From Chloroflexota bacterium (GTDB taxonomy: Bacteria; Chloroflexota; Anaerolineae; Anaerolineales; Anaerolineaceae), in NCBI GenBank assembly GCA_029561345.1, contig JAKQJC010000020.1, positions 1 to 64,000 on the forward strand: a stretch of 64,000 nt of DNA, read 5' to 3'. Below the pieces are notes generated by a model. It saw only the letters and a list, made by a program, of their open reading frames with translations. It made no database searches and was not told where the DNA came from. This document shows, piece by piece, positions 1 through 64,000 of the stretch (position 1 is its first letter; every line of letters begins with the position of its first letter). A program made the position numbers and the translations under genes.

Positions 1-77
1 ATGTGCTTTTCTTCTTTCAGGACTTCAAGCACAATTGCCGCTTTTTGTTCTGCTGTAAAATGTCGTCTTTTTGCCAT
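1..77 (-). CDS. IS3-family transposase OrfA-like, 5' end only (partial)
   Basis: Reading leftward from an ATG at 77, 25 codons stay open to the window edge: MAKRRHFTAEQKAAIVLEVL and then KEEKH. The pattern of a basic start, an F-T-x-E-x-K stretch and a helical I-V-x-E-x-L segment is the usual opening of the helix-turn-helix OrfA of IS3-family elements, which binds the inverted repeats and partners OrfB by frameshifting. Only the first quarter or so of such a protein is visible, so the group within IS3 cannot be named. It lies in the same direction as the regulator fragment at 134-304 and begins just inside the point where that protein stops resembling its family. Another HTH-containing transposase family is possible. 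Confidence 0.6.
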   Translation of the reverse strand, partial: MAKRRHFTAEQKAAIVLEVLKEEKH

Positions 78-140
78 GGTGTCTCCATTTTACACCTTGT
101 TTTCGCCTTTTTTTGTGTCCAGTTTTTCTTATCCACTATA
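1..140 (-). mobile_element. Left-over end of an IS3-like insertion sequence
   Basis: The partial transposase start (1-77) is preceded on the minus strand by a short AT-rich stretch containing CTGGACAC (115-122, read on minus), a sequence often seen in IS3-family terminal repeats. The XRE-type protein coming from the right keeps family-like sequence up to about residue 54 (position 143) and then turns into random-looking Lys/Gln-rich residues. The element boundary is therefore placed between about 122 and 143. The other end and any target-site duplication are outside the window. Confidence 0.5.
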
Positions 141-304
141 AAGGTTGAAAGCGTGATGTTTCTTTCAGACCGTTCAACTGAACCAATGTATGTTCTGTGA
201 AGTTGGCAAATATCAGCCAATTCTTCTTGCGATATGCCAAGTTGATGTCGAAAATATCGCAAGTTCTGAGCTAAGATATCAATTAGTGGAGATTTTGGAG
301 TCAT
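134..304 (-). pseudogene. XRE-family helix-turn-helix regulator, truncated by the insertion sequence
   Basis: From ATG 304 leftward the first 54 residues form a clean XRE/Cro-type HTH: an opening LAQNLRYFRHQLGISQEELA, then a recognition-helix region ending in Y-I-G-S-V-E-R-S-E-R-N-I-T-L. Such domains bind operator DNA and often control restriction-modification or other accessory genes. After residue 54 the reading frame continues to about position 17, but the residues are translated insertion-sequence DNA rather than helix 5 and the rest of the domain. The gene has therefore lost its C-terminal part, or that part lies beyond the insertion sequence. The region is visibly more AT-rich than the genes to the right, in line with accessory DNA. 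Confidence 0.65.
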
Positions 305-582
305 GGTTTCAGCTTTCTTTCAATAGGATATTAATGTCATGATGTCAACAAGTCTACAGACTATAGGTAGCATTTTTTTTGACTCGTTTGTAAAGTATCT
401 CGGGATGGAAAATGGTGGAAATCAAGAAAGAAAATGAAGTAATTTCGTTTATCCTGAACACAGGGGTGGTTAATAAATTGTTTCTCAAATAGGTGAGATG
501 AACAAAGATATTATTATCCATTCCATTCCCGGTCAAAAAGACAAGAACATTAACCATGCCTTCTGAAAAGTTCTTTATCCAG

Positions 583-607
583 AGGCGCATGGATATGCGC
601 CTTTTTT
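583..607 (+). terminator. Perfect intrinsic terminator
   Basis: AGGCGCAT (583-590) and ATGCGCCT (595-602) form an 8-bp perfect stem with a GGAT loop, followed directly by six T. No plus-strand gene ends just upstream, so it may shield the kinase from upstream transcription or be left from a lost gene. Confidence 0.75.
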
Positions 608-632
608 CATGCTCCGAGTCCCCTCAAACGTG

Positions 633-638
633 TATAAT
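633..638 (+). promoter_or_regulatory. Candidate -10 box for the kinase gene
   Basis: TATAAT sits about 60 nt before the kinase start at 701, between the terminator and the gene. No good -35 match is visible at the expected distance, so this is a partial promoter call. Confidence 0.4.
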
Positions 639-700
639 AAGCATAAGCAACACATTTCCACCCTTAAGCACCCATGCAGCAACGGGACGAGGAGGCTGCC

Positions 701-3676
701 ATGACACCTCTGCAAGCTGGCCAGATGGTCGGCCCTTATCAAATCATCAATCAAATTGGCCTGGGGGGCATGGCCACGGTTTACCGCGCCTATCACCCTG
801 AAATGGACCGCTATGTGGCCATCAAGGTGCTTTCCTACCAGTTCGCCATGAGCGAGGAATTCCTCGGGCGTTTCAAGCAGGAGGCCCGTGTCATTGCCCG
901 CCTCGAACACCCCCATATCCTGCCAGTTTACGATGTGGGCGAAAGCAACGGCCTGCCCTACCTGGTGATGCGCTACATGGATGCCGGCACCCTCTCAGAC
1001 CGCATGAAAACCGGCCCGCTGACCCTCGACGAGGTGGACCGCTGGTTCACCCAGTTTGCCGACGCCCTGGGCTACGCCCACGAGCGCGGCGTGATCCACC
1101 GCGATATCAAGCCCTCCAACGCCCTGCTCGATTCGCACGGCAACCTTTTCCTCACCGATTTTGGCATTGCCAAGCTGCTCGAAGGCTCTTCCAAGTTCAC
1201 CGCCACCGGCGCCATCACCGGCACCCCCTCCTATATGAGCCCTGAGCAGGCCACCGGCGAAAAAGTGGACCAGCGCTCCGATATCTTCTCGCTGGGCATT
1301 GTGCTCTATGAAATGCTGGCCGGACAGGTGCCGTTCAACGCTGAAACCCCGCTGGCCGTGATCATCCGCCTGGTGCAGGAGCCCCTGCCGCCGCCTTCGA
1401 TAATAAACCCGCACATCCCGCCGCCGCTGGAACGCGTGGTGCTGAAAGCGCTGTCCAAAAACCCCGCTGACCGCTATCCCACCGTGCGCCTCTTTGCCGA
1501 AGCCTGGGTGCATGCCCTGGCTGAGGTGCGCGCCGCCCACACCGATCTCTCCTTTGTCTCCAAGCCGGTGGCGCCGCAGTCGGCCCCGCCGCGCAACACG
1601 CCCCTGCCAGGGCCGCACCCCACCCCGCCGCCCGCCGTGCCGGCGCAAACACCCCACCCCACTCCGCCGCCAGCCGTGCCGCCCCGCGCCGAAGCGCGTC
1701 CGGTCACCCTGCCGCCCACCCTGCCCCCGGAACCCGCTGTTCCTGTGCCCTCTGCGGTCAAACCGCGCGCCAGCCGCACTCCCCTGTTTATCGGCGGCGG
1801 CCTGCTGCTGGTGTGTATCATCGGCGCCATCGTCGTCGGGATCATGCTGAACAATGCGGGCAAACCTGCCCAGGGCCTGGCGCGTTTCATCCCTTCCATT
1901 AATACTCCGGCGGGCTGGACTTATTACCCGGCCGCCAATCACATCACCGGCGTGGCGGCCAACGGCGAAGAAATTCTGGCGCTGGGTCACGGCGGCCTGG
2001 CTCTGTGGAGCCCGCCCTACAAGGAAGCGCGCCTGCTGAACATGACCAACGGACTGCCCGGGCAGGTTGCCCTGGCTGCCCTGCCCCTGGCCGATGACCT
2101 GTGGGTGGGCACCGAGAACGGCCTGCTGCGTCTTAACGCCAAAGGCGGGACCGTTTACCATTTTGACCAGGGCCTCGACAGCCCCTATATTACCAGTCTG
2201 GCTTTTTACCATGACGTGGTCTGGGCCGGCACTGCGTATGCCGGTGAGGACGGCAAGGGCCTGCAGAGCTTCAACGGCACCCGCTGGAACAGACTGGAGG
2301 GCTTTCCTTCCACCTACGATGAATACCCCGACACCCTGAGCTGCAACGTGCACGCCCTGCTAGCTGACCGCGAAGACAACCTGTGGGTGGGCACCGAAAG
2401 CGGCCTGGGCCGCTTTGACGGCGCAACCTGGACCCTCTATTCCATTGACAACGGCCTGCCCATGGATAACATCACCTCACTCAGCCTGGCCGCCGACGGC
2501 GCCCTGCTGGTGGGCACCGAAGCCGGGCCGGCCGTCTTCAACGGCGACGCCTTCGACCCCCTGCCCGGTTACGGTGAACAGGCTGCCGGGCCGCTTTCCG
2601 GTTTCATCCAGACCTCAGACGGGCATTTCTGGATGGCTGCCGACAATATGCTGCTCGAGATGAATCCCGAAGACGGCAGCTGGCAGCCTTACAGCATGGA
2701 AACCACCGGCCTGCCTGCCGAAGGCCCCTACCGCAGCCTGGCCGTGGACGCCCAGGGCAGGGTGCTCACAGGCACCCCTTACGGAGTGATGGCTTATGAG
2801 AAGGGCGCCTTCAGCATGATTGCCATCCCCAACCTGCCTTCGGTCACCAGCGCCCGCATCATCCTGCCTTCTCCTGACCGCCAGAGCCTGATCTTTGCCC
2901 GCTATTACGATGTTCAGGCCAGCCGGCTGAACCGCCAGAATAAAACCTGGGAAAATGCCGCCTTCCCCATCTGCTGCCCCTTCATCATGCACTGGGCTGC
3001 CGACGGCGCCATCTGGGCGGTCAGCTGGGACGGCGCCTGGGTCAGCAAAGACGGCGAAATTCGCACTTACACCACCGCCGACGGCCTGCCCTCCAACATG
3101 GTGCTGGCCGTCACCAGCGCGCCGGATGGCACCGTTTACCTGGCCACTGATAAGGGCCTGGTCAGCTTTGACGGCAGCAGCTTTACCCCTGTTGAAGGCG
3201 GGCCGGAAGAAGCTGCGCTGCTCTTCGCCAGTTCTGACGGCGCCCTGTGGGCCAGCAAGGGGCAGCTCTGGCGGCGCGGCCCGGAAGGTGAATGGACGGT
3301 GTTTGAAGCAGGCAGTCCCTTTGGTGAATCTTTCCTCCAGGTGAACGCCCTGGCCGAAGCGCCCGACGGCAGCCTGTGGGCAGCCACCAACAACAGCGGC
3401 CTGTGGCGCTACTTTAACGGCGAATGGACGGCTTTCCCCGCCCCGCGCGATGATTACGGTGCGGAGTCCGTTCTTATCACGGTGGCTGCCGCCCCCGACG
3501 GCAGCATCTGGACCGCGGGCAATGACAACGGCGCCGCGCGCATCTACAAGAATGAATGGACGTTTTACAGCACCAAAAACGGCCTGCCCGCCGATGCCAT
3601 CATCGCCATCCATGCCAGCCCTGATGGGGTGATCTGGTTTGCTTCCGAGGGCAGCATCGCCAGCTTCAAGCCATAA
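701..3676 (+). CDS. Membrane Ser/Thr protein kinase with extracellular Reg_prop beta-propeller sensor
   Basis: Hanks-type kinase of about 991 residues. Near the N-terminus are the Gly-rich loop GLGGMATVYRA, the lysine motif VAIK, the catalytic HRDIKPSN, DFG and a GTPSYMSPE activation segment, so it should phosphorylate Ser/Thr. A Pro-rich linker (about residues 290-360) leads to one membrane segment (LFIGGGLLLVCIIGAIVVGI). Roughly 600 outer residues carry repeated 'GLP..xI.xL..ApDGxxWxGTxxGL..FdG' units, the two-component-regulator propeller repeat, likely a ligand-sensing propeller. The usual PASTA domains are absent. The start at 701 is chosen because AGGAGG lies at 690-695, five nt upstream. 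An ATG at 674 in frame has no such site. The P-loop kinase gene begins 20 nt after the stop. Confidence 0.9.
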   Translation: MTPLQAGQMVGPYQIINQIGLGGMATVYRAYHPEMDRYVAIKVLSYQFAMSEEFLGRFKQEARVIARLEHPHILPVYDVGESNGLPYLVMRYMDAGTLSDRMKTGPLTLDEVDRWFTQFADALGYAHERGVIHRDIKPSNALLDSHGNLFLTDFGIAKLLEGSSKFTATGAITGTPSYMSPEQATGEKVDQRSDIFSLGIVLYEMLAGQVPFNAETPLAVIIRLVQEPLPPPSIINPHIPPPLERVVLKALSKNPADRYPTVRLFAEAWVHALAEVRAAHTDLSFVSKPVAPQSAPPRNTPLPGPHPTPPPAVPAQTPHPTPPPAVPPRAEARPVTLPPTLPPEPAVPVPSAVKPRASRTPLFIGGGLLLVCIIGAIVVGIMLNNAGKPAQGLARFIPSINTPAGWTYYPAANHITGVAANGEEILALGHGGLALWSPPYKEARLLNMTNGLPGQVALAALPLADDLWVGTENGLLRLNAKGGTVYHFDQGLDSPYITSLAFYHDVVWAGTAYAGEDGKGLQSFNGTRWNRLEGFPSTYDEYPDTLSCNVHALLADREDNLWVGTESGLGRFDGATWTLYSIDNGLPMDNITSLSLAADGALLVGTEAGPAVFNGDAFDPLPGYGEQAAGPLSGFIQTSDGHFWMAADNMLLEMNPEDGSWQPYSMETTGLPAEGPYRSLAVDAQGRVLTGTPYGVMAYEKGAFSMIAIPNLPSVTSARIILPSPDRQSLIFARYYDVQASRLNRQNKTWENAAFPICCPFIMHWAADGAIWAVSWDGAWVSKDGEIRTYTTADGLPSNMVLAVTSAPDGTVYLATDKGLVSFDGSSFTPVEGGPEEAALLFASSDGALWASKGQLWRRGPEGEWTVFEAGSPFGESFLQVNALAEAPDGSLWAATNNSGLWRYFNGEWTAFPAPRDDYGAESVLITVAAAPDGSIWTAGNDNGAARIYKNEWTFYSTKNGLPADAIIAIHASPDGVIWFASEGSIASFKP

Positions 3677-3696
3677 TCACCGCCTGCCGGAATAAA

Positions 3697-4278
3697 ATGA
3701 TTCCAAGCCATCCCCCGCTGCTGCTGGTGATCACCGGCCGGCCCTGCACCGGCAAAAGCACCCTGGCCAAAAGCATCGCCGCCAGCCTCAACCTGCCCCT
3801 GCTGGCCAAAGATGACATCAAGGAACGCCTGTTTGACCAACTCGGCGCCCGCGACCGCGCATGGTCGCGAAAATTGGGGGCGGCCACCTTTGATTTGATG
3901 TTTTACTTTATGGAGCTGCAGCTTTCCGCCGGTCACAGCCTGGCCACCGAAGCGCCCTTTTACCCCCGTTTTCACCCCGAAAAATTCAGGCAGATGCAGC
4001 AGCGCTGCCCCTACCAGCCCTTTGTCATCGAACTGGTCACGGAAAGCGAAACCCTCATCCAGCGCTTCACCCGGCGCAGCGCCTCAGGCGAACGTCACCC
4101 CGGACACATGGATCTGACGAATATACCGGAATTTGAAGCCCTCTGCCGGGGAGAAAATGAACTGCCCCTGGATCTGGGCGGTGGCCGCATTGAAGTGGAT
4201 ACCAGCGATTTCAGCCGCGTGGATCCGGCAGCCCTGGCGGCTGCCATTCGCGCGGCCTGCCCGCAGATCAGCGCCTAA
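3697..4278 (+). CDS. P-loop ATP-binding protein (AAA_33/zeta-toxin-like small kinase)
   Basis: The 193-residue protein opens with a Walker A motif GRPCTGKST inside the sequence LLVITGRPCTGKSTLAKSIA, followed by the KDDIKERLF segment typical of small nucleotide or sugar kinases of the AAA_33 and gluconate-kinase-like groups. The length fits a single P-loop domain with lid. The substrate cannot be read from the sequence. It follows the propeller kinase by 20 nt on the same strand and may share its transcript. Its stop overlaps the stop of the convergent NUDIX gene by a few bases. Confidence 0.75.
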   Translation: MIPSHPPLLLVITGRPCTGKSTLAKSIAASLNLPLLAKDDIKERLFDQLGARDRAWSRKLGAATFDLMFYFMELQLSAGHSLATEAPFYPRFHPEKFRQMQQRCPYQPFVIELVTESETLIQRFTRRSASGERHPGHMDLTNIPEFEALCRGENELPLDLGGGRIEVDTSDFSRVDPAALAAAIRAACPQISA

Positions 4279-4715
4279 GCCTCGTCAAAATGCGCCGCAG
4301 CGGTGCGCTCCTCTGCCGGCGCTTCCAGCAGATAGCGGGCCAAAGCCGCCGGCCGCACCGGCAGGGCGGGTAAATCGGCCATCGCCACCCACACCGGCTG
4401 GAACGTAGCAGCCTTCGCGCCGCTGTTTTCTTTGCCGTGACCGCTCCCCAGGGTCCCGCCCGTCACCCGGGCCAGGTGAAAATACTGCATCTGGCCGCGG
4501 AATCGCACCGTGGCCGCCAGCCGTCCCACCTCAACCGCCAGCCCAAGCTCCTCCAGCACCTCACGCCTGACGGCCGCAGGGATGTCTTCGCCGGCCTCCA
4601 CCCCACCGCCCGGAAAGACATAATAGGTGCGTTCCGGAAAAATCCGCTTGATGAGGGCAATTTTGCCTTCCTGAATGATGATGGCCGCTGCGCGCACGCG
4701 CTGCACAGGCTCCAT
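4275..4715 (-). CDS. NUDIX hydrolase
   Basis: A 146-residue single-domain NUDIX protein. The box GGGVEAGEDIPAAVRREVLE followed by ELGL matches G-x5-E-x7-R-E-x2-E-E-x-G, which binds divalent metal and cleaves nucleoside diphosphates linked to another moiety. The N-terminal strand (RVRAAAIIIQEGKIALIKR) and 'YYVFPGGGVE' are typical of MutT-like housekeeping enzymes. Exact substrate is unknown. The gene converges on the P-loop kinase with overlapping stop codons. Upstream (right) lie about 200 nt and then the end of the beta-galactosidase gene, so it may have its own promoter or read through from there. Confidence 0.85.
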   Translation of the reverse strand: MEPVQRVRAAAIIIQEGKIALIKRIFPERTYYVFPGGGVEAGEDIPAAVRREVLEELGLAVEVGRLAATVRFRGQMQYFHLARVTGGTLGSGHGKENSGAKAATFQPVWVAMADLPALPVRPAALARYLLEAPAEERTAAAHFDEA

Positions 4716-4865
4716 TTTTCTGCCTCTCTTCCGTTTTGCCAGGCAAACGCCGCTGGCTGAGCCCCAGCCTTCGTGAAACGAAGGTCACCTGCCTCTGAGC
4801 GTCTTCCCTGCATCATCACAGCCATCCTCCCCATCTTCAATCACTCCCCGGGTCATCAAACAGAA

Positions 4866-4905
4866 GGGCGCACCCCCCGCCTCATGGCAGCGAAGGCGTG
4901 CGCCC
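4866..4905 (-). terminator. Probable terminator after the beta-galactosidase gene
   Basis: GGGCGCAC (4866-4873) pairs with GTGCGCCC (4898-4905), 28 nt beyond the lacZ stop on the minus strand. The following T tract is weak (CTTCTGTTTG), so termination strength is uncertain. Confidence 0.45.
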
Positions 4906-4933
4906 TGGTAAAAACCGGCTTGCCGGATTAAGT

Positions 4934-8056
<3,123 letters not shown>

Positions 8057-8101
8057 TCACAGCCTCTCAAAAAGCGTTGAAAGTAAATGGTGTGTTGCTG
8101 G

Positions 8102-8189
8102 TTTGACAATGCCGCATTAAATTCTTTCCGCGTTTGGCTGGCATAAACCTGAATTGCCAGGTGGGTGAGCTTAATGTGCCGCTGTCAAA
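8102..8189. repeat. Short inverted-repeat element, possible small relative of the TTTGACA repeat family
   Basis: TTTGACAATGCCGCATTAA (8102-8120) faces an imperfect inverted copy TTAATGTGCCGCTGTCAAA (8171-8189), with an inner hairpin CTGGCA/TGCCAG. The left end closely resembles the terminal repeat of the element at 51971-52157. Membership of that family is tentative because the G-rich core is missing. Confidence 0.35.
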
Positions 8190-8206
8190 TTTATTGCCAA
8201 TAAATA

Positions 8207-9001
8207 TTACAAGGAGCGGATCGTGCCGCTGCCTGTCACTTTCTGTATCATTTGCGGTTTCCCGCTGTAAAGCACCTCGCCGGCACCGGTGAGGTGAATA
8301 TCCAGATGTTCCGTCACAGCTGCCTTCACACGGCCTGAACCGCTCAAATTGATCACCAGGGTTTTCAGTTCCAGCCCCAGGGTATCCACGTTGCCCGCTC
8401 CGCTGAGGTGCAGACGGTGGCCGAGAGCCTTTCCGCTCAGGGTCATTTCTCCTGCGCCGCTCAGATGCGTATCGAGGCTTTCACTTTCAACCTGCCCGGC
8501 ACTCAGGCTGCCCGAACCCGAAAGGCTCACCTGCAGCGACCTGGCCTTCACCTGGTTCAGCCGCAGCCGGCCCGAACCGGTGATCTTGAGCATCAGGTTC
8601 GCAGCTTCGACCTGGTCGGCGGCAATTTCTCCTGATCCGCTGATTTTTAACTCAGCCAGTTCGCCTTGCACTGCCGGAGCAGCCAGCCGGCCTGAACCGG
8701 AAAGCCTGAGACCCTGCACGCGCGGCATGTGAATGAGATATTTGATCGGCTGACTGGACAAATACATCCAATTCCACCAGGCGAATGCCCACTCCCACCA
8801 CTGCACATCCAGCCCCAAAACCAGGTGTGAACCGCGCACCTCGCAGCGCAGTTGATCCAGCACCGCCTCATCGGCTTCAATATCCACCTGAAACGCCTGC
8901 GGGTCATCGGGGCTGCACAGAACAACTTCGGCTTCGCCGTGATATCCCAGCTCAACCTCCGTAAAAGGGCTCATTTTACGAATTTCCTGCCTGACCGCCA
9001 T
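8207..9001 (-). CDS. DUF2807-like protein (GIN/head domain, parallel beta-solenoid)
   Basis: The 264 residues are dominated by repeats of the form 'L.lsGSGrl....v.a..l.l.isGSG.i', the pattern of the DUF2807 'putative auto-transporter adhesin, head GIN domain'. The repeated G-S-G and G-A-G turns suggest a right-handed beta-solenoid from about residue 95 to the end. The first 90 residues form another beta-rich piece without a signal peptide, so location is unclear although relatives are often envelope proteins. GGAGG (9008-9012, minus) lies just before the start and a TATAAT -10 at 9031-9036. It sits between the acetyltransferase and lacZ on the same strand. Function is unknown. Confidence 0.7.
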   Translation of the reverse strand: MAVRQEIRKMSPFTEVELGYHGEAEVVLCSPDDPQAFQVDIEADEAVLDQLRCEVRGSHLVLGLDVQWWEWAFAWWNWMYLSSQPIKYLIHMPRVQGLRLSGSGRLAAPAVQGELAELKISGSGEIAADQVEAANLMLKITGSGRLRLNQVKARSLQVSLSGSGSLSAGQVESESLDTHLSGAGEMTLSGKALGHRLHLSGAGNVDTLGLELKTLVINLSGSGRVKAAVTEHLDIHLTGAGEVLYSGKPQMIQKVTGSGTIRSL

Positions 9002-9060
9002 CCTTATCCTCCGGGGATTTTCTTAGTTATATTATACAATTTTTATCCGGCTCAAACAAA

Positions 9061-9855
9061 TCATGCGGCCGTCCCGCGCACGGCGTCGCAGCGCTCGCAG
9101 ACTTCCCGCTGGCACAGCAGGGCCTGCGCATCAGCCGCCAGGGCCGCCTTCACCGCCTCCAGCACCGCCGCCATCGGCATCACCTGCACGGTGGCCAAGC
9201 CCAACCGGGCCGAGCGCACCGCCCCATCCAGGTGGGCAGCCAGGGCTTCAAAACCATCCGAACAGCCCGGAAAGCCCGGGCATTCGCGCACTCCCTCAGG
9301 CGTCAGCGCCCAGCGCACGAAGGACCGCCGTCCAGCCAGGGCCTCGCCCAGGTGAATGGTGGTGCTGGCGGTGTGGTTCACCCCCAGCAGCAAAACCAGC
9401 CCGCCTTCGGCTGCCAGGGCAGCCAGCGGGGCCAGCGGCTCCGCCGTGCTCTGTGCGGCCAGCGCCGCATCCACCCCCACCCCCGCAAAAGAGAGAATCG
9501 GGTGTGTCGAGCGGCTGGCCTGGGGGTGCTGACGCAGCATCTCTGGAAGAATCCCCATCAGCGGGTCGGCTGGCATATCCGGGGTAAAAAATTCCGCCAT
9601 GCGGTTCAAATCGTCGCCTGAACCATAAGCCAGACCGTTGTTTTCAGGCCCCAACGGCGGGATGACCATGGTTTTATAAGTGAAAGTGGGCATCATCATC
9701 CGCCCGCAGGTTTCCAATACAGCCGCCAGCAGCGTTTCGGCCCCGCCGTGCACCTCGCCAAAAGCGGAAAGAGAGGCATGCGCCACCACCGGCGCCCCGC
9801 GGTTCAAACCCAGGCTGCGCAATCCGCGCACAAGTTCACGATAACTTAAGGACAT
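9061..9855 (-). CDS. AAC(3)-family N-acetyltransferase-like protein
   Basis: A 264-residue protein with the signatures of the aminoglycoside 3-N-acetyltransferase fold (Antibiotic_NAT, YokD-like): PVVAHASLSAFGEVHGG near the N-terminus, MMPTFTYK, 'STHPILSFAGVG' and LLGVNHTASTTIHLGE. These segments shape the acetyl-CoA and substrate site. Family members include real AAC(3) resistance enzymes and many environmental proteins with other substrates, so resistance should not be assumed. A Cys-rich end (LLCQREVCERC) is unusual and could bind a metal. The start overlaps the end of the M23 peptidase gene by 10 nt, indicating co-translation. Confidence 0.8.
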   Translation of the reverse strand: MSLSYRELVRGLRSLGLNRGAPVVAHASLSAFGEVHGGAETLLAAVLETCGRMMMPTFTYKTMVIPPLGPENNGLAYGSGDDLNRMAEFFTPDMPADPLMGILPEMLRQHPQASRSTHPILSFAGVGVDAALAAQSTAEPLAPLAALAAEGGLVLLLGVNHTASTTIHLGEALAGRRSFVRWALTPEGVRECPGFPGCSDGFEALAAHLDGAVRSARLGLATVQVMPMAAVLEAVKAALAADAQALLCQREVCERCDAVRGTAA

Positions 9856-10550
9856 AATGGAATCACCTTCTCCTCTGTTGTATCTGCGTTTAATGGCAGG
9901 CCAAAGTAAGGCGATGGATCGAGGGTGTTGGCCTTTTCAAGTTCATTTCTATACTTTCCCTGGCCGTCATCCAGGACAATGCTGAAATGCAGGTGCACCC
10001 CCACCGGGTTGGCGGGGTCGCCCGAATAATTCCCCTGCAGGCCCAGCAGCGTGCCGGCTTCCACATATACTTCACGGCTGCCGGGTGGAAAGGCGGCGTC
10101 AATCAGGGAATGGCCCTGGGCATCCGCCATATGCGTGTAATAAGTCCAGATTTGCCGGCGCGGTTCCAGCGGATCTTGAGGGATGCGGATGATCAGGGAT
10201 GATTTCCAGCCGTCCTCGCGGGTCAGGTAGCCGCTGTAAGCCGCCACCACCGGCGTTTCGCCCGGTTGGGTTCCGCCAAAAAGGTCAAAGCCCTGGTGCT
10301 GGTGGCCAATTTTAAAGCTGTCACCCCACAGGTAGCCCATGTAACCGCTGCTGGGAATCAGAAAAGGGGCCCCTTCGCAGCGCGTGCCGCCGGTCAGCGC
10401 CCAATCGGGATGGGCCTGCGGGTTTACAATCCACTCGATCACCCGGCTGGAACGCGCTCCGGGCAAATCAAAACGGTGAAGGTAATAATAACCCCCAACC
10501 AGGCCCATGACCACAAACAGGCCGACCGCCAGCCAAAGGAAACGTCTCAT
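9846..10550 (-). CDS. M23 (LytM-like) metallopeptidase with N-terminal membrane anchor
   Basis: The 234-residue protein begins with a membrane helix (FLWLAVGLFVVMGLVGGYYY), followed by an extracytoplasmic M23 domain. Zinc-ligand motifs are GHQHQGFDLFG (H-x3-D), and HLHFSI near residue 200. 'YTHMAD' is the usual loop between them. Such enzymes cleave peptide crosslinks in cell wall or act as scaffolds; the substrate here is unknown, since Chloroflexota walls vary. The ATG at 10550 is preferred to a longer frame beginning at 10613 because a TATAAT box lies exactly 6 nt upstream (10557-10562) and the membrane helix follows directly. It overlaps the AAC(3)-like gene by 10 nt. Confidence 0.8.
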   Translation of the reverse strand: MRRFLWLAVGLFVVMGLVGGYYYLHRFDLPGARSSRVIEWIVNPQAHPDWALTGGTRCEGAPFLIPSSGYMGYLWGDSFKIGHQHQGFDLFGGTQPGETPVVAAYSGYLTREDGWKSSLIIRIPQDPLEPRRQIWTYYTHMADAQGHSLIDAAFPPGSREVYVEAGTLLGLQGNYSGDPANPVGVHLHFSIVLDDGQGKYRNELEKANTLDPSPYFGLPLNADTTEEKVIPLCP

Positions 10551-10556
10551 GCCGGA

Positions 10557-10562
10557 ATTATA
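10557..10562 (-). promoter_or_regulatory. -10 box giving a leaderless start for the M23 gene
   Basis: TATAAT on the minus strand ends 6 nt before ATG 10550. Transcription would begin at or next to the start codon. No ribosome-binding site is present. No clear -35 hexamer is visible. Confidence 0.5.
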
Positions 10563-10625
10563 CCGCGAAAAAGCGGCAGCCCGCCATTCCATCTTTCCAT
10601 TGTTGGCTGACAAAAATGTAAAGAG

Positions 10626-12221
10626 CTATGGATCAACCACCTGTGGCAAATATACCAAATGCGACAGATTTAATGGAATAAACTGTGAAAGGAAGGCGTC
10701 TGTTCCCCCGTTGGCGCTGTGATTTTCCACAGCCGTTCCAGGGTCAAAGTCCACCGTATTGCTGAAAGACCCGACCATGTAGACTTTTCCGCCATTTCCC
10801 ACGGTCAGGTTGAAGCCCATATCATTGCCGGTGCCTCCCCAGGTCTTTGTCGAGATGATTCGACCATCCGGGCTCAGCTCTGTGAAAAACACATCCCGCA
10901 GACCGTTTGAGGTGACCATCTGGCTGCCCTCAGGGTCAAAATTGACCGTATCGACAAAAAAGCCGGCGATATACACATGCTCATTTCCATCCAGCTTCAC
11001 CGCGCAGGCCGCGTCCCAGCCAGGCCCGCCCCAGGTTTTTGCCCACAGGAAATTTCCCGCTGCATCATACTTTACGATAAACACATCCAGGTCGCCGTTG
11101 CTGGAATGGATGCTGGGCGTGCCTCCGGGGTTGAAATCGCAGTTGGTGCAGGCGAAACGCCCACTGAAATATACGTTATTATCCCCATCTGTGGTCACAA
11201 TCAGCCCGGCGTCTTCCACCCCCTGGCCGCCCCAGGTTTTCACCCACTGGAATTCGCCATTTGCGTTGAACTTGCTAAGAAAAACATCCACCACAGGGCC
11301 GCTGTCATGCGCCGGATGGTTCGTCACTCCGCCGCCCGCCGGATCAAAATCGATATTCAGGCTGGCATACATGCCTGCCACGTAAATATTTCCCAATCCA
11401 TCCACCGCCACCCCCGGGCCGTCATCATAGCCTTCGCCGCCCCAGGTTTTGGCCCACTGAAACGCCCCGCTGGAGCTGAATTTGACAAGGAAGGCATCAA
11501 AAAACACCGGCCCGCTGGTGGGCTGGTGATTGAGATGCCAGTCGGGATGTTCCGCATCCCACGGGTTGAAATTGGTATTGGTGCCCGAAAAATCGCCCAC
11601 GGCATAGATATTATTGGCGGCATCCCTGGCCAGTCCGTAACTTTCCGCCCCGCCATCCGCCGGACCCCAAGTGCGCACCCACTGGAAAGCGCCGTCGGGG
11701 GCAAATTTGCTGATATAGATATTATTGCTGTCGCCTGAATTGGAAGTGTGTATCTCAGTTGTAGCTGGATCAGGATTAAAATCCACCGTGTTTTGAAAAG
11801 ATCCTGAAACATAAATATTGCCGTCGCCGTCAACCACCATGCCGGTGGCCGTATCCCGGCTGGTGGCGCCCGTGCCGCCGCCCCAGGTCTTGGCCCATTG
11901 GAAAACGCCGTTGGCATCATATTTGGCCAAAAAAGCATCTGTGGTGTTATTGGCCGAACTGTGCCACTCTGTTTTTACAGGATCAGGGTCAAAATCCACG
12001 GTTCCCACAAAAACGCCGGCAAGATAAAGATTGCCGGATGAATCAGATGCAATATTGGCAACCATATCATTGCCAGCGGCGCCCCAGGTTTCCGTCAGTC
12101 CTTTGGTCAGGATGATGGGAGAAGCCGGAGAATAGGTATCTGCAGCGGGCGTGGGTGTTCCACCCGCAACGGAGGAAAAAACGACCAGGCCAATGACGCA
12201 GGCCAGAACCATCGCTTTCAT
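10626..12221 (-). CDS. Secreted SBBP-repeat beta-propeller protein
   Basis: The 531 residues start with a signal peptide (AMVLACVIGLVVFSSVAGG) and hold seven repeats of the SBBP type: 'F.W.KTWGG.G.D....iavD..GNiYvaG.F..TvDFdP'. Each repeat is one blade or half-blade, so the protein probably folds as one large propeller displayed outside the cell. Aspartate-rich 'D-F-D-P' loops could bind calcium. The C-terminus ends in SHLVYLPQVVDP, a form of the 'YLPxV' tail seen on many Chloroflexota exported proteins. Ligand and role are unknown. The gene lies 75 nt upstream of the M23 start on the same strand and may be independent of it. Confidence 0.8.
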   Translation of the reverse strand: MKAMVLACVIGLVVFSSVAGGTPTPAADTYSPASPIILTKGLTETWGAAGNDMVANIASDSSGNLYLAGVFVGTVDFDPDPVKTEWHSSANNTTDAFLAKYDANGVFQWAKTWGGGTGATSRDTATGMVVDGDGNIYVSGSFQNTVDFNPDPATTEIHTSNSGDSNNIYISKFAPDGAFQWVRTWGPADGGAESYGLARDAANNIYAVGDFSGTNTNFNPWDAEHPDWHLNHQPTSGPVFFDAFLVKFSSSGAFQWAKTWGGEGYDDGPGVAVDGLGNIYVAGMYASLNIDFDPAGGGVTNHPAHDSGPVVDVFLSKFNANGEFQWVKTWGGQGVEDAGLIVTTDGDNNVYFSGRFACTNCDFNPGGTPSIHSSNGDLDVFIVKYDAAGNFLWAKTWGGPGWDAACAVKLDGNEHVYIAGFFVDTVNFDPEGSQMVTSNGLRDVFFTELSPDGRIISTKTWGGTGNDMGFNLTVGNGGKVYMVGSFSNTVDFDPGTAVENHSANGGTDAFLSQFIPLNLSHLVYLPQVVDP

Positions 12222-12554
12222 TTCTCACCTCGCAGCAAGATCAGACCGGTTGTTAAAGTAAAAAATCAGGGACAGCCCCGATTCAATCCAATTACATTAT
12301 GACAGGCGCCAGTCTGACTTTCAATAGGAAAAGCGATCATTTTTGTCATTATTTTGATCGGGTTAAGTTTCCGCAGCCATTTTGGCTGCGGCACTCCCTT
12401 CCGGTCAAGCACCCCTTTCCGCCGGCGCATTTCTAACACAACACCAATATTTCGTTATCATTTTTCTGATACGCCGGGCATAGAATAAAAGCATAAGATC
12501 AAACAACAAATTCAGCCGCCCGGCTGAATGGTCATTCGCAAACGGAGGCTAAAA
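12222..12554. other. Intergenic region between SBBP protein and Hsp20
   Basis: Divergent promoter region without a gene. It contains a perfect hairpin, CCGCAGCC (12371-12378) with GGCTGCGG (12384-12391) and loop ATTTT, not followed by a T tract in either direction. No CIRCE-type inverted repeat (TTAGCACTC-N9-GAGTGCTAA) was seen before the heat-shock gene. Confidence 0.5.
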
Positions 12555-12974
12555 ATGAACTTCTACATTTCCCCATTTTCCCGCATGGCCCGCCGCCGCT
12601 GGATGGAACGCGCTGAACAGGAAGCCGAAGGCGAACAATGCCAGAGCAGCGTCTTTGTGCCGGTTAACGTCAGCGCCGATAAAGATGCTTTTGTGATCAC
12701 CATGCTGATGCCCGGCCTCAAAGCCGAAGATGTGGACATTGAAATTGTCAACGACGCCGTAATCATCAAAGGCGAACTCAAAGTACCCGCCCCTGAAGAC
12801 GCCAACTATCTGCTGCGCGAAATTCCCACCGGCTGCTTCCAGCGTATTCTGCGCATGCCTGTTGAAGTGGACGCCGAAAAAGCCGAAGCTAAAATGGAAA
12901 ATGGCATTCTCACTCTGCGCATCCCCAAGGCAGAAACTGTTCGGCCGCGCACCATCAAAATCAACGCTGCATAA
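12555..12974 (+). CDS. Small heat-shock protein, Hsp20/alpha-crystallin family
   Basis: A 139-residue ATP-independent holdase chaperone. The alpha-crystallin domain spans about residues 35-125: 'VNVSADKDAFVITMLMPGLK', the 'EIVNDAVIIKGEL' strands, and the hallmark MENGILTLRIPK. The C-terminal tail ends RPRTIKINAA, where the I-K-I motif normally docks into a neighbouring subunit. The start at 12555 is chosen because GGAGG (12544-12548) lies six nt upstream, while the longer frame from 12528 would add nine basic residues with no ribosome site. A GC hairpin with a short T run follows (12999-13021). Confidence 0.9.
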   Translation: MNFYISPFSRMARRRWMERAEQEAEGEQCQSSVFVPVNVSADKDAFVITMLMPGLKAEDVDIEIVNDAVIIKGELKVPAPEDANYLLREIPTGCFQRILRMPVEVDAEKAEAKMENGILTLRIPKAETVRPRTIKINAA

Positions 12975-12998
12975 GATCGCAGCTCACCCATCCCAACT

Positions 12999-13021
12999 CC
13001 CCCAGAGCATCCGCCTGGGGG
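12999..13021 (+). terminator. Probable terminator after hsp20
   Basis: CCCCCAG (12999-13005) pairs with CTGGGGG (13015-13021). A T run (TTTT) follows only after an 8-nt gap, so efficiency is doubtful. Confidence 0.4.
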
Positions 13022-13103
13022 AAGGTCGTTTTAAAAGCGCCAACCTGTGCTAAAATGAAACATCGCCTGATGACGACAAAAAAACACAGGAAAGGCTCCT
13101 TTT

Positions 13104-13774
13104 ATGCTGACATCCAATTTTGCTGAATTAAAAGCCCTTCTCGGAGATGAAAAGCAAAATATCTGCCGCATGGACCAGCTCTATGCCGGTGCCTGGCATG
13201 TCAACCGCATGCTCGATGAAATGAAACGCCTGGGCATTTCCGGCGTCAGCCTGGCCCTGGTGGAGGGGAGAAAACTGGCCTGGGCAGAGACCAAGGGGGT
13301 GCGCAAAGCTGGAATTCCCGATCCAGTGACCCCGGAGACGCTTTCCAGGCGGCCTCCATCAGCAAGCCGGTACCAGTCCTCACCGCGCTCAGCCTGGTGC
13401 AGGAAGGGCGCATCACCCTTGATGAAGATATTCGCCCGCACCAGCACACCTGGCAGCCCTGCATCACCCTGCGCCAGCTGCTCACCCACACCGCCGGTTT
13501 CAACCTTGACGGCACCACCGGCTATCCGGCCGGAAGCCCGCTTCCCACCCTCGTCAAATCCCTCAATGGTGCGCCGCATGCAAGTGCGCCCTGTTGCCGC
13601 AGAGTTGGAACTGCTGCCCGAAGGTCAGTCGCCCTGCAAACCATCTGCCTGGACGAACATTTCTTTTATCTGCGCCAGATCAACGCCAGCCTGCGCTTCA
13701 AAGTGGCAGATGGGCGCTGCACCGGCCTGATTTTCCGCCAGAACGGCGAACCGATGGAAGCTGCAAGAGAGTGA
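13104..13774 (+). pseudogene. Decayed serine beta-lactamase-like hydrolase gene
   Basis: Three pieces in two frames resemble one class-C beta-lactamase family protein. The first (13104 to about 13340) gives the N-terminal 'GISGVSLALVEGRKLAWAETKGVRKAG'-type strands. A one-base loss near 13340 shifts the frame, after which 'FQAASISKPV' with the S-x-x-K nucleophile, 'LVQEGRITLDEDI' and LRQLLTHTAGFNLDG follow. The text then jumps, after 'LVKSLNG', directly to a C-terminal accessory domain (ELELLPEGQS, then 'FFYLRQINASLRFKVADG' to the stop at 13774), with further frame changes. The central 200 or so residues with the Y-x-N motif are missing. An intact family member is at 35809-36879. Confidence 0.75.
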
Positions 13775-13787
13775 AGGTAATCAAATC

Positions 13788-14231
13788 ATGCGCAATTTTA
13801 TTCGAGGTTTCATTGCGATCTGGTATTTGCTGGGCTGGATGGTGCATGTCTATCTGGGGCTGTTTTCGCCGCAAATCTATGCCGTTTTTGGCAGCACCGC
13901 CCTCATTCCGGGCTATGCAGCCCTCTGGCAGAACTGGATCATGCCCAACATCTCCTTCTTTGCCCTGCTGCTGGCTGTCTTTGAAATTGTCACCGGCGGG
14001 CTGCTGATCAGTTCGGGCAAATGGGTCAAACTGGGGCTGGTTGCCAGCGTATTGTTCAATCTATTTCTGGTGCAGATGGGCCTGGGCGCGTCGGCAGACG
14101 GTCTGCTGAATGATTTTCTGAGCAACCGCCTGGCCAACCTCGTGTTCATTGCCCTGCAAATTCCCCTTTTCTGGGGTTGGGATGAGCGCTCCATTCCGGC
14201 TGCCATCGCTGCGAGGTTCAAACGTTCCTGA
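13788..14231 (+). CDS. Small integral membrane protein (DoxX-like size, four helices)
   Basis: A 147-residue hydrophobic protein with four predicted membrane segments: 'FIAIWYLLGWMVHVYLGLF', 'ISFFALLLAVFEIVTGGLLI', 'LGLVASVLFNLFLVQMGL' and 'LANLVFIALQIPLFWGW'. The layout and length recall DoxX-like proteins, but no diagnostic motif was recognised. It starts 13 nt after the beta-lactamase relic, so it was probably once the second gene of that unit. Function unknown. Confidence 0.6.
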   Translation: MRNFIRGFIAIWYLLGWMVHVYLGLFSPQIYAVFGSTALIPGYAALWQNWIMPNISFFALLLAVFEIVTGGLLISSGKWVKLGLVASVLFNLFLVQMGLGASADGLLNDFLSNRLANLVFIALQIPLFWGWDERSIPAAIAARFKRS

Positions 14232-14332
14232 TCACCGCCGTCATTGCGCCCTCGTCTGGTTACGAATGAAGCCTGCCCGGGGAAGCAGAGCTGTTCCAAT
14301 GGGCGGCATGGCCGCCTGAAAGCGAGGAAAAG

Positions 14333-15079
14333 ATGACCGTGCATCTTCTCAACTGCGTTTCAATGAAACCGCCGCTGCTCAACTGGCATGTTGGCGGCAC
14401 CTGCCTGCTGGTGGAACGCGAGGAGGGCTGGGTGATGGTGGATTCCGGCCTCGGCCTCCAGGATCACCTCAGTCCCTCCAGAACAGGACGTTTCCTGAAC
14501 CAGTGCTTTGGCGTGATAAACGCCCCGCAAGAAACCGCCGTCCGCCAGGCTCCCCGGCTGGGTGTGGCCCCTGAGGCGGTAAAGCATATCGTGCAGACAC
14601 ACCTGCATTTTGACCATGCCGGCGGCCTGCCCGATTTTCCCTGGGCGGCTGTGCATGTGCACCGCCGCGAATTTGACACCCTGGCGCATCCTAAAAAGTG
14701 GATTGAACGTTATGCACATAACCTGGCCAGCTTTGCCCACGGCCCGCAGTGGGTTCTTTACGAGGAAGCCAGGGAAAAATGGTTTGATTTTGATGCCATC
14801 CGCCTGCCCTTCAATCCTGCAATGTTTCTTGTTCCGCTTTTTGGCCACACCAGCGGCCTTTGCGGCGTGGCCATCCGTGAAGGCGAAGGCTGGTATTTCC
14901 AATGCGCTGATGCCCTGCCCCTCAACGCTGATTTTGATTTCAAGCCCGCCTGGCTGATGCGCTGGATCCTGGGCCCTCATGTACCGGGTCTCAAGGTCTT
15001 TTCGCAGGCCCACCCTGAAATCCGCATGCTGTCCGGGCATATGTTGGCTGACCGGTATCCCCCTGTCCCTTCAATTTAG
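14333..15079 (+). CDS. Metallo-beta-lactamase-fold hydrolase
   Basis: The 248-residue protein carries the MBL-fold metal motif HLHFDHAGG (H-x-H-x-D-H) around residue 88, and later 'LFGHTSG' and 'LSGH', which supply the remaining zinc ligands. The N-terminal 'GTCLLVEREEGWVMVDSGLG' is the standard first beta-sheet with the 'D-S/T-G' turn. It should be a cytoplasmic zinc hydrolase, perhaps of a lactone or thioester, but the substrate cannot be inferred. GAGGAAA lies just before ATG 14333. It is preceded by the four-helix membrane protein and followed by the sigma factor gene after 49 nt. Confidence 0.8.
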   Translation: MTVHLLNCVSMKPPLLNWHVGGTCLLVEREEGWVMVDSGLGLQDHLSPSRTGRFLNQCFGVINAPQETAVRQAPRLGVAPEAVKHIVQTHLHFDHAGGLPDFPWAAVHVHRREFDTLAHPKKWIERYAHNLASFAHGPQWVLYEEAREKWFDFDAIRLPFNPAMFLVPLFGHTSGLCGVAIREGEGWYFQCADALPLNADFDFKPAWLMRWILGPHVPGLKVFSQAHPEIRMLSGHMLADRYPPVPSI

Positions 15080-15128
15080 CCCTCCTTCGAGGGATTTTCA
15101 GCACTGCAGCGACTAATCTTGCAGATCT

Positions 15129-15686
15129 ATGAACACGGAACTGGAAGCCGAACGCACCCTGGCCCGCAAGGCCGCCGCTGGAGATCCGCAGGCTCTGCAG
15201 GATTTCTTTGATCGCTATGCCGATCCGCTCTACGCATTTATCCACCACCAGCTGGATGGAGATGCAGCCGATGCGGAAGACCTGTGGCAGGAAACCCTGC
15301 TGGCGGCTGTGCGCAGCCTGGGCAGCTACCGCGGCGAAAGCCGCCTGTTCACCTGGCTGTGCGCTCTGGCGCGCTTCAAAGTGGCCGATTTCTACCGCCA
15401 GCGCGGCCGCCGCCCACAGCCGGCTCCCCTGGATGAGGAAACCCCGGATGCCGGCCCTCATCCTGAGGCGGCCGCCGTACGGGGCGAAACCCTGGCCCGG
15501 GTGGTTGAAACCCTGGCCGGGCTGCCTCCCGATTACCGCACGGCTCTGGTGGCGCGCTATGCGGAAGGCCGGAGCGTGGCTGACGTTGCCCGGGTTCTGG
15601 ATCGTTCCTATAAAGCCGCTGAATCGCTGCTGGCCCGGGCCAAAAGCGCTTTTCAGCAGGCCTTCACCGCCGGAGGTAAACCATGA
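15129..15686 (+). CDS. ECF-type RNA polymerase sigma factor
   Basis: A 185-residue sigma-70 family factor with region 2 and region 4 only. Region 2 includes 'FFDRYADPLYAFIHHQL', the acidic 'DAEDLWQETLLAAV' stretch that contacts core polymerase, and 'FTWLCALARFKVADFYRQR' for the -10 element. Region 4 has 'LPPDYRTALVARYAEGRSVADVARVL' and the helix 'SYKAAESLLARAKSAF' for the -35 element. It overlaps the next gene by four nt (ATGA). The two following genes are membrane proteins, a common arrangement in which the second gene is the anti-sigma factor that holds the sigma at the membrane until a signal arrives. Confidence 0.9.
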   Translation: MNTELEAERTLARKAAAGDPQALQDFFDRYADPLYAFIHHQLDGDAADAEDLWQETLLAAVRSLGSYRGESRLFTWLCALARFKVADFYRQRGRRPQPAPLDEETPDAGPHPEAAAVRGETLARVVETLAGLPPDYRTALVARYAEGRSVADVARVLDRSYKAAESLLARAKSAFQQAFTAGGKP

Positions 15687-16024
15687 ACGCAAGCGAACCA
15701 ACCCCGCCTGGCCGCGAGCTGAGCGACGCCGAACTGGAAAACCTGATCGGTCCGGCTGTGGCTCCGCGGCCCAGCCCTGCCCGCCGCGCTGCCCTGCTGG
15801 CGCGCCTGCAGAACCGCCTGGAAGAAAACACCTTTCCCGAAGGCATTCTGGCCGCGCTGGCCGTCCTGCTGCTGGCTGGCGGCCTGCTGGCGTTGGCTCA
15901 GCCCGCAGAATCTGGTCTGGCCCTGCTGGGCGGCCTGATGGTGGGATTCAACCTGCTGGCTTTGCCCCTGGCGGCCCTGACGATCATCGCTCGAAGGAGA
16001 TCCAACCATGCAAACCTGGATTAA
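15683..16024 (+). CDS. Small membrane protein, candidate anti-sigma factor
   Basis: The 113-residue protein has a cytoplasmic N-terminal half of about 55 residues with charged helices (ELSDAELENLIGPAV, 'RRAALLARLQNRLEE') and two hydrophobic segments ('ILAALAVLLLAGGLLAL', 'GLMVGFNLLALPLAALTII'). No zinc H-x3-C-x2-C anti-sigma motif is present, so it is not a classic ZAS protein. The ATGA overlap with the sigma gene and the 17-nt overlap with the next gene indicate coupled expression, which is why a sigma-control role is proposed. This is inference from context. Confidence 0.6.
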   Translation: MNASEPTPPGRELSDAELENLIGPAVAPRPSPARRAALLARLQNRLEENTFPEGILAALAVLLLAGGLLALAQPAESGLALLGGLMVGFNLLALPLAALTIIARRRSNHANLD

Positions 16025-16730
16025 ACGCCTGCCTCTGCTGGCCCTGTTGGGGCTGGCCGCGGCCGTCATCTGCCTGGCGCTGGGCACCCAGCAGCGCGCC
16101 CAGATGCTCACCGAAAACCCGCAGACCCGCGGCGAAATGCAAAACCTGCTCAATCAGCTTTCAACCGCGCCGGTGGATACGCTGGATGGTTACAGCGCAG
16201 CCGCCCTCGAAACGCTGAAGGGAAACCCGGCGGTCGCTTCCGCCTGGATCATTGCCCCCGATGGCGCTGTCACCGGTTCCTGGGGCAGCACCGCCTTCAA
16301 AGGCAATATCGCGGACCGCCTGCCTGCCGAAACGCAGCGCGTGCTCGAAAGCCTGCCGCCCGCCACCCTCAGCGCAGAACAGGCCCTGCTCCTCCGCTCG
16401 GCGGCCGCCGCCCAGGCTGAAGGCGAGCACAATGACATCTACCGCCACCAGGTCCGTGCCCTGCACAAAGCCGACGGCAGCCTGGCCGGAACCCTGGCCG
16501 TAGCCTATGAGGCCAACCCCTCCGCTTCAGATGTGGATGCGGGCTGGGTGGCCATCCTGATCATCTTCCTGCTGGGGGGCGGTCTTTACTGGCTGTCGGT
16601 GGCGGCATGGGTGGGGCTTGACGCCCGGCAGCACGGCGAAAAAGCCTTCATCTGGCTCATCTTCGCCCTCATTGGCAACCTGGCTGCCCTGCTGGCCTAT
16701 CTGCTGGTGCGCACACCGCGCCGCGAATAA
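16008..16730 (+). CDS. Membrane protein with extracytoplasmic sensor-like domain
   Basis: A 240-residue protein: N-terminal membrane helix (PLLALLGLAAAVICLALG), an outer domain of about 150 residues, then two membrane helices near the C-terminus ('WVAILIIFLLGGGLYWLSVAAWV', 'AFIWLIFALIGNLAALLAYLLV'). The outer part contains 'ALETLKGNPAVASAWIIAPDGAVTGSWG' and a later 'HKADGSLAGTLAVAYE', which resembles a single PAS/Cache-type sensor without being assignable. It overlaps the candidate anti-sigma gene by 17 nt, so it may be the signal-sensing third member of the set. A good terminator follows. Confidence 0.55.
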   Translation: MQTWIKRLPLLALLGLAAAVICLALGTQQRAQMLTENPQTRGEMQNLLNQLSTAPVDTLDGYSAAALETLKGNPAVASAWIIAPDGAVTGSWGSTAFKGNIADRLPAETQRVLESLPPATLSAEQALLLRSAAAAQAEGEHNDIYRHQVRALHKADGSLAGTLAVAYEANPSASDVDAGWVAILIIFLLGGGLYWLSVAAWVGLDARQHGEKAFIWLIFALIGNLAALLAYLLVRTPRRE

Positions 16731-16751
16731 CTTCCAATCTTTTTTCTCCCT

Positions 16752-16788
16752 GCTCCCCGTTGGTCAGTGGGGAGCTTTTTTTATTTTT
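16752..16788 (+). terminator. Intrinsic terminator of the sigma-factor operon
   Basis: GCTCCCC (16752-16758) and GGGGAGC (16769-16775) form a 7-bp stem with a 10-nt loop, followed by seven T and another T-rich run. It lies 22 nt after the last stop codon. Confidence 0.85.
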
Positions 16789-16868
16789 CCAGGTGATCTT
16801 CTGCGCTTGACATTGATACTTTGGCAGCCCAATGAGATGGTGATAGTCGTATTAAGGTTCAAAAACAT

Positions 16869-16896
16869 TTGACACGTTTTTGAATACAGCTATAAT
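16869..16896 (+). promoter_or_regulatory. Sigma-70-type promoter of the AFOR leader
   Basis: TTGACA (16869-16874) and TATAAT (16891-16896) are both perfect consensus hexamers, separated by 16 nt. Transcription would start near 16903, about 290 nt before the AFOR start codon. Confidence 0.75.
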
Positions 16897-16902
16897 TTAA
16901 AC

Positions 16903-17193
16903 ACAAGTCAGACTCTCTCCGATTCACCCATTCCCCCTGGGATAAGTGAACGATACGGCATGCGGAGCAATCTGCATCGCCCGCCAGTGCGCAAAGGAGA
17001 ATCCGTCTGGGCGTAAGCTTGCCCGGGTGGTTTTCTTTGCGCTTTTTTCGTTTTCTTCTCAAGACAATTTCATCAACCTGTCATCACCGAAAGGAGGCTG
17101 CTGCATCTTTCCCTTCAGTTCGTTGACCTTATCTCTCCAACCCGTTGGAGTTTATCGCATCCAAACTCAATCATTTTTTCAGGAGGTTAAGCT
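16903..17193 (+). ncRNA. Structured leader with terminator upstream of AFOR, candidate riboswitch/attenuator
   Basis: The leader contains hairpin TTCAC/GTGAA (16923-16927 with 16946-16950) enclosing TCCC/GGGA, a second helix CGAT/ATCG (16951-16954 with 16976-16979), and then a long terminator: GCGCAAAG (16989-16996) pairs with CTTTGCGC (17035-17042), extendable by G-U pairs, around an inner TCTGGGC/GCCCGGG stem, followed by TTTTTT (17043-17048). A later small hairpin CTCCAAC/GTTGGAG lies at 17136-17151. AGGAGG (17181-17186) is the AFOR ribosome site. A ligand-binding RNA ahead of a terminator in front of a tungstopterin enzyme would fit the Moco/Tuco riboswitch idea, but its conserved sequence was not recognised. 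Confidence 0.5.
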
Positions 17194-18957
17194 ATGTGGT
17201 TTATTCGCGTTAACATGACCGACCGGACGGCCAAGGTTGAAGAAGCCCCCGCCGCCTACAAGCATCTGGCTGGCCGCGCCCTCACTTCCACCGTGGTGGC
17301 CGAGGAAGTTCCACCGCAGGCGCACGCCCTGGGTCCGAATAATAAACTGGTCTTTTCCACCGGCTTTACCACCGGCACCTCAGCCCCCACTTCGTCACGC
17401 CTTTCCATCGGCGGCAAATCACCCCTCACCGGCGGCATCAAGGAAGCCAATGCTGGCACGCCCTGGGCGCGCGATCTGGCTGTGATGCGCATTCGCGCCG
17501 TCATCATTGAAGGCCAGCCGGCCGAGCAGGACAAATGGTGGTGCATTTCCATCAGCATGAAAGACGGCAAACCCGCCGTTGAATTTTATGATGCCACCGA
17601 ATATGCCGGAGCCGGCAAGAGCCTCTACGATGTTTACCCGGCGATGCAGGCCAAGCTCCCCGAAGGTGCCAACCTGGGCGGCATCGGCGTGGCTGGCGAG
17701 CTGGGCTACCCCAACTCGGGCATTGTGTTCAACGATATGCACGGCCGCCCCTCCCGCTATGCCGGACGCGGCGGCCTGGGCGCGGTGCTGGGCAGCAAAC
17801 GGGTGAAATTCATCTCCATCCTTTCCACTGGCGCCCCCGGCGTCGAGATTGTGGATAAGGCCCTCTTCGAAGAAGGCCGCAAGAAGATGATCGAAGGCCT
17901 GCGCTCGCACGCCATCACCAAACCCAAAGGCGGCCTCAATTCTTACGGCACCGCCGTGCTGATCAACATCCTCAACGAAGCCGGAGGCCTGCCCACCCGC
18001 AACTTCTCCAGCGGCCGCTTCGAAGGCGCCCCGCGCATTGCTGGCGAGGCTATTTTCGAATCGAACAAAACCCGCATGGGCAAGGAAGTGTACAACCACG
18101 CCTGCTCGCCGGGCTGCATCATCCAGTGCTCCAACACCGTCTATGCCAAGGACGGCAGCGAAATCACGTCCTGCGTGGAATATGAATCCGACTGGTCGCT
18201 GGGCGCCAACTGCGGCATTGACGATCTGGATGCCATTGCCCATATGAATACCCTCTGCAACGCCTACGGCCTCGACACCATCGAAGCCGGCGTGACCATT
18301 GGCGTGGCCATGCAGGCTGGCGTCATCCCCTTCGGCGATAAGGAAGGCGCCATCAACCTGCTGCACGAGATGGGCAAGGGCACACCCCTGGGCCGCATCC
18401 TCGGCGCCGGCGCTGCTGTCACCGCCAAAGTTTACGGCGTGGTGCGCGCCCCGGTGGTCAAGGGTCAGGCCATGCCGGCCTATGAACCGCGCGCCGTCAA
18501 GGGCATTGGCATCACCTATGCCACCAGCACCATGGGCGCCGACCACACCGCCGGCTACACCATCTGCCCCGAAATTCTGGGCGTCATGGGCAAGCAGGAT
18601 CCCTTGAGCCCCGAAGGCAAGGCGGCCCTCAGCCGCGCCTTCCAGGCCACCACCGCCTTCATCGATTCATCCGGCCACTGCCTCTTCATCGCCTTCGCCA
18701 TCCTCGACATCCCCAGCGCCTACCAGGGCATGATTGACGAAGCCAACGGCGTTCTGGGCACCCACTGGGTGGCCGAAGATGTCATCAAATACGGCTCCGA
18801 AGTGCTGCGCAAGGAACGCGCCTTCAATGAGGCCGCCGGCATCGGCAAAGAAGCCGACCGCGTGCCTGAATTCATGAAGACAGAACCCCTGCCGCCGCAC
18901 AACCAGGTCTTCGACGTGCCCGATTCGGCCCTCGATTCGGTCTACGGCGATCTCTAA
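17194..18957 (+). CDS. aor: Tungsten-containing aldehyde ferredoxin oxidoreductase
   Basis: The 587-residue protein is a full-length member of the AOR family, which oxidises aldehydes to acids with ferredoxin as acceptor, using a bis-tungstopterin and one [4Fe-4S] cluster. The N-terminal domain has 'FSTGFTTGTSAPTSSRLSIGGKSPLTGGIKEANAGT' characteristics and the pterin-binding 'RYAGRGGLGAVLGSKRVK'. Cluster cysteines are in HACSPGCIIQCSN (C-x3-C-x3-C) and DSSGHCLF. No signal peptide is seen, so it is cytoplasmic. The start has AGGAGG eight nt upstream. A perfect terminator follows, then the radical-SAM maturase and the MoaD-like gene. The exact aldehyde substrate is unknown. Confidence 0.92.
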   Translation: MWFIRVNMTDRTAKVEEAPAAYKHLAGRALTSTVVAEEVPPQAHALGPNNKLVFSTGFTTGTSAPTSSRLSIGGKSPLTGGIKEANAGTPWARDLAVMRIRAVIIEGQPAEQDKWWCISISMKDGKPAVEFYDATEYAGAGKSLYDVYPAMQAKLPEGANLGGIGVAGELGYPNSGIVFNDMHGRPSRYAGRGGLGAVLGSKRVKFISILSTGAPGVEIVDKALFEEGRKKMIEGLRSHAITKPKGGLNSYGTAVLINILNEAGGLPTRNFSSGRFEGAPRIAGEAIFESNKTRMGKEVYNHACSPGCIIQCSNTVYAKDGSEITSCVEYESDWSLGANCGIDDLDAIAHMNTLCNAYGLDTIEAGVTIGVAMQAGVIPFGDKEGAINLLHEMGKGTPLGRILGAGAAVTAKVYGVVRAPVVKGQAMPAYEPRAVKGIGITYATSTMGADHTAGYTICPEILGVMGKQDPLSPEGKAALSRAFQATTAFIDSSGHCLFIAFAILDIPSAYQGMIDEANGVLGTHWVAEDVIKYGSEVLRKERAFNEAAGIGKEADRVPEFMKTEPLPPHNQVFDVPDSALDSVYGDL

Positions 18958-18971
18958 GCCGCATCCTTCAA

Positions 18972-19003
18972 CAGGGCAGGGAGCCAATCCCTGCCCTGTT
19001 TTT
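18972..19003 (+). terminator. Strong intrinsic terminator between AFOR and maturase genes
   Basis: CAGGGCAGGGA (18972-18982) and TCCCTGCCCTG (18988-18998) make an 11-bp perfect stem with a 5-nt loop, followed by five T. The maturase start lies only 24 nt beyond, so expression of the maturase depends on read-through or an internal promoter. Confidence 0.85.
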
Positions 19004-19026
19004 ACCGGTATTGAAAGAATCTGCCC

Positions 19027-20214
19027 ATGCCTGTTGTCCATCACACTCCCGACGAGCCCCTGCATCTGCCCCAGGATTTTCTCCAGCGCCGCCAGCTCCC
19101 CGCGGATATGAATTTCTGGCTGGATGAACGCGAGGGTGACCTGATTTTGCGCCCGCGCCTGCCCGACGCCGAAAAGCTCTATATTGAGCCGACCACCGCC
19201 TGCAACCTGGAATGCCGCACCTGCATTCGCCATGCCTGGGAAGACCCGCAGGCGATGATGAACCGCGCCACCTTCGATAAAATTATCGTAAGCCTGCCCG
19301 GCCTGCCCAAACTCAACCGGGTGATCTTCACCAGCTTTGGCGAGCCGCTTACCCATCCAGGGCTGATGGACATGATCGCCGCCGTGCGCCGCGCCAATAT
19401 TGAGGTGACGGTGGGCACCAACGGCCTGCTGCTGAATGCCGATGTGTCGCGTGAACTGATCCGCCTGGGAGTGGACCGCATCATGGTGTCCATTGACGGC
19501 GGCAAGCCTGAAACCTACGAAGGCGTGCGCGGCGCACTGCTTTCACAGGTGATTGAAAACATAGAGCGCTTCAATGCCTTGAAACATGAAATGAATGCCC
19601 TCTTTCCGGCGGTGGGGGTGGAGTTTGTCATCATGCGCAGTAATTTTGGCGAACTGGATGACATCACCCGCCTGGCCATGCGCCTGAACGTTTCGCGCAT
19701 TCTGGTCAGCAATGTGCTGCCCTATGCTGCGGATATGCAGCATGAAACACTTTACAGCCATCAGCCGGTGGAGCCGTTTAAAACCACCAGCTGGGCGCTG
19801 CGCGCCGGGGCCTGGGTGATGTGGGCCACCCTGGAACTGCCGCGCATGCATTGGGGCGCCGAGCGCCGCTGCCGCTTTATCAAAGACAAAGCCATGGCTA
19901 TCGGCTGGGACGGCGGTGTTTCACCCTGCTATGCCCTCTCGCACAATTATCATTACCATGCCATTGACGGCTGCCGCAAGCAGGTGCAGCGCTACGTGCT
20001 GGGCAACGTCAACCAGACTCCGCTCGATGAAATCTGGATGACGGAAGAGTACATGCGCTTCCGCGCCGAGGTGGGCGTGTTCCATTTCCCTTCCTGCCCC
20101 GATTGCGACCTGCGCGATACCTGCGATCTGCGTAAAGACAACGAAGGCTGCTGGGGCCTCAATCCTTCCTGCGCCGACTGCCTCTGGGCGCAGGATATTA
20201 TTCGCTGCCCCTGA
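19027..20214 (+). CDS. Radical SAM/SPASM maturase for tungsten oxidoreductase
   Basis: The 395-residue protein has the radical-SAM cluster motif CNLECRTC (C-x3-C-x2-C) at about residue 59 and the usual barrel features (SFGEPLTHPGL, 'VGTNGLLLNADVSRELIRLGVDRIMVSIDGG'). The C-terminal SPASM region is Cys-rich: 'CPDCDLRDTCDLRKDNEGC' and 'CADCLWAQDIIRC', for two auxiliary [4Fe-4S] clusters. A known group of such enzymes is encoded beside AFOR genes and is thought to modify the tungstopterin or its protein. The adjacency here supports that assignment. The first 55 residues precede the barrel and are family-specific. Confidence 0.85.
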   Translation: MPVVHHTPDEPLHLPQDFLQRRQLPADMNFWLDEREGDLILRPRLPDAEKLYIEPTTACNLECRTCIRHAWEDPQAMMNRATFDKIIVSLPGLPKLNRVIFTSFGEPLTHPGLMDMIAAVRRANIEVTVGTNGLLLNADVSRELIRLGVDRIMVSIDGGKPETYEGVRGALLSQVIENIERFNALKHEMNALFPAVGVEFVIMRSNFGELDDITRLAMRLNVSRILVSNVLPYAADMQHETLYSHQPVEPFKTTSWALRAGAWVMWATLELPRMHWGAERRCRFIKDKAMAIGWDGGVSPCYALSHNYHYHAIDGCRKQVQRYVLGNVNQTPLDEIWMTEEYMRFRAEVGVFHFPSCPDCDLRDTCDLRKDNEGCWGLNPSCADCLWAQDIIRCP

Positions 20215-20238
20215 TTTAATTGGTGAATGCGTTCTAAC

Positions 20239-20413
20239 TACTTTGACAATTGTATATTTTGACTTATCCCTCCCTTTTTTAGGGCCAGGAAATTATCCGC
20301 ACGTGTTTTTTTATTCCCCCTTCGGGGGAATAAAAAAACACCAACTATCTTTCTCCCCCGCCGATGGGCGGGGGCCGGGGGGTGGGTAAAATCTAAAGGT
20401 GATATTGTCAAAC
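20239..20413. repeat. MITE-like element with TTTGACA terminal inverted repeats (copy 1)
   Basis: The left end TTTGACAATTGTATATT (from 20239) and the right end (reading inward on minus, GTTTGACAATATCACC) are inverted. Inside are an 18-bp perfect hairpin (20303-20320 with 20324-20341, T7ATTCCCCC against its complement) and a G-rich block with four runs of three or more G (20366-20385), a quadruplex-type motif next to its own C-rich hairpin arm. The block order matches copy 2 at 51971-52157, including a shared CAGGAAAT segment. It encodes no protein and lies between the maturase and MoaD-like genes. Confidence 0.65.
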
Positions 20414-20420
20414 TATTCGG

Positions 20421-20465
20421 GCATGGCTCAAAAACCAGGATATACCGCTGGCTGAGCCGTTTTTA
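20421..20465 (+). terminator. Hairpin with T run just before the MoaD-like gene
   Basis: GGCTCA (20425-20430) pairs with TGAGCC (20453-20458), with inner CCAG/CTGG, followed by GTTTTT. It could end transcription coming through the repeat, or act as a leader element, because the MoaD-like start is only about 25 nt further on. A related sequence occurs at 60943-60998. Confidence 0.5.
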
Positions 20466-20488
20466 TGGATTAGTCTTGAGGTTTTACT

Positions 20489-21106
20489 ATGCAATTGCGT
20501 GTCAAACTCTTTGCCACCCTGTCCAGCCTGGCCCCGGTGCAGGGCCTGCCCGGCACTCCCTTCCCTCTGGAAATGCCCGAGGGCAGCCGGCTGGAAGACC
20601 TGGTGCGCATGCTGCGCCTGCCCGATGACCAGGTGAAAATCACCTTTGTCAACGGCATCATCCAGTCTCTCGATTGGTCCCTTGCAGATGGAGACGAGGT
20701 GGGCATTTTCCCGCCCATCGGTGGAGGTTCAGATATGGACGAAATAACCATTGATACCTGGCTTTACGGCCCCCTGGCCCGCTTCGGCGGAGATCCGGAT
20801 CAGGCCTGCTTTGCCAACCCGCAGATGCGCCTGCCTGCCGGCAGCACCATTCGCAGTCTGCTGGCAGCCCTGAAAATGCCCACCGAAGAGCGCGGCATCA
20901 CCTTCATCAACGGCGACCTGAGCGCCATGCCGGGCCTGCAGCCCGACCTGGATCACGAGCTGCACGACCGCGACCGGGTGGCCTTCTTCCACCTGCGCTC
21001 CATGTGGCCCTTTCAATACCGCCACGGCGTGGCCATGACCGACGAAATGTCTGGCGCCATGCAGGAAAGCAAGGACGCCGGCCTGCATCACACCTACACG
21101 GAGTGA
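20489..21106 (+). CDS. Tandem MoaD/ThiS-like protein (two ubiquitin-like domains)
   Basis: The 205 residues contain two beta-grasp domains. Domain 1 (about 1-82) ends 'LADGDEVGIFPPIGGGS', where a free MoaD would end in Gly-Gly. Domain 2 (about 83-175) repeats the pattern ('LPAGSTIRSLLAALKMP', 'ITFINGDL', 'LHDRDRVAFFHLRSM') but has no Gly-Gly and instead a 35-residue tail. MoaD-type proteins carry sulfur as a thiocarboxylate for the pterin dithiolene. The gene follows AFOR and its maturase, so a tungstopterin role is likely. GGTGGAGG (20720-20727) lies 7 nt before an in-frame ATG (20735), so domain 2 might also be made alone. Confidence 0.75.
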   Translation: MQLRVKLFATLSSLAPVQGLPGTPFPLEMPEGSRLEDLVRMLRLPDDQVKITFVNGIIQSLDWSLADGDEVGIFPPIGGGSDMDEITIDTWLYGPLARFGGDPDQACFANPQMRLPAGSTIRSLLAALKMPTEERGITFINGDLSAMPGLQPDLDHELHDRDRVAFFHLRSMWPFQYRHGVAMTDEMSGAMQESKDAGLHHTYTE

Positions 21107-22077
21107 AGCCGCCCGGCCCGCTTCAGCACGCGCCAGGCCAGCAGGGTCAACCCGGCTGAAGGCCCCTTTTTCTGGCCAAAATCCCAATCCTTCCAGGCCG
21201 TCCAGGCCGATTCAGGGGTGAAACGTCCCTCTGGATCAGCTTTGCTTTCCAGCAGGTCGAGCATGTCCTTCAGGCGCGCATCGCCGCTCAGCCAGGCAAA
21301 GCGTGTCAGCACGTCCAGCACGTGCAGCAGATCATACCATACCAGAGGGGCTTTCAGCTTGCAGAAATCGGTGCCCATGTAAAACATGTAGGGATGGCTC
21401 TCACGGCGCCCGGCCCACTGGCCGAGAATGGCTTCCGTTCCGGCCTGCGCTGCGCCGGGCTCCATCAGCTCAGGCAGTTCGGCCGCCGCCTTGAGCATCA
21501 CCAGGGTGGCATAAGGGCAGGGGTCTTCCTTGCGCCCGGGGCCGCGAAAACGCCCCAGGTTGCCGCTGGCGCACGGCCAGCCGTTGGGACGGGCCAGCCT
21601 GCCCAGACGGCTGGCTGCCTGCATCACCCGCTCATCTCCGCCCAGCCCCAGCCGGGCCAGCGCAGCCACCAGCAGCGGCGCATCGCACAGCGCCCAGGCC
21701 ATCTCGTCCTTCCCGCTGCCGCCAAAATGCGCCGGAATGTTCATCAACACCTGAAACACACCGTCCGCGTCACGGTGACTCAATATCCGCTCCGCCACCA
21801 CTGCCATGCCCGGATCAGCCAGGGTCACCCCCAGGTCGGTCAAAAAGGTGAGCTTGTGAATGGGGTGTCCGGCCGATTTGTGGCCGTTGAGAACAACGCA
21901 GGGCCAATCCTGCAGTTCGTTCACCAGAGCCGCCAGACGAACCTCGCCCAGGGCTTCCTGACGGTCGGCGGCTGCCTGTTCGCTGCCGGGGGCGGCATCC
22001 AGCAGATCCAGGCGGGTGCGCCAGCGCACCCAGGCCGGTCCCTGCAGCAGCCAATCTGTGGGTAGGGGAATATTCAT
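21094..22077 (-). CDS. Hypothetical alpha-helical (toroid-like) protein
   Basis: A 327-residue soluble protein of unknown function. It is rich in helices with recurring W, G and D-x-D/G-x-F segments ('ILSHRDADGVFQVLMN', 'LESKADPEGRFTPE', 'RLARPNGWPCASG'), a pattern seen in alpha/alpha-toroid proteins such as prenyltransferase and squalene-cyclase-like repeats. No catalytic motif of those enzymes was recognised. TATAAT (22111-22116, minus) and AGGGAGC before the start give it its own promoter. It converges with the tandem MoaD gene, overlapping it by 13 nt at the 3' ends. Confidence 0.55.
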   Translation of the reverse strand: MNIPLPTDWLLQGPAWVRWRTRLDLLDAAPGSEQAAADRQEALGEVRLAALVNELQDWPCVVLNGHKSAGHPIHKLTFLTDLGVTLADPGMAVVAERILSHRDADGVFQVLMNIPAHFGGSGKDEMAWALCDAPLLVAALARLGLGGDERVMQAASRLGRLARPNGWPCASGNLGRFRGPGRKEDPCPYATLVMLKAAAELPELMEPGAAQAGTEAILGQWAGRRESHPYMFYMGTDFCKLKAPLVWYDLLHVLDVLTRFAWLSGDARLKDMLDLLESKADPEGRFTPESAWTAWKDWDFGQKKGPSAGLTLLAWRVLKRAGRLHSV

Positions 22078-22117
22078 AGAGCTCCCTGATGAATTTTTGA
22101 GGATAAATTGATTATAC

Positions 22118-22156
22118 CCAATGCCATGTCAAAGGATGACATAAATATGGCATTGG
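22118..22156. repeat. Nested inverted repeat upstream of the helical protein gene
   Basis: CCAATGCCAT (22118-22127) and ATGGCATTGG (22147-22156) are perfect inverted arms enclosing ATGTCA/TGACAT. The left arm touches the -10 box of the 21094-22077 gene, so it could be an operator. Confidence 0.45.
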
Positions 22157-22174
22157 CAAATGATTCCGCCGGTA

Positions 22175-22217
22175 TAAAACAAACAGCCTCCCGAAAGTCG
22201 CCCAACTTCGGGAGGCT
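22175..22217 (-). terminator. Intrinsic terminator after the second ParB-like gene
   Basis: AGCCTCCCGAA (22185-22195) and TTCGGGAGGCT (22207-22217) form an 11-bp perfect stem; on the minus strand it is followed by GTTTGTTTT. It lies 23 nt beyond the stop of the gene at 22240-22749. Confidence 0.8.
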
Positions 22218-22239
22218 GCCCCCTGAGGAGAAGGAGAGC

Positions 22240-22749
22240 CTAACAGCAGGTTTCCGGCTGCAGCACACCCACCGCCGCAGGCTGGGCCTGCGGCATGCGC
22301 CGCAGCGGAATCTCATACACTTCGGCCTGAATAAACGCCATTCCCACGCTGCGCGCCACCGAAACGCGGTGATGGCCGTCTTCCACAAAATACTGCCCGC
22401 CCACCTTGTAGACAATCACAGGCGGCCAGCGGTCTTCGCGCAGCTGCAGGTAGATATCGGCCCAGCGGCTGCGCAGGTGGCCCTTCAACGGGCGGAATGC
22501 TTCATCGAAATCGGCGGCCCGGTTCAGGCTGCCGGTGATCTTTTCAACAGAAATATCCTGCAGGCCCAGAAAACGGCGTTCGGGCTGGCTGTTCGTCGGC
22601 TGCAGGGTATATTCCTGCAGATGTGAGGCAGCCCGTCCGGTCATCTTGCGCAGCAAGGCGTACCAGCAGGCCTGGCGGTGCGCCTGGTCAAAGGCATCCA
22701 GCGCAACGGTGCGGCGGCAGGAAATGGTAGCTCCGAAAAAGATGGACAT
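22240..22749 (-). CDS. ParB/Srx-fold protein, paralogue 2
   Basis: The 169-residue protein has a ParB-like nuclease-fold core: 'DIYLQLREDRWPPVIVYKVG' followed by YFVEDGHHRVSVAR, where D-G-x-H-R is the conserved loop that binds nucleotide in ParB and sulfiredoxin. The preceding 95 residues contain 'LDAFDQAHRQACWYALLRKMTG' and 'GLQDISVEKITGSLNR', shared with the neighbour at 22933-23460 (clear paralogues, about two-thirds alike by eye). No ParB HTH or ParA partner is present, so plasmid partition is unlikely. It ends in a Cys-Cys pair (LQPETCC). Function unknown. Confidence 0.65.
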   Translation of the reverse strand: MSIFFGATISCRRTVALDAFDQAHRQACWYALLRKMTGRAASHLQEYTLQPTNSQPERRFLGLQDISVEKITGSLNRAADFDEAFRPLKGHLRSRWADIYLQLREDRWPPVIVYKVGGQYFVEDGHHRVSVARSVGMAFIQAEVYEIPLRRMPQAQPAAVGVLQPETCC

Positions 22750-22932
22750 GGTATTACTCCTTTCAACAACCTCCCTGCATCCCTTGCAGGGTCTTTCACA
22801 AAAAACGGTACGGTAAGCGCTTCCACCCTCCCCCGGATGAACTGCGCCGGTCAGTCAATCACAACAATCTGATTCTATCCATCTATATCTGACATCATAT
22901 GGCAGATATGGGCAGGCGCATCGGATCATTTA

Positions 22933-23460
22933 TCAGGCCGTCTGGCAGGCCAGACCCGCACAGCAGGGCTCGGCCTGCAGGCCGCTGACCTTTGCCGGGC
23001 GCGGGGCGGGGGCCGGATGCGCCGGAATCTCCCACACCTCGGCCTGGATATAGGCCATGCCCGTGCTGCGGGCCACCGAAACGCGGTGATGGCCGTCTTC
23101 CACAAAGTACGCCTCACCCACCTTGAAGACAATCACAGGCGGCCAGCGATCTTCGCGCAGCTGCAGGTAGATATCGGCCCAGCGCCCGCGCAGGTGGCTC
23201 TTCAGCGGGCGGAAAGTTGCATCAAAATCTTCAAAGCGGTTCAGGCTGCCGGTGATCTGCATGACGGGAATATCTTTCAGACCCAGGTAACGGCGCTCGG
23301 GCTGGCGGCTGGCGGCGAAGAACGCCTGCAGGCGGCTGGCCGGTCGGCCGGTCAATTTGCGGAACAGGGCAAGCCAGCCCGCCTGGCGGCGGATGCGGTC
23401 AAATGCTTCCAGGGCCATGTAACGCTGATTTGAAAATTGGGCTCCGTGTAAAGTGGTCAT
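22933..23460 (-). CDS. ParB/Srx-fold protein, paralogue 1
   Basis: The 175-residue protein is a tandem duplicate of the next gene: the same N-terminal 'LEAFDRIRRQAGWLALFRKLTGRPAS', 'LGLKDIPVMQITGSLNRFEDFD' and the ParB-like loop YFVEDGHHRVSVARSTGM. Its C-terminal tail is Cys-rich (LQAEPCCAGLACQTA) and again has a Cys pair in the same place as the paralogue, which hints at metal or redox function. GAAAGGAG precedes the ATG. A LacI-type operator lies 29 nt upstream (23489-23502), so this pair of genes may be a regulatory target of the adjacent LacI protein. Confidence 0.65.
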   Translation of the reverse strand: MTTLHGAQFSNQRYMALEAFDRIRRQAGWLALFRKLTGRPASRLQAFFAASRQPERRYLGLKDIPVMQITGSLNRFEDFDATFRPLKSHLRGRWADIYLQLREDRWPPVIVFKVGEAYFVEDGHHRVSVARSTGMAYIQAEVWEIPAHPAPAPRPAKVSGLQAEPCCAGLACQTA

Positions 23461-23488
23461 CGAATACTCCTTTCAGGCAGGCCGGTCA

Positions 23489-23502
23489 TGCAACCGGTTG
23501 CA
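23489..23502 (-). promoter_or_regulatory. LacI-family operator O1
   Basis: Perfect 14-bp palindrome TGCAACCGGTTGCA with the central CG step typical of LacI-family sites. A second overlapping half-site (TTGCAAGAAG on minus) and a poly-T run lie next to it, as at O2. It is upstream of ParB-like paralogue 1. Confidence 0.75.
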
Positions 23503-23523
23503 ACTTCTTGCAAAAAAAAAAAA

Positions 23524-23610
23524 TCAATGGGCGCGGCAGGCGGCCAGAACCGGCCGGCCAAAAGACAGGGTGTTCTCAGGGTTAGCTTCACATGGATTCA
23601 TTGATTTCAT
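23524..23610 (-). CDS. Possible 28-residue small ORF between operators O1 and O2
   Basis: A frame from ATG 23610 to TGA reads MKSMNPCEANPENTLSFGRP plus eight more residues, with two Cys. It lies exactly between two LacI operators and upstream of the ParB-like genes. The ribosome site is poor (GGAAAGAGAG), and no family is recognised, so it may be chance. Confidence 0.2.
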   Translation of the reverse strand: MKSMNPCEANPENTLSFGRPVLAACRAH

Positions 23611-23636
23611 ACTTTTTTCTCTCTTTCCGATTGCTT

Positions 23637-23650
23637 TGCAACCGGTTGCA
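23637..23650 (-). promoter_or_regulatory. LacI-family operator O2
   Basis: Identical TGCAACCGGTTGCA palindrome, 20 nt beyond the lacI stop codon. On the minus strand it overlaps a second palindrome TTGCAACAAGTTGCAA, giving a double site. Distance from O1 is 148 bp. Confidence 0.75.
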
Positions 23651-23669
23651 ACTTGTTGCAAAAAAAATA

Positions 23670-24677
23670 TCAGGCTGACTGGCGCTCCACCAGTTCCACC
23701 GGCACGGTCACATTGTTCACCAGCCCGGTCTGCAGGTACTGGATCAGGGTCTGGGCCAGCAGCCGCCCTGCCATGGGGATGTGCTGCCGCACCGTGGTGA
23801 GCTGGGGCGTGGTAAAGCGCGAAATCGAAAGGTCGTCATAACCGACCACCGCCACATCTTCCGGAACCCGGCGGCCCTCTTCGCGCAGCACCTGCATGGC
23901 TGTCACCGCCATCAAATCGCTGTTAACGAACACCGCATCCACATCTGGCGCACGCTGAAGAATTTCGCGCATCACGAACCCGCCCGAGGTGTCGCAGAAA
24001 TCGCCCCACCCCACCCGCTCCGGCTCCAGAGTCTGCCCGCCGGCCTGCAGGGCTGCCAGGAACCCGTCATAACGGCGCTGCACTTCCAGGTCTTCGGGCG
24101 GACCGCCCAAAAAAGCGATGCGCTTGCGCCCAATTTTCACCAAATGTTCCCCGGCCAGCTTGCCGCCGGCGAAATTATCGCCCATCACAGTGCAGTACTT
24201 TTGCTGCTGAGGCGTGGGCCCCCAGATGACAAAGGGCACCGAGCTGTCGAGCATGGTTTGGATGTGGCTCTTTTTTCGCGATGAAGTCATCAGGATGAAC
24301 CCATCCACCCGGCCAGTGTCAATATAGGCGTGCACCCAATCGGTGGTGCGCGGATCCACCTGCACAATCAGCAGATCGTACCCATAGGCTGAAACCCCGT
24401 TGGCAATGCCGCCCATGATTTCGAGGGTGAACAGGTCCGCCACCGAAAAGTCCTTGTGGTAGGCGTGGATGACCAGGGCCAGGGTGCGGCTTTCTTTCAG
24501 GCTCAGGCGGCGCGCCGGCAGGTTGATTTGAAAATGATGTTCATGTGCAATGGCCCGGATGCGGGCCTTGGTTTCTTCAGCAATCAGCGGGCTGTCATTG
24601 AGGGCGCGCGAAACGGTTGACTTGGAAACGCCAGCCATGCGGGCAATATCAGCTATGGTCTGAACGGTCTTTTTCAT
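23670..24677 (-). CDS. LacI-family transcriptional regulator
   Basis: A 335-residue regulator. The N-terminal HTH (TIADIARMAGVSKSTVSRAL) and hinge helix 'INLPARRLSLKES' bind palindromic operators with a central CG. Residues 60-335 form the two-lobed periplasmic-binding-protein-like sensor ('TLALVIHAYHKDFS', 'VDGFILMTSSRKKSH', 'IAFLGGPPEDLEVQRRYDGF', 'DAVFVNSDLMAVTAMQVLREEG', 'VAVVGYDDLSISRFTTPQLTTVRQ'), which normally binds a sugar. Its own promoter has an operator directly after the -10 box, so it should repress itself. No sugar operon is adjacent. ATG 24677 is preferred over GTG 24680. Confidence 0.92.
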   Translation of the reverse strand: MKKTVQTIADIARMAGVSKSTVSRALNDSPLIAEETKARIRAIAHEHHFQINLPARRLSLKESRTLALVIHAYHKDFSVADLFTLEIMGGIANGVSAYGYDLLIVQVDPRTTDWVHAYIDTGRVDGFILMTSSRKKSHIQTMLDSSVPFVIWGPTPQQQKYCTVMGDNFAGGKLAGEHLVKIGRKRIAFLGGPPEDLEVQRRYDGFLAALQAGGQTLEPERVGWGDFCDTSGGFVMREILQRAPDVDAVFVNSDLMAVTAMQVLREEGRRVPEDVAVVGYDDLSISRFTTPQLTTVRQHIPMAGRLLAQTLIQYLQTGLVNNVTVPVELVERQSA

Positions 24678-24697
24678 CACTTCTGCACCTTTTCAAT

Positions 24698-24739
24698 TGC
24701 AACCGGTTGCATTATACAACATTTCCGAAGCGTTGTCAA
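24698..24739 (-). promoter_or_regulatory. Perfect sigma-70 promoter with LacI operator O3 (lacI autoregulation)
   Basis: On the minus strand TTGACA (24739-24734), exactly 17 nt, then TATAAT (24716-24711), merging into operator TGCAACCGGTTGCA (24711-24698). Both hexamers are full consensus. A repressor on O3 would block initiation of lacI. Confidence 0.88.
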
Positions 24740-24842
24740 CAGGGTCCCTGAACCAGTTTTGACCGAATTTATCGGAGTGGGCATCTGGGGCACTTTGTCT
24801 TTGCCTCCTGGCTGTTGCCAGTTTCTTTTGCACGTTGAAATC

Positions 24843-24884
24843 TGCAACCGGTTGCATTATACGTCATACAGCACGCTTTGTCAA
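24843..24884 (-). promoter_or_regulatory. Second perfect sigma-70 promoter with LacI operator O4
   Basis: The same architecture is repeated 145 bp upstream: TTGACA (24884-24879), 17 nt, TATAAT (24861-24856), operator 24856-24843. It also points toward lacI, although it lies beside the start of the divergent phosphatase gene and could affect that gene too. Confidence 0.85.
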
Positions 24885-24898
24885 CGGGGTCTTTGCGG

Positions 24899-24904
24899 TA
24901 TAAT
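24899..24904 (+). promoter_or_regulatory. -10 box of the phosphatase gene
   Basis: TATAAT on the plus strand, about 32 nt before ATG 24936, lies 14 bp from the -35 box of the divergent O4 promoter, so the two polymerases would compete. Confidence 0.5.
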
Positions 24905-24935
24905 CAGGGCAGTTTACACCACAAAGGATTTTTAC

Positions 24936-25619
24936 ATGCCCCCTTACCGCTGGCTCTTTTTTGATGCTGATGACACCCTTTTCGACTACGACCTGGCCGA
25001 AGCCGCCGCCCTGCGCCGCACCTTTGCCGATTCGGCCCTGCCCTTCGATGAGGCCTACGGCCCGCTTTACCAGCGCATCAACAGCGCCATCTGGCGGCGT
25101 TTTGAGGCCGGGCTGATCACCTCTGAAACCCTGCGCGTGGAGCGCTGGTCGGCTCTTTTTGCCGAAGCCGGCATCACGGCGGATGCGGCTGCCTTCAGCG
25201 AGTGCTACCTGGGCAACCTGGCGCAGTGCACCGACCTGACCCGGGATGCTCTGGAAGTGGTGCAGGCCCTGGCTCCGCGTTATCAGCTGGCCATCATCAC
25301 CAACGGCCTCAAACAGGTGCAGCGTCCGCGCCTGGCGCGCAGCGCCGTGGGTCCCTATTTTTCAGTGCTGGCCATTTCCGAAGAGATCGGCGCCGCCAAG
25401 CCCGATCCACGCTTTTTCGATGCCGCCTTTGCCCTGGCCGGCCAGCCCGCGCGCAGCGAAGTGCTGGTGATCGGCGACAGCCTCACCTCCGATATCCGCG
25501 GCGGACTGAATTATGGGCTGGATACCTGCTGGTACAACCACAAGGGGCTGCCCGCCGACCCGACCTGCCCCAGCCGCTATGAAATTGCTCATTTGAAAGA
25601 GCTGCTGGTTCTTCTGTAA
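24936..25619 (+). CDS. yjjG: HAD-superfamily hydrolase, YjjG-like nucleotidase
   Basis: The 227-residue protein has HAD motif I in 'LFFDADDTLFDYD', motif II in IITNGLKQVQ, the lysine of motif III in 'EEIGAAKPDPRFF' and motif IV in VIGDSLTSDIRGG. The overall order, including 'ATCWYNH'-like LDTCWYNHKG near the end, closely follows YjjG, a pyrimidine nucleoside 5'-monophosphatase that removes non-canonical nucleotides. The start at 24936 is chosen for AAAGGA (24922-24927) eight nt upstream; the longer frame from 24759 covers the operators and is rejected. A bidirectional terminator separates it from the tRNA gene. Confidence 0.85.
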   Translation: MPPYRWLFFDADDTLFDYDLAEAAALRRTFADSALPFDEAYGPLYQRINSAIWRRFEAGLITSETLRVERWSALFAEAGITADAAAFSECYLGNLAQCTDLTRDALEVVQALAPRYQLAIITNGLKQVQRPRLARSAVGPYFSVLAISEEIGAAKPDPRFFDAAFALAGQPARSEVLVIGDSLTSDIRGGLNYGLDTCWYNHKGLPADPTCPSRYEIAHLKELLVLL

Positions 25620-25666
25620 ATTCGCCCCGCCTGCAGACAGCCGCAACGCTTTGGTTGTGCCGCTTA

Positions 25667-25706
25667 AACATAAGAACCACCGGTCAGGGTGGTTCTTATG
25701 TTTTTA
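25667..25706. terminator. Bidirectional terminator between the phosphatase and tRNA genes
   Basis: A 15-bp perfect stem (25667-25681 with 25688-25702) with loop GGTCAG is followed by a short T run on the plus strand, and by TTT on the minus strand. It can serve both converging transcripts. Confidence 0.7.
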
Positions 25707-25720
25707 TGGTTTGATCTGTG

Positions 25721-25793
25721 TGCCCCCAGAGGAATTCGAATCCTCGTTTTGGCCTTGAGAGGGCCGCGTCCTGGGCCACTAGACGATGGGGGC
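25721..25793 (-). tRNA. tRNA-Glu (anticodon CTC)
   Basis: Read on the minus strand, a 7-bp acceptor stem GCCCCCA/TGGGGGC, a D arm GTCTAGTGGCCCAGGAC identical in form to bacterial tRNA-Glu, an anticodon loop CTCTCAA (anticodon CTC), and a T arm GAGGATTCGAATTCCTC are present. The anticodon stem CGGCC/GGCCA has one end mismatch. The 3' CCA is not encoded and must be added after transcription. Confidence 0.95.
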
Positions 25794-26036
25794 TGGTGCG
25801 GGTATTTTAACACATCCCTCCCTGAACGTCAACGAATTGCCCCGCCATTTTAACCCGCCCAGAATCCAGCCGCCTTTGCGCCCCTTTGGTATAATTATGC
25901 TGGAAACAATTCTTTTTCAATCACGCTGTCAGCCAAATGCGCCAGACCCTGGAACCCGTGAGGGGAATGCTCTCCTGTTCTTCACCGTCATAACTGGCGC
26001 ATTCTATGGAGTTCGGAAACAAATAGGAGAGTTCTG
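25794..26036. other. Intergenic region upstream of the secreted Cys-rich protein
   Basis: A TATAAT at about 25890 gives a possible promoter and a leader of about 135 nt. A short frame in it (ending 26037) has no recognisable feature. GGAGAG lies before ATG 26037. Confidence 0.4.
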
Positions 26037-26954
26037 ATGAAACCTCGTTTTTCCGCCCTTTTGGCCCTGCTGCTGGTGGCTGCCTTTGCCCTCAGCGCCA
26101 TCTTCTCGGCCCGCGCTGCCGTCACCGATACCGCCACCTACCTGCCCATGGTCGTTCAGCCCGTCATCCAGCGCGAAGCCATCATCATCAACCATCTTAA
26201 CACCGATATCACCCAGATTCCAGAGAACTGGCTGCAGGAAGCCCGCAATAACATCACCCTGCACTACGCCCACACCTCGCACGGCAGCCAGCTCATCACC
26301 GGCCTGGCCTACTGGAAAAATGTGGACGGCACCCTCTATAATTATGCCCTGCGCGATGTGTACAGCGGCGTGGGCCTGCCCAATGTTCCCAACGCCCTGC
26401 GCATCTTTGACGGCAACGGCACGCAGGACTATATCACCCCCGAACTGTACTGGGACTCGGAAGACGGCATCGCCACCACCAACCAGATGGCTGACACCGG
26501 CCTGTTTGGTTATTCCATGTGGTCGTGGTGCGGTCAGCAAACCACCAACGAAGTGGAAACGGTCAACCGCTATCTCAACCAGATGCTGGCCTTCCAGAAT
26601 GCCCACCCCGGCATGAAATTCATCCTGATGACCGGCCACACCGATTCGTGGAACCGCGATGTGCTCAACCGCAACAACCAGATGGTGCGCGATTTTGCCG
26701 TGGCTCACAACATGATCCTCTTTGATTTTGCCGATATCGAAAGCTACGACCCAGACGGCAATTATTACCCCGAAACCAACGACTCGTGCCCGTGGTGCAC
26801 CACCTGGTGCCAGGACCACCCCGCTGATTGCCAGAATTTGCCCGAATCGGATAATGAGTGCCAACACACCCACGGCTACAACTGCAAGATCAAAGGCGCT
26901 GCCACCTGGTGGATGATGGCCCGCCTGGCCGGATGGGACGGCGTCACCCGTTAA
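26037..26954 (+). CDS. Secreted protein of unknown function, Cys-rich C-terminus (SGNH-like possibility)
   Basis: The 305-residue protein has a clear signal peptide ([23 protein letters not shown]) and, just after it, the tag TYLPMVV, a Chloroflexota-style 'YLPxV' segment here at the N-terminal side. The domain contains '[18 protein letters not shown]', '[14 protein letters not shown]' and '[15 protein letters not shown]', which could be the block-I serine, a His/Asp pair and a loop of an SGNH-type hydrolase, but spacing was not matched to a family. Near residues 245-285 are eight cysteines ([21 protein letters not shown]), probably disulfides. The following cytochrome gene begins 39 nt later. 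Confidence 0.6.
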
Positions 26955-26993
26955 CCGCCATATCCTGATGAGAAAGAAGCTTTAGAAACAGGT

Positions 26994-27701
26994 ATGATCC
27001 GCAAACCCTTCGCCTTTCTGTTTTTTTCCTGCGCCCTGCTGCTGGTTTTTTTCTGGCTTCAGCCGCCGCACCAGGCGCAGGCCCAATGCAGCACCCAGCC
27101 CTCGTCTTGCAAAACCTGCCACGAGACCAATGGAGAAAAGCCCGTCAACCAGAACGGGCAATGGCACATCCAGCATGCCTCCTATGATTTTTGCGCCATG
27201 TGCCACGGCGGCAATAAGGAAGCTGCCGACAAGGAAACCGCCCACCAGGGCCTGGTGACCAAATTCGCCGATATGCCGACCAACTGCCGCCAATGCCACG
27301 GCAGCGATCTTGAATCGCGCTGCCAGGTCTATTCAGATGCGCTGGGGCAGGCGCTTCCAGCCTCCGGCCTGAACACCGGTCCCGCCACCGGGCCTCTGGG
27401 GCTCAAGCCGTCAGGCGTTTCTCAGCCGGCCCCTGCCGCGGCGCCCACCCAGGCTGCCGCGGGAAAAACCGCTTCCACCACCAGCAATGCCGTGTTCATG
27501 CTGGTTATTCTGGGCCTTCTGGGTGGCGGCGGCGGATACATCTTCTGGAATGAGCGCCGCCTGCAAAACAGCGCACTTTCACCCCGCGTGGCGGCCCTGC
27601 TGCCGCGCCTCGAGCAAATGGACGCCGAAAACCTCCAGCGACTGGCCGAAAGCCTCAATTCAACCCCATCGAAACCCACAAGGAAAGATCAGCGCAAATG
27701 A
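26994..27701 (+). CDS. Exported triheme c-type cytochrome with C-terminal membrane anchor
   Basis: The 235-residue protein has a signal sequence (FAFLFFSCALLLVFFWLQ) and three haem attachment motifs: CKTCH, CAMCH and CRQCH (C-x2-C-H) within residues 35-100, with several other His able to be distal ligands. A Pro/Ala-rich linker leads to a C-terminal membrane helix (AVFMLVILGLLGGGGGYIFW) and a short charged tail. It should carry electrons on the outer face of the membrane. Its stop overlaps the start of the YeeE/YedE gene (ATGA), so it is co-translated with a sulfur-transport type membrane protein. Confidence 0.85.
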   Translation: MIRKPFAFLFFSCALLLVFFWLQPPHQAQAQCSTQPSSCKTCHETNGEKPVNQNGQWHIQHASYDFCAMCHGGNKEAADKETAHQGLVTKFADMPTNCRQCHGSDLESRCQVYSDALGQALPASGLNTGPATGPLGLKPSGVSQPAPAAAPTQAAAGKTASTTSNAVFMLVILGLLGGGGGYIFWNERRLQNSALSPRVAALLPRLEQMDAENLQRLAESLNSTPSKPTRKDQRK

Positions 27702-28231
27702 AACAGCTCTGGACATTCATTTCAAAAGAAAGCTGGTCGCCCTACGCAGCCGGCGTGCTGCTGGGCCTCACCTGCATCCTGGCCGTGGTGCTGGCCAACC
27801 GCACCCTCAGCGCATCCCTGCCGGTGGCTGAAATTGCCGCCACCGGGCTTAAAGCCGCCGCCCCCCAGGCCATTGAGGGCAACCCCTATTACTTCATCAT
27901 CCCCACCGGCCTCACCTGGGAAATCTGGCTGTTCATTGGCACCATGCTGGGCGGTTTTTTGAGCGCATTGAGCAGCAAAACCTTCAAACTGCGCTGGAAT
28001 CCCGATCCGCTGTGGCCCAAAATTTTTGGCCCGCAGCCCTGGAAGCGCTGGCTGGCCGGTTTTGTGGGCGCCATCATTGTCCAATTTGGCGCGGGCATTG
28101 CCGGCGGCTGCACTTCAGGCCTGGCGGTTTCGGGCGGCATGCTGCTGGCCCCATCAGCTTTCCTGTTCATGGCCGGCATGTTCGCCTCGGGCATTCTGGT
28201 GGCCTTCATCATCTACCGCGGGAGGTACTAA
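27698..28231 (+). CDS. YeeE/YedE-family membrane protein, N-terminal half
   Basis: The 177-residue membrane protein has about four to five helices and the family signature 'GAGIAGGCTSGLAVSGGMLLAPSAFLFMAGMFASGI', with the central Cys that handles sulfur in the thiosulfate transporter TsuA (YeeE). Full-length TsuA is about 350 residues; here the protein is split into two genes, and this is the first. The ATG overlaps the cytochrome stop. Likely role: uptake of thiosulfate or another reduced sulfur compound, or supply of sulfur to a partner. Inference rests on the family. Confidence 0.8.
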   Translation: MKQLWTFISKESWSPYAAGVLLGLTCILAVVLANRTLSASLPVAEIAATGLKAAAPQAIEGNPYYFIIPTGLTWEIWLFIGTMLGGFLSALSSKTFKLRWNPDPLWPKIFGPQPWKRWLAGFVGAIIVQFGAGIAGGCTSGLAVSGGMLLAPSAFLFMAGMFASGILVAFIIYRGRY

Positions 28232-28234
28232 AGC

Positions 28235-28786
28235 ATGCACATTCTCATTCCCCTCTTCCTCGGTGTGCTTTTTGGCGCGGCCCTGAACAAAGGCGGCCTC
28301 ACCCAATATAAAAACATCGTCGGCGTTTTCCGTTTCACCAACCTCACCGTCATCAAATTCATGCTCACCGCCGTCTGCGTGGCCATGACCGGCCTCTTTG
28401 CCCTCAATGGCCTCGGCCTGATCAGCCTGCCCCAGCCCCCCGCCACTTATGTGCTGGGCAACCTGCTGGGCGGGCTGGTGTTTGGCGTGGGCATGGCCCT
28501 GGCCGGCTACTGCCCCGGCACCTGCGCCGCCGGCTCAGGCGAAGGCAAGCTCGATTACCTGCTCACCGGCATCCCCGGCCTGCTGGCGGGGGCGGTCATC
28601 TTTGGCCTCGTGTGGCCGTCTTTCTTCCCGGCTCTGCGCGAAGTGGCCAACCTCGGACAGGTGAACCTGGCCCAGCTCTGGGATGCCAGCCCCTTTTTGG
28701 TGGTGATCGCCTTTGTGCTGCTGGTGGCCTTCCTGTTTTATTTGCTGGAACGCAACCGCCTGTACCGAAAGGACAAACTGGATTAG
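28235..28786 (+). CDS. YeeE/YedE-family membrane protein, C-terminal half
   Basis: The 183-residue protein matches the second half of the YeeE/YedE fold. It opens with HILIPLFLGVLFGAALNKGG and contains the second Cys signature 'ALAGYCPGTCAAGSGEGK', then two more helices ('TGIPGLLAGAVIFGLVW', 'FLVVIAFVLLVAFLFYLLERN'). The gap to the first half is 3 nt, so the two halves are made together and presumably pair in the membrane. Two Cys in Y-C-P-G-T-C are more than the single Cys usual in this loop and could bind sulfur or form a disulfide. Confidence 0.8.
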   Translation: MHILIPLFLGVLFGAALNKGGLTQYKNIVGVFRFTNLTVIKFMLTAVCVAMTGLFALNGLGLISLPQPPATYVLGNLLGGLVFGVGMALAGYCPGTCAAGSGEGKLDYLLTGIPGLLAGAVIFGLVWPSFFPALREVANLGQVNLAQLWDASPFLVVIAFVLLVAFLFYLLERNRLYRKDKLD

Positions 28787-28904
28787 CTGCGGCTTCTGCC
28801 GGCTTTCGTGCAATGCACCGCCGGTACCGCTTAACATCAAAACCGTCTTGCGCCCCCTGTGACGGTCGCCACCTGCACGGCCAAAGAAACCGGAGCACAT
28901 GGAT

Positions 28905-29864
28905 ATGATGCGAAGATTCCTGATTTATCTCTCCAAAGCGCGCTGGGCCCAGCGCGCCATCCCGCGCCTGTGGTTCATCAAGCGGGCTTCCCGGCGCTTT
29001 GTCGCCGGCGAAACCCCCGAAGAAGCCATCAAAGCCATTCAGGAGCTGAACAAATGCGGCATTCTGGCCACCCTCGATCATCTGGGTGAAAACACCACCA
29101 ATGCCGAAGAATCCCTCGATGCCACCGAAACCATCCTGGCGGACCTGGATGACATTCACCAGTCGCGCCTGCGTGCCAATGTTTCCATCAAACTTACCCA
29201 GATTGGTCTGAACATCAGCAAGCCTTTGTGCGAAAGCAACCTCAAGCGCATTCTGGAAAAAGCCCGCTTCTACGGCAATTTTGTGCGCATTGATATGGAG
29301 GACAGTTCCACCGCTGACCGCATCCTTGAACTTTACGGGCAGATGCGCGACATGGGCATGAAAAATGTTGGCGTTGTGCTGCAGAGTTACCTTTACCGCT
29401 CCGACAGCGACCTCAGCAACCTGATCAAACGCGGTGCAAAGGTGCGCCTGGTGAAGGGTGCCTATCGCGAGCCGCCGAGCCAGGCCTATCCCCGCAAGGT
29501 AGATGTGGACGCCCATTTTGACAACCTCACCCGCCGCCTGATTGACGGCGCGCTGGCCTACAAGGCCGAGCCGGTGAGCGCCGATGGGCGCATTCCCCCC
29601 ATGGCAGCCATTGCCACCCATGACGAGGCGCGCATTGACTTTGCCCGCACCTATGCCTCACAGGTCGGCCTGCCCACCAGCGCCCTTGAATTTCAGATGC
29701 TCTACGGCATCCGCCGCGATCTGCAGGAAAGCCTGGTCACTGCCGGCCACCCGGTGCGGGTGTATGTGCCTTACGGCACAGCCTGGTATCCCTACCTGAT
29801 GCGCCGCATGGCGGAACGACCGGCAAATCTCTGGTTTGTGACCCGGCATATTTTCAAACCGTAG
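28905..29864 (+). CDS. Proline dehydrogenase (monofunctional)
   Basis: The 319-residue FAD enzyme oxidises L-proline to pyrroline-5-carboxylate. The barrel motifs are visible: 'ANVSIKLTQIGL', 'VRIDMEDSSTADRILELY', 'VVLQSYLYRSDSDL', 'KVRLVKGAYREP', 'IATHDEARI', 'EFQMLYGIRRDLQ' and the substrate/flavin segment 'YVPYGTAWYPYLMRRMAERP'. It lacks the P5C dehydrogenase half of PutA, and no such gene is adjacent. ATG 28905 is preferred to ATG 28899 because GGAG (28892-28895) is 9 nt away instead of 3. A terminator follows. Confidence 0.9.
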   Translation: MMRRFLIYLSKARWAQRAIPRLWFIKRASRRFVAGETPEEAIKAIQELNKCGILATLDHLGENTTNAEESLDATETILADLDDIHQSRLRANVSIKLTQIGLNISKPLCESNLKRILEKARFYGNFVRIDMEDSSTADRILELYGQMRDMGMKNVGVVLQSYLYRSDSDLSNLIKRGAKVRLVKGAYREPPSQAYPRKVDVDAHFDNLTRRLIDGALAYKAEPVSADGRIPPMAAIATHDEARIDFARTYASQVGLPTSALEFQMLYGIRRDLQESLVTAGHPVRVYVPYGTAWYPYLMRRMAERPANLWFVTRHIFKP

Positions 29865-29892
29865 GTTCCCTCATCTGTCTGCTCACCTCTCC

Positions 29893-29925
29893 AGCGGCGA
29901 CTGTGTTCAATGGTTGCCGCTTTTT
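29893..29925 (+). terminator. Intrinsic terminator after proline dehydrogenase
   Basis: AGCGGCGAC (29893-29901) pairs with GTTGCCGCT (29913-29921, one G-U pair), followed by five T. Confidence 0.75.
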
Positions 29926-29952
29926 GCGCCTCAACTTTGAGACCATATCAAG

Positions 29953-29964
29953 TATAATCAGCAT
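29953..29964 (+). promoter_or_regulatory. -10 box giving a leaderless start for serine dehydratase
   Basis: TATAAT (29953-29958) ends 6 nt before ATG 29965, so transcription would begin at the start codon. There is no ribosome-binding site. A clear -35 box is not seen. Confidence 0.55.
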
Positions 29965-31218
29965 ATGAAATCATTGCGCGAACTCTTCCGCATTGGCCAC
30001 GGCCCCTCCAGCAGCCACACCATGGCTCCGCGCCGTGCGGCTGAAACTTTTGCCGCCCGCCATCCTGAAGCCGCCCGTTTCAGGGTGATCCTTTACGGCA
30101 GCCTGGCGGCCACCGGCCGCGGACACCTGACAGATAAGGCCATTTTGGAGGCATTGGCCCCCCGTGAGGCTGACCTTTTTTGGAGGCCGGAGGTGGAGCT
30201 GCCGCTGCACCCCAACGGATTGGAGTTCTTCGCTCTCAACAGCGAAGGTTATGCCTATACCAGCTGGCGGGTTTACAGCACCGGCGGCGGCGCCCTGCAA
30301 AGCGAAGATGACAGCCCCGCTGCAGAAGATGCTATTTACACCCTCAACACCATGCACGATATTCTCAAATACTGCTCACAAACCGGCAAGACCTTCTGGG
30401 AATACGTGGAAGAATGCGAGGGCGAGGGTATCTGGGAGCATCTCGCCGAAGTCAACCGCGTGATGCATGCCGCCATTGAACGCGGCCTTAAGACCGAAGG
30501 GGTGCTGCCGGGCGGGCTGGGCCTGCCGCGCCGCGCCTGGACCTTTTACCGCAAAATCCGCCTCTCCGGCGGGCATCTGGTCAAGGAAGGGTACCTGCCT
30601 GCCTATGCCCTGGCCGTTTCAGAAGAAAACGCCACCGGCGGGCTGATTGTCACTGCCCCCACCTGCGGCTCATGCGGCGTGGTGCCGGCCATCATTCGGC
30701 ACATTGAAGACGCCATTGAAACCGATGAGAAGGAAGTGCTGCGCGCCCTGGCCACCGCCGGCCTGATTGGCAGTCTCATCAAACACAACGCCTCCATCTC
30801 AGGCGCCGAGGTGGGCTGCCAGGGCGAGGTGGGCGCTGCCTGCGCCATGGCCGCGGCCGCCGCCACCCAGCTGATGGGCGGCTCAGTGCGCCAGATTGAA
30901 TACGCCGCTGAAATGGGCCTCGAACACCATCTCGGCCTCACCTGCGATCCGGTGAATGGCCTGGTGCAGATTCCCTGCATTGAACGCAATGCTTTTGCTG
31001 CCGCCCGCGCCCTCACCTGCGCTAATTTTGCCTGTTATTCCGACGGCAGCCACCGCGTTTCGCTGGATGACGTGGTGCGGGTGATGAAACAGACCGGCCA
31101 CGACCTGCCTCACCTGTACCGCGAAACCGCCGAGGGCGGCCTGGCCACCGCATATCGCTACCCGCCGGGCCAGTCGCCGACCCCGTTCGCCCCGACCACG
31201 CCCGAGACCCCGGCATGA
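29965..31218 (+). CDS. sdaA: L-serine ammonia-lyase (serine dehydratase), single-chain
   Basis: The 417-residue protein fuses the beta part (N-terminal 'LFRIGHGPSSSHTMAPRRAAE', 'YGSLAATGRGHLTDKAI') with the alpha part ('IVTAPTCGSCGVVPAI', 'GAEVGCQGEVGAACAMAAAA', 'CDPVNGLVQIPCIERNAFAA'). Conserved Cys in the alpha part bind the catalytic [4Fe-4S] cluster that removes water and ammonia from serine to give pyruvate. These enzymes are oxygen-sensitive, in line with an anaerobe. The next gene, a GNAT protein, overlaps by four nt (ATGA). Confidence 0.9.
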   Translation: MKSLRELFRIGHGPSSSHTMAPRRAAETFAARHPEAARFRVILYGSLAATGRGHLTDKAILEALAPREADLFWRPEVELPLHPNGLEFFALNSEGYAYTSWRVYSTGGGALQSEDDSPAAEDAIYTLNTMHDILKYCSQTGKTFWEYVEECEGEGIWEHLAEVNRVMHAAIERGLKTEGVLPGGLGLPRRAWTFYRKIRLSGGHLVKEGYLPAYALAVSEENATGGLIVTAPTCGSCGVVPAIIRHIEDAIETDEKEVLRALATAGLIGSLIKHNASISGAEVGCQGEVGAACAMAAAAATQLMGGSVRQIEYAAEMGLEHHLGLTCDPVNGLVQIPCIERNAFAAARALTCANFACYSDGSHRVSLDDVVRVMKQTGHDLPHLYRETAEGGLATAYRYPPGQSPTPFAPTTPETPA

Positions 31219-32144
31219 CCCATCTGATTCCCCGCCTTTACCGCAGCGAAGATGATTACTGGCGTCTGCGTGCCTTTTTGCGAGAATGCTTCACCCTCAA
31301 CGGCCGGCGCGAGATGAGCTGGCATGTGGTGCGTTTCGATCATTGGCGCTGGCATCTCAATATCAACTATCACAAGCAAAATTTAAATGAAACCATCGCC
31401 ATCTGGGAAACCGCATCCGGTCATATCGCTGCCGCCCTCATCCCCGAAACCCCTGGCAATGTCTATTTGCAGCTGCACCCGGCTGCCCGCACCCCCAACC
31501 TTGAGGAAGAGCTGATTGCCGCAGCCGAGGTTGGCCTGCCCATTCACCGCCCGAACGGCACACGCCAGCTGCAAATTTGGGCGCATGCCAATGATTCCTT
31601 CCGCAAAGGCCTGCTGGCGCAGCGCGGTTACAAGCACGGCGACTGGCCAGAAATTCAATGTCAACGCTCCCTTGAAGGAGAACTGCCCCCGGTGAAACTG
31701 CCCCCCGGTTACCGCATCCGCGCCCTGGGAGAACAGGACGAACTGCCCGCGCGCACCTGGCTGTCGTGGCGCGCCTTTCACACCAAGGAGACGGATCATT
31801 TATATGGGGGATGGGAATGGTATCTTAATCTCCAGCGGGCGCCGCTTTACCGCCGCGATCTGGACCTGGTGGTGGAAAGCCCCTCCGGCGAGCTGGTGGC
31901 CTTCTGCACCGCCTGGTTCGATGACGTCACCCGCAGCGGCATGTTTGAAGCCATTGGCACCGCCCCCGAACACCAGCGGCGCGGTCTGGCGCTGGCCCTG
32001 TCTTGCGAAGCCCTGCAGCGCCTGCGCCAGCTTGGCGCAGATTTGGCTCTGCTCAGTTCTTACTTTCCCACCGCCCAAAACCTTGCCGTCAAACTCGGAT
32101 TTGCCGAGGTTGACCGCATGGACGCCTGGGTGAAAACTTATTAG
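31215..32144 (+). CDS. GNAT N-acetyltransferase with two GNAT-like domains
   Basis: The 309-residue protein has an N-terminal GNAT-like half (about 1-150, 'WETASGHIAAALIPE', 'RKGLLAQRGYKHGDW') and a C-terminal half (about 160-309) with the acetyl-CoA loop in 'IGTAPEHQRRGLALALSCEALQRL' (the Q/R-x-x-G-x-A/G motif) and 'AVKLGFAEVDRMDAW'. The first half lacks a good acetyl-CoA loop and may be structural. The acceptor is unknown. Co-translated with the serine dehydratase by an ATGA overlap. Confidence 0.8.
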   Translation: MTHLIPRLYRSEDDYWRLRAFLRECFTLNGRREMSWHVVRFDHWRWHLNINYHKQNLNETIAIWETASGHIAAALIPETPGNVYLQLHPAARTPNLEEELIAAAEVGLPIHRPNGTRQLQIWAHANDSFRKGLLAQRGYKHGDWPEIQCQRSLEGELPPVKLPPGYRIRALGEQDELPARTWLSWRAFHTKETDHLYGGWEWYLNLQRAPLYRRDLDLVVESPSGELVAFCTAWFDDVTRSGMFEAIGTAPEHQRRGLALALSCEALQRLRQLGADLALLSSYFPTAQNLAVKLGFAEVDRMDAWVKTY

Positions 32145-32269
32145 GGAGATTTCAAAACGAGTAATTGCTCAGGCTTGCCTCCGTTACTGAGGGGATCTGA
32201 CCTCGAAGATGATCGTGCCTGGCGGTTCAAAAAAGATCCGGCTGAGTAGTTCCAAAGCAGATATCCTGT

Positions 32270-33007
32270 TCAGCTTAATCCATATTGATAGAGAAAATCT
32301 TCATCGTCCAGCAGCTTTTCCAGCGGCCGGTCGGCCACCAGTTTTCCCCCATCCAGCACCAGCGCCCGCGTGGCCAGGCGGCGGGCAAAATCCAGGTCGT
32401 GTGTGGCCACCAGCAGGGTTTGCGGCAGCCCTCCCAGCAGTTCCAGCAATTCACGCCGCCCGCGCGGGTCCAGCCCGGCAGTGGGTTCATCCAGCACCAG
32501 CACCCGGGGGCGCATTGAGAGCACGCTGGCAATAGCGGCGCGTTTTTTCTCGCCGCCGCTCAGGTGGTGCGGGCTGCGCTGTTCAAAATCCTGCAGGTGC
32601 ACAGCCGTCAGGGCTTCGGCCACCCGATCTTCAATTTCTGCCCGCGCCAATCCCTGATAATGCGGGCCGTAAGCCACATCTTCCCAGACGGTCGGCGAAA
32701 ACAGTTGATCATCCGGATTCTGAAAAATCATGCCCACTGCCGCGCGGATTTGCGGCAGGGTTTTCTGGTTCAAGACCTGCCCGCTCACGGTCACCTGTCC
32801 GGTGCCGGAGAGAATGCCGTTGAGGTGCAGCAGCAGGGTGGATTTTCCCGCGCCGTTGGCGCCCAGCACCGCCACCTTCTCCCCTGCCGCCAGGGAAAAA
32901 GAAATGTCTTTCAGCGCCAGCCGCCCATCCGGGTACTGATAGGACAGGCCCTGCACCTGCACCATATTCTTTGAGATGTTCTCATCTTTGAGCTGCCGCT
33001 TTTCCAT
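32270..33007 (-). CDS. cbiO: Cobalt/nickel ECF transporter ATPase
   Basis: The 245-residue ABC ATPase has Walker A GANGAGKST, Q-loop 'GMIFQNPDDQLFSPTVWEDVAYGP', signature LSGGEKKR, Walker B 'VLVLDEPTAGLD', and the H-loop 'LLVATHDLDF'. The Q-loop sequence with 'PDDQLF' is the hallmark of energy-coupling-factor ATPases such as CbiO. It powers metal uptake with the two membrane genes upstream (33022-34739). About 14 nt separate it from cbiQ. It is the last gene of the minus-strand operon. Confidence 0.92.
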   Translation of the reverse strand: MEKRQLKDENISKNMVQVQGLSYQYPDGRLALKDISFSLAAGEKVAVLGANGAGKSTLLLHLNGILSGTGQVTVSGQVLNQKTLPQIRAAVGMIFQNPDDQLFSPTVWEDVAYGPHYQGLARAEIEDRVAEALTAVHLQDFEQRSPHHLSGGEKKRAAIASVLSMRPRVLVLDEPTAGLDPRGRRELLELLGGLPQTLLVATHDLDFARRLATRALVLDGGKLVADRPLEKLLDDEDFLYQYGLS

Positions 33008-33021
33008 ATTTCTCTCCCATT

Positions 33022-33798
33022 TTAAAACCGCGCCGCCGTCAAAAAGCCAAAAATCGTTAAAAGAATCACCAAACCCAGCCCGCCGGCCAGAATCCAGCCC
33101 TGGCGAGGTGAGGCGGTTTCCGCCGCTGCGCCCGGCAAAGGCTCACCATTATACCCCCGCGCCAGCATGGCGGCATAAACCCGGTCGCCGCGTTCCATGC
33201 CGCGCAGCAGCAAACTGCCTGCCATGCCGCCGGCCACCTGGGCGCGCCAGACCAGGCTGCCGCCTGAACGCCCATTCAGATGCGAACTGCGGCTGGCCCG
33301 CGCCGTCAGCAGGCGCCGCGCCTCATCCACCAACAGGTCCAGGTAGCGCCACATCAGCGTGATAATTGAAACAAACACCCGCGGCAGCCCCAGCTCGCGC
33401 AGGGCCCGCAGCAGGTCGGGGGCCGGGGTGACGCCGGTCAACACCAACGCTGCCTGCAGCGAAATGCAAGCCTTGATGACAATGCTAAAAAAACGGACCA
33501 AACCGGGCTGGCTGAAACGGATGCCCCAGGGACCGTTCAGCAGAGGTTCACCCCCCGAGAAAATCAGCAGCAGCGCCGCCAGGCTGAAGGGCAAAGCAGC
33601 CAACGATTTCAGCACCAAGGGACCGGTCTTCAGGCGGGCCAGCACGGCCGTTGAAAGCACCAGGCTGAAAAAAAGCAGGTAGGCCGGCCATGCGCCCGCA
33701 GGCGTCAGATTGAGGCCAATAATGAACGCCAGAATCAGAATGAGCCTGACCCTGGCGTTGATAAAAGTCAAAGTCGATGAAGGGGATGATCCCTTCAT
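33022..33798 (-). CDS. cbiQ: Cobalt/nickel ECF transporter transmembrane protein CbiQ
   Basis: The 258-residue protein has five or six membrane helices and the coupling-helix signatures 'ALRELGLPRVFVSIITLMWRYLDLLVDEARRLLTARASR' and 'GSLLLRGMERGDRVYAAMLARGY', whose short A-R-S/G motifs touch the ATPase. It is the T-component of the cobalt/nickel ECF importer. Its start overlaps the cbiM stop by four nt. Confidence 0.9.
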   Translation of the reverse strand: MKGSSPSSTLTFINARVRLILILAFIIGLNLTPAGAWPAYLLFFSLVLSTAVLARLKTGPLVLKSLAALPFSLAALLLIFSGGEPLLNGPWGIRFSQPGLVRFFSIVIKACISLQAALVLTGVTPAPDLLRALRELGLPRVFVSIITLMWRYLDLLVDEARRLLTARASRSSHLNGRSGGSLVWRAQVAGGMAGSLLLRGMERGDRVYAAMLARGYNGEPLPGAAAETASPRQGWILAGGLGLVILLTIFGFLTAARF

Positions 33799-34739
33799 GC
33801 GGTTTTTGATTTGCTGCGCCGGGCGGTGAAATAGGCCAGTGCAAACACCACCGCTGCGCCAACCGCCCCGGCAAGGATGGTCGCCAGAGCTTCATTGGAG
33901 ATGCCTGGCATCACATAATCGGGAATGATCTCATACAGGGCTCCTCTGGCTGATTCAAGGAAACCTTTTTGCTCTGCCACCCATTCCAGCCCATCCGGAT
34001 GAGTTGAAGCCAGCGGCGAAAGGATCACCAGAGCCAGGCTCAGCAGCGCGCCGCCAATCAGCACGGGTTTTTGCCCCTGTGCTGCAGCGTTTCCTTCCAG
34101 CAGATCGCGCCGCGCAGTGAAAATAAAAGCCAGTGCGCCTGTGGTGATCAACCCTTCACCGATGCCAATCACGGCATGGATGGCCGCCATGGCTGGCACG
34201 GCCACATCGGCAGGGGAGGTGCCTGAGAGAGCCAGCTCAAGAGCGCAGGCCAGCGCGGCAATAAAAATGGAAGCCCAGGCAGCCGCAAATCCGCTGACAA
34301 ACAACCCCCATTTATGTTCACCGGTCAGGCGGCGCAGCAGGGTATACACAAAATGTGCCACAAAGACACCTGCTGCCGCCATGTTGAGGATGTTGCCGCC
34401 CAGGGCCAGCAGGCCGCCATCTTGAAAAAGCAGCGCCTGCACCGCAACCACGCTGGTCATCACCAGCACCGCCGGCCACGGCCCCAACAAAATGACGGCA
34501 ATCGCGGCTCCCAGCAGGTGGCCTGAGGTGCCGCCGCCCACCGGAAAATTCAGCATCTGCCCGGCAAAAATGGCCGCCGCCAGCACACCCATCAGGGGAA
34601 TATCGCGTTCTTTTAAAGTGCCATTGGTTTTCCGCACAGCCTGAAAGAGAATGCCCAGGGAGATGATCCACAGGATCACTGAAACAACAACAGACAAAAA
34701 TCCATCCGGAATATGCATCGGTTGGGGAGAAAAGAACAT
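33795..34739 (-). CDS. cbiM: Cobalt/nickel substrate-binding membrane protein CbiM fused to an N-type C-terminal part
   Basis: The 314-residue protein has the metal-binding N-terminal motif MHIPDGFLS, 'PVGGGTSGHLLGA' with a metal His, and 'QALLFQDGGLLALGGNILNMA'. Residues from about 225 carry the 'P-D-G-L-E' segment and one membrane helix, which is the accessory N/L component, so the M and N parts are fused. AGGAGGT ends five nt before ATG 34739, giving a product with seven residues (MFFSPQP) ahead of MHIPDGF. In studied CbiM/NikM proteins Met1-His2 itself binds the metal, so ATG 34718 or processing is also possible. Cobalt versus nickel cannot be decided. Confidence 0.88.
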   Translation of the reverse strand: MFFSPQPMHIPDGFLSVVVSVILWIISLGILFQAVRKTNGTLKERDIPLMGVLAAAIFAGQMLNFPVGGGTSGHLLGAAIAVILLGPWPAVLVMTSVVAVQALLFQDGGLLALGGNILNMAAAGVFVAHFVYTLLRRLTGEHKWGLFVSGFAAAWASIFIAALACALELALSGTSPADVAVPAMAAIHAVIGIGEGLITTGALAFIFTARRDLLEGNAAAQGQKPVLIGGALLSLALVILSPLASTHPDGLEWVAEQKGFLESARGALYEIIPDYVMPGISNEALATILAGAVGAAVVFALAYFTARRSKSKTA

Positions 34740-34772
34740 ATGGACCTCCTGAGAAAAAATGTCAATGTCAAA

Positions 34773-34811
34773 ATTATACCATCAAATATTCGCTTATGCA
34801 AATATTTGCAT
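34773..34811 (-). promoter_or_regulatory. cbiMQO promoter with overlapping palindromic operator
   Basis: Minus strand: TTGCAT (34801-34796), 17 nt, TATAAT (34778-34773). The -35 box lies inside the 16-bp perfect palindrome ATGCAAATATTTGCAT (34796-34811). A repressor here would shut metal import when metal is plentiful. Which regulator is unknown; a Fur-family gene is 2.7 kb away. Confidence 0.7.
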
Positions 34812-34886
34812 TTATATTTTGTTGCCTCTTTGGCCTGTTCGCAGTAAACTTAATAAGCACGCGATCATTTTCCAAAGGAACACAAT

Positions 34887-35201
34887 ATGAAAATCATTGC
34901 CATTGAACAGGAATGTCCCGGCGCCGCGGCAGATGCGTTTCACCGGCATGCACGGGCCGAAGCCCTGCGCGCCTGGCAGCTTTACCAGGCAGGCGTGGTG
35001 CGCGAACAGTATTTTCGTGCTGACCGCAGCGAGGCGGTACTGATTCTGGAGTGCGGCACCCTTGAAGCCGCCCGCCAGGCGCTGGACAGTCTGCCTCTGG
35101 TGCAGGTGGGGTTGATTGCCTTTGAGCTGATTCCACTGGCTCCTTACCCAGGGTTTGCCCGCCTGTTTGATTCCGAATTTCAGGTAAAAGAATCGCATTA
35201 A
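34887..35201 (+). CDS. YciI/muconolactone-isomerase-like small protein
   Basis: A 104-residue ferredoxin-like alpha+beta protein: 'KIIAIEQECPGA', a helix 'HRHARAEALRAWQLYQAGVVREQYF', 'AVLILECGTLEAARQALDSLPLVQVGLIAFELIPLAPYPGF'. The order of strands and the 'LPLVqaG.i..EiiPL.Py' ending match dimeric alpha/beta barrels of the YciI/muconolactone isomerase type. Activity is unknown. AAAGGAA lies before the ATG, and it is divergent from the cbi operon, sharing its control region. Confidence 0.65.
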   Translation: MKIIAIEQECPGAAADAFHRHARAEALRAWQLYQAGVVREQYFRADRSEAVLILECGTLEAARQALDSLPLVQVGLIAFELIPLAPYPGFARLFDSEFQVKESH

Positions 35202-35277
35202 TTGCACGGTAAAGGTAAAATAGAGTTGAAAGAGTTGGCCCATTACTTTGACATTTTTGGCGAGTAACTGGAGGTTT

Positions 35278-35751
35278 ATGGATACAAAATATCAATGCCT
35301 TTTGGAAATCATTTACCGGAACCCTTCAGAGTACGTTTCGTGGCCCCAAAAAAAGTTACTCCTTCTACCTGGTGTGATTCGAGAAAAATATCATCAATAT
35401 CCTGAAAATATAAAACAAAAACTAAAAGAAGCTCATATTACGCCTGATTCACGGAGTAATGGCCCAGCCATTTGTTCTTTTTTGCTTGCCGGTGGCGTTC
35501 GGCCACTCCGAGAAGATGGCAGCGGGTGGAATATCCACCATATTTATGATGGGAAATTCCCTTTTCACGGCCACATGCAGACATTACACGCCGCGAGGGA
35601 CGGTCAATACTTTACTGAGGCCGCCGGGCTGGTAGCTCTCCATCCAATTGCTCACGCTGCGGCAGATGAGTTTTATGATTTTGCCTGGTGGTTAAGAAAA
35701 GAGGCTTTTATCAGATTCAGGTTTGACCCGGATAAGGTATTTAAAATTTAA
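35278..35751 (+). CDS. Hypothetical protein, possible HNH-like nuclease fold
   Basis: The 157-residue protein comes from noticeably more AT-rich DNA than its neighbours. The C-terminal half contains 'GWNIHHIYDGKFPFHGH' and 'GLVALHPIAHAAADEFYDFAWWLR'. The His-His-Ile and later P-x-A-H spacing resembles the two halves of an HNH metal motif, but without Cys or a matching family, so this is only a suggestion. The ATG at 35278 with GGAGG three nt upstream is chosen over the longer frame from 35248. Possibly horizontally acquired. Confidence 0.45.
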   Translation: MDTKYQCLLEIIYRNPSEYVSWPQKKLLLLPGVIREKYHQYPENIKQKLKEAHITPDSRSNGPAICSFLLAGGVRPLREDGSGWNIHHIYDGKFPFHGHMQTLHAARDGQYFTEAAGLVALHPIAHAAADEFYDFAWWLRKEAFIRFRFDPDKVFKI

Positions 35752-35808
35752 TCACACAAGTCATAAATCCAACTGAACGGGTACAATTTGTTATAAGGGA
35801 TGATGATC

Positions 35809-36879
35809 ATGGCGCCTGATCTGGAAAAAATCAAAAACGTCTTCAACAGCCAGTTTGAGCGCGGCCTGCATCCGGCGGCTCAACTGGTGGTGCGCCAGGG
35901 CGGCAAGGTGCTGCTGGACCTTTCCACCGGCGAAGGCATTGACGGCGACACCCCCTTCCTGGTCTTTTCTGTCAGCAAGGTGTTTACCGGCCTGGCCGTG
36001 CATCACCTGATTGAGACGGGCAAGCTCAGTTTTGATACCCGCATCGCGGATATCTGGCCGGAATTTGGCTGCAAAGGCAAAGAAAAAGCCACCATTCGCC
36101 ATGTTTTTCTGCATCAGGCCGGGATTCCGGCGCCGCACCTGCGCCTGCAGGTGTGGCTGTGGCCCTTCTGGGGCCTGGTGACCCGCCAGCTGGCAGGCGA
36201 GAAAGCCCTTTTTGAGCCCGGCGCCCGCACAGCTTATCACCTGGTCAATTACGGCTTCATCTTTGGTGAGGTGGTGCGCCGTGTCACCGGCATGCCAGTG
36301 GACCGCTACCTGGCGCAAACCTTCTTCGAACCCATGGGGTTACAGAATATCTGGCTGCGCGCGCCGGCCGAAGGGCTGCGCCGCTCGCCGCGTCTGACAA
36401 CCGCTTCAAAGGCCGTGCAGGAAACCTGCAATATTTTCAATCTGCCTCCCATTCGCGGCGCGCAGATCCCTGCTGCCAACATGCGCGCCTCGGCGCGCAG
36501 CCTGGCCAGCGCTTTCCAGATGCTCCTTGACGGCGGATTGTACCAGGGTAAACGCTACTTCAAAACTGAAACCCTCGCCGCCGCCACTTCCAGCGGCTAC
36601 GACGGTTATGACGATTATGTCAAAACCAATATGAACTGGGGATATGGCTTCATCCTGGGCGGCGGCAGCACCGCAGCAGCCCCGGTGGCAAAAAAGGCCC
36701 TGGGCTCTGGCAGCAGCTGGCGCACTTTTGCCGGCATCGGCATGGGCACCTGCATGGTCTGGGCCGATCCACCTTCGGGCGTGGTGACCGCTTTCACCAC
36801 CAACGGCATGCTCGACAGCGCCGAGGCCAACCAGCGTTGGGCCGATCTCTCCAATGCCGTCTGGGCGGCTTTGAATTGA
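35809..36879 (+). CDS. Serine hydrolase of the class-C beta-lactamase family
   Basis: The 356-residue protein has the nucleophile motif S-V-S-K (S-x-x-K, around residue 53), 'IRHVFLHQAGIPAP' in place of the common 'LLTHTSG', and Y-H-L-V-N-Y-G, a variant of the Y-x-N motif. 'GSGSSWRTFAGIG' near the end may stand in for the K/H-T-G triad. Such proteins are often esterases or peptidases rather than antibiotic-degrading enzymes. No signal peptide is seen, so it is probably cytoplasmic. AAGGG (35795-35799) fits ATG 35809 better than the ATGs at 35800 and 35803. Confidence 0.8.
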   Translation: MAPDLEKIKNVFNSQFERGLHPAAQLVVRQGGKVLLDLSTGEGIDGDTPFLVFSVSKVFTGLAVHHLIETGKLSFDTRIADIWPEFGCKGKEKATIRHVFLHQAGIPAPHLRLQVWLWPFWGLVTRQLAGEKALFEPGARTAYHLVNYGFIFGEVVRRVTGMPVDRYLAQTFFEPMGLQNIWLRAPAEGLRRSPRLTTASKAVQETCNIFNLPPIRGAQIPAANMRASARSLASAFQMLLDGGLYQGKRYFKTETLAAATSSGYDGYDDYVKTNMNWGYGFILGGGSTAAAPVAKKALGSGSSWRTFAGIGMGTCMVWADPPSGVVTAFTTNGMLDSAEANQRWADLSNAVWAALN

Positions 36880-36918
36880 GCCGCTGGCCAGCCATTTATT
36901 TCGAGAAAGGAAAAGTTG

Positions 36919-37479
36919 ATGTTGCGTTCCCTCCTTGTTCTCAACAGCAGCCCGCGCCCTAACGGCAACAGCACCGCCCTGGCCGAAACCGCGGCAGCCG
37001 CGGCCCGCAGCGCTGGCGCGGAAGTGGAATTGGTCCACCTTTCGCGTCTGGTCATTGGTCCCTGCGAGGCCTGCGACGCCTGTGTTGGCAGCGGCCGCTG
37101 CGTGATGGAAGATGATATGCAGACTCTTTACCCGCGCCTGTTGAACGCCGGGGCTCTGCTGCTGGCCAGCCCCATTTATTGGTTCACTTTCAACGCCCAG
37201 CTCAAATTGTGCATTGACCGCTGGTATGCCCTTTTTCAGATCCCCGGCAAACCCTTCCGGAATAAACCAGCGGGCTTTATTCTGACCTATGGCGACGTTG
37301 ATCCCTATATCTCAGGCGCCGTCAATGCCATTCACACCTTCCAGACCATGTTCCATTTTCTGGATATGCCCATTCGCGGCATGGTGTATGCCACCGCCAG
37401 CAACCCCGGCGATGTGCAGAAAAACGCCGATTTGATGGAACAGGCCGCGGAACTGGGCCGCAAACTGATTCTGGATTAG
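36919..37479 (+). CDS. Iron-sulfur flavoprotein / NAD(P)H-dependent FMN oxidoreductase
   Basis: The 186-residue flavodoxin-fold protein has the FMN-phosphate loop NSSPRPNGNSTALAE and the compact Cys motif CEACDACVGSGRC (C-x2-C-x2-C-x5-C), which binds a [4Fe-4S] cluster in archaeal-type iron-sulfur flavoproteins. 'LLASPIYWFTFNAQLKLCIDRW' is the usual flavin-side loop. It likely passes electrons from ferredoxin or reduces small acceptors. AAAGG (36906-36910) lies eight nt before ATG 36919. The Fur regulator begins 16 nt downstream and may be co-transcribed. Confidence 0.85.
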   Translation: MLRSLLVLNSSPRPNGNSTALAETAAAAARSAGAEVELVHLSRLVIGPCEACDACVGSGRCVMEDDMQTLYPRLLNAGALLLASPIYWFTFNAQLKLCIDRWYALFQIPGKPFRNKPAGFILTYGDVDPYISGAVNAIHTFQTMFHFLDMPIRGMVYATASNPGDVQKNADLMEQAAELGRKLILD

Positions 37480-37495
37480 AAAGCCTTTCCAGCTC

Positions 37496-37885
37496 ATGCG
37501 CAACACCTCCGTCAATCATTTCATCCTGCTGGCGCTGGAAGAAGCCGGCGCCCACCTGACTGCCCAGCAGGTGCACGAGCGCGTGAAAGCCTCTTTGCCC
37601 TCAGTGAACCCTTCCACCATCTACCGCGCCCTCGAACGCCTGGCGCGCGAAGGCCTGATTTCGATGACGGATATGGGAGGGGAAGCCATGGTGTTTGAAA
37701 CCCTCTCCCTGCCGCCTCACCACCACCTCATCTGTCAGCAATGCGGTCATACCTACACCCTGGATGACGGTCTGGTGCAGGATTGGTTTCAGCAGGTGCA
37801 GCAGCAGAGCGGCTTCAACATTCAAACCCATCACCTGGCGCTTTACGGCGTTTGCCCCTACTGCCAGCAGCAGCCGAAGCCCTGA
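37496..37885 (+). CDS. Fur-family metal- or peroxide-responsive regulator
   Basis: The 129-residue protein has the winged-helix part 'LLALEEAGAHLTAQQVHERV' to 'VNPSTIYRALERLAREGLI' and the dimerisation part 'HHHLICQQCGHTYTLDD', with structural zinc Cys pairs C-x2-C (CQQC and CPYC). The start is shorter than in typical Fur (about 140 residues). It could sense iron, zinc, nickel or peroxide. It lies directly after the iron-sulfur flavoprotein gene and 2.7 kb from the cbiMQO promoter, whose palindrome is a possible target. Confidence 0.85.
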   Translation: MRNTSVNHFILLALEEAGAHLTAQQVHERVKASLPSVNPSTIYRALERLAREGLISMTDMGGEAMVFETLSLPPHHHLICQQCGHTYTLDDGLVQDWFQQVQQQSGFNIQTHHLALYGVCPYCQQQPKP

Positions 37886-38057
37886 TTTCATGATAAAATG
37901 AGGGACAGCTCAGATATGGGTATAAAAGTCAGCAAGCCTGTTCTCCCTGGGCACCTGCCTGTCCCTTTGGCAAACCCACGGAGCGGCATCTCCTTCACCG
38001 GCTGGGCAGCTTCACAGCGACACATTCATCTGATCTGAGAGGATTTGAACGACCCGC

Positions 38058-39143
38058 ATGAAACGCATTTTCTCCCTTGTCCTTCTTGCCTGTCTGGCCC
38101 TCAGCGCCTGCGTACCGCCCGCCGGCACTTTCCAGCTTGAGCCTCGCCCCGCCCCCACCTCCCTGCCGGCCATCACCCCGGTCACCGATACCGTGCACCT
38201 GGATCCCGGCTTTCAGGAAGGGCTGGCCTACACCACCAGCGCTGAATTATCCTTTGAAGTGACCCAGCCCACCGGTGTTCAGGCCACGGGCACCATCACC
38301 CTGCAGCGCAGCGCATCCGGTCTGGATTTCCTGGATACGCTGACCGCCAGCGGCGACGCCGTGGATGATCAGGCTTTTCTTGGCCAGACCCAGATGGTGT
38401 ACCGCATTGCCTCCCAGACCTATTACCTGGCTTCTGATGAAGCATACCGGCTGGGCCAGCGCGAACGCGAATTGAAACCCACGCTCATGCCTAAACCCCC
38501 GCTTTGCATAGCCCTGACTGCCGTAAACGGCAGCCTGCCGTTTAACCTCGATGCGCTTTTGGGCGGGTTGAAATTGCCCGCAGAAAAATCAGAGGAAACT
38601 CTGGATGGGGCAAAAGTCTTTCGCTACGATCTGACCGCAGCAGCTTTTCCAAATACCCGCTTTTCCAGCGTCATCGCCCGCGCCTGGCTGGATGAACAGG
38701 GCCGCATCGTCAAAATGGAGGGTGAGGCCAGCGGTCTGTTTTCACTTTTTGGCGAGGTTGTCCGCCAGGGCCATTTAAAATGGGTTTACACCTTCAAAAC
38801 AGCCGCCCCGGCGGTCATTCAACCGCCGGCTGTTAACTGCAATGCTCCCGCAGCTGACATCCCCCTCCCCGATGATGCGGAAATATTGGCCAGTTTCCAG
38901 GGGTTGATCAACATGCGCACAGCGCTCAGCGTCAAAGAAACCGCTGATTTTTACCGCAAAAATGTGCCTGGCGGCGGCTGGTTCCCATATGGTGAAGTGG
39001 ACAGTGGTTCCGTCCTTAAACTCTACTTCTATAACCGCAGTGAATACCGGGCCATTTTGGTGATCATTGCCCCTGATTTGACCAGCGGAACCAATATTCT
39101 GCTGACCGAATCAGACATTGACCGTTTATACATGGGCGAATAA
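38058..39143 (+). CDS. Lipoprotein of unknown function
   Basis: The 361-residue protein has a lipoprotein signal (IFSLVLLACLALSAC, lipobox L-S-A-C) and a Pro-rich start. Residues 50-260 form a beta-rich domain with 'YTTSAELSFEVTQPTG', 'DTLTASGDAVDDQAFLGQTQMVYRI' and 'RLGQRERELKP', like LppX/LprG-type lipoproteins of the group. The last 100 residues carry 'TALSVKETADFYRKNVPGGGWFPYGE', a segment common in Anaerolineae lipoproteins. Anchored on the outer face of the membrane. Function unknown. Confidence 0.7.
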   Translation: MKRIFSLVLLACLALSACVPPAGTFQLEPRPAPTSLPAITPVTDTVHLDPGFQEGLAYTTSAELSFEVTQPTGVQATGTITLQRSASGLDFLDTLTASGDAVDDQAFLGQTQMVYRIASQTYYLASDEAYRLGQRERELKPTLMPKPPLCIALTAVNGSLPFNLDALLGGLKLPAEKSEETLDGAKVFRYDLTAAAFPNTRFSSVIARAWLDEQGRIVKMEGEASGLFSLFGEVVRQGHLKWVYTFKTAAPAVIQPPAVNCNAPAADIPLPDDAEILASFQGLINMRTALSVKETADFYRKNVPGGGWFPYGEVDSGSVLKLYFYNRSEYRAILVIIAPDLTSGTNILLTESDIDRLYMGE

Positions 39144-39225
39144 GGCTTGCTCTTTTTGCGGCCAGATTTCACCCGCCTGAACACAGCATAAATCACACAT
39201 CATCACTTTTACAGGAGGTTTTGAT

Positions 39226-39780
39226 ATGTCTTCAGAAAGATCCGTCTATCCCGTGGATATCGCGGGCGTGCACCGCGATTTGCAGCTCTTCCAGATTAAA
39301 CCCGGCCTCAAAATCGCCATTCTAAATATTCTCGGCGACACCGAACTGGTGCAGGCCTGCGGCAAAGCCCTGGCCGAAAGGCTTCAATCCACCGTCTATG
39401 ATGTCTTTGTCACCGCCGAAACCAAGAGCATTCCTCTGGCCTATGCGCTTTCCGTGGAGACAAAAAAGCCTTATGTCATCCTGCGCAAATCCTATAAACC
39501 CTACATGGGAGACGCGCTGCAAACCGAAACTCTGTCCATCACCACCGGCCAGCCTCAGGTGCTGTATCTTGATGAAAAAGACCGCGCTCTGATTAAAGGC
39601 AAGCGCGTGGTCATCGTGGATGATGTCATCAGCACCGGTTCCACCCTTCAGGGCATGCGCCTGCTCATTCAGCACGCCGGCGCGGATATTGTCGCCGAGG
39701 CCGCCATCTTCACCGAAGGTGAACGCGCCAAATGGTCTGAAATCATCTCCCTTGGGCATCTGCCCGTTTTTTCGGACTGA
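39226..39780 (+). CDS. Purine phosphoribosyltransferase family protein (Apt/Xpt-like)
   Basis: The 184-residue protein has the PRPP-binding motif RVVIVDDVISTGSTLQG (residues 125-141) and a flexible-loop region, typical of type I phosphoribosyltransferases. Its N-terminal part ('RDLQLFQIKPGLKIAILNIL', 'DVFVTAETKSIPLAYALSVETKKPYVILRKSYKPYMGD') matches adenine/xanthine phosphoribosyltransferases. It should salvage a purine base with PRPP. AGGAGG lies eight nt before the ATG. The following glycosyltransferase begins 3 nt after the stop with a TTG codon. Confidence 0.85.
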   Translation: MSSERSVYPVDIAGVHRDLQLFQIKPGLKIAILNILGDTELVQACGKALAERLQSTVYDVFVTAETKSIPLAYALSVETKKPYVILRKSYKPYMGDALQTETLSITTGQPQVLYLDEKDRALIKGKRVVIVDDVISTGSTLQGMRLLIQHAGADIVAEAAIFTEGERAKWSEIISLGHLPVFSD

Positions 39781-39783
39781 CCT

Positions 39784-41130
39784 TTGAAGGAAAAATCACA
39801 ACGGGTCTGGCCCTGGGCGGCTGCAGTGTTCATCGCGGCCGCCCTGTTGCGGTTATGGCTGTGGCTGACCTATCCTCCCGTCCCCTACAATGACACCCCC
39901 AGTTACTGGCGCCTGGCGCAAACCATTCAGGCGGGCTGGGAAAGCTACGACGGCACCCGCATGCCGGGCTATCCGTTCTTTCTCACCCTGGTGGGTTCCG
40001 ATTCAGCTGCCTATGCGGTTCAGCTTGTGCTGGGTCTGTGCACCACCCTGCTCTTCTTTTATGTGGGCTGGCGCGCCGGAAAACACCCTGCCTGGGGAGC
40101 CGCCGCCGCCGCTGCTCACACGCTTAACCTGGGGCAGCTCTTCTTTGAGCCCAACCTGATCACCGAAACCCTCACCACCTTCTGGCTGGCCCTCTGCCTG
40201 GCCGGATTGTGCGCCTGGTTTGTGGACGGAAAGCACAGCCCCTGGCTGGCCGCTGCCATTGGCCTGACTGCCGGCATCGCCGGCATGGTGCGCCCGCTTT
40301 TTCTGCTCATGCCGTTCTGGTTTGCGCTGTGGCTGGCTGCGCCCTGGGGTCATTGGAAACAATGGCGCGTGGTAAAGAACTGGCGCCTGGCCGGGCTGGC
40401 CGCGGCCATTCCTGGCGCGCTGCTGCTGGGCGGCTGGCTGACCTTCATGTACACCCATTTCGAGGTGCTCAGCCCCACCACCATGACCGGCTTCCACATG
40501 ATGCAGCACACCGGCTATTTTTTCGAATATGTTCCCGACGAATACGCCGCCCTGCGCGATACCTACCTGCGCTTCCGCGAGGAACGCATCGCCCTTTACG
40601 GCACCCAGGGCAACACTATCTGGGATGCCCTGCCCGAAATGCAGCGCGTCACCGGCTACAGCTTTGTGGAAATGTCCAACGTGCTGGCGCGTCTTTCCAC
40701 CCGCCTTATTTGGGAACATCCCGACCTGTATATGAAGACGGTTCTGAAGGGTTGGTGGTATTTCTGGCGCGCCCCCATTTACTGGACCCCCGAAGCCATT
40801 CAACCGCAAGCTCTGCGCAGCCTGCTCACCACTCTGGCCACAGGTGAACGCCTGGTTCTTTTCGCGGCCAACATTCTTTTTGCCATTGCCGCCCTTCCTG
40901 GTCTGCTCTGGCCGCGCCTGCGCCGCCACCTCACTCATCCCTTCCTGATGGTCACCGGCTTCTCCATCTGGCTGGTTTCAGTGCTGCAAACCCTTGCCGA
41001 TCACGGCGACAATCCGCGCTTCCTCATCCCCATGCAAACCTGGGTGGTGCTGTGGGTTGGCCTGCTGTGCCTGACCTTCCTGCCTGAATGGCTGCCTGCC
41101 GTTCGGAAACGTTTTTCTTCTGCCCGTTAA
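39784..41130 (+). CDS. Integral membrane glycosyltransferase-like protein (ArnT/PMT type)
   Basis: The 448-residue polytopic protein has about ten membrane helices. The first outer loop 'YPPVPYNDTPSYWRLAQTI' has the D-x-x-x-Y acidic motif of GT-C transferases such as ArnT and protein-O-mannosyltransferases, which move sugars from polyprenyl-phosphate donors. The donor and acceptor are unknown. It starts with TTG (39784) right after the phosphoribosyltransferase and is followed after 7 nt by a related gene, so the three look co-transcribed. The next ATG would delete the first helix and the acidic loop. Confidence 0.75.
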   Translation: MKEKSQRVWPWAAAVFIAAALLRLWLWLTYPPVPYNDTPSYWRLAQTIQAGWESYDGTRMPGYPFFLTLVGSDSAAYAVQLVLGLCTTLLFFYVGWRAGKHPAWGAAAAAAHTLNLGQLFFEPNLITETLTTFWLALCLAGLCAWFVDGKHSPWLAAAIGLTAGIAGMVRPLFLLMPFWFALWLAAPWGHWKQWRVVKNWRLAGLAAAIPGALLLGGWLTFMYTHFEVLSPTTMTGFHMMQHTGYFFEYVPDEYAALRDTYLRFREERIALYGTQGNTIWDALPEMQRVTGYSFVEMSNVLARLSTRLIWEHPDLYMKTVLKGWWYFWRAPIYWTPEAIQPQALRSLLTTLATGERLVLFAANILFAIAALPGLLWPRLRRHLTHPFLMVTGFSIWLVSVLQTLADHGDNPRFLIPMQTWVVLWVGLLCLTFLPEWLPAVRKRFSSAR

Positions 41131-41137
41131 TCCGCCT

Positions 41138-42679
41138 ATGAAACAACATCTGCTGCCTTCGCTCGTTGAAATTCCCTTCCTCTGGGCGGCCAGTCTGGTG
41201 ACTGGCGCGCTCATCACCCTCTGGATGGGTGATGCCAATTTCATTTCCGGCCTCATCGCCACCTCCACCCTGCTCACCTTTGGACTGGTGGCCCTGCGGG
41301 TTGCCTGGCGCTGGTCAGGCGGCGGGCGCGCCCTTGCCGCGGTGATGATCACCGCCCTGGTGCTGCGCCTGGTCGTGGGCCTGTTTCTCACCTGGGGCCT
41401 GCCGCTTTTTGGCTATGAAGGCCGCAATCAGAGCGCGGGCTATGTTTTCTCTGACGCGTATATGCGCGACCGCGCCGCCTGGCAGATTGCCAGCGCGCCA
41501 GAGCGCACTTTGCTGGCTGCCTTCGACCCGGAATTCACCGAAGACCAATACGGCGGCATGCTGTTCCTCAGCGCAACCATTTACCGCGCCCTCAGCCCCG
41601 ATGCCCACCGCCAGCACTTGATGATTCTGGCCGCCGCCTGCGCTGCGGCTTTGGGGCTGCCCTTTCTCTGGCGCGCCCTGCGCCAACGCTGGCAGCCTGC
41701 GCTGGTTCTGCTGGCCTGCTGGATCGCTGCGCTCTACCCTGATTCGGTTTTGCTGGGCAGCGCGCAGATGCGCGAGCCCTTCCTGGTCACCCTGCTGTGC
41801 ATGGGCTTCTGGGCTGTGGCGGCCTGGTCTGGCGGCCGCGCCTGGAAACGGATCGCCTTGCTCGCCCTGGTGCTGCCGGCCCTTTTCCTGCTTTCGCTGC
41901 CGGTGGGTGTGGCCGGCGCGGGCATGCTGGCGGCCTGGTGGCTGCTGGAAAAACTCGATTGGGGCGAAGGCCGCGTTTGGGGCTGGTTGGTATGGGCCGG
42001 GCTGGGCTTTGCCGCCATTCTGGGCCTGCTCCTCGGCACGCGCTGGCTGCAGGCCTCGGCGGCCTGGGATCTTTCCCTGATGCTTAAAAATTCGGGCATG
42101 GTCCAGGCGGTGACCCAGGGTATGCCCGAACCGGTGCGCCTGGTTTTTCTGGTGGCTTACGGTCTGCTGCAGCCTGTGCTGCCAGCCGCCGTCACAGATC
42201 CAGCTCCGCTCATCTGGCAGACCATTGGCATTCTGCGCGGCCTGGGCTGGTATACCCTGCTGCCCCTGATTCTTTACCCTGTTTTCGCTCTGCGCGGTCT
42301 GCAGGATGCCCGCCAGCGCCGCACCCTCATCTGGGTCTGGCTGGCTTGCTGGCTGTGGATTGTCATCTCTTCCCTGCGGGCAGGCGGCGACCAGTGGGAT
42401 AATCCGCGCTACCGGGTCATTTTCATGCCCTGGCTGGCCCTGTTGGCGGCCTGGTGCTGGGAAGCCTGCCGCAAGGCGCGCTGGTTCTGGCGCGCGGCTG
42501 CGGTTGAGGGCATTTTCCTGGTCCTCTTCCTGGAATGGTACCTCAGCCGGCAGATCACCTGGCTGCCCCACCTTTCATTCACCCTCACGGTTGGCCTGGT
42601 GGTTGCGCTCAGCGCCATCTTGCTGGCCGGAAGCTGGCTCTGGGATCATTTCAAAAAGCCGCTGCAAAAATCAGCCTGA
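41138..42679 (+). CDS. Integral membrane protein, GT-C glycosyltransferase-like
   Basis: The 513-residue protein has about twelve membrane helices. The loop after helix 3, 'GLPLFGYEGRNQSAGYVFSDAYMRDRAAWQI', holds acidic residues in the position of the GT-C catalytic loop, but the match is weaker than in the preceding gene. Segments such as 'AALYPDSVLLGSAQMREPFLVTLL' resemble O-antigen-ligase/PMT-like proteins of the group. Probably works with its neighbour in cell-surface glycan building. Seven nt separate the two. Confidence 0.65.
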   Translation: MKQHLLPSLVEIPFLWAASLVTGALITLWMGDANFISGLIATSTLLTFGLVALRVAWRWSGGGRALAAVMITALVLRLVVGLFLTWGLPLFGYEGRNQSAGYVFSDAYMRDRAAWQIASAPERTLLAAFDPEFTEDQYGGMLFLSATIYRALSPDAHRQHLMILAAACAAALGLPFLWRALRQRWQPALVLLACWIAALYPDSVLLGSAQMREPFLVTLLCMGFWAVAAWSGGRAWKRIALLALVLPALFLLSLPVGVAGAGMLAAWWLLEKLDWGEGRVWGWLVWAGLGFAAILGLLLGTRWLQASAAWDLSLMLKNSGMVQAVTQGMPEPVRLVFLVAYGLLQPVLPAAVTDPAPLIWQTIGILRGLGWYTLLPLILYPVFALRGLQDARQRRTLIWVWLACWLWIVISSLRAGGDQWDNPRYRVIFMPWLALLAAWCWEACRKARWFWRAAAVEGIFLVLFLEWYLSRQITWLPHLSFTLTVGLVVALSAILLAGSWLWDHFKKPLQKSA

Positions 42680-42974
42680 ACAAATGCAGGCGTGGAAAAA
42701 CCAATGCCACAGGGCTTTCCTATCGCGTGGGAGAAGGGGTAATTTGCTTTCAGAAAAAGCGTATGCCGATGCCCTGGAGCGTGTAAATGCATGATTGGGC
42801 CGTCAAATTCTAAGCCCCCAGGAAGAGGTCGAGATGGAGGACCTGGCAGGCAAGGTGTACAAATACGAACAGGTCATGTGCGGCCTCTGGCATTACACAT
42901 TTGACGCAAGGGCACCAGAATAAGTGGAGATATACGGCTTGCAGGCCAGTGAAGCCATTCGGATTTCCAATAGA
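42680..42974 (+). other. Gene-poor stretch with possible coding remnant
   Basis: No intact gene. One frame reads 'LLSEKAYADALERVNA' and then, after a stop near 42790, 'QEEVEMEDLAGKVYKYEQVMCGLWHYTF' before another stop near 42922, which looks like a broken protein but matches no family recognised here. Confidence 0.3.
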
Positions 42975-43005
42975 AAAAGCCCCCACAATTACTGTGGGGG
43001 CTTTT
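42975..43005. terminator. Bidirectional terminator
   Basis: AAAAGCCCCCACA (42975-42987) and TGTGGGGGCTTTT (42993-43005) form a 13-bp perfect stem with loop ATTAC. A and T tracts on both sides let it stop transcripts from the left and the small gene at 43045-43275 from the right. Confidence 0.85.
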
Positions 43006-43044
43006 CATAACAATGTACTTACACTCAATTCCTATGCATTTTCA

Positions 43045-43275
43045 TCAGTTCATCTTATGATCAATTATCTTGGCAAAGATTAAATAAACGATAATGAGAA
43101 ATGCAAAAAACAAGGCCCAGGACAGTACATCGAGAAGATAAACGGTCAGGCTTCCTAACTCAATCTCTCCAAGAGAATCAGAAGGTGGAAAAAGTGGCGC
43201 TAAAACTCGCATTAAAAATAATGCAAGCAAGAAAGTAGTTCCAAAAACGAAACGTTTTACAAATTCTTTTTTCAT
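43045..43275 (-). CDS. Small two-helix membrane protein
   Basis: A 76-residue hypothetical protein with two membrane segments ('FVFGTTFLLALFLMRVLAPLF' and 'LLDVLSWALFFAFLIIVYLIFA') in AT-rich DNA. The start MKKEFVKRF is chosen because AAGGA lies 8 nt upstream; a longer frame from 43344 is less supported. Unknown function. A terminator lies just beyond its stop. Confidence 0.5.
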   Translation of the reverse strand: MKKEFVKRFVFGTTFLLALFLMRVLAPLFPPSDSLGEIELGSLTVYLLDVLSWALFFAFLIIVYLIFAKIIDHKMN

Positions 43276-43372
43276 TGGCATTTTCCTTGAATATAAGGTG
43301 AATAAAGCCGACCGGTAGATGCCCAATATGGGTGTCGTTTGCAAGGGTGGGCCTCGTCTGCCGTTTAGCCAT

Positions 43373-44131
43373 TCACATCAATTCTTCAATACGCGCCTTG
43401 ATCACCGCATCCACTGTAAAATGCGCCTCCAGCAGCGCCAAAATCTGGCGGGCGGCCTGGGGCGCCGCTTCATAACCGGGCATCAGGGCAGGCAAAGCCC
43501 GGGCCAGTTCTGGAAAACGCGCCTCGCAGCGCCGTTCCAGAGTGAACTCATCGTTTGAAACCACCTGCGCCGGTTCCATGCGCCCGGCCAGTTCCAGAAC
43601 CCGGTCCACGGCATAACCCTGAATATAGCGAAATGCCGAAAGCTTTTCGCCGCGGCGGAAGCGCCCAAGCCCCACATAGAGGTTTGAAAGCGCCTCGCCC
43701 AGCAAATATTCAGTGCTGCGTTCTTCCCGCACCGGCAGCGGCATCACCGGCACGGCCAGTTGATGATCCACCCCCTCGGCCGCCCAGACCACCCGCCCTG
43801 CTTTGAAAGGAATGTGGGCCAGTTCCTGCGGTTCAAACACAGCAAACTCGGCGTAAATGCCATCTTCAAACAGCAATTTGTAACCATCCGCCGTGTTTTG
43901 GAAGGACCAGGCCACCCGGCTCGCCCGGTTCAGCCAGGCCAGATCAACAATGAAGGACCCCTTCCAGCCTTCCTCCACCACGGCAAAGAAGTCGAGATCC
44001 GAATATTCGTCCAGTCGCTCATGCTCAAAGCCCACCGAGCCCAGGCCAATCAACATCCGGCCGTGACCGCTTTCTTTGAGAGATTGGGCAATATCATCCA
44101 GCCGCTGCAATAATTGTTTTGGAGTGGTCAT
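43373..44131 (-). CDS. Nucleotidyltransferase-fold protein (aminoglycoside-nucleotidyltransferase-like)
   Basis: The 252-residue protein has the pol-beta nucleotidyltransferase pattern G-S-x(n)-D-x-D in 'IGLGSVGFEHERLDEYSDLDFFAVVEE', which binds Mg-NTP. The rest ('WAAEGVDHQLAVPVMPLP', 'LGRFRRGEKLSAFRYIQGYAVDRVLELAG') resembles stand-alone streptomycin/lincosamide-type transferases, but many such proteins have other substrates. Its ATG overlaps the stop of the HD gene by one nt, and the HD gene overlaps the CorC gene, forming a three-gene minus-strand operon. Confidence 0.75.
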   Translation of the reverse strand: MTTPKQLLQRLDDIAQSLKESGHGRMLIGLGSVGFEHERLDEYSDLDFFAVVEEGWKGSFIVDLAWLNRASRVAWSFQNTADGYKLLFEDGIYAEFAVFEPQELAHIPFKAGRVVWAAEGVDHQLAVPVMPLPVREERSTEYLLGEALSNLYVGLGRFRRGEKLSAFRYIQGYAVDRVLELAGRMEPAQVVSNDEFTLERRCEARFPELARALPALMPGYEAAPQAARQILALLEAHFTVDAVIKARIEELM

Positions 44132-44769
44132 CAGGAAAAATTCTCCATTTCATCAGGGGTCATTTGTACAGGAAAGTGGCGCAGGGCCTTCTCCCTGATT
44201 TTGAACATCAGCGGGTGCACCGGGTCGCCCAGAGATATGGCACGCTGGGTCACCAGGCTGCGCGCCTCACCAAAACGCGCCGGGTCAAATGCAGCCGGTT
44301 CCAGACGGCGGTTGAAGGTTCTCCACGAACGCGATGGCGCCAGAAAGTCGGCAAAGCGCATGCACCAGGTCAGTTTGCTGTCAGCCCAATGGCTGCCCTC
44401 CACCCAGGTGTGACGGTAGACTGCTTCCAGCACCGCCGGGTCATCCACGCCCAGCTTTTCATGCATCAGCCAGGCACCCACCGGGCCGTGCAGGTACATG
44501 GGCGTCCATTCACAGGGATAATGGAAATCAAAATGAGCTTCATGCGCCAGTTTCAGCATTTCACTGGCCGGCATATCTTTGGCGGCATCGTGCAGCAGCC
44601 CCACCGTCAGAGCCTGCACCAGGTCCAGACCATGCGCCTCGGCCAGATTGCCCATCACGGTCATCACTTCAAGGGAATGCTGCAGGCGTCCCGGAGTCAG
44701 ATTTTGCTCAAGGAACGCCATATACACGGCCTGCCCGGAAAGGCAGGCCAGACCATCCTGGTAATTCAT
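44131..44769 (-). CDS. HD-domain phosphohydrolase (YqeK-like)
   Basis: The 212-residue protein has the HD metal motif: an early His in 'RLQHSLEVMTVMGNLAEAHGLD', H-D in 'VGLLHDAAKDMP', then His in 'YLHGPVGAWLMHEKLG' and 'VYRHTWVEGSHW'. The spacing is like YqeK, which splits diadenosine tetraphosphate, although the substrate is not shown. Start overlaps the end of the CorC/HlyC gene by four nt. Confidence 0.8.
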   Translation of the reverse strand: MNYQDGLACLSGQAVYMAFLEQNLTPGRLQHSLEVMTVMGNLAEAHGLDLVQALTVGLLHDAAKDMPASEMLKLAHEAHFDFHYPCEWTPMYLHGPVGAWLMHEKLGVDDPAVLEAVYRHTWVEGSHWADSKLTWCMRFADFLAPSRSWRTFNRRLEPAAFDPARFGEARSLVTQRAISLGDPVHPLMFKIREKALRHFPVQMTPDEMENFS

Positions 44770-46088
44770 GTCTCTTTTTCTTCTTTCTGTTCAGAGAGAC
44801 GCGTGACCAGCACCTTGTCCACTTTCCGTCCGTCCATATCCACCACTTCAAAGCGGTAAGCCTGCCACTCAAAATGGTCGCCGCTGTTGGGAATGCGCCC
44901 CAATTCCGACATCATCAGCCCTGAGAGGGTTTCATACTTGCGGTCCTCTTCTTCGGGCAGTTCATCCAGGTCCAGGGTTTCTTTCAAATCGTCTGCCAGG
45001 ATCATGCCGTCAAACAACCATGAGCCGTCTTCGCGCTGAATGGCTTCAGCCTCGGCCATGTTGCCATCCGGGGTCATATCGCCCACAATGGCTTCCAGCA
45101 CATCGTTCAGACTCACAAGCCCCAGCACCCCGCCGTATTCATCAATCACCACGGCAATTTCCGCCCCGGCGCGTTTAAACTGTTCCAGCGCTGCCAGGGT
45201 GGGTGTGGTTTCCGGCACGTAAAGCGGCGCCTGCAGGGCTGCCTGCAAATCGAAGGCTGAGCCGGTCACGCGCTGCAGCAGCAGGTCGCGGGCATGCACC
45301 AGGCCCAAAATGTTATCGGGGGTTTCACGAGTCACCGGGAAACGGCTGAAGGGGTGCTGGAGAATACGTTCCAGAATTTCATCCTGCGAAGCATCATGTT
45401 CGATGAACACAATTTCCGTGCGCGGCGTCATCAGGGTGCTGATTGGCCGGCCGCTCATGCGAAACACGCGCTCCACCATGTCCTGTTCGGCTTCCTGAAA
45501 CACCCCTTCCTGCGTGCCCTGGTCAAGCATATCACGCAGGTCTTCCTGAGTCACCGCGGGTTCCTCAGAGGGTTTGGCGCGCAGCAGCTTAAGGGTTACC
45601 TCGGTCGAGAAGCTCAACAGGCGCACCACCGGGGTGGTGACGATGGAAAGGCCGTTCATCAGCCAGGATACATTCACCGCCACTTTTTCGGCATTATTCA
45701 ACGCCAGGCGCTTGGGCACCAGTTCGCCCAGCACCAGCGACAGGTAAGTGATGGTCAGCACCACCACACCCACGCTGATGCCTTCGGCATAAGGCGCAAT
45801 CGCCGGGTTCAGGCTCAAATAGGCGGCCAGATTTTCAGCAATGGTCGCGCCGCCAAAGGCGCCGCTCAGAATGCCAATCAGGGTGATGCCCACCTGCACG
45901 GTGGACAGAAACCGGTTGGGGTTTTCAGCCAGCTTCAGGGCCATCTGCGCGTCAGGGTCGCCGTCGTCCGCTTTTTGCTGCAGGCGGGTCTTACGCGCCG
46001 AAACCACTGCCATTTCAGACATGGAAAACAGGCCGTTCAACAGAATTAAAGCCAGTACAATAAATATTTGTATCCAGATATCGTCCAT
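44766..46088 (-). CDS. CorC/HlyC-family CNNM membrane protein with CBS domains
   Basis: The 440-residue protein has an N-terminal DUF21/CNNM domain (about 1-190: 'LILLNGLFSMSEMAVVSARKTRL', 'VGITLIGILSGAFGGATIAE', 'LVLGELVPKRLALNN'), a CBS pair ('MTPRTEIVFIEHDASQDEILERI', 'ALEQFKRAGAEIAVVIDEYGGVLGLVSLNDVLEAIVGDM'), and a C-terminal CorC_HlyC domain ('GRIPNSGDHFEWQAYRFEVVDMDGRKVDKVLV'). Such proteins act in Mg2+/Co2+ export or tolerance; 'hemolysin' is a historical label. First gene of the minus operon. Confidence 0.88.
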   Translation of the reverse strand: MDDIWIQIFIVLALILLNGLFSMSEMAVVSARKTRLQQKADDGDPDAQMALKLAENPNRFLSTVQVGITLIGILSGAFGGATIAENLAAYLSLNPAIAPYAEGISVGVVVLTITYLSLVLGELVPKRLALNNAEKVAVNVSWLMNGLSIVTTPVVRLLSFSTEVTLKLLRAKPSEEPAVTQEDLRDMLDQGTQEGVFQEAEQDMVERVFRMSGRPISTLMTPRTEIVFIEHDASQDEILERILQHPFSRFPVTRETPDNILGLVHARDLLLQRVTGSAFDLQAALQAPLYVPETTPTLAALEQFKRAGAEIAVVIDEYGGVLGLVSLNDVLEAIVGDMTPDGNMAEAEAIQREDGSWLFDGMILADDLKETLDLDELPEEEDRKYETLSGLMMSELGRIPNSGDHFEWQAYRFEVVDMDGRKVDKVLVTRLSEQKEEKET

Positions 46089-46132
46089 ATGGATTAAGTA
46101 TAACCCAATTTTTCAATTTTTGGCTTTCCCCC

Positions 46133-46163
46133 TTGACTCTATGGTTACCATAGGGTGTATAGT
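46133..46163 (+). promoter_or_regulatory. MerR-type promoter with 19-bp spacer and palindromic operator, leaderless
   Basis: TTGACT (46133-46138) and TATAGT (46158-46163) are separated by 19 nt, the lengthened spacing that MerR proteins unwind. The spacer holds the perfect palindrome CTATGGTTACCATAG (46139-46153). The -10 ends 6 nt before ATG 46170, so the mRNA should be leaderless. Confidence 0.85.
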
Positions 46164-46169
46164 AGAGCC

Positions 46170-46985
46170 ATGAGGTTAAAAATTGGTGATTTCGCCCGCA
46201 TAGCACAGGTGACCGTGCAAACCCTGCGTCACTACGATGACCTGGGCCTGCTGCCCCCGGCCGAGGTGGATGCCCTGAGCGGCTACCGCTATTACCTGCT
46301 TGACCAGCTTCCGCGCCTGCACCGCATTCTGGCGCTCAAAGATCTGGGGTTCTCGCTGGAGCAGATTTCCCATCTGCTGGCAAAGGATCTGCCCCTGGCT
46401 GAAGTGCAGGGCATGCTGCGCCTCAAGCAAGGCGAGCTGCGCCAGCAGGTGCAGGAGCAGCTTGACCGCCTGGAACGCATTGAAGCCCGTTTGCGCCAGA
46501 TGGAAAACGAAGGCTGCCCACCTAAAATTGAAGTCGTCATCAAGCCGGTGGAGGCCCTGCGGGTGGCATCGGTGCGCCAGATTATCCCCAGCTATTGGGA
46601 CGAAGAGCCGGTGTGGGCGGCCCTTTTTGAAGCAATGGGCCAGGCCCGCCTCACCCCAACCGGACCCTGCCTCACCCTTTATCACAGCGGCGAGCCGGAT
46701 ATCGATATTGAAGTATGCGCGCCTGTTCCGCTCACCGCTGCCGGCGCCGGTGAAATGCAGGTGCGCACCCTGCCGCGTGTGGATATGATGGCCAGCACCC
46801 TGCACCGCGGCCCCTTCACCGGCCTGGCCGAGACTTTTGGCGAACTGCTGGCCTGGGTTCATGAAAATGGTTACCGGGTGGCCGGCCCGGACCGCGAGGT
46901 GTTCCTGCGTCTGCCCGAACCGGGCGCCTCACGCACCGACCCCAACGCCATCACCGAGATGCAAATTCCCATTCAACGCGAGTAG
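46170..46985 (+). CDS. MerR-family regulator with GyrI-like effector domain
   Basis: The 271-residue protein has a MerR winged-HTH ('KIGDFARIAQVTVQTLRHYDDLGLLPPAEVDALSGYRYY'), a long coiled coil (about residues 80-118, 'LKQGELRQQVQEQLDRLERIEARLRQ') and a C-terminal effector-binding domain of the AraC-E/GyrI type ('IKPVEALRVASVRQIIPSYWDEEPVWAALFEA' onwards), as in the multidrug regulator BmrR. It likely binds a hydrophobic compound and activates its own promoter. The preferred start is ATG 46170; a GTG frame from 46155 would overlap the -10 box. TrmO follows. Confidence 0.88.
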   Translation: MRLKIGDFARIAQVTVQTLRHYDDLGLLPPAEVDALSGYRYYLLDQLPRLHRILALKDLGFSLEQISHLLAKDLPLAEVQGMLRLKQGELRQQVQEQLDRLERIEARLRQMENEGCPPKIEVVIKPVEALRVASVRQIIPSYWDEEPVWAALFEAMGQARLTPTGPCLTLYHSGEPDIDIEVCAPVPLTAAGAGEMQVRTLPRVDMMASTLHRGPFTGLAETFGELLAWVHENGYRVAGPDREVFLRLPEPGASRTDPNAITEMQIPIQRE

Positions 46986-47075
46986 CCTCCGGCTCTCGAA
47001 CAAGCATTCATCACCATGTCATCAATCAGCGGCCGCTGTTTTGACGGTATTTCCATTTCTGACAGGAGAAAAAAC

Positions 47076-47561
47076 ATGACCTCACAAACCTTCGTTTGCA
47101 CACCCATCGGATTCGTTCAGGCCAATGACCAGGGCTATGCCCTCCATATGGAATCCCCTTACCGCGCCGCCCTGCAGGGGCTGGATGAATTTGGCGCCGT
47201 CACTGTGCTGTGGTGGAGCCACCTGCTCGACCAGCCGCAGCACCGCCAGGTGCTGGAAGCCCATCACCCCTACACCCGGAGCCCTGAAGTGTTGGGCATC
47301 TTTGCCACCCGCTCCCAGCTCCGCCCCAACCCCATCTGCGTTTCGGTGGTCAATGTGCTGGGCGTGGACCCGCAAGCTGGCGTGATCACCATTCCCTGGA
47401 CGGACGCCGAAGACGGCACCCCCATTCTGGATATCAAGCCTTACCAGCCCTGCGTGGACCGGCTGAAAGAAGTCAGACTCCCGGCCTGGTGCCAGCATTG
47501 GCCGCAGTGGGTGGAAGATAACGCTGCCTTTGATTGGGCAGCCGAGTTCGATAACGCCTGA
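47076..47561 (+). CDS. trmO: TrmO-like tRNA methyltransferase (TsaA family)
   Basis: The 161-residue protein shows the TsaA/TrmO core: 'PIGFVQANDQGYALHMESPYRAALQGLDEFGAVTVLWWSH', LGIFATRSQLRPNPI (the F-A-T-R-S-x-x-R-P-N-P-I motif) and 'GTPILDIKPYQPCVD'. TrmO adds a methyl group from S-adenosylmethionine to t6A in tRNA. Many members are shorter like this one; the C-terminal extension of E. coli TrmO is missing. AGGAG (47064-47068) fixes the start at 47076. It lies 90 nt after the MerR gene. A perfect hairpin follows. Confidence 0.8.
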   Translation: MTSQTFVCTPIGFVQANDQGYALHMESPYRAALQGLDEFGAVTVLWWSHLLDQPQHRQVLEAHHPYTRSPEVLGIFATRSQLRPNPICVSVVNVLGVDPQAGVITIPWTDAEDGTPILDIKPYQPCVDRLKEVRLPAWCQHWPQWVEDNAAFDWAAEFDNA

Positions 47562-47584
47562 GCCCATCTCGCAGATTAAAAGCC

Positions 47585-47615
47585 ATCGCGGCCGGAGACG
47601 TGTTCCGGCCGCGAT
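47585..47615. terminator. Bidirectional terminator between trmO and the converging glycosyltransferase
   Basis: ATCGCGGCCGGA (47585-47596) and TCCGGCCGCGAT (47604-47615) make a 12-bp perfect stem with a 7-nt loop. T-rich sequence follows on both sides, clearer on the minus strand (GGCTTTTAA). Confidence 0.75.
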
Positions 47616-47630
47616 CTGTTTGCTGAAAAT

Positions 47631-49979
47631 TCAGGGGCAAATTTCCCCGGTCGCCTGCGAGGGGTGCTGGATGATGACCTTGCTCAAATCCACCGAGGCC
47701 AGCACGCTGCGCACCGAATCCATGTTGAAATCGCTGCGCTTCTTGAACACCCACACCGGCGGATGGTCATACACGCTGAAAGCCTCTTCGGCTGCCAGCA
47801 GGTTGTGGTTCAATACAGGCAGCGGCGGGGCCTGATTCCAGGCAAAGGTGCCGCCCACATCCGAAACCTGCAGCGGACCCAGCACCATCGGCGCATTGAA
47901 ACTTCCCACCAGGTCGAAGCCCAGCCGCCCATCGAACAGGGCGCGGTAATAGGTCATCGTCATCGGGTAGGTCAGGGGAATGCGGCAGGAGGACCAGATG
48001 GCCCGCTGGCTGGGCAAAATCACATAATCCACCTGCGCCAGCGTGTCCAGGAACATCTGGCGCTTGGCCTCATCATCATACCAGCGCACCTCCATGGTCA
48101 GGCCGGTATAGAGCTGTCCCCACGGATCGCGCCCATCCAGGCCCATCGGCACAGCCTCGTCCCAGCTTTCAATGGACACCACCGAGCGCTTCAACGAGGC
48201 AGGCTTTTCACCCACGGCGCTCACCCAGATATAGTAAGTGGTTCCGGCCTTCAATGCGCCGTTTGAAAGAGCAAAACTCACCTGGGGCATGGCGCCTTCA
48301 CCGGCGGCGGCCAGATCCACCTCGCCCTCACTGATCACCGCCTGCCCGCCGCCATCCGCCGTGATCTGCACCTTCAGGCGGGTTGGGCCGCCCAGGCCAG
48401 CCGCGTGCGGCAAAATCAACCCCGTCAGGGTGCCATCGGCCGAAGCCTTGAACGACTGCAGCATCGGCGTGCCCGGGGTAAGGATCACTGCATCCGGCGC
48501 CCCTACCGGCTCATAAAATACACTGCCGTTCGCGTCCTGAAGCTGCAGGTGGAGCGGCGCAGGAATGTTCTGGAAAACCCAGCGCGTGGCTTGAATGCGG
48601 GTATGGTCGGCCACATACACCGCGCTGATAAATGCCCAGGCCCAGGCCAGCGTGGCGCCAAGTACCAGGGCTGCCGGCACAGCCGCCACGCTGCGGCGCG
48701 CCAGAGATTTTCCCGCTGCAGCCTGCCACAGCCGCAGCAGCCCCCAGGCGGCAAACAAACACAGGAAGGGGTAAATGGGCAGGAAATAGCGGATGGAAGT
48801 GACCCAGCGCGTGCCCATGAACAGGAAGTAACCGCTGGTCCAGATGAGCGGCAGCAAATGGTCGCGCCAGCTTTCGCCGCGCCGCGCCAGCAGCCAGGCC
48901 GCGCCCAGCAGCCCGGCCCAGCAGGCCAGCCCCAGCGGCAGCCCCATGCCCCAGAAGACCATGTTGATCAGGGGGAAAAGGATGCCGGGGCGGTTGGACC
49001 ACTGCTCCGCCGGCGGGCCGCCGCCCACTCCGCTCGATTCGGATGCCGAAACGCGCATGCACTCCAGCCAATCGGGGTTGAACTGGAAGGTGAAAAACGA
49101 GGTATCGCCGTTGGGGTTGCGGAAGCTCATCGGCTGGGCAACGCGGAAAGCCAGGAAAGCCGCCGCGTAGGTGACCAGCAGCGCTGCCAGGGCAGCCGCG
49201 GCAATCCACTTGAAATCGCCCTGACTGCGCAGCTTAAGATCAGCCACGCTGAGGAAAACTGCCACCAGCACCATGCCGGCCAGCGGCAGCAGGTTGATTT
49301 TGCAGGCCAGGGCGCAGCCCAGCGCCGCACCGGCCAGAGCAAACCAGAGCAGGGCCTGGCCGTTGGGCCGGTAGGCCTCATTCACGCGCACCGCGCAGGC
49401 TGTTTTGGCAGCCCGCACCAGGAGATAAAGGCACAGCGCAGCGAAAAATACACTGAACGTGTCCACGGTCATAAAATGCGCCTGCTGAATTTGCATCACC
49501 GCCAGGGCGCTCAGGGCCGCTGCCAGCAGTCCCACCCGGTTCGAGTAGAGCCGCCGCCCGGTCAGAAAAACCAGCAGCACCGTCAGCGAGTCAAAAAAGG
49601 CGGAAAGGGTGCGTCCCAGCAAACGGATTTCATCATATCCGGTCTGCCCGGTCAGCTCGCCGGCGGCGCGGATAAGGATGATGGGAAGCTGCCCCCAGCG
49701 CATCATCTGGTCAGGCCCATAGGCGGTCACTTCGCCATTCAGATCATATTTTTGATAGGGGCTGATGGGAGAAAGACGGGTATTGAAATACCCATCCAGG
49801 ATTTGGGGCATTTTGAGAGCCGTGAGGGTATTGGTCAGGCCGTATTCATCCGGATGCAGGTTGGTACCCTGGTTCCAGTCATAACGGTAGAAACGGAAAC
49901 CAACGCCCAGCAGAATGAGCAGCAGCAAAAAAAGATCAAAAAGGGTGGAAAAGATTTTTGAACGGTTTGTGGGTGGCAT
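47631..49979 (-). CDS. Large integral membrane glycosyltransferase (PMT/ArnT-like, GT-C)
   Basis: The 782-residue protein has about twelve N-terminal helices (residues 12-450) and a C-terminal outer domain (about 480-780). The first outer loop has 'HPDEYGLTNTLTALK', with the D-E pair that acts in GT-C enzymes of the dolichyl-phosphate-mannose mannosyltransferase group, and 'LLPIIWTSGYFLFMGTRWVTSIRYFLPIYPFLCLFAAWGL' is typical of the core. The tail domain contains a beta-sandwich ('LTGLILPHAAGLGGPTRLKVQITADGGG'). It likely transfers a sugar on the outside of the membrane. TATAAT at 50018-50023 gives a possible promoter. Confidence 0.8.
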   Translation of the reverse strand: MPPTNRSKIFSTLFDLFLLLLILLGVGFRFYRYDWNQGTNLHPDEYGLTNTLTALKMPQILDGYFNTRLSPISPYQKYDLNGEVTAYGPDQMMRWGQLPIILIRAAGELTGQTGYDEIRLLGRTLSAFFDSLTVLLVFLTGRRLYSNRVGLLAAALSALAVMQIQQAHFMTVDTFSVFFAALCLYLLVRAAKTACAVRVNEAYRPNGQALLWFALAGAALGCALACKINLLPLAGMVLVAVFLSVADLKLRSQGDFKWIAAAALAALLVTYAAAFLAFRVAQPMSFRNPNGDTSFFTFQFNPDWLECMRVSASESSGVGGGPPAEQWSNRPGILFPLINMVFWGMGLPLGLACWAGLLGAAWLLARRGESWRDHLLPLIWTSGYFLFMGTRWVTSIRYFLPIYPFLCLFAAWGLLRLWQAAAGKSLARRSVAAVPAALVLGATLAWAWAFISAVYVADHTRIQATRWVFQNIPAPLHLQLQDANGSVFYEPVGAPDAVILTPGTPMLQSFKASADGTLTGLILPHAAGLGGPTRLKVQITADGGGQAVISEGEVDLAAAGEGAMPQVSFALSNGALKAGTTYYIWVSAVGEKPASLKRSVVSIESWDEAVPMGLDGRDPWGQLYTGLTMEVRWYDDEAKRQMFLDTLAQVDYVILPSQRAIWSSCRIPLTYPMTMTYYRALFDGRLGFDLVGSFNAPMVLGPLQVSDVGGTFAWNQAPPLPVLNHNLLAAEEAFSVYDHPPVWVFKKRSDFNMDSVRSVLASVDLSKVIIQHPSQATGEICP

Positions 49980-50093
49980 AAGCAGGCGTGGTCCTTTGAT
50001 TAAGATGGCCGGAAGGTATTATACATGATAAACCGCCCTTGATTGATTAATTTCAGGCCACCCTCTCAGAGCAGATGCGGGTGGAGAAAAAGG

Positions 50094-51194
50094 TCAACCT
50101 GCCACTTTTCGATATACCTGATAGGTTTGCTCCGCGCAGCGTGCCCATGAAAATTCTTTTGCCCGCTGCAGGCCTTTTTCCTTTAGATTCTCAGCCAGGG
50201 CAGGATCAATCAGTATTTTTTCCAGGGCTGCCGCCAGGTCTTCAGGGTTTCGGGGATCTGCCAGCAAGCCCGCATCTCCCACAACCTCGGGTAAAGACGT
50301 GGTGTTGGAAGTAATCACCGGGCAGCCGCAGGCCATGGCTTCCAGCGGCGGCAGGCCAAATCCCTCGTACAAAGAGGGATAAGCAAACACGGATGCAGCA
50401 TTATATAAAGCCACCAAATCTTCCAGCGGCATCCGCCCCATAAACCGCACCATATGCTGCAAGTTCAAACGGGAAATTGTCTCGTCAATACTCTGTGTCA
50501 GCCAGCCGCGAGATCCTGCGTGGATCAACTGCACCTGAATGCCCCGTTGATTCAGCAAAGTCAGGGCTTCCAGCAGACAGGTGATATTTTTGCGCGGCTG
50601 CAGTGTGCCCACCGATAAAATAAACCGCTCTGGCAGGGCATATTTTTCTCGCGCAGCTGCAATTTTTGCCTGCTCCATTAGCCTAAAGTGAGGGGCTGCC
50701 GCCTCATAGGTCACATGGATCTTTGCGGGGTCTATGTTAAAACGGCGCTCCAGCTCTTTGCGGGTGTAATCAGAAACGGCAATAATCGCGTCAGCCCGGC
50801 GGGCGGCGCGGGGCATCAAAATCCGGGCTGATAAGCGGTGAAAAAGCGGAAAATAATGCGGAAGGTCAAGAACAAACAGATCGTGAAAGGTGACCACAAC
50901 CGGGCAGGGCCGAAAAAGCGGAATCATCTGAGCAGGCATATGCAGCACATCCAGTTTCGCCCGTGAGGCCTGTGCCGGTAAGATCAGCGGGGTCCAGCAT
51001 AAATCACGATACAGGGTGGCCATGCGCGTCGAGAAAGTTTTCTGCCCATTGGGAAGATCCGGGTGATTGACCATGAAGGTCTCGAAGCGATCCATCGGAT
51101 ATCCGGCTTTCATCGCCTCCCACAAACTGACCGCATACGTGGTGGTGCCAGCCCGTTCATATTTGGTTACACTGAGATCAAGGCCTATTTTCAT
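50094..51194 (-). CDS. Glycosyltransferase family 4
   Basis: The 366-residue cytoplasmic enzyme has the GT-B Rossmann pair of GT4: donor-site segments '[24 protein letters not shown]', '[63 protein letters not shown]', with the E-x7-E motif (E-G-F-G-L-P-P-L-E). Nearest activity by pattern is mannosyl/glucosyl transfer from a nucleotide sugar. It sits between the membrane glycosyltransferase and a GDP-mannose dehydratase relic, all surface-polysaccharide style genes. Confidence 0.9.
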
Positions 51195-51440
51195 TTTTGG
51201 CTTTAAAAACCTTTAACCGCTTACCTATCGCACCCGTTAAAAGTCAATCGGGATGAGAATCCAGCACTGCCAATGCGCCTTTTTTCTTACAGATGATGAT
51301 GCAGCATGGCCAACCTTAAAGTTTCGAGACAGAGATTACAAAAATCATTTTACCATACTTTAAAAACCCAGCCCCAGGCCGCCCATTCATACCGTTGTTC
51401 TGCGGAATCACTTTATTTTTTCACGGTTATAAGTAGAAAC

Positions 51441-51881
51441 ATGCCCACTGCTTTTATCATCGGCATTGCCAGACAGGATGGATCATCCCTTGCCGGGCTG
51501 CTGCTCTCCAAGGGATATCATGTCGCCGGGGTGGCCTGTGTCAGCGATATGCTGGCATTGGAACGCATTGAGGCCATCCTGCCGCAAATCACCCTGGTCG
51601 CAGGCGACCTGGCGAAAAAAGCCGGCGGACCTGGTCATTGGCTCAGGGCAAACCCATGCGGGGCGCGATTGGTGTCAGATTGCCTTCAGTCATTTCGGCC
51701 CAAATTATCAGAACGATGTGGTGTGGACTCGCACTTTGACCGCCCGGTCGAGCCGCGCCAGCTTGTCTCTGATCCGCGCCTGGCCCGCAGCCTGCTGGGT
51801 TGGCAGCCCAAAATCAACTTTGAACAGCGTGTCATCATGATGGCTGATGCGGAAATGGACGGGATAAAATCCACCCTCTGA
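51441..51881 (+). pseudogene. GDP-mannose 4,6-dehydratase relic with internal deletion
   Basis: The start MPTAFIIGIARQDGSSLAGL and 'LLSKGYHVAGV' matches the Rossmann opening of GDP-mannose 4,6-dehydratase. After about 60 residues the frame breaks, and a second frame gives 'DLVIGSGQTHAGRDWCQIAFSHFG', then the first frame resumes with 'DSHFDRPVEPRQLVSDPRLARSLLGWQPKINFEQRVIMM', the C-terminal part of the same family. The middle with the Y-x3-K catalytic pair (about 200 residues) is gone. It is beside a GT4 gene, so a GDP-sugar branch of the surface glycan has apparently been lost. Confidence 0.75.
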
Positions 51882-51901
51882 ACAGCTCCCTTAATGCTCT
51901 T

Positions 51902-51953
51902 TTTGAACAAACGGCATCCGGATTTCCAATTTTCCGGATGCCGTTTGTTCAAA
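51902..51953. repeat. 21-bp perfect inverted repeat
   Basis: Arms 51902-51922 and 51933-51953 are exact reverse complements (TTTGAACAAACGGCATCCGG and one more base), with a 10-nt loop. There is no T tract after it in either direction, so it is not a standard terminator. It lies right after the dehydratase relic and just before the MITE-like element. Confidence 0.7.
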
Positions 51954-51970
51954 TAATCTATGAGTGAGCT

Positions 51971-52157
51971 GTTTGACAATGTCACATTTCAGCACTTCTG
52001 ATTTTTTATCGCTTTCAATCAGGAAATGAACCGCCCTTAGTTTTTTGTCTCCCCGAAGGGGAGACAAAAAACTACAATTAACAGTCACCCCCTCCCGATT
52101 TTCGGGAGGGGGCCGCGGGGGGTGGGCGATGAATAAACTTAATATGACATTGTCGAA
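51971..52157. repeat. MITE-like element with TTTGACA terminal inverted repeats (copy 2)
   Basis: The left end TTTGACAATGTCACATT and the right end (on minus, TTCGACAATGTCATATT) are inverted, with two differences in 17. The inside has a 14-bp hairpin (TTTTTTGTCTCCCC against its complement, loop GAA), a C-rich hairpin with arm CCCCCTCCCGA, and a G4-type block of GGGAGGGGG, then GGGGGG, then TGGG. CAGGAAAT and overall block order match copy 1 (20239-20413). The right terminal repeat overlaps the last codons and the stop of the sensor-domain gene. Confidence 0.7.
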
Positions 52158-52831
52158 GCTGCCACGGGCGCCGGAACCCGGCTGCCCAGCATCAGCGATG
52201 AGAACTTGGCCCACATCCAGGCCAGCCCGTTCATCAGGTGCATGGAAATAAGGGTGGCAAACACGCCCGCCAGGCTGGCCAGCAGCGCCTCACCAAGCGT
52301 GTCAATCAGGAAAACAGGGTGCACCTGCACGCCGTTGATGGTCATTTCCACCAGGTCCAGGTGGGCAGGCGCCAGTTGGTAATAGAAGGGCATTGCCAGC
52401 AGGGCCAGCGAAACAGAGAGGAGGGTCACTGCTACCGAAAAGCTGAAAATGCCAAAGGGGAACTTGGCCATCAGGTAAACCAGGCCTTTCCAGGTGGAAG
52501 CGCTGCCCAGGGCGGTCGAAAATTTCTGGCTCAAAGAGGCCTGAGAAAGGTCGCGGTTGAACAGTGGCCCCACTGGCTCGCGCAGCATCCAGATGGTCAG
52601 CAGCCGCTCAAAAGCCACCAGCCCCACCCAGCACAAAAAGACCGCCAGAAGCACCAGCAGGCCAACCCAGATGAACGCGGTTGGAATACCCACGGAAAAA
52701 CCCGTCACCAGGAAGGTGAAATAGAGCGTGCCCAGCGGCAAAGCCAGCAGCAGGTAAAGGATGTTGAGATAGGTCTGGCCGCGCACGGCCACGCCAAAGA
52801 AACCAACCAGGGCATTTTTTACTGTTGTCAT
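52139..52831 (-). CDS. Membrane protein with stand-alone 'putative sensor' domain
   Basis: The 230-residue protein has four main membrane segments: '[22 protein letters not shown]', '[30 protein letters not shown]', '[24 protein letters not shown]' and '[23 protein letters not shown]'. The Y-L-L-L-A-L-P-L-G opening and '[12 protein letters not shown]' match the sensor domain often found at the start of histidine kinases, here without a kinase. The C-terminal 'AASTMSY' and the stop codon are encoded by the terminal repeat of the adjacent element. Function unknown. Confidence 0.7.
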
Positions 52832-53034
52832 TGCATGTTCTCTTTCTTGATGAAATGTCTTTTACAATTCTTATACGCAAGATCCAGGAAAAGGTTGCAC
52901 ACCTCGCCTGCAGTGAGCTTTCACCTTCAAATCAACCGCAGATTGGATTATCCATAAAGACAAAAACGAGTAAAATAAATTTATACACGTCATCTCCAAC
53001 ATACTCCCATTTTAATTTTTTAAAGGAGCTCTCG

Positions 53035-55449
53035 ATGACCACATCAAACATCCAGCAGGACAAACGTTACAAAAGTATCATGCGCGTTGTGATCATTTTA
53101 CTGGTTTTCCAGTTTGCCGTTGCCGTCATGGGGGTGGTGGAGGTGATCAATGGGCATGCCGATTTTGTCGTCATGATTTTTGCAGGGGGCCTCTGTTTTA
53201 TCGCCCAGGTGATCGCCCGCCAGCAAATTACAAAGGGGCGCTTCAACGCGGCCGGCTGGATCAGCGTCATCTCCATCCCCATTGCGGTTTCAGCAGCCGA
53301 ATGCGCTGATCACGGCAATTCATGGATCATGGGTCCGGTGTTCATGATCATGTGCGCTTATCTGGCTTCTTATATGATGGACCGGCAGAATGCGGCCGGC
53401 GGCATCTTTGCCGCCGTGTGCGGCGGCGCTCTGGTTGCCAGCGTGGATGTGTTCTACAACGTCCAGCTCTCCTTTGACTTGAATCCGCGTGTCATCCTGG
53501 CTTTCATTGCCGGCGCCATTTTCCTCGCCCTGCTCCTGCGCCAATACCGCGGGTTTAACATCGGCTCCAAACTCATCCTGCTGTGCTGCAGCCTGGTGCT
53601 GGAACTGGTTATTGTGACCTTTATCGTTGTGGTGAACATGTTAAGCACACAAAAGGTGGACCCTGAAGCCGCCAACGCCGTTATCCTCACCCTGCAGTTG
53701 GCAAGCGCAGTGTTCATCATCTTTGCTGGCGGCATGGCCATCCTCATTTCACGCAGCATCGCCCGCCCCATTCAGGACCTGGCGGTGACCGCGCGGCGTT
53801 TCGCCCAGGGCGACCTGACCTATGATCTCAGCATCAACCGCCTCGATGAAATTGGCGACATGGCCGCCAGTTTCCAGAATATGACCGATTACCTGCACCG
53901 CGTGGCTGAAGCAGCAGACCGGGTGGCCATTGGCGACCTGACCAGCGCCATCGCTCCGTTATCTGAACGGGATCAGATGGGTACGGCTCTGGCGCGCATG
54001 TTTGAACAGCTGCGAAAAATTGCTTCCAGCATCCAGCAGGCCTCAGCCACCCTTTCTGGCAGTGCCCGTCAGGTGGCCGATTCCGCCACCTATGCCGGCC
54101 AGGCCACCCATCAAATCAGCCAGACCATGCAGCAGGTGGCGCGCGGCATCACCACCGAAGCAGAAGCCACCACCCACACGGCGGGCTCCGTGGAAAATAT
54201 GACCCGCGCCATCCAGTCGGTGGCTCAGGGCGCTCAGGAACAGGCCAATGCGGTCAACGACGCCTCATCCGTCATGACACAGCTCTCGCAGGCAGTGGAA
54301 AGCATCCGCAGCGGCGCACGCCTGCAGAGCGAAGAAGTGGCCCGCACCCGCGAAGCCCTGATGGAGCAATCAAGAACGGTTGGCAGCATCCGCAATGGCA
54401 CCCAGGACCAGGCGCAGGGGCTGAACAGCGCCCTGCTCGCTGGAGAAAATTTATCCCAGACCATCACACAGGTCACCCACGCTGCCAATGAAGTGGCGCG
54501 CGAATCGGCCAATGCCGCCATTTTGGCGCAAAACGGCGCCGCCATTGTAGAAAAAACCACCCACGGCATGGATAAGGTTAACCGCACCAACCAGCAGTTG
54601 GCCCAGCGCATTTCAGATTTGGGCCTGCGCTCCGGGCAAATTGGCGCCATTGTGGAAACCATTGAAGATATCGCCAGCCAGACCAACCTGCTGGCGCTGA
54701 ATGCCGCCATTGAAGCCGCCCGTGCAGGGGAACACGGACGCGGCTTTGCCGTGGTAGCCGACGAAGTGCGCAAACTGGCCGAAAAGAGCGCCCTGGCCAC
54801 CAAGGAAATCAGCGGCATGGTTTCGGCCATTCAAAGCGGCGCCGAAGACGCCGTCAGGGCCATGGAACTGGCCGGTGATGATGTGGCTGCCGCCGCCAGC
54901 CTGACCAGCGAAGCCCGCGCGGCTTTTGAAGCCATTGTCAACGGCATCAAGCTGTCTGGCGAGCGGGTGCAGGCCATTGAAGCCGCCATCAGCGGCATGG
55001 AAAAGGCCCGGGCCGCTCTTGATTCAGCCGTGCGCAGCGCCAATGAGATTGCCGCTCGCAACCTTGAAGCGGTCAGCGCTCTGGCCAAAAGCAACCAGGC
55101 CAGTAGCGAAGGTGCGGGCAAGGTAGAGAAGGTCAGCCGTGAAACCCTCACCGCCGCCGAAGCCATGAGCGCTCTGAACAACCAGATGGCCGGCAGCCTC
55201 GATCATGTTTCAGCCGTGGTTGAAGAAAACACCGCCGCCACCGAAGAAATGAACGCCTTCGCTTCTGAAGTGCAGACCTCTGTGGAAAACATCGCTGCCG
55301 TCAGCGAAGAGAACAGCGCCGCCGTGGAAGAGGTTTCGGCCAGCACCGAAGAATTGAACGCCCAGGTGGCCGAACTGGGCGAAACCGCCCGCAGCCTCTC
55401 TGCCATGTCGCAGCAGCTCAAAGACATGGTGGCCATTTTCAAGCTCTAG
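53035..55449 (+). CDS. Methyl-accepting chemotaxis protein with multi-helix membrane sensor
   Basis: The 804-residue receptor has six to seven membrane helices in residues 18-240 rather than the usual two helices and a periplasmic domain, so it may sense a membrane or internal signal. A HAMP domain follows (about 240-295, '[25 protein letters not shown]'). The long signalling coiled coil has its tip at about residue 545-585 with '[38 protein letters not shown]', which binds CheA/CheW. No CheR/CheB tether pentapeptide is at the end. AAAGGAG fixes the start at 53035. No other chemotaxis gene is in the window. Confidence 0.9.
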
Positions 55450-55471
55450 TTTTTTCGCCTTCGCGTTTTTC

Positions 55472-55501
55472 AGGCCAGCCGCAAACGGCTGGCCTTTTTT
55501 A
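55472..55501 (+). terminator. Intrinsic terminator after the chemotaxis gene
   Basis: AGGCCAGCCG (55472-55481) and CGGCTGGCCT (55486-55495) make a 10-bp perfect stem with a CAAA loop and six T. Confidence 0.9.
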
Positions 55502-55541
55502 TATCTGCCAATGAATTTCTCCCGCACGGCAGCGAAAACCC

Positions 55542-55601
55542 TTGACAGGCGCGGATCAAAGTGTATAATATTTTTGATTGACTAATTAGTCAATCAAAAA
55601 T
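55542..55601 (+). promoter_or_regulatory. tetR promoter with 32-bp perfect palindromic operator
   Basis: TTGACA (55542-55547), 16 nt, TATAAT (55564-55569). Directly after the -10 is a 32-bp perfect palindrome (55570-55601) built from TTTTTGATTGACTAA and its complement. TTGACTAATTAGTCAA in its centre is a typical TetR-family site. Bound repressor would cover the transcription start. Confidence 0.88.
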
Positions 55602-55623
55602 CGTCTTCAAGGAGAACCTGCCC

Positions 55624-56232
55624 ATGCCGCCTAAAAGCCAGGAAGCCTATGACCTGATGAAAGATGAAAGGCGCGAAAAACTGCTCTCTGCCGCCCTGCG
55701 GGTGCTTGCGCGCCGCGGCCTGGCCGCCACCCGCATCGGCGACATTGCCGCCGAAGCCCGGGCCAGCCACGGACTGGTGTACTATTATTTTCAATCAAAG
55801 GAAGATATTTTCATCGAACTGGTGCGCCGGGCAAGAGACATTTCCACGCAAAGCATCCGTCAAATCGACGCCCTTCCCTTACCCCCCCTCGAGCGCATCC
55901 GCCAGATGGCCCACCTGATCCTCGACAGCATCACCGCTTACGATGATTCCGCCTTCTATTTTCTGCTCATGATCCAGGCTTCGGTCAGCGACACCATCCC
56001 CGATGAAGCCCGGAAGCTGCTGGCCGATGATAATACGCCCATGGAAGTGCTGGTCCGCCTGATTTCCGCCGGACAGGCCGCAGGCGCCATCCATGAAGGC
56101 GATCCCATTCAGATGGCCCTCCTTTTCTGGGCGGCCATCGAAGGTGTGGCCATCTATAAAATTCAAATGGGCAACACCTTGCAGCACATTCAGCACGAAT
56201 ACCTGATGCGCATTTTTGCAGCTGCCTCATAA
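55624..56232 (+). CDS. TetR-family transcriptional repressor
   Basis: The 202-residue protein has an N-terminal HTH ('RREKLLSAALRVLARRGLAATRIGDIAAEARASHGLVYYYFQSKEDIFIELV') typical of TetR/AcrR repressors and a helical ligand domain ('PLERIRQMAHLILDSITAYDDSAFYFLLMIQ'). AAGGAGA (55609-55615) precedes the ATG. The operator at its own promoter indicates autoregulation. The CrtI-like oxidoreductase gene 95 nt downstream on the same strand is the likely second target. Ligand unknown. Confidence 0.9.
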   Translation: MPPKSQEAYDLMKDERREKLLSAALRVLARRGLAATRIGDIAAEARASHGLVYYYFQSKEDIFIELVRRARDISTQSIRQIDALPLPPLERIRQMAHLILDSITAYDDSAFYFLLMIQASVSDTIPDEARKLLADDNTPMEVLVRLISAGQAAGAIHEGDPIQMALLFWAAIEGVAIYKIQMGNTLQHIQHEYLMRIFAAAS

Positions 56233-56326
56233 TCGCTGAGGTATAAAAAAGGTTTTTATCCGTCCTGGCCCTTGCAATCAAAAGGTCAACCGGGGCAGTC
56301 ATCATCAATTTTGAAAGGAAAGCAGC

Positions 56327-57829
56327 ATGTCTGAAAAAACCATCCTGATCATTGGCGGGGGCATCGCCGGCCTTTCGGCTGGCTGCTACGGCCGCATGAA
56401 CGGTTACCAAACTAAAATTTTTGAGCTTCACAGCATTTCTGGCGGTCTCTGTACCGGCTGGAAACGCAAAGGATATACCATTGACGGCTGCATCCACTGG
56501 CTGGTGGGGTCGCGGCCTGGCTCTGGCATGCACGCACTGTGGGACGAACTGGGCGTGCTCAACGGGGTGAAAATTGTCAATCACGAAGAATTTGTCCGCG
56601 TTCGCGGCACAGATGGGCGCGAATTTATCGTCTATACCAATGTGGATCGTCTCGAAGCGCACATGCTGGCCCTTTCGCCGCAGGATGCCGTTCAGATCAA
56701 AACTCTGACTGGCGCCATTCGTAAATTTTCAAAATTTGATCCCATGCAGGATAATTCTTCCCCTCTGAGCGGCATCAAGATGCTCTTCACCATGCTGCCC
56801 TTCCTGGGCCTGTTCAAGAAATTCGGCAGTCTGACCGTCAGCGAATTTGCCGGCGGCTTCAAAGATCCCCTGCTGCGGCAAGGCCTGGTGGATATCCTGG
56901 GATTCCCCGGTTTTTCCCTCCTGGGACTCATCATGACCCTGGCCTGGATGCACGCTGAGAATGCCGGCTATCCCATCGGAGGTTCGCTGCCCTTTGCGCA
57001 TGCCTTTGAACGCCGCTACCGCGAGCTGGGCGGCGAGATTGAATTCAACACCCGCGTGGAAAAAATTCTGGTGGAAAATGGGCAGGCCGTGGGTCTGCGC
57101 CTGGCAGACGGCCGCGAAGTGCGCGGCGACAGGATCATCAGCGCCGCCGACGGTCACGCCACCCTCTACAGCATGCTGGACGGCCAGTATCTGACGGATG
57201 AATTGAAAGAAATGTACACCACCTGGCCCATCTTCGATCCGCTTATCCAGGTTTCGCTGGGAGTCAACCGCGATTTAAGCGCCGCCCCACATGCCATCAA
57301 TGTCCACCTCAAAAAACCCGTGCATATTGCCGGGGTTGAGCGCGATGTGTTGAGTTACAAGCATTACGCCTACGATCCAACCCTGGCGCCAGCCGGCAAA
57401 ACCGTGGTGGAAGTGATGCTTTCATCCTCTTATGCCTATTGGAAAGAGCTGGCCGAAGACCGCGAGCGCTACGATGCCGCAAAACAGCAGGTGGCCTTGC
57501 AGGTGATTGAACAGCTTGAAGCGGTTCTGCCCGGCATCAGCGGACAGATTGAAATGGTAGACGTGGCCACGCCCCTCACTTATGAGCGCTTCACCGGCAA
57601 CTGGCAGGGCTCTTTTGAGGGCTGGCAGTACACCAAGGAAGCCATGAGCCGCACCATGCAGGGCAAATCCATCTCTAAAACCCTGCCCGGGCTTGAAAAC
57701 TTCTATATGATCGGCCAGTGGACCGAGCCGGGCGGCGGCCTGCCGCCCGCCCTGACTTCAGCCCGCGCCATTATCAGCCAGATCTGCAAAAAAGATAAAC
57801 GAGCCTTTGTCAGTAAAAAAACGCAGTAA
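56327..57829 (+). CDS. FAD-dependent oxidoreductase, phytoene desaturase/isomerase-like
   Basis: The 500-residue protein has the dinucleotide-binding start ILIIGGGIAGLSAGCYGRMN with a second-strand acidic residue (IFELHSISGG), the flavin-near 'GCIHWLVGSRPGSGMHALWDELG', and the C-terminal FAD motif 'MIGQWTEPGGGLPPALTSARAII'. This layout is that of CrtI/CrtO-like carotenoid oxidoreductases and related enzymes. No other carotenoid gene is nearby, so the substrate may not be a carotenoid. It follows the TetR gene and probably shares its transcript. A GC hairpin follows (57853-57890). Confidence 0.85.
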   Translation: MSEKTILIIGGGIAGLSAGCYGRMNGYQTKIFELHSISGGLCTGWKRKGYTIDGCIHWLVGSRPGSGMHALWDELGVLNGVKIVNHEEFVRVRGTDGREFIVYTNVDRLEAHMLALSPQDAVQIKTLTGAIRKFSKFDPMQDNSSPLSGIKMLFTMLPFLGLFKKFGSLTVSEFAGGFKDPLLRQGLVDILGFPGFSLLGLIMTLAWMHAENAGYPIGGSLPFAHAFERRYRELGGEIEFNTRVEKILVENGQAVGLRLADGREVRGDRIISAADGHATLYSMLDGQYLTDELKEMYTTWPIFDPLIQVSLGVNRDLSAAPHAINVHLKKPVHIAGVERDVLSYKHYAYDPTLAPAGKTVVEVMLSSSYAYWKELAEDRERYDAAKQQVALQVIEQLEAVLPGISGQIEMVDVATPLTYERFTGNWQGSFEGWQYTKEAMSRTMQGKSISKTLPGLENFYMIGQWTEPGGGLPPALTSARAIISQICKKDKRAFVSKKTQ

Positions 57830-57852
57830 CCACCTCTCGCAGCCCATATCAC

Positions 57853-57890
57853 ACACCCCCCTGGAATGACTTCCATGGGGGTGTCCTTTT
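57853..57890 (+). terminator. Terminator after the CrtI-like gene
   Basis: ACACCCCC and TGGAA on the left pair with TTCCA and GGGGGTGT on the right, followed by CCTTTT. Confidence 0.7.
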
Positions 57891-57907
57891 AAGGGCCGCA
57901 AAGCCGC

Positions 57908-58873
57908 TTACCATTCCGCCCCATACCAGCGCAGGTAGGTTTCCAGTTCCTTGCGCCAGTAACGGTCATCGTGATACCCCGGCGAGAGCCGCCATTCATG
58001 GGGAACGGCTTTGTCGGTCAGCAGGGCTTCAAAATCCAGCACCGAAGGCAGCAGTTCGTGATCGCTTTCGCCAATATCCACCCAGATGCGCGGCAGCGAA
58101 TCGGCCGGGATGCGCTCCAGCCATTTTTTAAGATGTTCGGCGTCGTCCCTGAAAATGCCCGGGCTGTGCGCCCCCATGGCGCTGAAGAGTCCCCAGCGCA
58201 GCAGACCTATATGAATGGCCCATCCTCCGCCGCGCGAAAGTCCGCCCACCGCCCGGTGCGCCCGATCCGTCTGGGTGTGGTACCGTCCGTCAATATAAGG
58301 GATCACATCGTTGACCAGTGCCAGGTCAAAAGGCATTTCAGCGGGCTGTTTCCAGCCGCTCGGATCATATGGCATGACAATGAGATACGGGCGCACAATG
58401 CCGCTCTGCATCAGCCGGTCAGCCGCCTCAGGCAGCCCCAGTTCCACCCACTGGTTTTCATCGCGGTTCATGGCATGGATGAGATACAGCACCGGGTAGC
58501 TCTGCGCCGGGCTGGCATCGTAACACGGCGGCAGGTATACCAAGCCGCGCAGCGGGGTTTTGAATAACACGGAAGCGATTTCAAACGTTTCAAGACGGCC
58601 GTTTTCAGCGCAGGGGGGTGGGGTTGGCGTTGCAGTCAGTGTGGCGGTGCAGATGGGCTGCGGTGTCAGGCTGGGCCTGGCAGTGGGGGCCGGGGTTAGG
58701 GTTGAGGTGGCAGCGGGCTCAGCCGTGCGGGTTGGCAGCGGCGCCGGAGTGAAGGAAGGCGCTGCGGCAGGGCCAGAGGTGGCCGCGCCCGTCAGCAAAG
58801 CCTCAGAATCCTGACAGGCGGCCAGCATCAGACACAAGATCACCGCGAAAGAAAGCCAGAGAAATCTTTTCAT
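57908..58873 (-). CDS. Lipoprotein esterase (alpha/beta hydrolase, putative esterase family)
   Basis: The 321-residue protein has a lipoprotein signal (WLSFAVILCLMLAAC), a Thr/Pro-rich linker of about 60 residues and an esterase D/feruloyl-esterase-like domain: 'GLVYLPPCYDASPAQSYPVLYLIHAMNRDENQWV', nucleophile elbow GGLSRGGGWA (G-x-S-x-G), catalytic Asp region 'IWVDIGESDHELLPSVLDF' and His 'HEWRLSPGYHDDRYW'. Located on the outer face of the membrane. Likely cleaves an ester in plant or microbial polymer. TATAAT (58882-58887, minus) is 8 nt from the start, again nearly leaderless. Confidence 0.85.
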   Translation of the reverse strand: MKRFLWLSFAVILCLMLAACQDSEALLTGAATSGPAAAPSFTPAPLPTRTAEPAATSTLTPAPTARPSLTPQPICTATLTATPTPPPCAENGRLETFEIASVLFKTPLRGLVYLPPCYDASPAQSYPVLYLIHAMNRDENQWVELGLPEAADRLMQSGIVRPYLIVMPYDPSGWKQPAEMPFDLALVNDVIPYIDGRYHTQTDRAHRAVGGLSRGGGWAIHIGLLRWGLFSAMGAHSPGIFRDDAEHLKKWLERIPADSLPRIWVDIGESDHELLPSVLDFEALLTDKAVPHEWRLSPGYHDDRYWRKELETYLRWYGAEW

Positions 58874-58944
58874 GCTGCCTGATTATAAGCGATTCGCGGT
58901 ATAATACACTTGATTAATTGGTTTTTTTGTAAGGCAAATGAAAG

Positions 58945-59310
58945 ATGGACGATAAAATTACCATTATTGAAGGCCCGCCGCCGACTTTTGAACGCGTTCG
59001 CGACGGCTGGGCAATTGGATTAAACGAAACCCCCACCATCACAGATGTGGCGGTGGCCCGCCTGCGCACTTTTAACGGTCCGGCGCTGGTTGAACGCTGT
59101 CACCGCGCCTGGAATTCCCACGGCCACATGGTTTTGGAATTCCGCAACACCCTGGGCCTCCCAGAGGAGACTCCCATTCTGGCTGCCCGCAGCATGCTCA
59201 CCGAAGACGGCCACCTGCTCATGCTCTGGGTACGCCGCGACCACTTTGAAACGGAAACCCAAACCGATTCAGGCGACGAATCAGACGACCTGGACCATCA
59301 TCAGGAGTAA
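58945..59310 (+). CDS. Hypothetical protein, small acidic
   Basis: A 121-residue protein with no recognised family. It has 'FNGPALVERCHRAWNSHGHMVLEF' and 'LMLWVRRDHFETE' and an Asp/Glu-rich tail. TATAAT (58900-58905) gives a promoter and the next gene begins 5 nt after its stop, so it is likely co-expressed with the cysteine-desulfurase-like enzyme. Confidence 0.55.
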   Translation: MDDKITIIEGPPPTFERVRDGWAIGLNETPTITDVAVARLRTFNGPALVERCHRAWNSHGHMVLEFRNTLGLPEETPILAARSMLTEDGHLLMLWVRRDHFETETQTDSGDESDDLDHHQE

Positions 59311-59315
59311 ACCCC

Positions 59316-60617
59316 ATGCTTGATCTGCACCAGATCCGCGCGCAATTTCCGGCCCTTGAAAGCCCCACCGTTTTTTTGGATAATCCGGGCGGCACGCAAA
59401 TTGCCCGGCAAAGCCTGGAGCGCATCCAGAGCTATCTGGTCAACACCAACGCCAATCATGGCGGCGCCTTTGAAACCAGCCGGCAGTCAGATATTCTGGC
59501 CGAAACAGCCCACGCCGCCATGGCTGATTTTCTCAACGCCTCACGCCCGGAAGAAATCATCTTCGGGCCCAACATGACCACCCTCACCTTCAGCATGAGC
59601 CGCGCCCTGGCCCGCACCTTCAACCCCGGCGACACACTGGTGGTGACGCGCCTCGACCACGACGCCAATATTTCTCCCTGGCTGCTGGCCGCCGAAGACC
59701 GCGGCTGCAAAATCCGCTGGGTGGATTTCAACCCCGAAGACTGCACGCTGAACCTGAATGACCTGGAAGCCGCCTTAGAGGAAAAACCGCGCCTGGTGGC
59801 GGTGGGATATGCCTCAAACGCCACCGGCACCATCAATCCGGTGCGCACCATCACCCGCATGGCCCACGAAGCTGGCGCGCTGGTGTATGTCGATGCGGTG
59901 CAATATGCGGCCCACGGCCCCATCGACGTGCAAAACATTGGCTGCGATTTCCTGGCCTGCTCATCTTACAAGTTTTTCGGCCCCCATATGGGCATCCTTT
60001 ACGGGCGTTACGACCTGCTGGAAGAACTGCGCGCCTACAAGGTACGCCCTGCACCTGCCCTGCCGCCCGGCAAATTTGAAACCGGCACCGGTAATTTCGA
60101 AGGCATGGCCGGCGTGCTGGGCGCGCTGGAATACTTTGAATGGCTGGGCGTCACCTTCGGCCAGGAACAGGCCGAAGCCCTGAGCAGCAGCTATCACGGC
60201 CGCAAACTGATCTTCAAACAGGCCATGAAAGCCCTGCGCGCCTATGAATTTGAATTGAACCGCGCCATTCTGCAGGCATTGGAAGAAATCCCCGGTCTCA
60301 CCCTTTACGGCATTAAAGACCCGCTGAACCTTGAGTCGCGTCTGGCCACCTTCAGCTTCACCATCAGAGGTCTCGCCCCGCGCCAAATCACCGAGCACGC
60401 CGGCCGGCAGGGCATCAACCTGTGGGATGGCAATTATTACGCTCTGGCGGTCACAGAAAGGCTTGGCCTGGAAGGTAAAGGCGGCATGGTGCGCATTGGC
60501 GCCGTTCACTATAACACCCTGGAAGAAATTAACCGCTTCAAGCAAATGCTGCGCGGCCTCACTGCCGCTGATTTTTCCACCCGTATTGCCGCCCGCCTCT
60601 TTGCAGGCGATCACTAA
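59316..60617 (+). CDS. Cysteine desulfurase-like aminotransferase class V
   Basis: The 433-residue PLP enzyme begins with 'FPALESPTVFLDNPGGTQIA' and has the PLP Lys in 'DFLACSSYKFFGPHMGILYG', the cofactor phosphate region 'FGPNMTTLTFSMSRALARTF', and 'YVDAVQYAAHGPIDVQ'. The overall order matches a SufS/NifS-like subfamily of class V aminotransferases often called cysteine desulfurase-like. It may release sulfur from cysteine or a related compound. No scaffold gene (IscU/SufU) is adjacent. Co-transcribed with the upstream small protein. Confidence 0.85.
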   Translation: MLDLHQIRAQFPALESPTVFLDNPGGTQIARQSLERIQSYLVNTNANHGGAFETSRQSDILAETAHAAMADFLNASRPEEIIFGPNMTTLTFSMSRALARTFNPGDTLVVTRLDHDANISPWLLAAEDRGCKIRWVDFNPEDCTLNLNDLEAALEEKPRLVAVGYASNATGTINPVRTITRMAHEAGALVYVDAVQYAAHGPIDVQNIGCDFLACSSYKFFGPHMGILYGRYDLLEELRAYKVRPAPALPPGKFETGTGNFEGMAGVLGALEYFEWLGVTFGQEQAEALSSSYHGRKLIFKQAMKALRAYEFELNRAILQALEEIPGLTLYGIKDPLNLESRLATFSFTIRGLAPRQITEHAGRQGINLWDGNYYALAVTERLGLEGKGGMVRIGAVHYNTLEEINRFKQMLRGLTAADFSTRIAARLFAGDH

Positions 60618-61055
60618 CCTCATATCGAAGCACTTAAGCATTCAGCGCCTGAGTGAGGGGGGCACCCAGGCGCTGAATGCATTTAATATACCACAGAATA
60701 AAACGGAATACAAGTCCATTTGGGGGCTTTTTTTATTTTTCCCCTGGGCCTGTCTCAAGCCAGATACGCATGGGCGTCCAATTCACCCTCTGAGAGGATG
60801 CCGTATTTACTCTGCAAGCCAGCATGCCGGGCTGACCTCCCCTTTTTTTAGAGACATTTGAATGCTCTGTTTCAGGCATGATTCTGCTCACTTAAATCAT
60901 TTTTCAACACTATAATAAGATATGGAAGTTTTTTGCTTCTTTTTGTGCAACTGTTCAGGCACGGCGCAAAAAAACCGGCCAAACCGCTGGTTGAGCAGCT
61001 ACCGTATTGTGATAAGGGTTTGATTGGGATCTGATCAGAGTTTAAGGAGGCACAC
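60618..61055. other. Intergenic region upstream of the corrinoid operon
   Basis: No gene seen. A 14-bp perfect hairpin, GCATTCAGCGCCTG (60638-60651) with CAGGCGCTGAATGC (60667-60680), lies after the class V gene. A -10 box TATAAT at 60911-60916 would give a leader of about 130 nt that includes the element at 60943-60998. No typical cobalamin riboswitch core was noticed. Confidence 0.5.
60943..60998 (+). promoter_or_regulatory. Conserved 55-nt element in the corrinoid-gene leader (matches 20405-20459)
   Basis: The sequence TTGTGCAACTGTTCAGGCAC and beyond aligns almost base by base with 20405-20459 upstream of the MoaD-like gene. Both share GGCA, CAAAA, ACCGCTGG and TGAGC blocks; here AACCGGC and GCTGGTT form a 7-bp stem (one G-U). 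It could be a shared regulatory RNA or a repeat relic. The mRNA continues to TAAGGAGG and ATG 61056. Confidence 0.4.
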
Positions 61056-61709
61056 ATGGGAAACTGTTCCCTCGATTTTGAACAACAGAAAATCAGCCTG
61101 CTCAATGCTCTTGTGTCCATGGACACATTATCCGCCCGGACCATTCTAACCCAGCCTTATGATCCATGCACCCCCCACCAGGTGGTGGAGCAGCTGGTGG
61201 CGCCAGCGCTTGAGATCATCGGCGAGGGCTGGGAAAAAGGCGAATATTCTCTTTCCCAAGTCTATGTCAGCGGCCGCATCTGTGAAGAACTGGTGGATCT
61301 TATCCTTCCTCCCATGCACCAATCTCGGCGCTACCAGCCGAAAATGGCCATTGCCGTTCTCGAAGACCGGCACATGCTGGGTTCGCGTGTGGTGTATTCA
61401 GCCCTGCGCGCCAGCGGATTTGAGCTGGCACATTACGGCAGCCAGACGGTGGACGCCCTGGCCCAGCGGGTTGAAAAAGACCGCATTGAACTGCTGCTGG
61501 TATCCACCCTGATGCTGTCATCAGCCCTCAGGGTGAAGCGCCTGCGCAGCCTGCTCGAACAGAGCGGACGGCAGGTGAAAATCATGGTTGGCGGCGCGCC
61601 TTTTCGCTTCGACCCCGCGCTCTGGCAGGAGGTTCGCGCCGATGCCTGCGGCAGTTCAGCCGCCGAAGCCGTTGATTTTGCGGAAAACTTATTGAAGGAG
61701 TTGCAATGA
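61056..61709 (+). CDS. Corrinoid (B12-binding) methyl-carrier protein
   Basis: The 217-residue protein has an N-terminal helical cap (about 1-90, 'VVEQLVAPALEIIGEGWEKGEYSLSQVYVSGR') and a B12-binding Rossmann domain with D-R-H-M-L-G (the D-x-H-x2-G lower-ligand motif), 'LLLVSTLMLSSALRVKRL' and 'KIMVGGAPF'. It should carry a methyl group on cobalt between methyltransferases. AAGGAGG precedes the start. The methyltransferase gene overlaps by four nt. Confidence 0.9.
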   Translation: MGNCSLDFEQQKISLLNALVSMDTLSARTILTQPYDPCTPHQVVEQLVAPALEIIGEGWEKGEYSLSQVYVSGRICEELVDLILPPMHQSRRYQPKMAIAVLEDRHMLGSRVVYSALRASGFELAHYGSQTVDALAQRVEKDRIELLLVSTLMLSSALRVKRLRSLLEQSGRQVKIMVGGAPFRFDPALWQEVRADACGSSAAEAVDFAENLLKELQ

Positions 61710-62758
61710 ACACCCCTAAAATGACTTCCCTTCAACGCGTGCTCACCACCCTGGGGCAGCAGGAGCCTGACCGCGTGCCCTTCTTCCTGCTTCTGACCAT
61801 GACGGGCGCCAAAGAGCTGGGCCTTTCTTTACAGGACTATTTTTCCAAAGCGGAATATGTCGTTGAAGCACAGCTGCGCATGCGAAAAAAATTTCAGCAT
61901 GACTGTCTCTACAGTTTCCTCTACGCATCCCTGGAAGTGGAAGCCTTTGGCGGCGATACCATCTATATTGACGACGGCCCGCCCAATGCCGGCGCGCCTA
62001 TCATCTCCAAGCCGCAAGACATCCTCTCGCTCACCCCGCCGCGCATCGAGGACCATCCCTGTCTGCAAAAGGTGCTTGAAATTGAGCGCCAGCTCAAGGC
62101 CAAAGTTCAGGACGATGCCCCCATCATTGGCGTGGTCATCTCGCCATTCTCCCTGCCGGTGATGCAGATGGGCTTTGAGGGCTACTTGAACCTGATGCTG
62201 AATCAGCCCGATCTTTTTGCACGCTTGATGCAAGTTAATGAAGCATTTTGCGTCAACTGGGCCAATGCGCAGCTCGCCGCCGGCGCCACCGCCATCTGTT
62301 ATTTTGATCCGGTCTCTTCAACCACCATCATCACCCGCGAACAATATTTGGAAAGCGGATATCAGGTTGCCCGCCGCGTCTTGCCGCAAATTAAAGGGCC
62401 TACCGCCACCCATTTTGCCTCTGGCCGCTGCCTGCCCATTGTGGAAGAGGTGGCACAAACCGGCACCATGATTTTTGGCATCAGCACATCTGAAAGCCTG
62501 GGCGAGCTTAAAAAAGCCGTGCATGGCCGGGCAACTCTGATTGGCAACCTGAACGGCGTTGAAATGCGCCGCTGGTCGGCTGAAAAAGCAGAAGCCGAAG
62601 TTAAGAAAGCCATCGCCGAAGCCGGTCCGGGCGGCGGGTTTATCCTGTCAGACAGCCACGGCGAAATCCCCTACCAGGTGAGCGAGGAAACCCTGTTGGC
62701 CATCTCCGAAGCCGTCCACACCTGGGGCCGTTACCCGCTGGATTGGGCGGCCGCATGA
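61706..62758 (+). CDS. UroD-fold corrinoid methyltransferase (MtaA/CmuA-like)
   Basis: The 350-residue protein has the uroporphyrinogen decarboxylase fold used by MtaA and CmuA. 'ICYFDPVSSTTIITREQYLE', 'PTATHFASGRCLPIVEEVAQTGTMIF' and the C-terminal 'GGGFILSDSHGEIPYQVSEETLLAISEAV' belong to that group. In MtaA-like members His and Cys near the barrel mouth bind zinc and activate the thiol acceptor. It is placed between a corrinoid protein and a DUF1638-GGDEF gene with ATGA overlaps on both sides, so methyl transfer is much more likely than haem synthesis. Confidence 0.88.
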   Translation: MNTPKMTSLQRVLTTLGQQEPDRVPFFLLLTMTGAKELGLSLQDYFSKAEYVVEAQLRMRKKFQHDCLYSFLYASLEVEAFGGDTIYIDDGPPNAGAPIISKPQDILSLTPPRIEDHPCLQKVLEIERQLKAKVQDDAPIIGVVISPFSLPVMQMGFEGYLNLMLNQPDLFARLMQVNEAFCVNWANAQLAAGATAICYFDPVSSTTIITREQYLESGYQVARRVLPQIKGPTATHFASGRCLPIVEEVAQTGTMIFGISTSESLGELKKAVHGRATLIGNLNGVEMRRWSAEKAEAEVKKAIAEAGPGGGFILSDSHGEIPYQVSEETLLAISEAVHTWGRYPLDWAAA

Positions 62759-64000
62759 CCGTGAAACTGCGCCTGCTTACCTGCAAGCACTTTATGCCCG
62801 AACTGGAAGCCGTGCTGCGCAGCGGCGCTCTTTCTGATGTGGAAGCCGGCGCCTTTCCGGCAGTGTGCCTTAACCCGCAGCGGGTGTCGAATGTGATCGG
62901 CTCCTTTTCCGATCTGGCCGATGCAAACCAGCCTGTCATAGCGTTAATGGGCGGCTGTTTTATGAATTACCAGGCGCACTTGCGCCAAATGCCCCCCAAT
63001 TACCAGGTGCGGCAGTTTGCGCAATGTTTCAATATGCTGGCCCCGCAAAGTCTGATTGACGACTATACCCGCTCTGGCGCATACCTGCTGACGCCGGGCT
63101 GGCTCTCTGCCTGGCGCGGCCATCTGAAAGTTTGGGGGTTTGACCAGAAAACCGCCAGCGACTTCTTCCACGAAAGCGCCGATCACCTGCTGTTGCTGGA
63201 TACGGAGGTGGATCCGCTCAGCCGGGAACACCTGAAAGACATGGCCGCTTACCTGGGCATGCCGTATAAAGTGGTTTCCATCGGCCTAGACTTTTTCCGC
63301 CTGACCATCACTCAGATTGTGCTGGAATGGCGCCACCAGAAAATGTATAAGGAAGCCGAGCGGGCCAAAAAAAAGACCGCCGACTATATGATGAGCCTCG
63401 ACCTGCTTACCGGGCTGGTTGGCGCCTTCAGCGAAAAAGAAGTCATTGAAAAAATTGTTGATTTGTTCTTTCTTCTCTGCGCTTCACCAAATATCGTCTT
63501 TATCCGCATCGAAAACGACACAGTCAAAAATGTCACCGCGCTGAATCCGCCTGAGCCGGAAGAAGGCGAAATTCATGCCTGGCTGGAGAACTGCCCTGAG
63601 CCGTACGGATGGCTTGATGAGGAAGAAGGATTTTATCTGCGCCTGAATTACCAGGAAGAATGGATCGGGTTTCTGCATGTGACCGATATTCCCTTCCCTG
63701 AATTTCACCATGATTACCTCAACCTGGCTGTTTCGATCTCCTCCATTTGCAGTCTGGCCATTAACGACGCCCATCTTTTCGATAAAATCAAGCAAATGGC
63801 CAGCACCGATGCCCTCACCGGCCTCAACAACCGCCGCCAATTGATGGTATTAGCGGAGATCAATTTCAACCAGGCCCGCCGCTACAAACACCCCTTATCT
63901 CTCATCATCATGGATATTGATCATTTCAAGGCCGTCAACGACACTTATGGTCATTCCGGCGGTGACCTTGTGCTTTCGGCGGTGGCGCGCAGCTGCAGCA
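62755..64000 (+). CDS. DUF1638-like, GAF and GGDEF domain fusion (partial, 3' end beyond window)
   Basis: 415 codons are open from ATG 62755 to the edge. Residues 1-190 ('LRLLTCKHFMPELEAVL', 'ALMGGCFMNYQAHLRQMP', 'YLLTPGWLSAWRGHLKVWGFDQKTASDFFHESADHLLLLDT') resemble DUF1638 proteins, which occur with corrinoid methyltransferase clusters. Residues 195-215 form a coiled coil, 220-340 a GAF-like domain, and from about 345 a GGDEF diguanylate cyclase starts (STDALTGLNNRR, MDIDHFKAVNDTYGHSGGD). The GGEEF signature itself lies beyond the edge. It overlaps the methyltransferase by ATGA. It may couple methyl-corrinoid state to c-di-GMP. Confidence 0.75.
   Translation, partial: MTVKLRLLTCKHFMPELEAVLRSGALSDVEAGAFPAVCLNPQRVSNVIGSFSDLADANQPVIALMGGCFMNYQAHLRQMPPNYQVRQFAQCFNMLAPQSLIDDYTRSGAYLLTPGWLSAWRGHLKVWGFDQKTASDFFHESADHLLLLDTEVDPLSREHLKDMAAYLGMPYKVVSIGLDFFRLTITQIVLEWRHQKMYKEAERAKKKTADYMMSLDLLTGLVGAFSEKEVIEKIVDLFFLLCASPNIVFIRIENDTVKNVTALNPPEPEEGEIHAWLENCPEPYGWLDEEEGFYLRLNYQEEWIGFLHVTDIPFPEFHHDYLNLAVSISSICSLAINDAHLFDKIKQMASTDALTGLNNRRQLMVLAEINFNQARRYKHPLSLIIMDIDHFKAVNDTYGHSGGDLVLSAVARSCS

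Follow-up and report, generated by a model that had tools for sequence, protein, structure and literature searches.

How is a gene for aldehyde ferredoxin oxidoreductase (AFOR) controlled when an intrinsic terminator lies between its promoter and its start codon? This question is raised by the window analysed here, a stretch of 64,000 nucleotides of an Anaerolineaceae genome (contig JAKQJC010000020.1), in which the regulated AFOR gene occupies positions 17194-18957 of the forward strand (PF02730, 164.5 bits; PF01314, 265.8 bits); all window features given below are on this strand. It is followed by a gene for the radical SAM maturase of tungsten cofactor oxidoreductase (19027-20214; TIGR04317, 416.7 bits for a cut-off of 380) and by one for a ThiS/MoaD-like protein, probably of the same cluster (20489-21106; PF02597, 51.3 bits). 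Characterised members of the AFOR family use tungstopterin, and an earlier note on this DNA had proposed that the leader is a riboswitch of the Moco/Tuco type, as a divergent member or a new class.

The anatomy described in that note held up. The promoter, said to have perfect hexamers, is of the sigma-70 type and matches the consensus at 12 of 12 positions (16869-16896), with TTGACA at 16869-16874, TATAAT at 16891-16896 and a spacer of 16 nt. Transcription would start near 16903, which, with the AFOR ATG at 17194, gives a leader of about 290 nt. As claimed, the minimum-energy fold of 16903-17055 comprises two hairpins and, after them, a large terminator; the energy of this fold, -58.1 kcal/mol (z = -3.9), was equalled by none of 200 shuffled sequences. 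The intrinsic terminator spans 16989-17048, with its stem at 16989-17042 and its U-tract at 17043-17048, the end of which is separated by 145 nt from the AFOR start codon. Most homologous leaders have promoter-like sites in the corresponding position: upstream of the conserved element described below, 58 of 87 leaders contain one that agrees with the consensus at 10 or more of the 12 positions, versus 1.6% of shuffles, and sites scoring at least 9 lie 3 to 55 nt ahead of it.

Between the terminator and the ribosome binding site of the gene itself, and at a good distance from the latter, the window leader also carries a lone Shine-Dalgarno-like sequence, CGAAAGGAGG (17088-17097), without a start codon at a suitable distance. 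Such a mid-leader site was detected in 14 of the 26 leaders tested, for 11% expected, and the AGGAGG motif occupies a mid-leader position in L031-L033, L035, L036, L038, L039, L045, L076, L082, L083 and L087 as well. It resembles the stabilising Shine-Dalgarno elements known from Bacillus.

By BLAST against 147 genomes of the same family, the leader matched 25 further places at 77-89% identity, nearly always over the same block of about 83 nt (window 16917-16999), which belongs to the part identified below as an aptamer. In the leaders of AFOR relatives, this element is placed roughly 90 to 310 nt before the start codon. Thirty distinct leaders were gathered into an alignment, A1, from which a covariance model, R1, was built. 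The structure drawn on A1 (P1, P2 with an inner stem, P4 and P5) pairs in 94.6% of cells, and 16 of its 28 pairs show two-sided changes, so that the main helices are supported by covariation. Two-sided changes were counted in 93 cells, versus 26.6 in shuffles, and sliding the partners by one column lowered pairing to 48-54%; neither control equals the proposed structure. Lack of conserved structure in homologous AFOR leaders had been named beforehand as what would refute the riboswitch proposal, and what was found there is a structure both conserved and covarying. A model made from such leaders had also been suggested: R1 scores 97.6 bits on the window copy (E = 4e-24), recovers 15 AFOR leaders held out of its training at E < 1e-4, and extends the structure to 90 matches from many families, in an alignment fitted to the model.

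The element has one copy in its own genome, and it was found in 35 of 147 genomes of the family, 75 of 396 of the class and only 12 of 400 sampled from the phylum. An R1 match was absent from 25 of the 57 AFOR loci fetched, and two further AFOR genes of the same genome lack the element (L210 and L211, at G000:C49:5757-6356 and G000:C27:249509-250105). R1 gave one more match in this genome, on C27, which at 18 bits and E = 0.85 is put down to chance. Two other genomes are particularly rich in R1-type RNAs, with seven in G272 (L161-L167) and five in G199 (L168-L172), located before AFOR paralogues, a molybdopterin oxidoreductase gene (L162) and a gene for a DUF362 protein (L166).

In the window, the two leader hairpins and the 5' part of the terminator together make up one conserved aptamer (16912-17004) of about 85 nt, with P1, P2, P4 and P5 and without P3. 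The 5' strand of P1, UCUCC (16916-16920), pairs with 16996-17000; its outer pair covaries between C-G, U-A and A-U, with 98% of cells paired. P2 (16923-16950) is a hairpin with an internal loop and an apical UCCC/GGGA stem (16932-16942); all six of its lower pairs show two-sided changes, and it is devoid of the tetraloop receptor CCUAAG...UAUGG of canonical copies. Only CGAUA stands between P2 and P4, where P3 is absent. P4 (16956-16982), with two-sided changes in 7 of 11 pairs, is capped by a GCAA tetraloop (16967-16970); among the 90 copies this GNRA loop is GCAA in 69 and GUAA in 15. At the closing position of P4 (16956/16982), the window has C.C and most relatives G.U or A.C. Counts of 39 G.U, 32 A.C and 12 C.C among the 90 copies imply that these two columns change together though not by Watson-Crick rules; the wobble pairs G.U and A.C resemble each other in shape. 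P5 (16983-16992) consists of only two pairs, 16983-16984 with 16991-16992, which hardly vary and read GC/GC here versus CC/GG in alignments of canonical Moco RNAs. The near-invariant AAAGGAG follows, with an AAA junction and the 3' strand of P1, GGAGA (16993-17000), and this segment sits inside the terminator stem.

The covariance search with the Moco/Tuco model, RF01055, proposed in the earlier note, was negative on the window copy and positive on homologous AFOR leaders. Nothing was returned for 16850-17200 up to an E-value of 10, the window copy falling below the gathering score of 36 bits, and there were zero matches in its own genome. In contrast, five homologous leaders matched above that score and in register with the R1 element (L055, 46.0 bits; L038, 40.2; L020, 39.4; L072 and L086, 49.8 each). 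In the reverse search, R1 matched canonical Moco RNAs from this phylum (L170 and L175 at about 55 bits, L092 at 38 bits), and aligned with the E. coli moaA RNA in register but weakly (15 bits, E = 0.02, significant only in a small search). Weak matches of the leader to snoRNA and P37 models, obtained from Rfam with lax settings, were set aside as chance. Since the miss by RF01055 reflects a detection limit and not a structural feature, the window copy was filed as a divergent variant by way of its homologues; most copies of the compact branch are missed by the current model.

Alignment to RF01055 shows that CUCCGA, the P2/P4 junction, GCC.GCC and AAAGGAG are kept, and P1, P2, P4 and P5 are recovered around the highly conserved junction in the alignment, in the pair counts and in the RF01055 alignment alike. 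None of the four GCAA-loop Moco RNAs known at that time had a receptor (PMC2408646), so this feature is not required for membership, and P3-lacking Moco RNAs have been linked to Tuco genes or organisms (PMC2408646). The genes that follow the element are related to Mo/W cofactors, namely AFOR, the tungsten maturase and the ThiS-like gene here, AFOR paralogues and a molybdopterin oxidoreductase elsewhere. Altogether, sequence and structure support the assignment of the window element to the Moco RNAs as a divergent, P3-lacking member of Tuco type, with a cofactor as putative ligand. Three leaders of AFOR orthologues (L072, L086 and L176) go against the rule that P3 means Moco: a P3-like stem, which reads GGAAUC...GAUUCC in two of the three, is present in a Moco RNA that is compact in all other respects.

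The genes that follow bear on which cofactor might be recognised. AFOR is the commonest gene downstream of compact copies, which elsewhere precede AFOR orthologues and distant AFOR paralogues, the latter often behind a 4Fe-4S subunit; the use of tungstopterin by characterised AFORs points to the tungsten cofactor, as does the tie of the P3-lacking form to Tuco genes (PMC2408646). An aptamer of this family might however bind something other than the finished tungsten cofactor, be it molybdopterin, Moco, tungstate or a maturation intermediate made with the radical SAM partner. The compact copies before the molybdopterin oxidoreductase and DUF362 genes are in line with this, and so is the uncleanness of the P3 rule, given P3-bearing RNAs before Tup-like genes and in three AFOR leaders; moreover, according to PMC10845959, the precise identity of the Moco-associated metabolite has yet to be determined. 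Weighing these observations, we hold a different ligand to be unlikely, and, as the P3 rule is unclean, we do not claim specificity for tungsten over molybdenum.

How could such an aptamer act on the AFOR gene? The terminator (16989-17048) is built from the 3' side of the aptamer, overlapping the 3' strands of P5 and P1, so the two structures exclude each other, which predicts an ON switch. Upon stepwise folding of the growing window RNA, P1 appears once the chain has reached about 17002 and persists until 17032; by 17038-17044 the terminator has taken its place. The terminator state is the more stable, at -58.1 kcal/mol versus -45.8 kcal/mol for the aptamer state by direct evaluation. In 88 compact leaders, a mean of 6.0 of the 7 nt of AAAGGAG are drawn into the downstream hairpin, versus 4.4 in shuffles, and the mean energy of this hairpin is -35.1 versus -22.8 kcal/mol; at least 5 of the 7 nt are paired in 86% of cases, versus 54% with shuffled downstream sequences. 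Among the GAAA-type enzyme leaders examined, AAAGGAG is likewise drawn into a downstream hairpin in 13 of 13. Given the high chance background of the pairing test, the case for this wiring is made by energy, U-tracts, position and conservation together; a clear U-tract was absent in 19 of 78 compact leaders scanned. Most enzyme-gene leaders appear to share ON-type wiring, a direction predicted from anatomy. By visual inspection, the leader of a xanthine-dehydrogenase-type gene (L170), outside the tested set, appears to carry a terminator that is separate and OFF-like.

We consider it likely that the AFOR gene is under an ON switch, in which an aptamer of the Moco/Tuco family, with P1 held by the cofactor, prevents termination. 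The RNA started near 16903 would first fold into the aptamer (P1, P2, P4 and P5, with the GCAA loop). Binding of a tungsten (or molybdenum) pterin cofactor would then hold P1 (16916-16920 with 16996-17000), so that 16989-17000 would be unavailable to form the 5' side of the terminator and polymerase would continue into the genes for AFOR, the maturase and the ThiS-like protein. In the absence of cofactor, P1 would be unzipped by the terminator, which has an advantage of about 12 kcal/mol in stability, and transcription would stop; synthesis of the enzyme would thereby be confined to times when its cofactor is present. Direct binding, which could not be shown for Moco RNA in PMC2408646, is presumed here, as are the identity of the ligand and the ON direction in the cell. 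The opposite sign, a ligand that favours termination, would agree with the repression of the E. coli moaA example (PMC2408646) and with the OFF-like look of the ECF and Tup-like leaders of these same bacteria. In the AFOR leaders, however, no alternative antiterminator was seen, and because the terminator stem includes the 3' strand of P1, whatever stabilises P1 must work against termination; an OFF switch at this place is therefore quite improbable.

The leaders of uptake genes are organised differently. In canonical copies before ECF-type transporter genes, AAAGG pairs with the CUUUCC of a separate terminator, and in copies before Tup-like genes AAAGGAG is the ribosome binding site, a few bases from the ATG. 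Judged by this anatomy, both look like OFF switches, and the logic would be coherent: with cofactor present, enzyme on and uptake off. The ECF-type operons follow P3-lacking canonical Moco RNAs (L092, L094, L095, L097, L124, L125 and L127); their membrane protein of roughly 455 aa matches zero NCBIfam models, and is a candidate for the uptake of a pterin or a Mo/W-related compound. Operons with genes for TupA/TupB-like tungstate transporters, an assignment below the curated NCBIfam cut-offs, follow P3-bearing Moco RNAs (L098, L102, L103, L107, L108 and L118) and have their ribosome binding site inside P1; their proteins were scanned for L098 and L118 only. Finally, ABC transporters of the FecCD/BtuC type, possibly for MolBC-like molybdate or tungstate uptake, are preceded by Moco RNAs whose 3' core is altered (CUUUCCGUGUUUGAGAAGGAA; L105, L120 and L121).

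Taking enzyme and uptake genes together, we tentatively suggest, as a possibility short of a probable one, that compact receptor-less Moco RNAs form an ON subclass tuned to the tungsten cofactor that licenses tungsten-enzyme genes, with sister aptamers in the same bacteria working as OFF switches on Mo/W uptake genes. If so, one aptamer family would give opposite responses to one cofactor, and the swapped closing pair of P4 and a different docking of its loop would be part of the retuning from molybdenum to tungsten. The proposal that RNA senses Tuco dates from 2008, and we found no direct test of it in the literature; the published rule, P3 for Moco and no P3 for Tuco, needs checking in Chloroflexota. 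The question becomes directly testable here, owing to a short and clean aptamer, a transcriptional readout on a tungsten-enzyme gene, and OFF-wired relatives for contrast.

Two readings that dispense with a known riboswitch family fare less well. Promoter and terminator bracket a discrete unit, which might be an attenuator under protein control, or a small RNA of about 145 nt standing on its own, located upstream of AFOR only by accident; and this aptamer-terminator unit is conserved, the spacer to the gene much less so. Yet the element keeps its place ahead of AFOR in many genera, it has homology to a known riboswitch family, and the terminator overlaps its conserved core, which makes such a unit very improbable. 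A wholly new riboswitch class merely resembling Moco RNA, the part of the earlier proposal that found no support, was dropped as scarcely credible: the window copy has no Rfam match, P3 and receptor are absent and the closing pair of P4 is altered, but intermediates link compact to canonical forms (RF01055 matches in orthologous leaders, R1 matches on canonical Moco RNAs, and the P3-bearing L072, L086 and L176).

Helices that are held by a ligand and share a strand with a terminator are known from ON riboswitches such as the ZTP and fluoride classes; the likeness is one of mechanism only, the aptamers being unrelated. In a literature search that took in few subscription journals and the main text of PMC2408646, neither an ON-type Moco/Tuco switch nor the AFOR leaders of Anaerolineae were found described. 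What appears new is the compact, receptor-less, AFOR-linked form with a GCAA or GUAA loop in Anaerolineae, predicted to act by antitermination. With the P3-lacking Tuco type of RF01055 it shares P1, P2, P4 and P5 at the same junction, the absence of P3, the core CUCCGA...CGAUA.GG...GCC.GCC...AAAGGAG, a GNRA loop on P4 and a place before W/Mo cofactor genes. It differs by its length (about 85 nt versus 110-150), by the lack of the 11-nt receptor in P2, by its GCAA/GUAA loop, by GC/GC instead of CC/GG in P5, by A.C or C.C in place of G.U at the closing of P4 in about half of the compact copies, and by a terminator built on P1. The E. coli moaA RNA is of the same family, being matched by R1 in register; it has in contrast a P3 and a GAAA loop with its receptor, and controls biosynthesis; it is reported to repress, its P1 containing the ribosome binding site (PMC2408646), and termination has been reported too (PMC12121620, PMC7815308).
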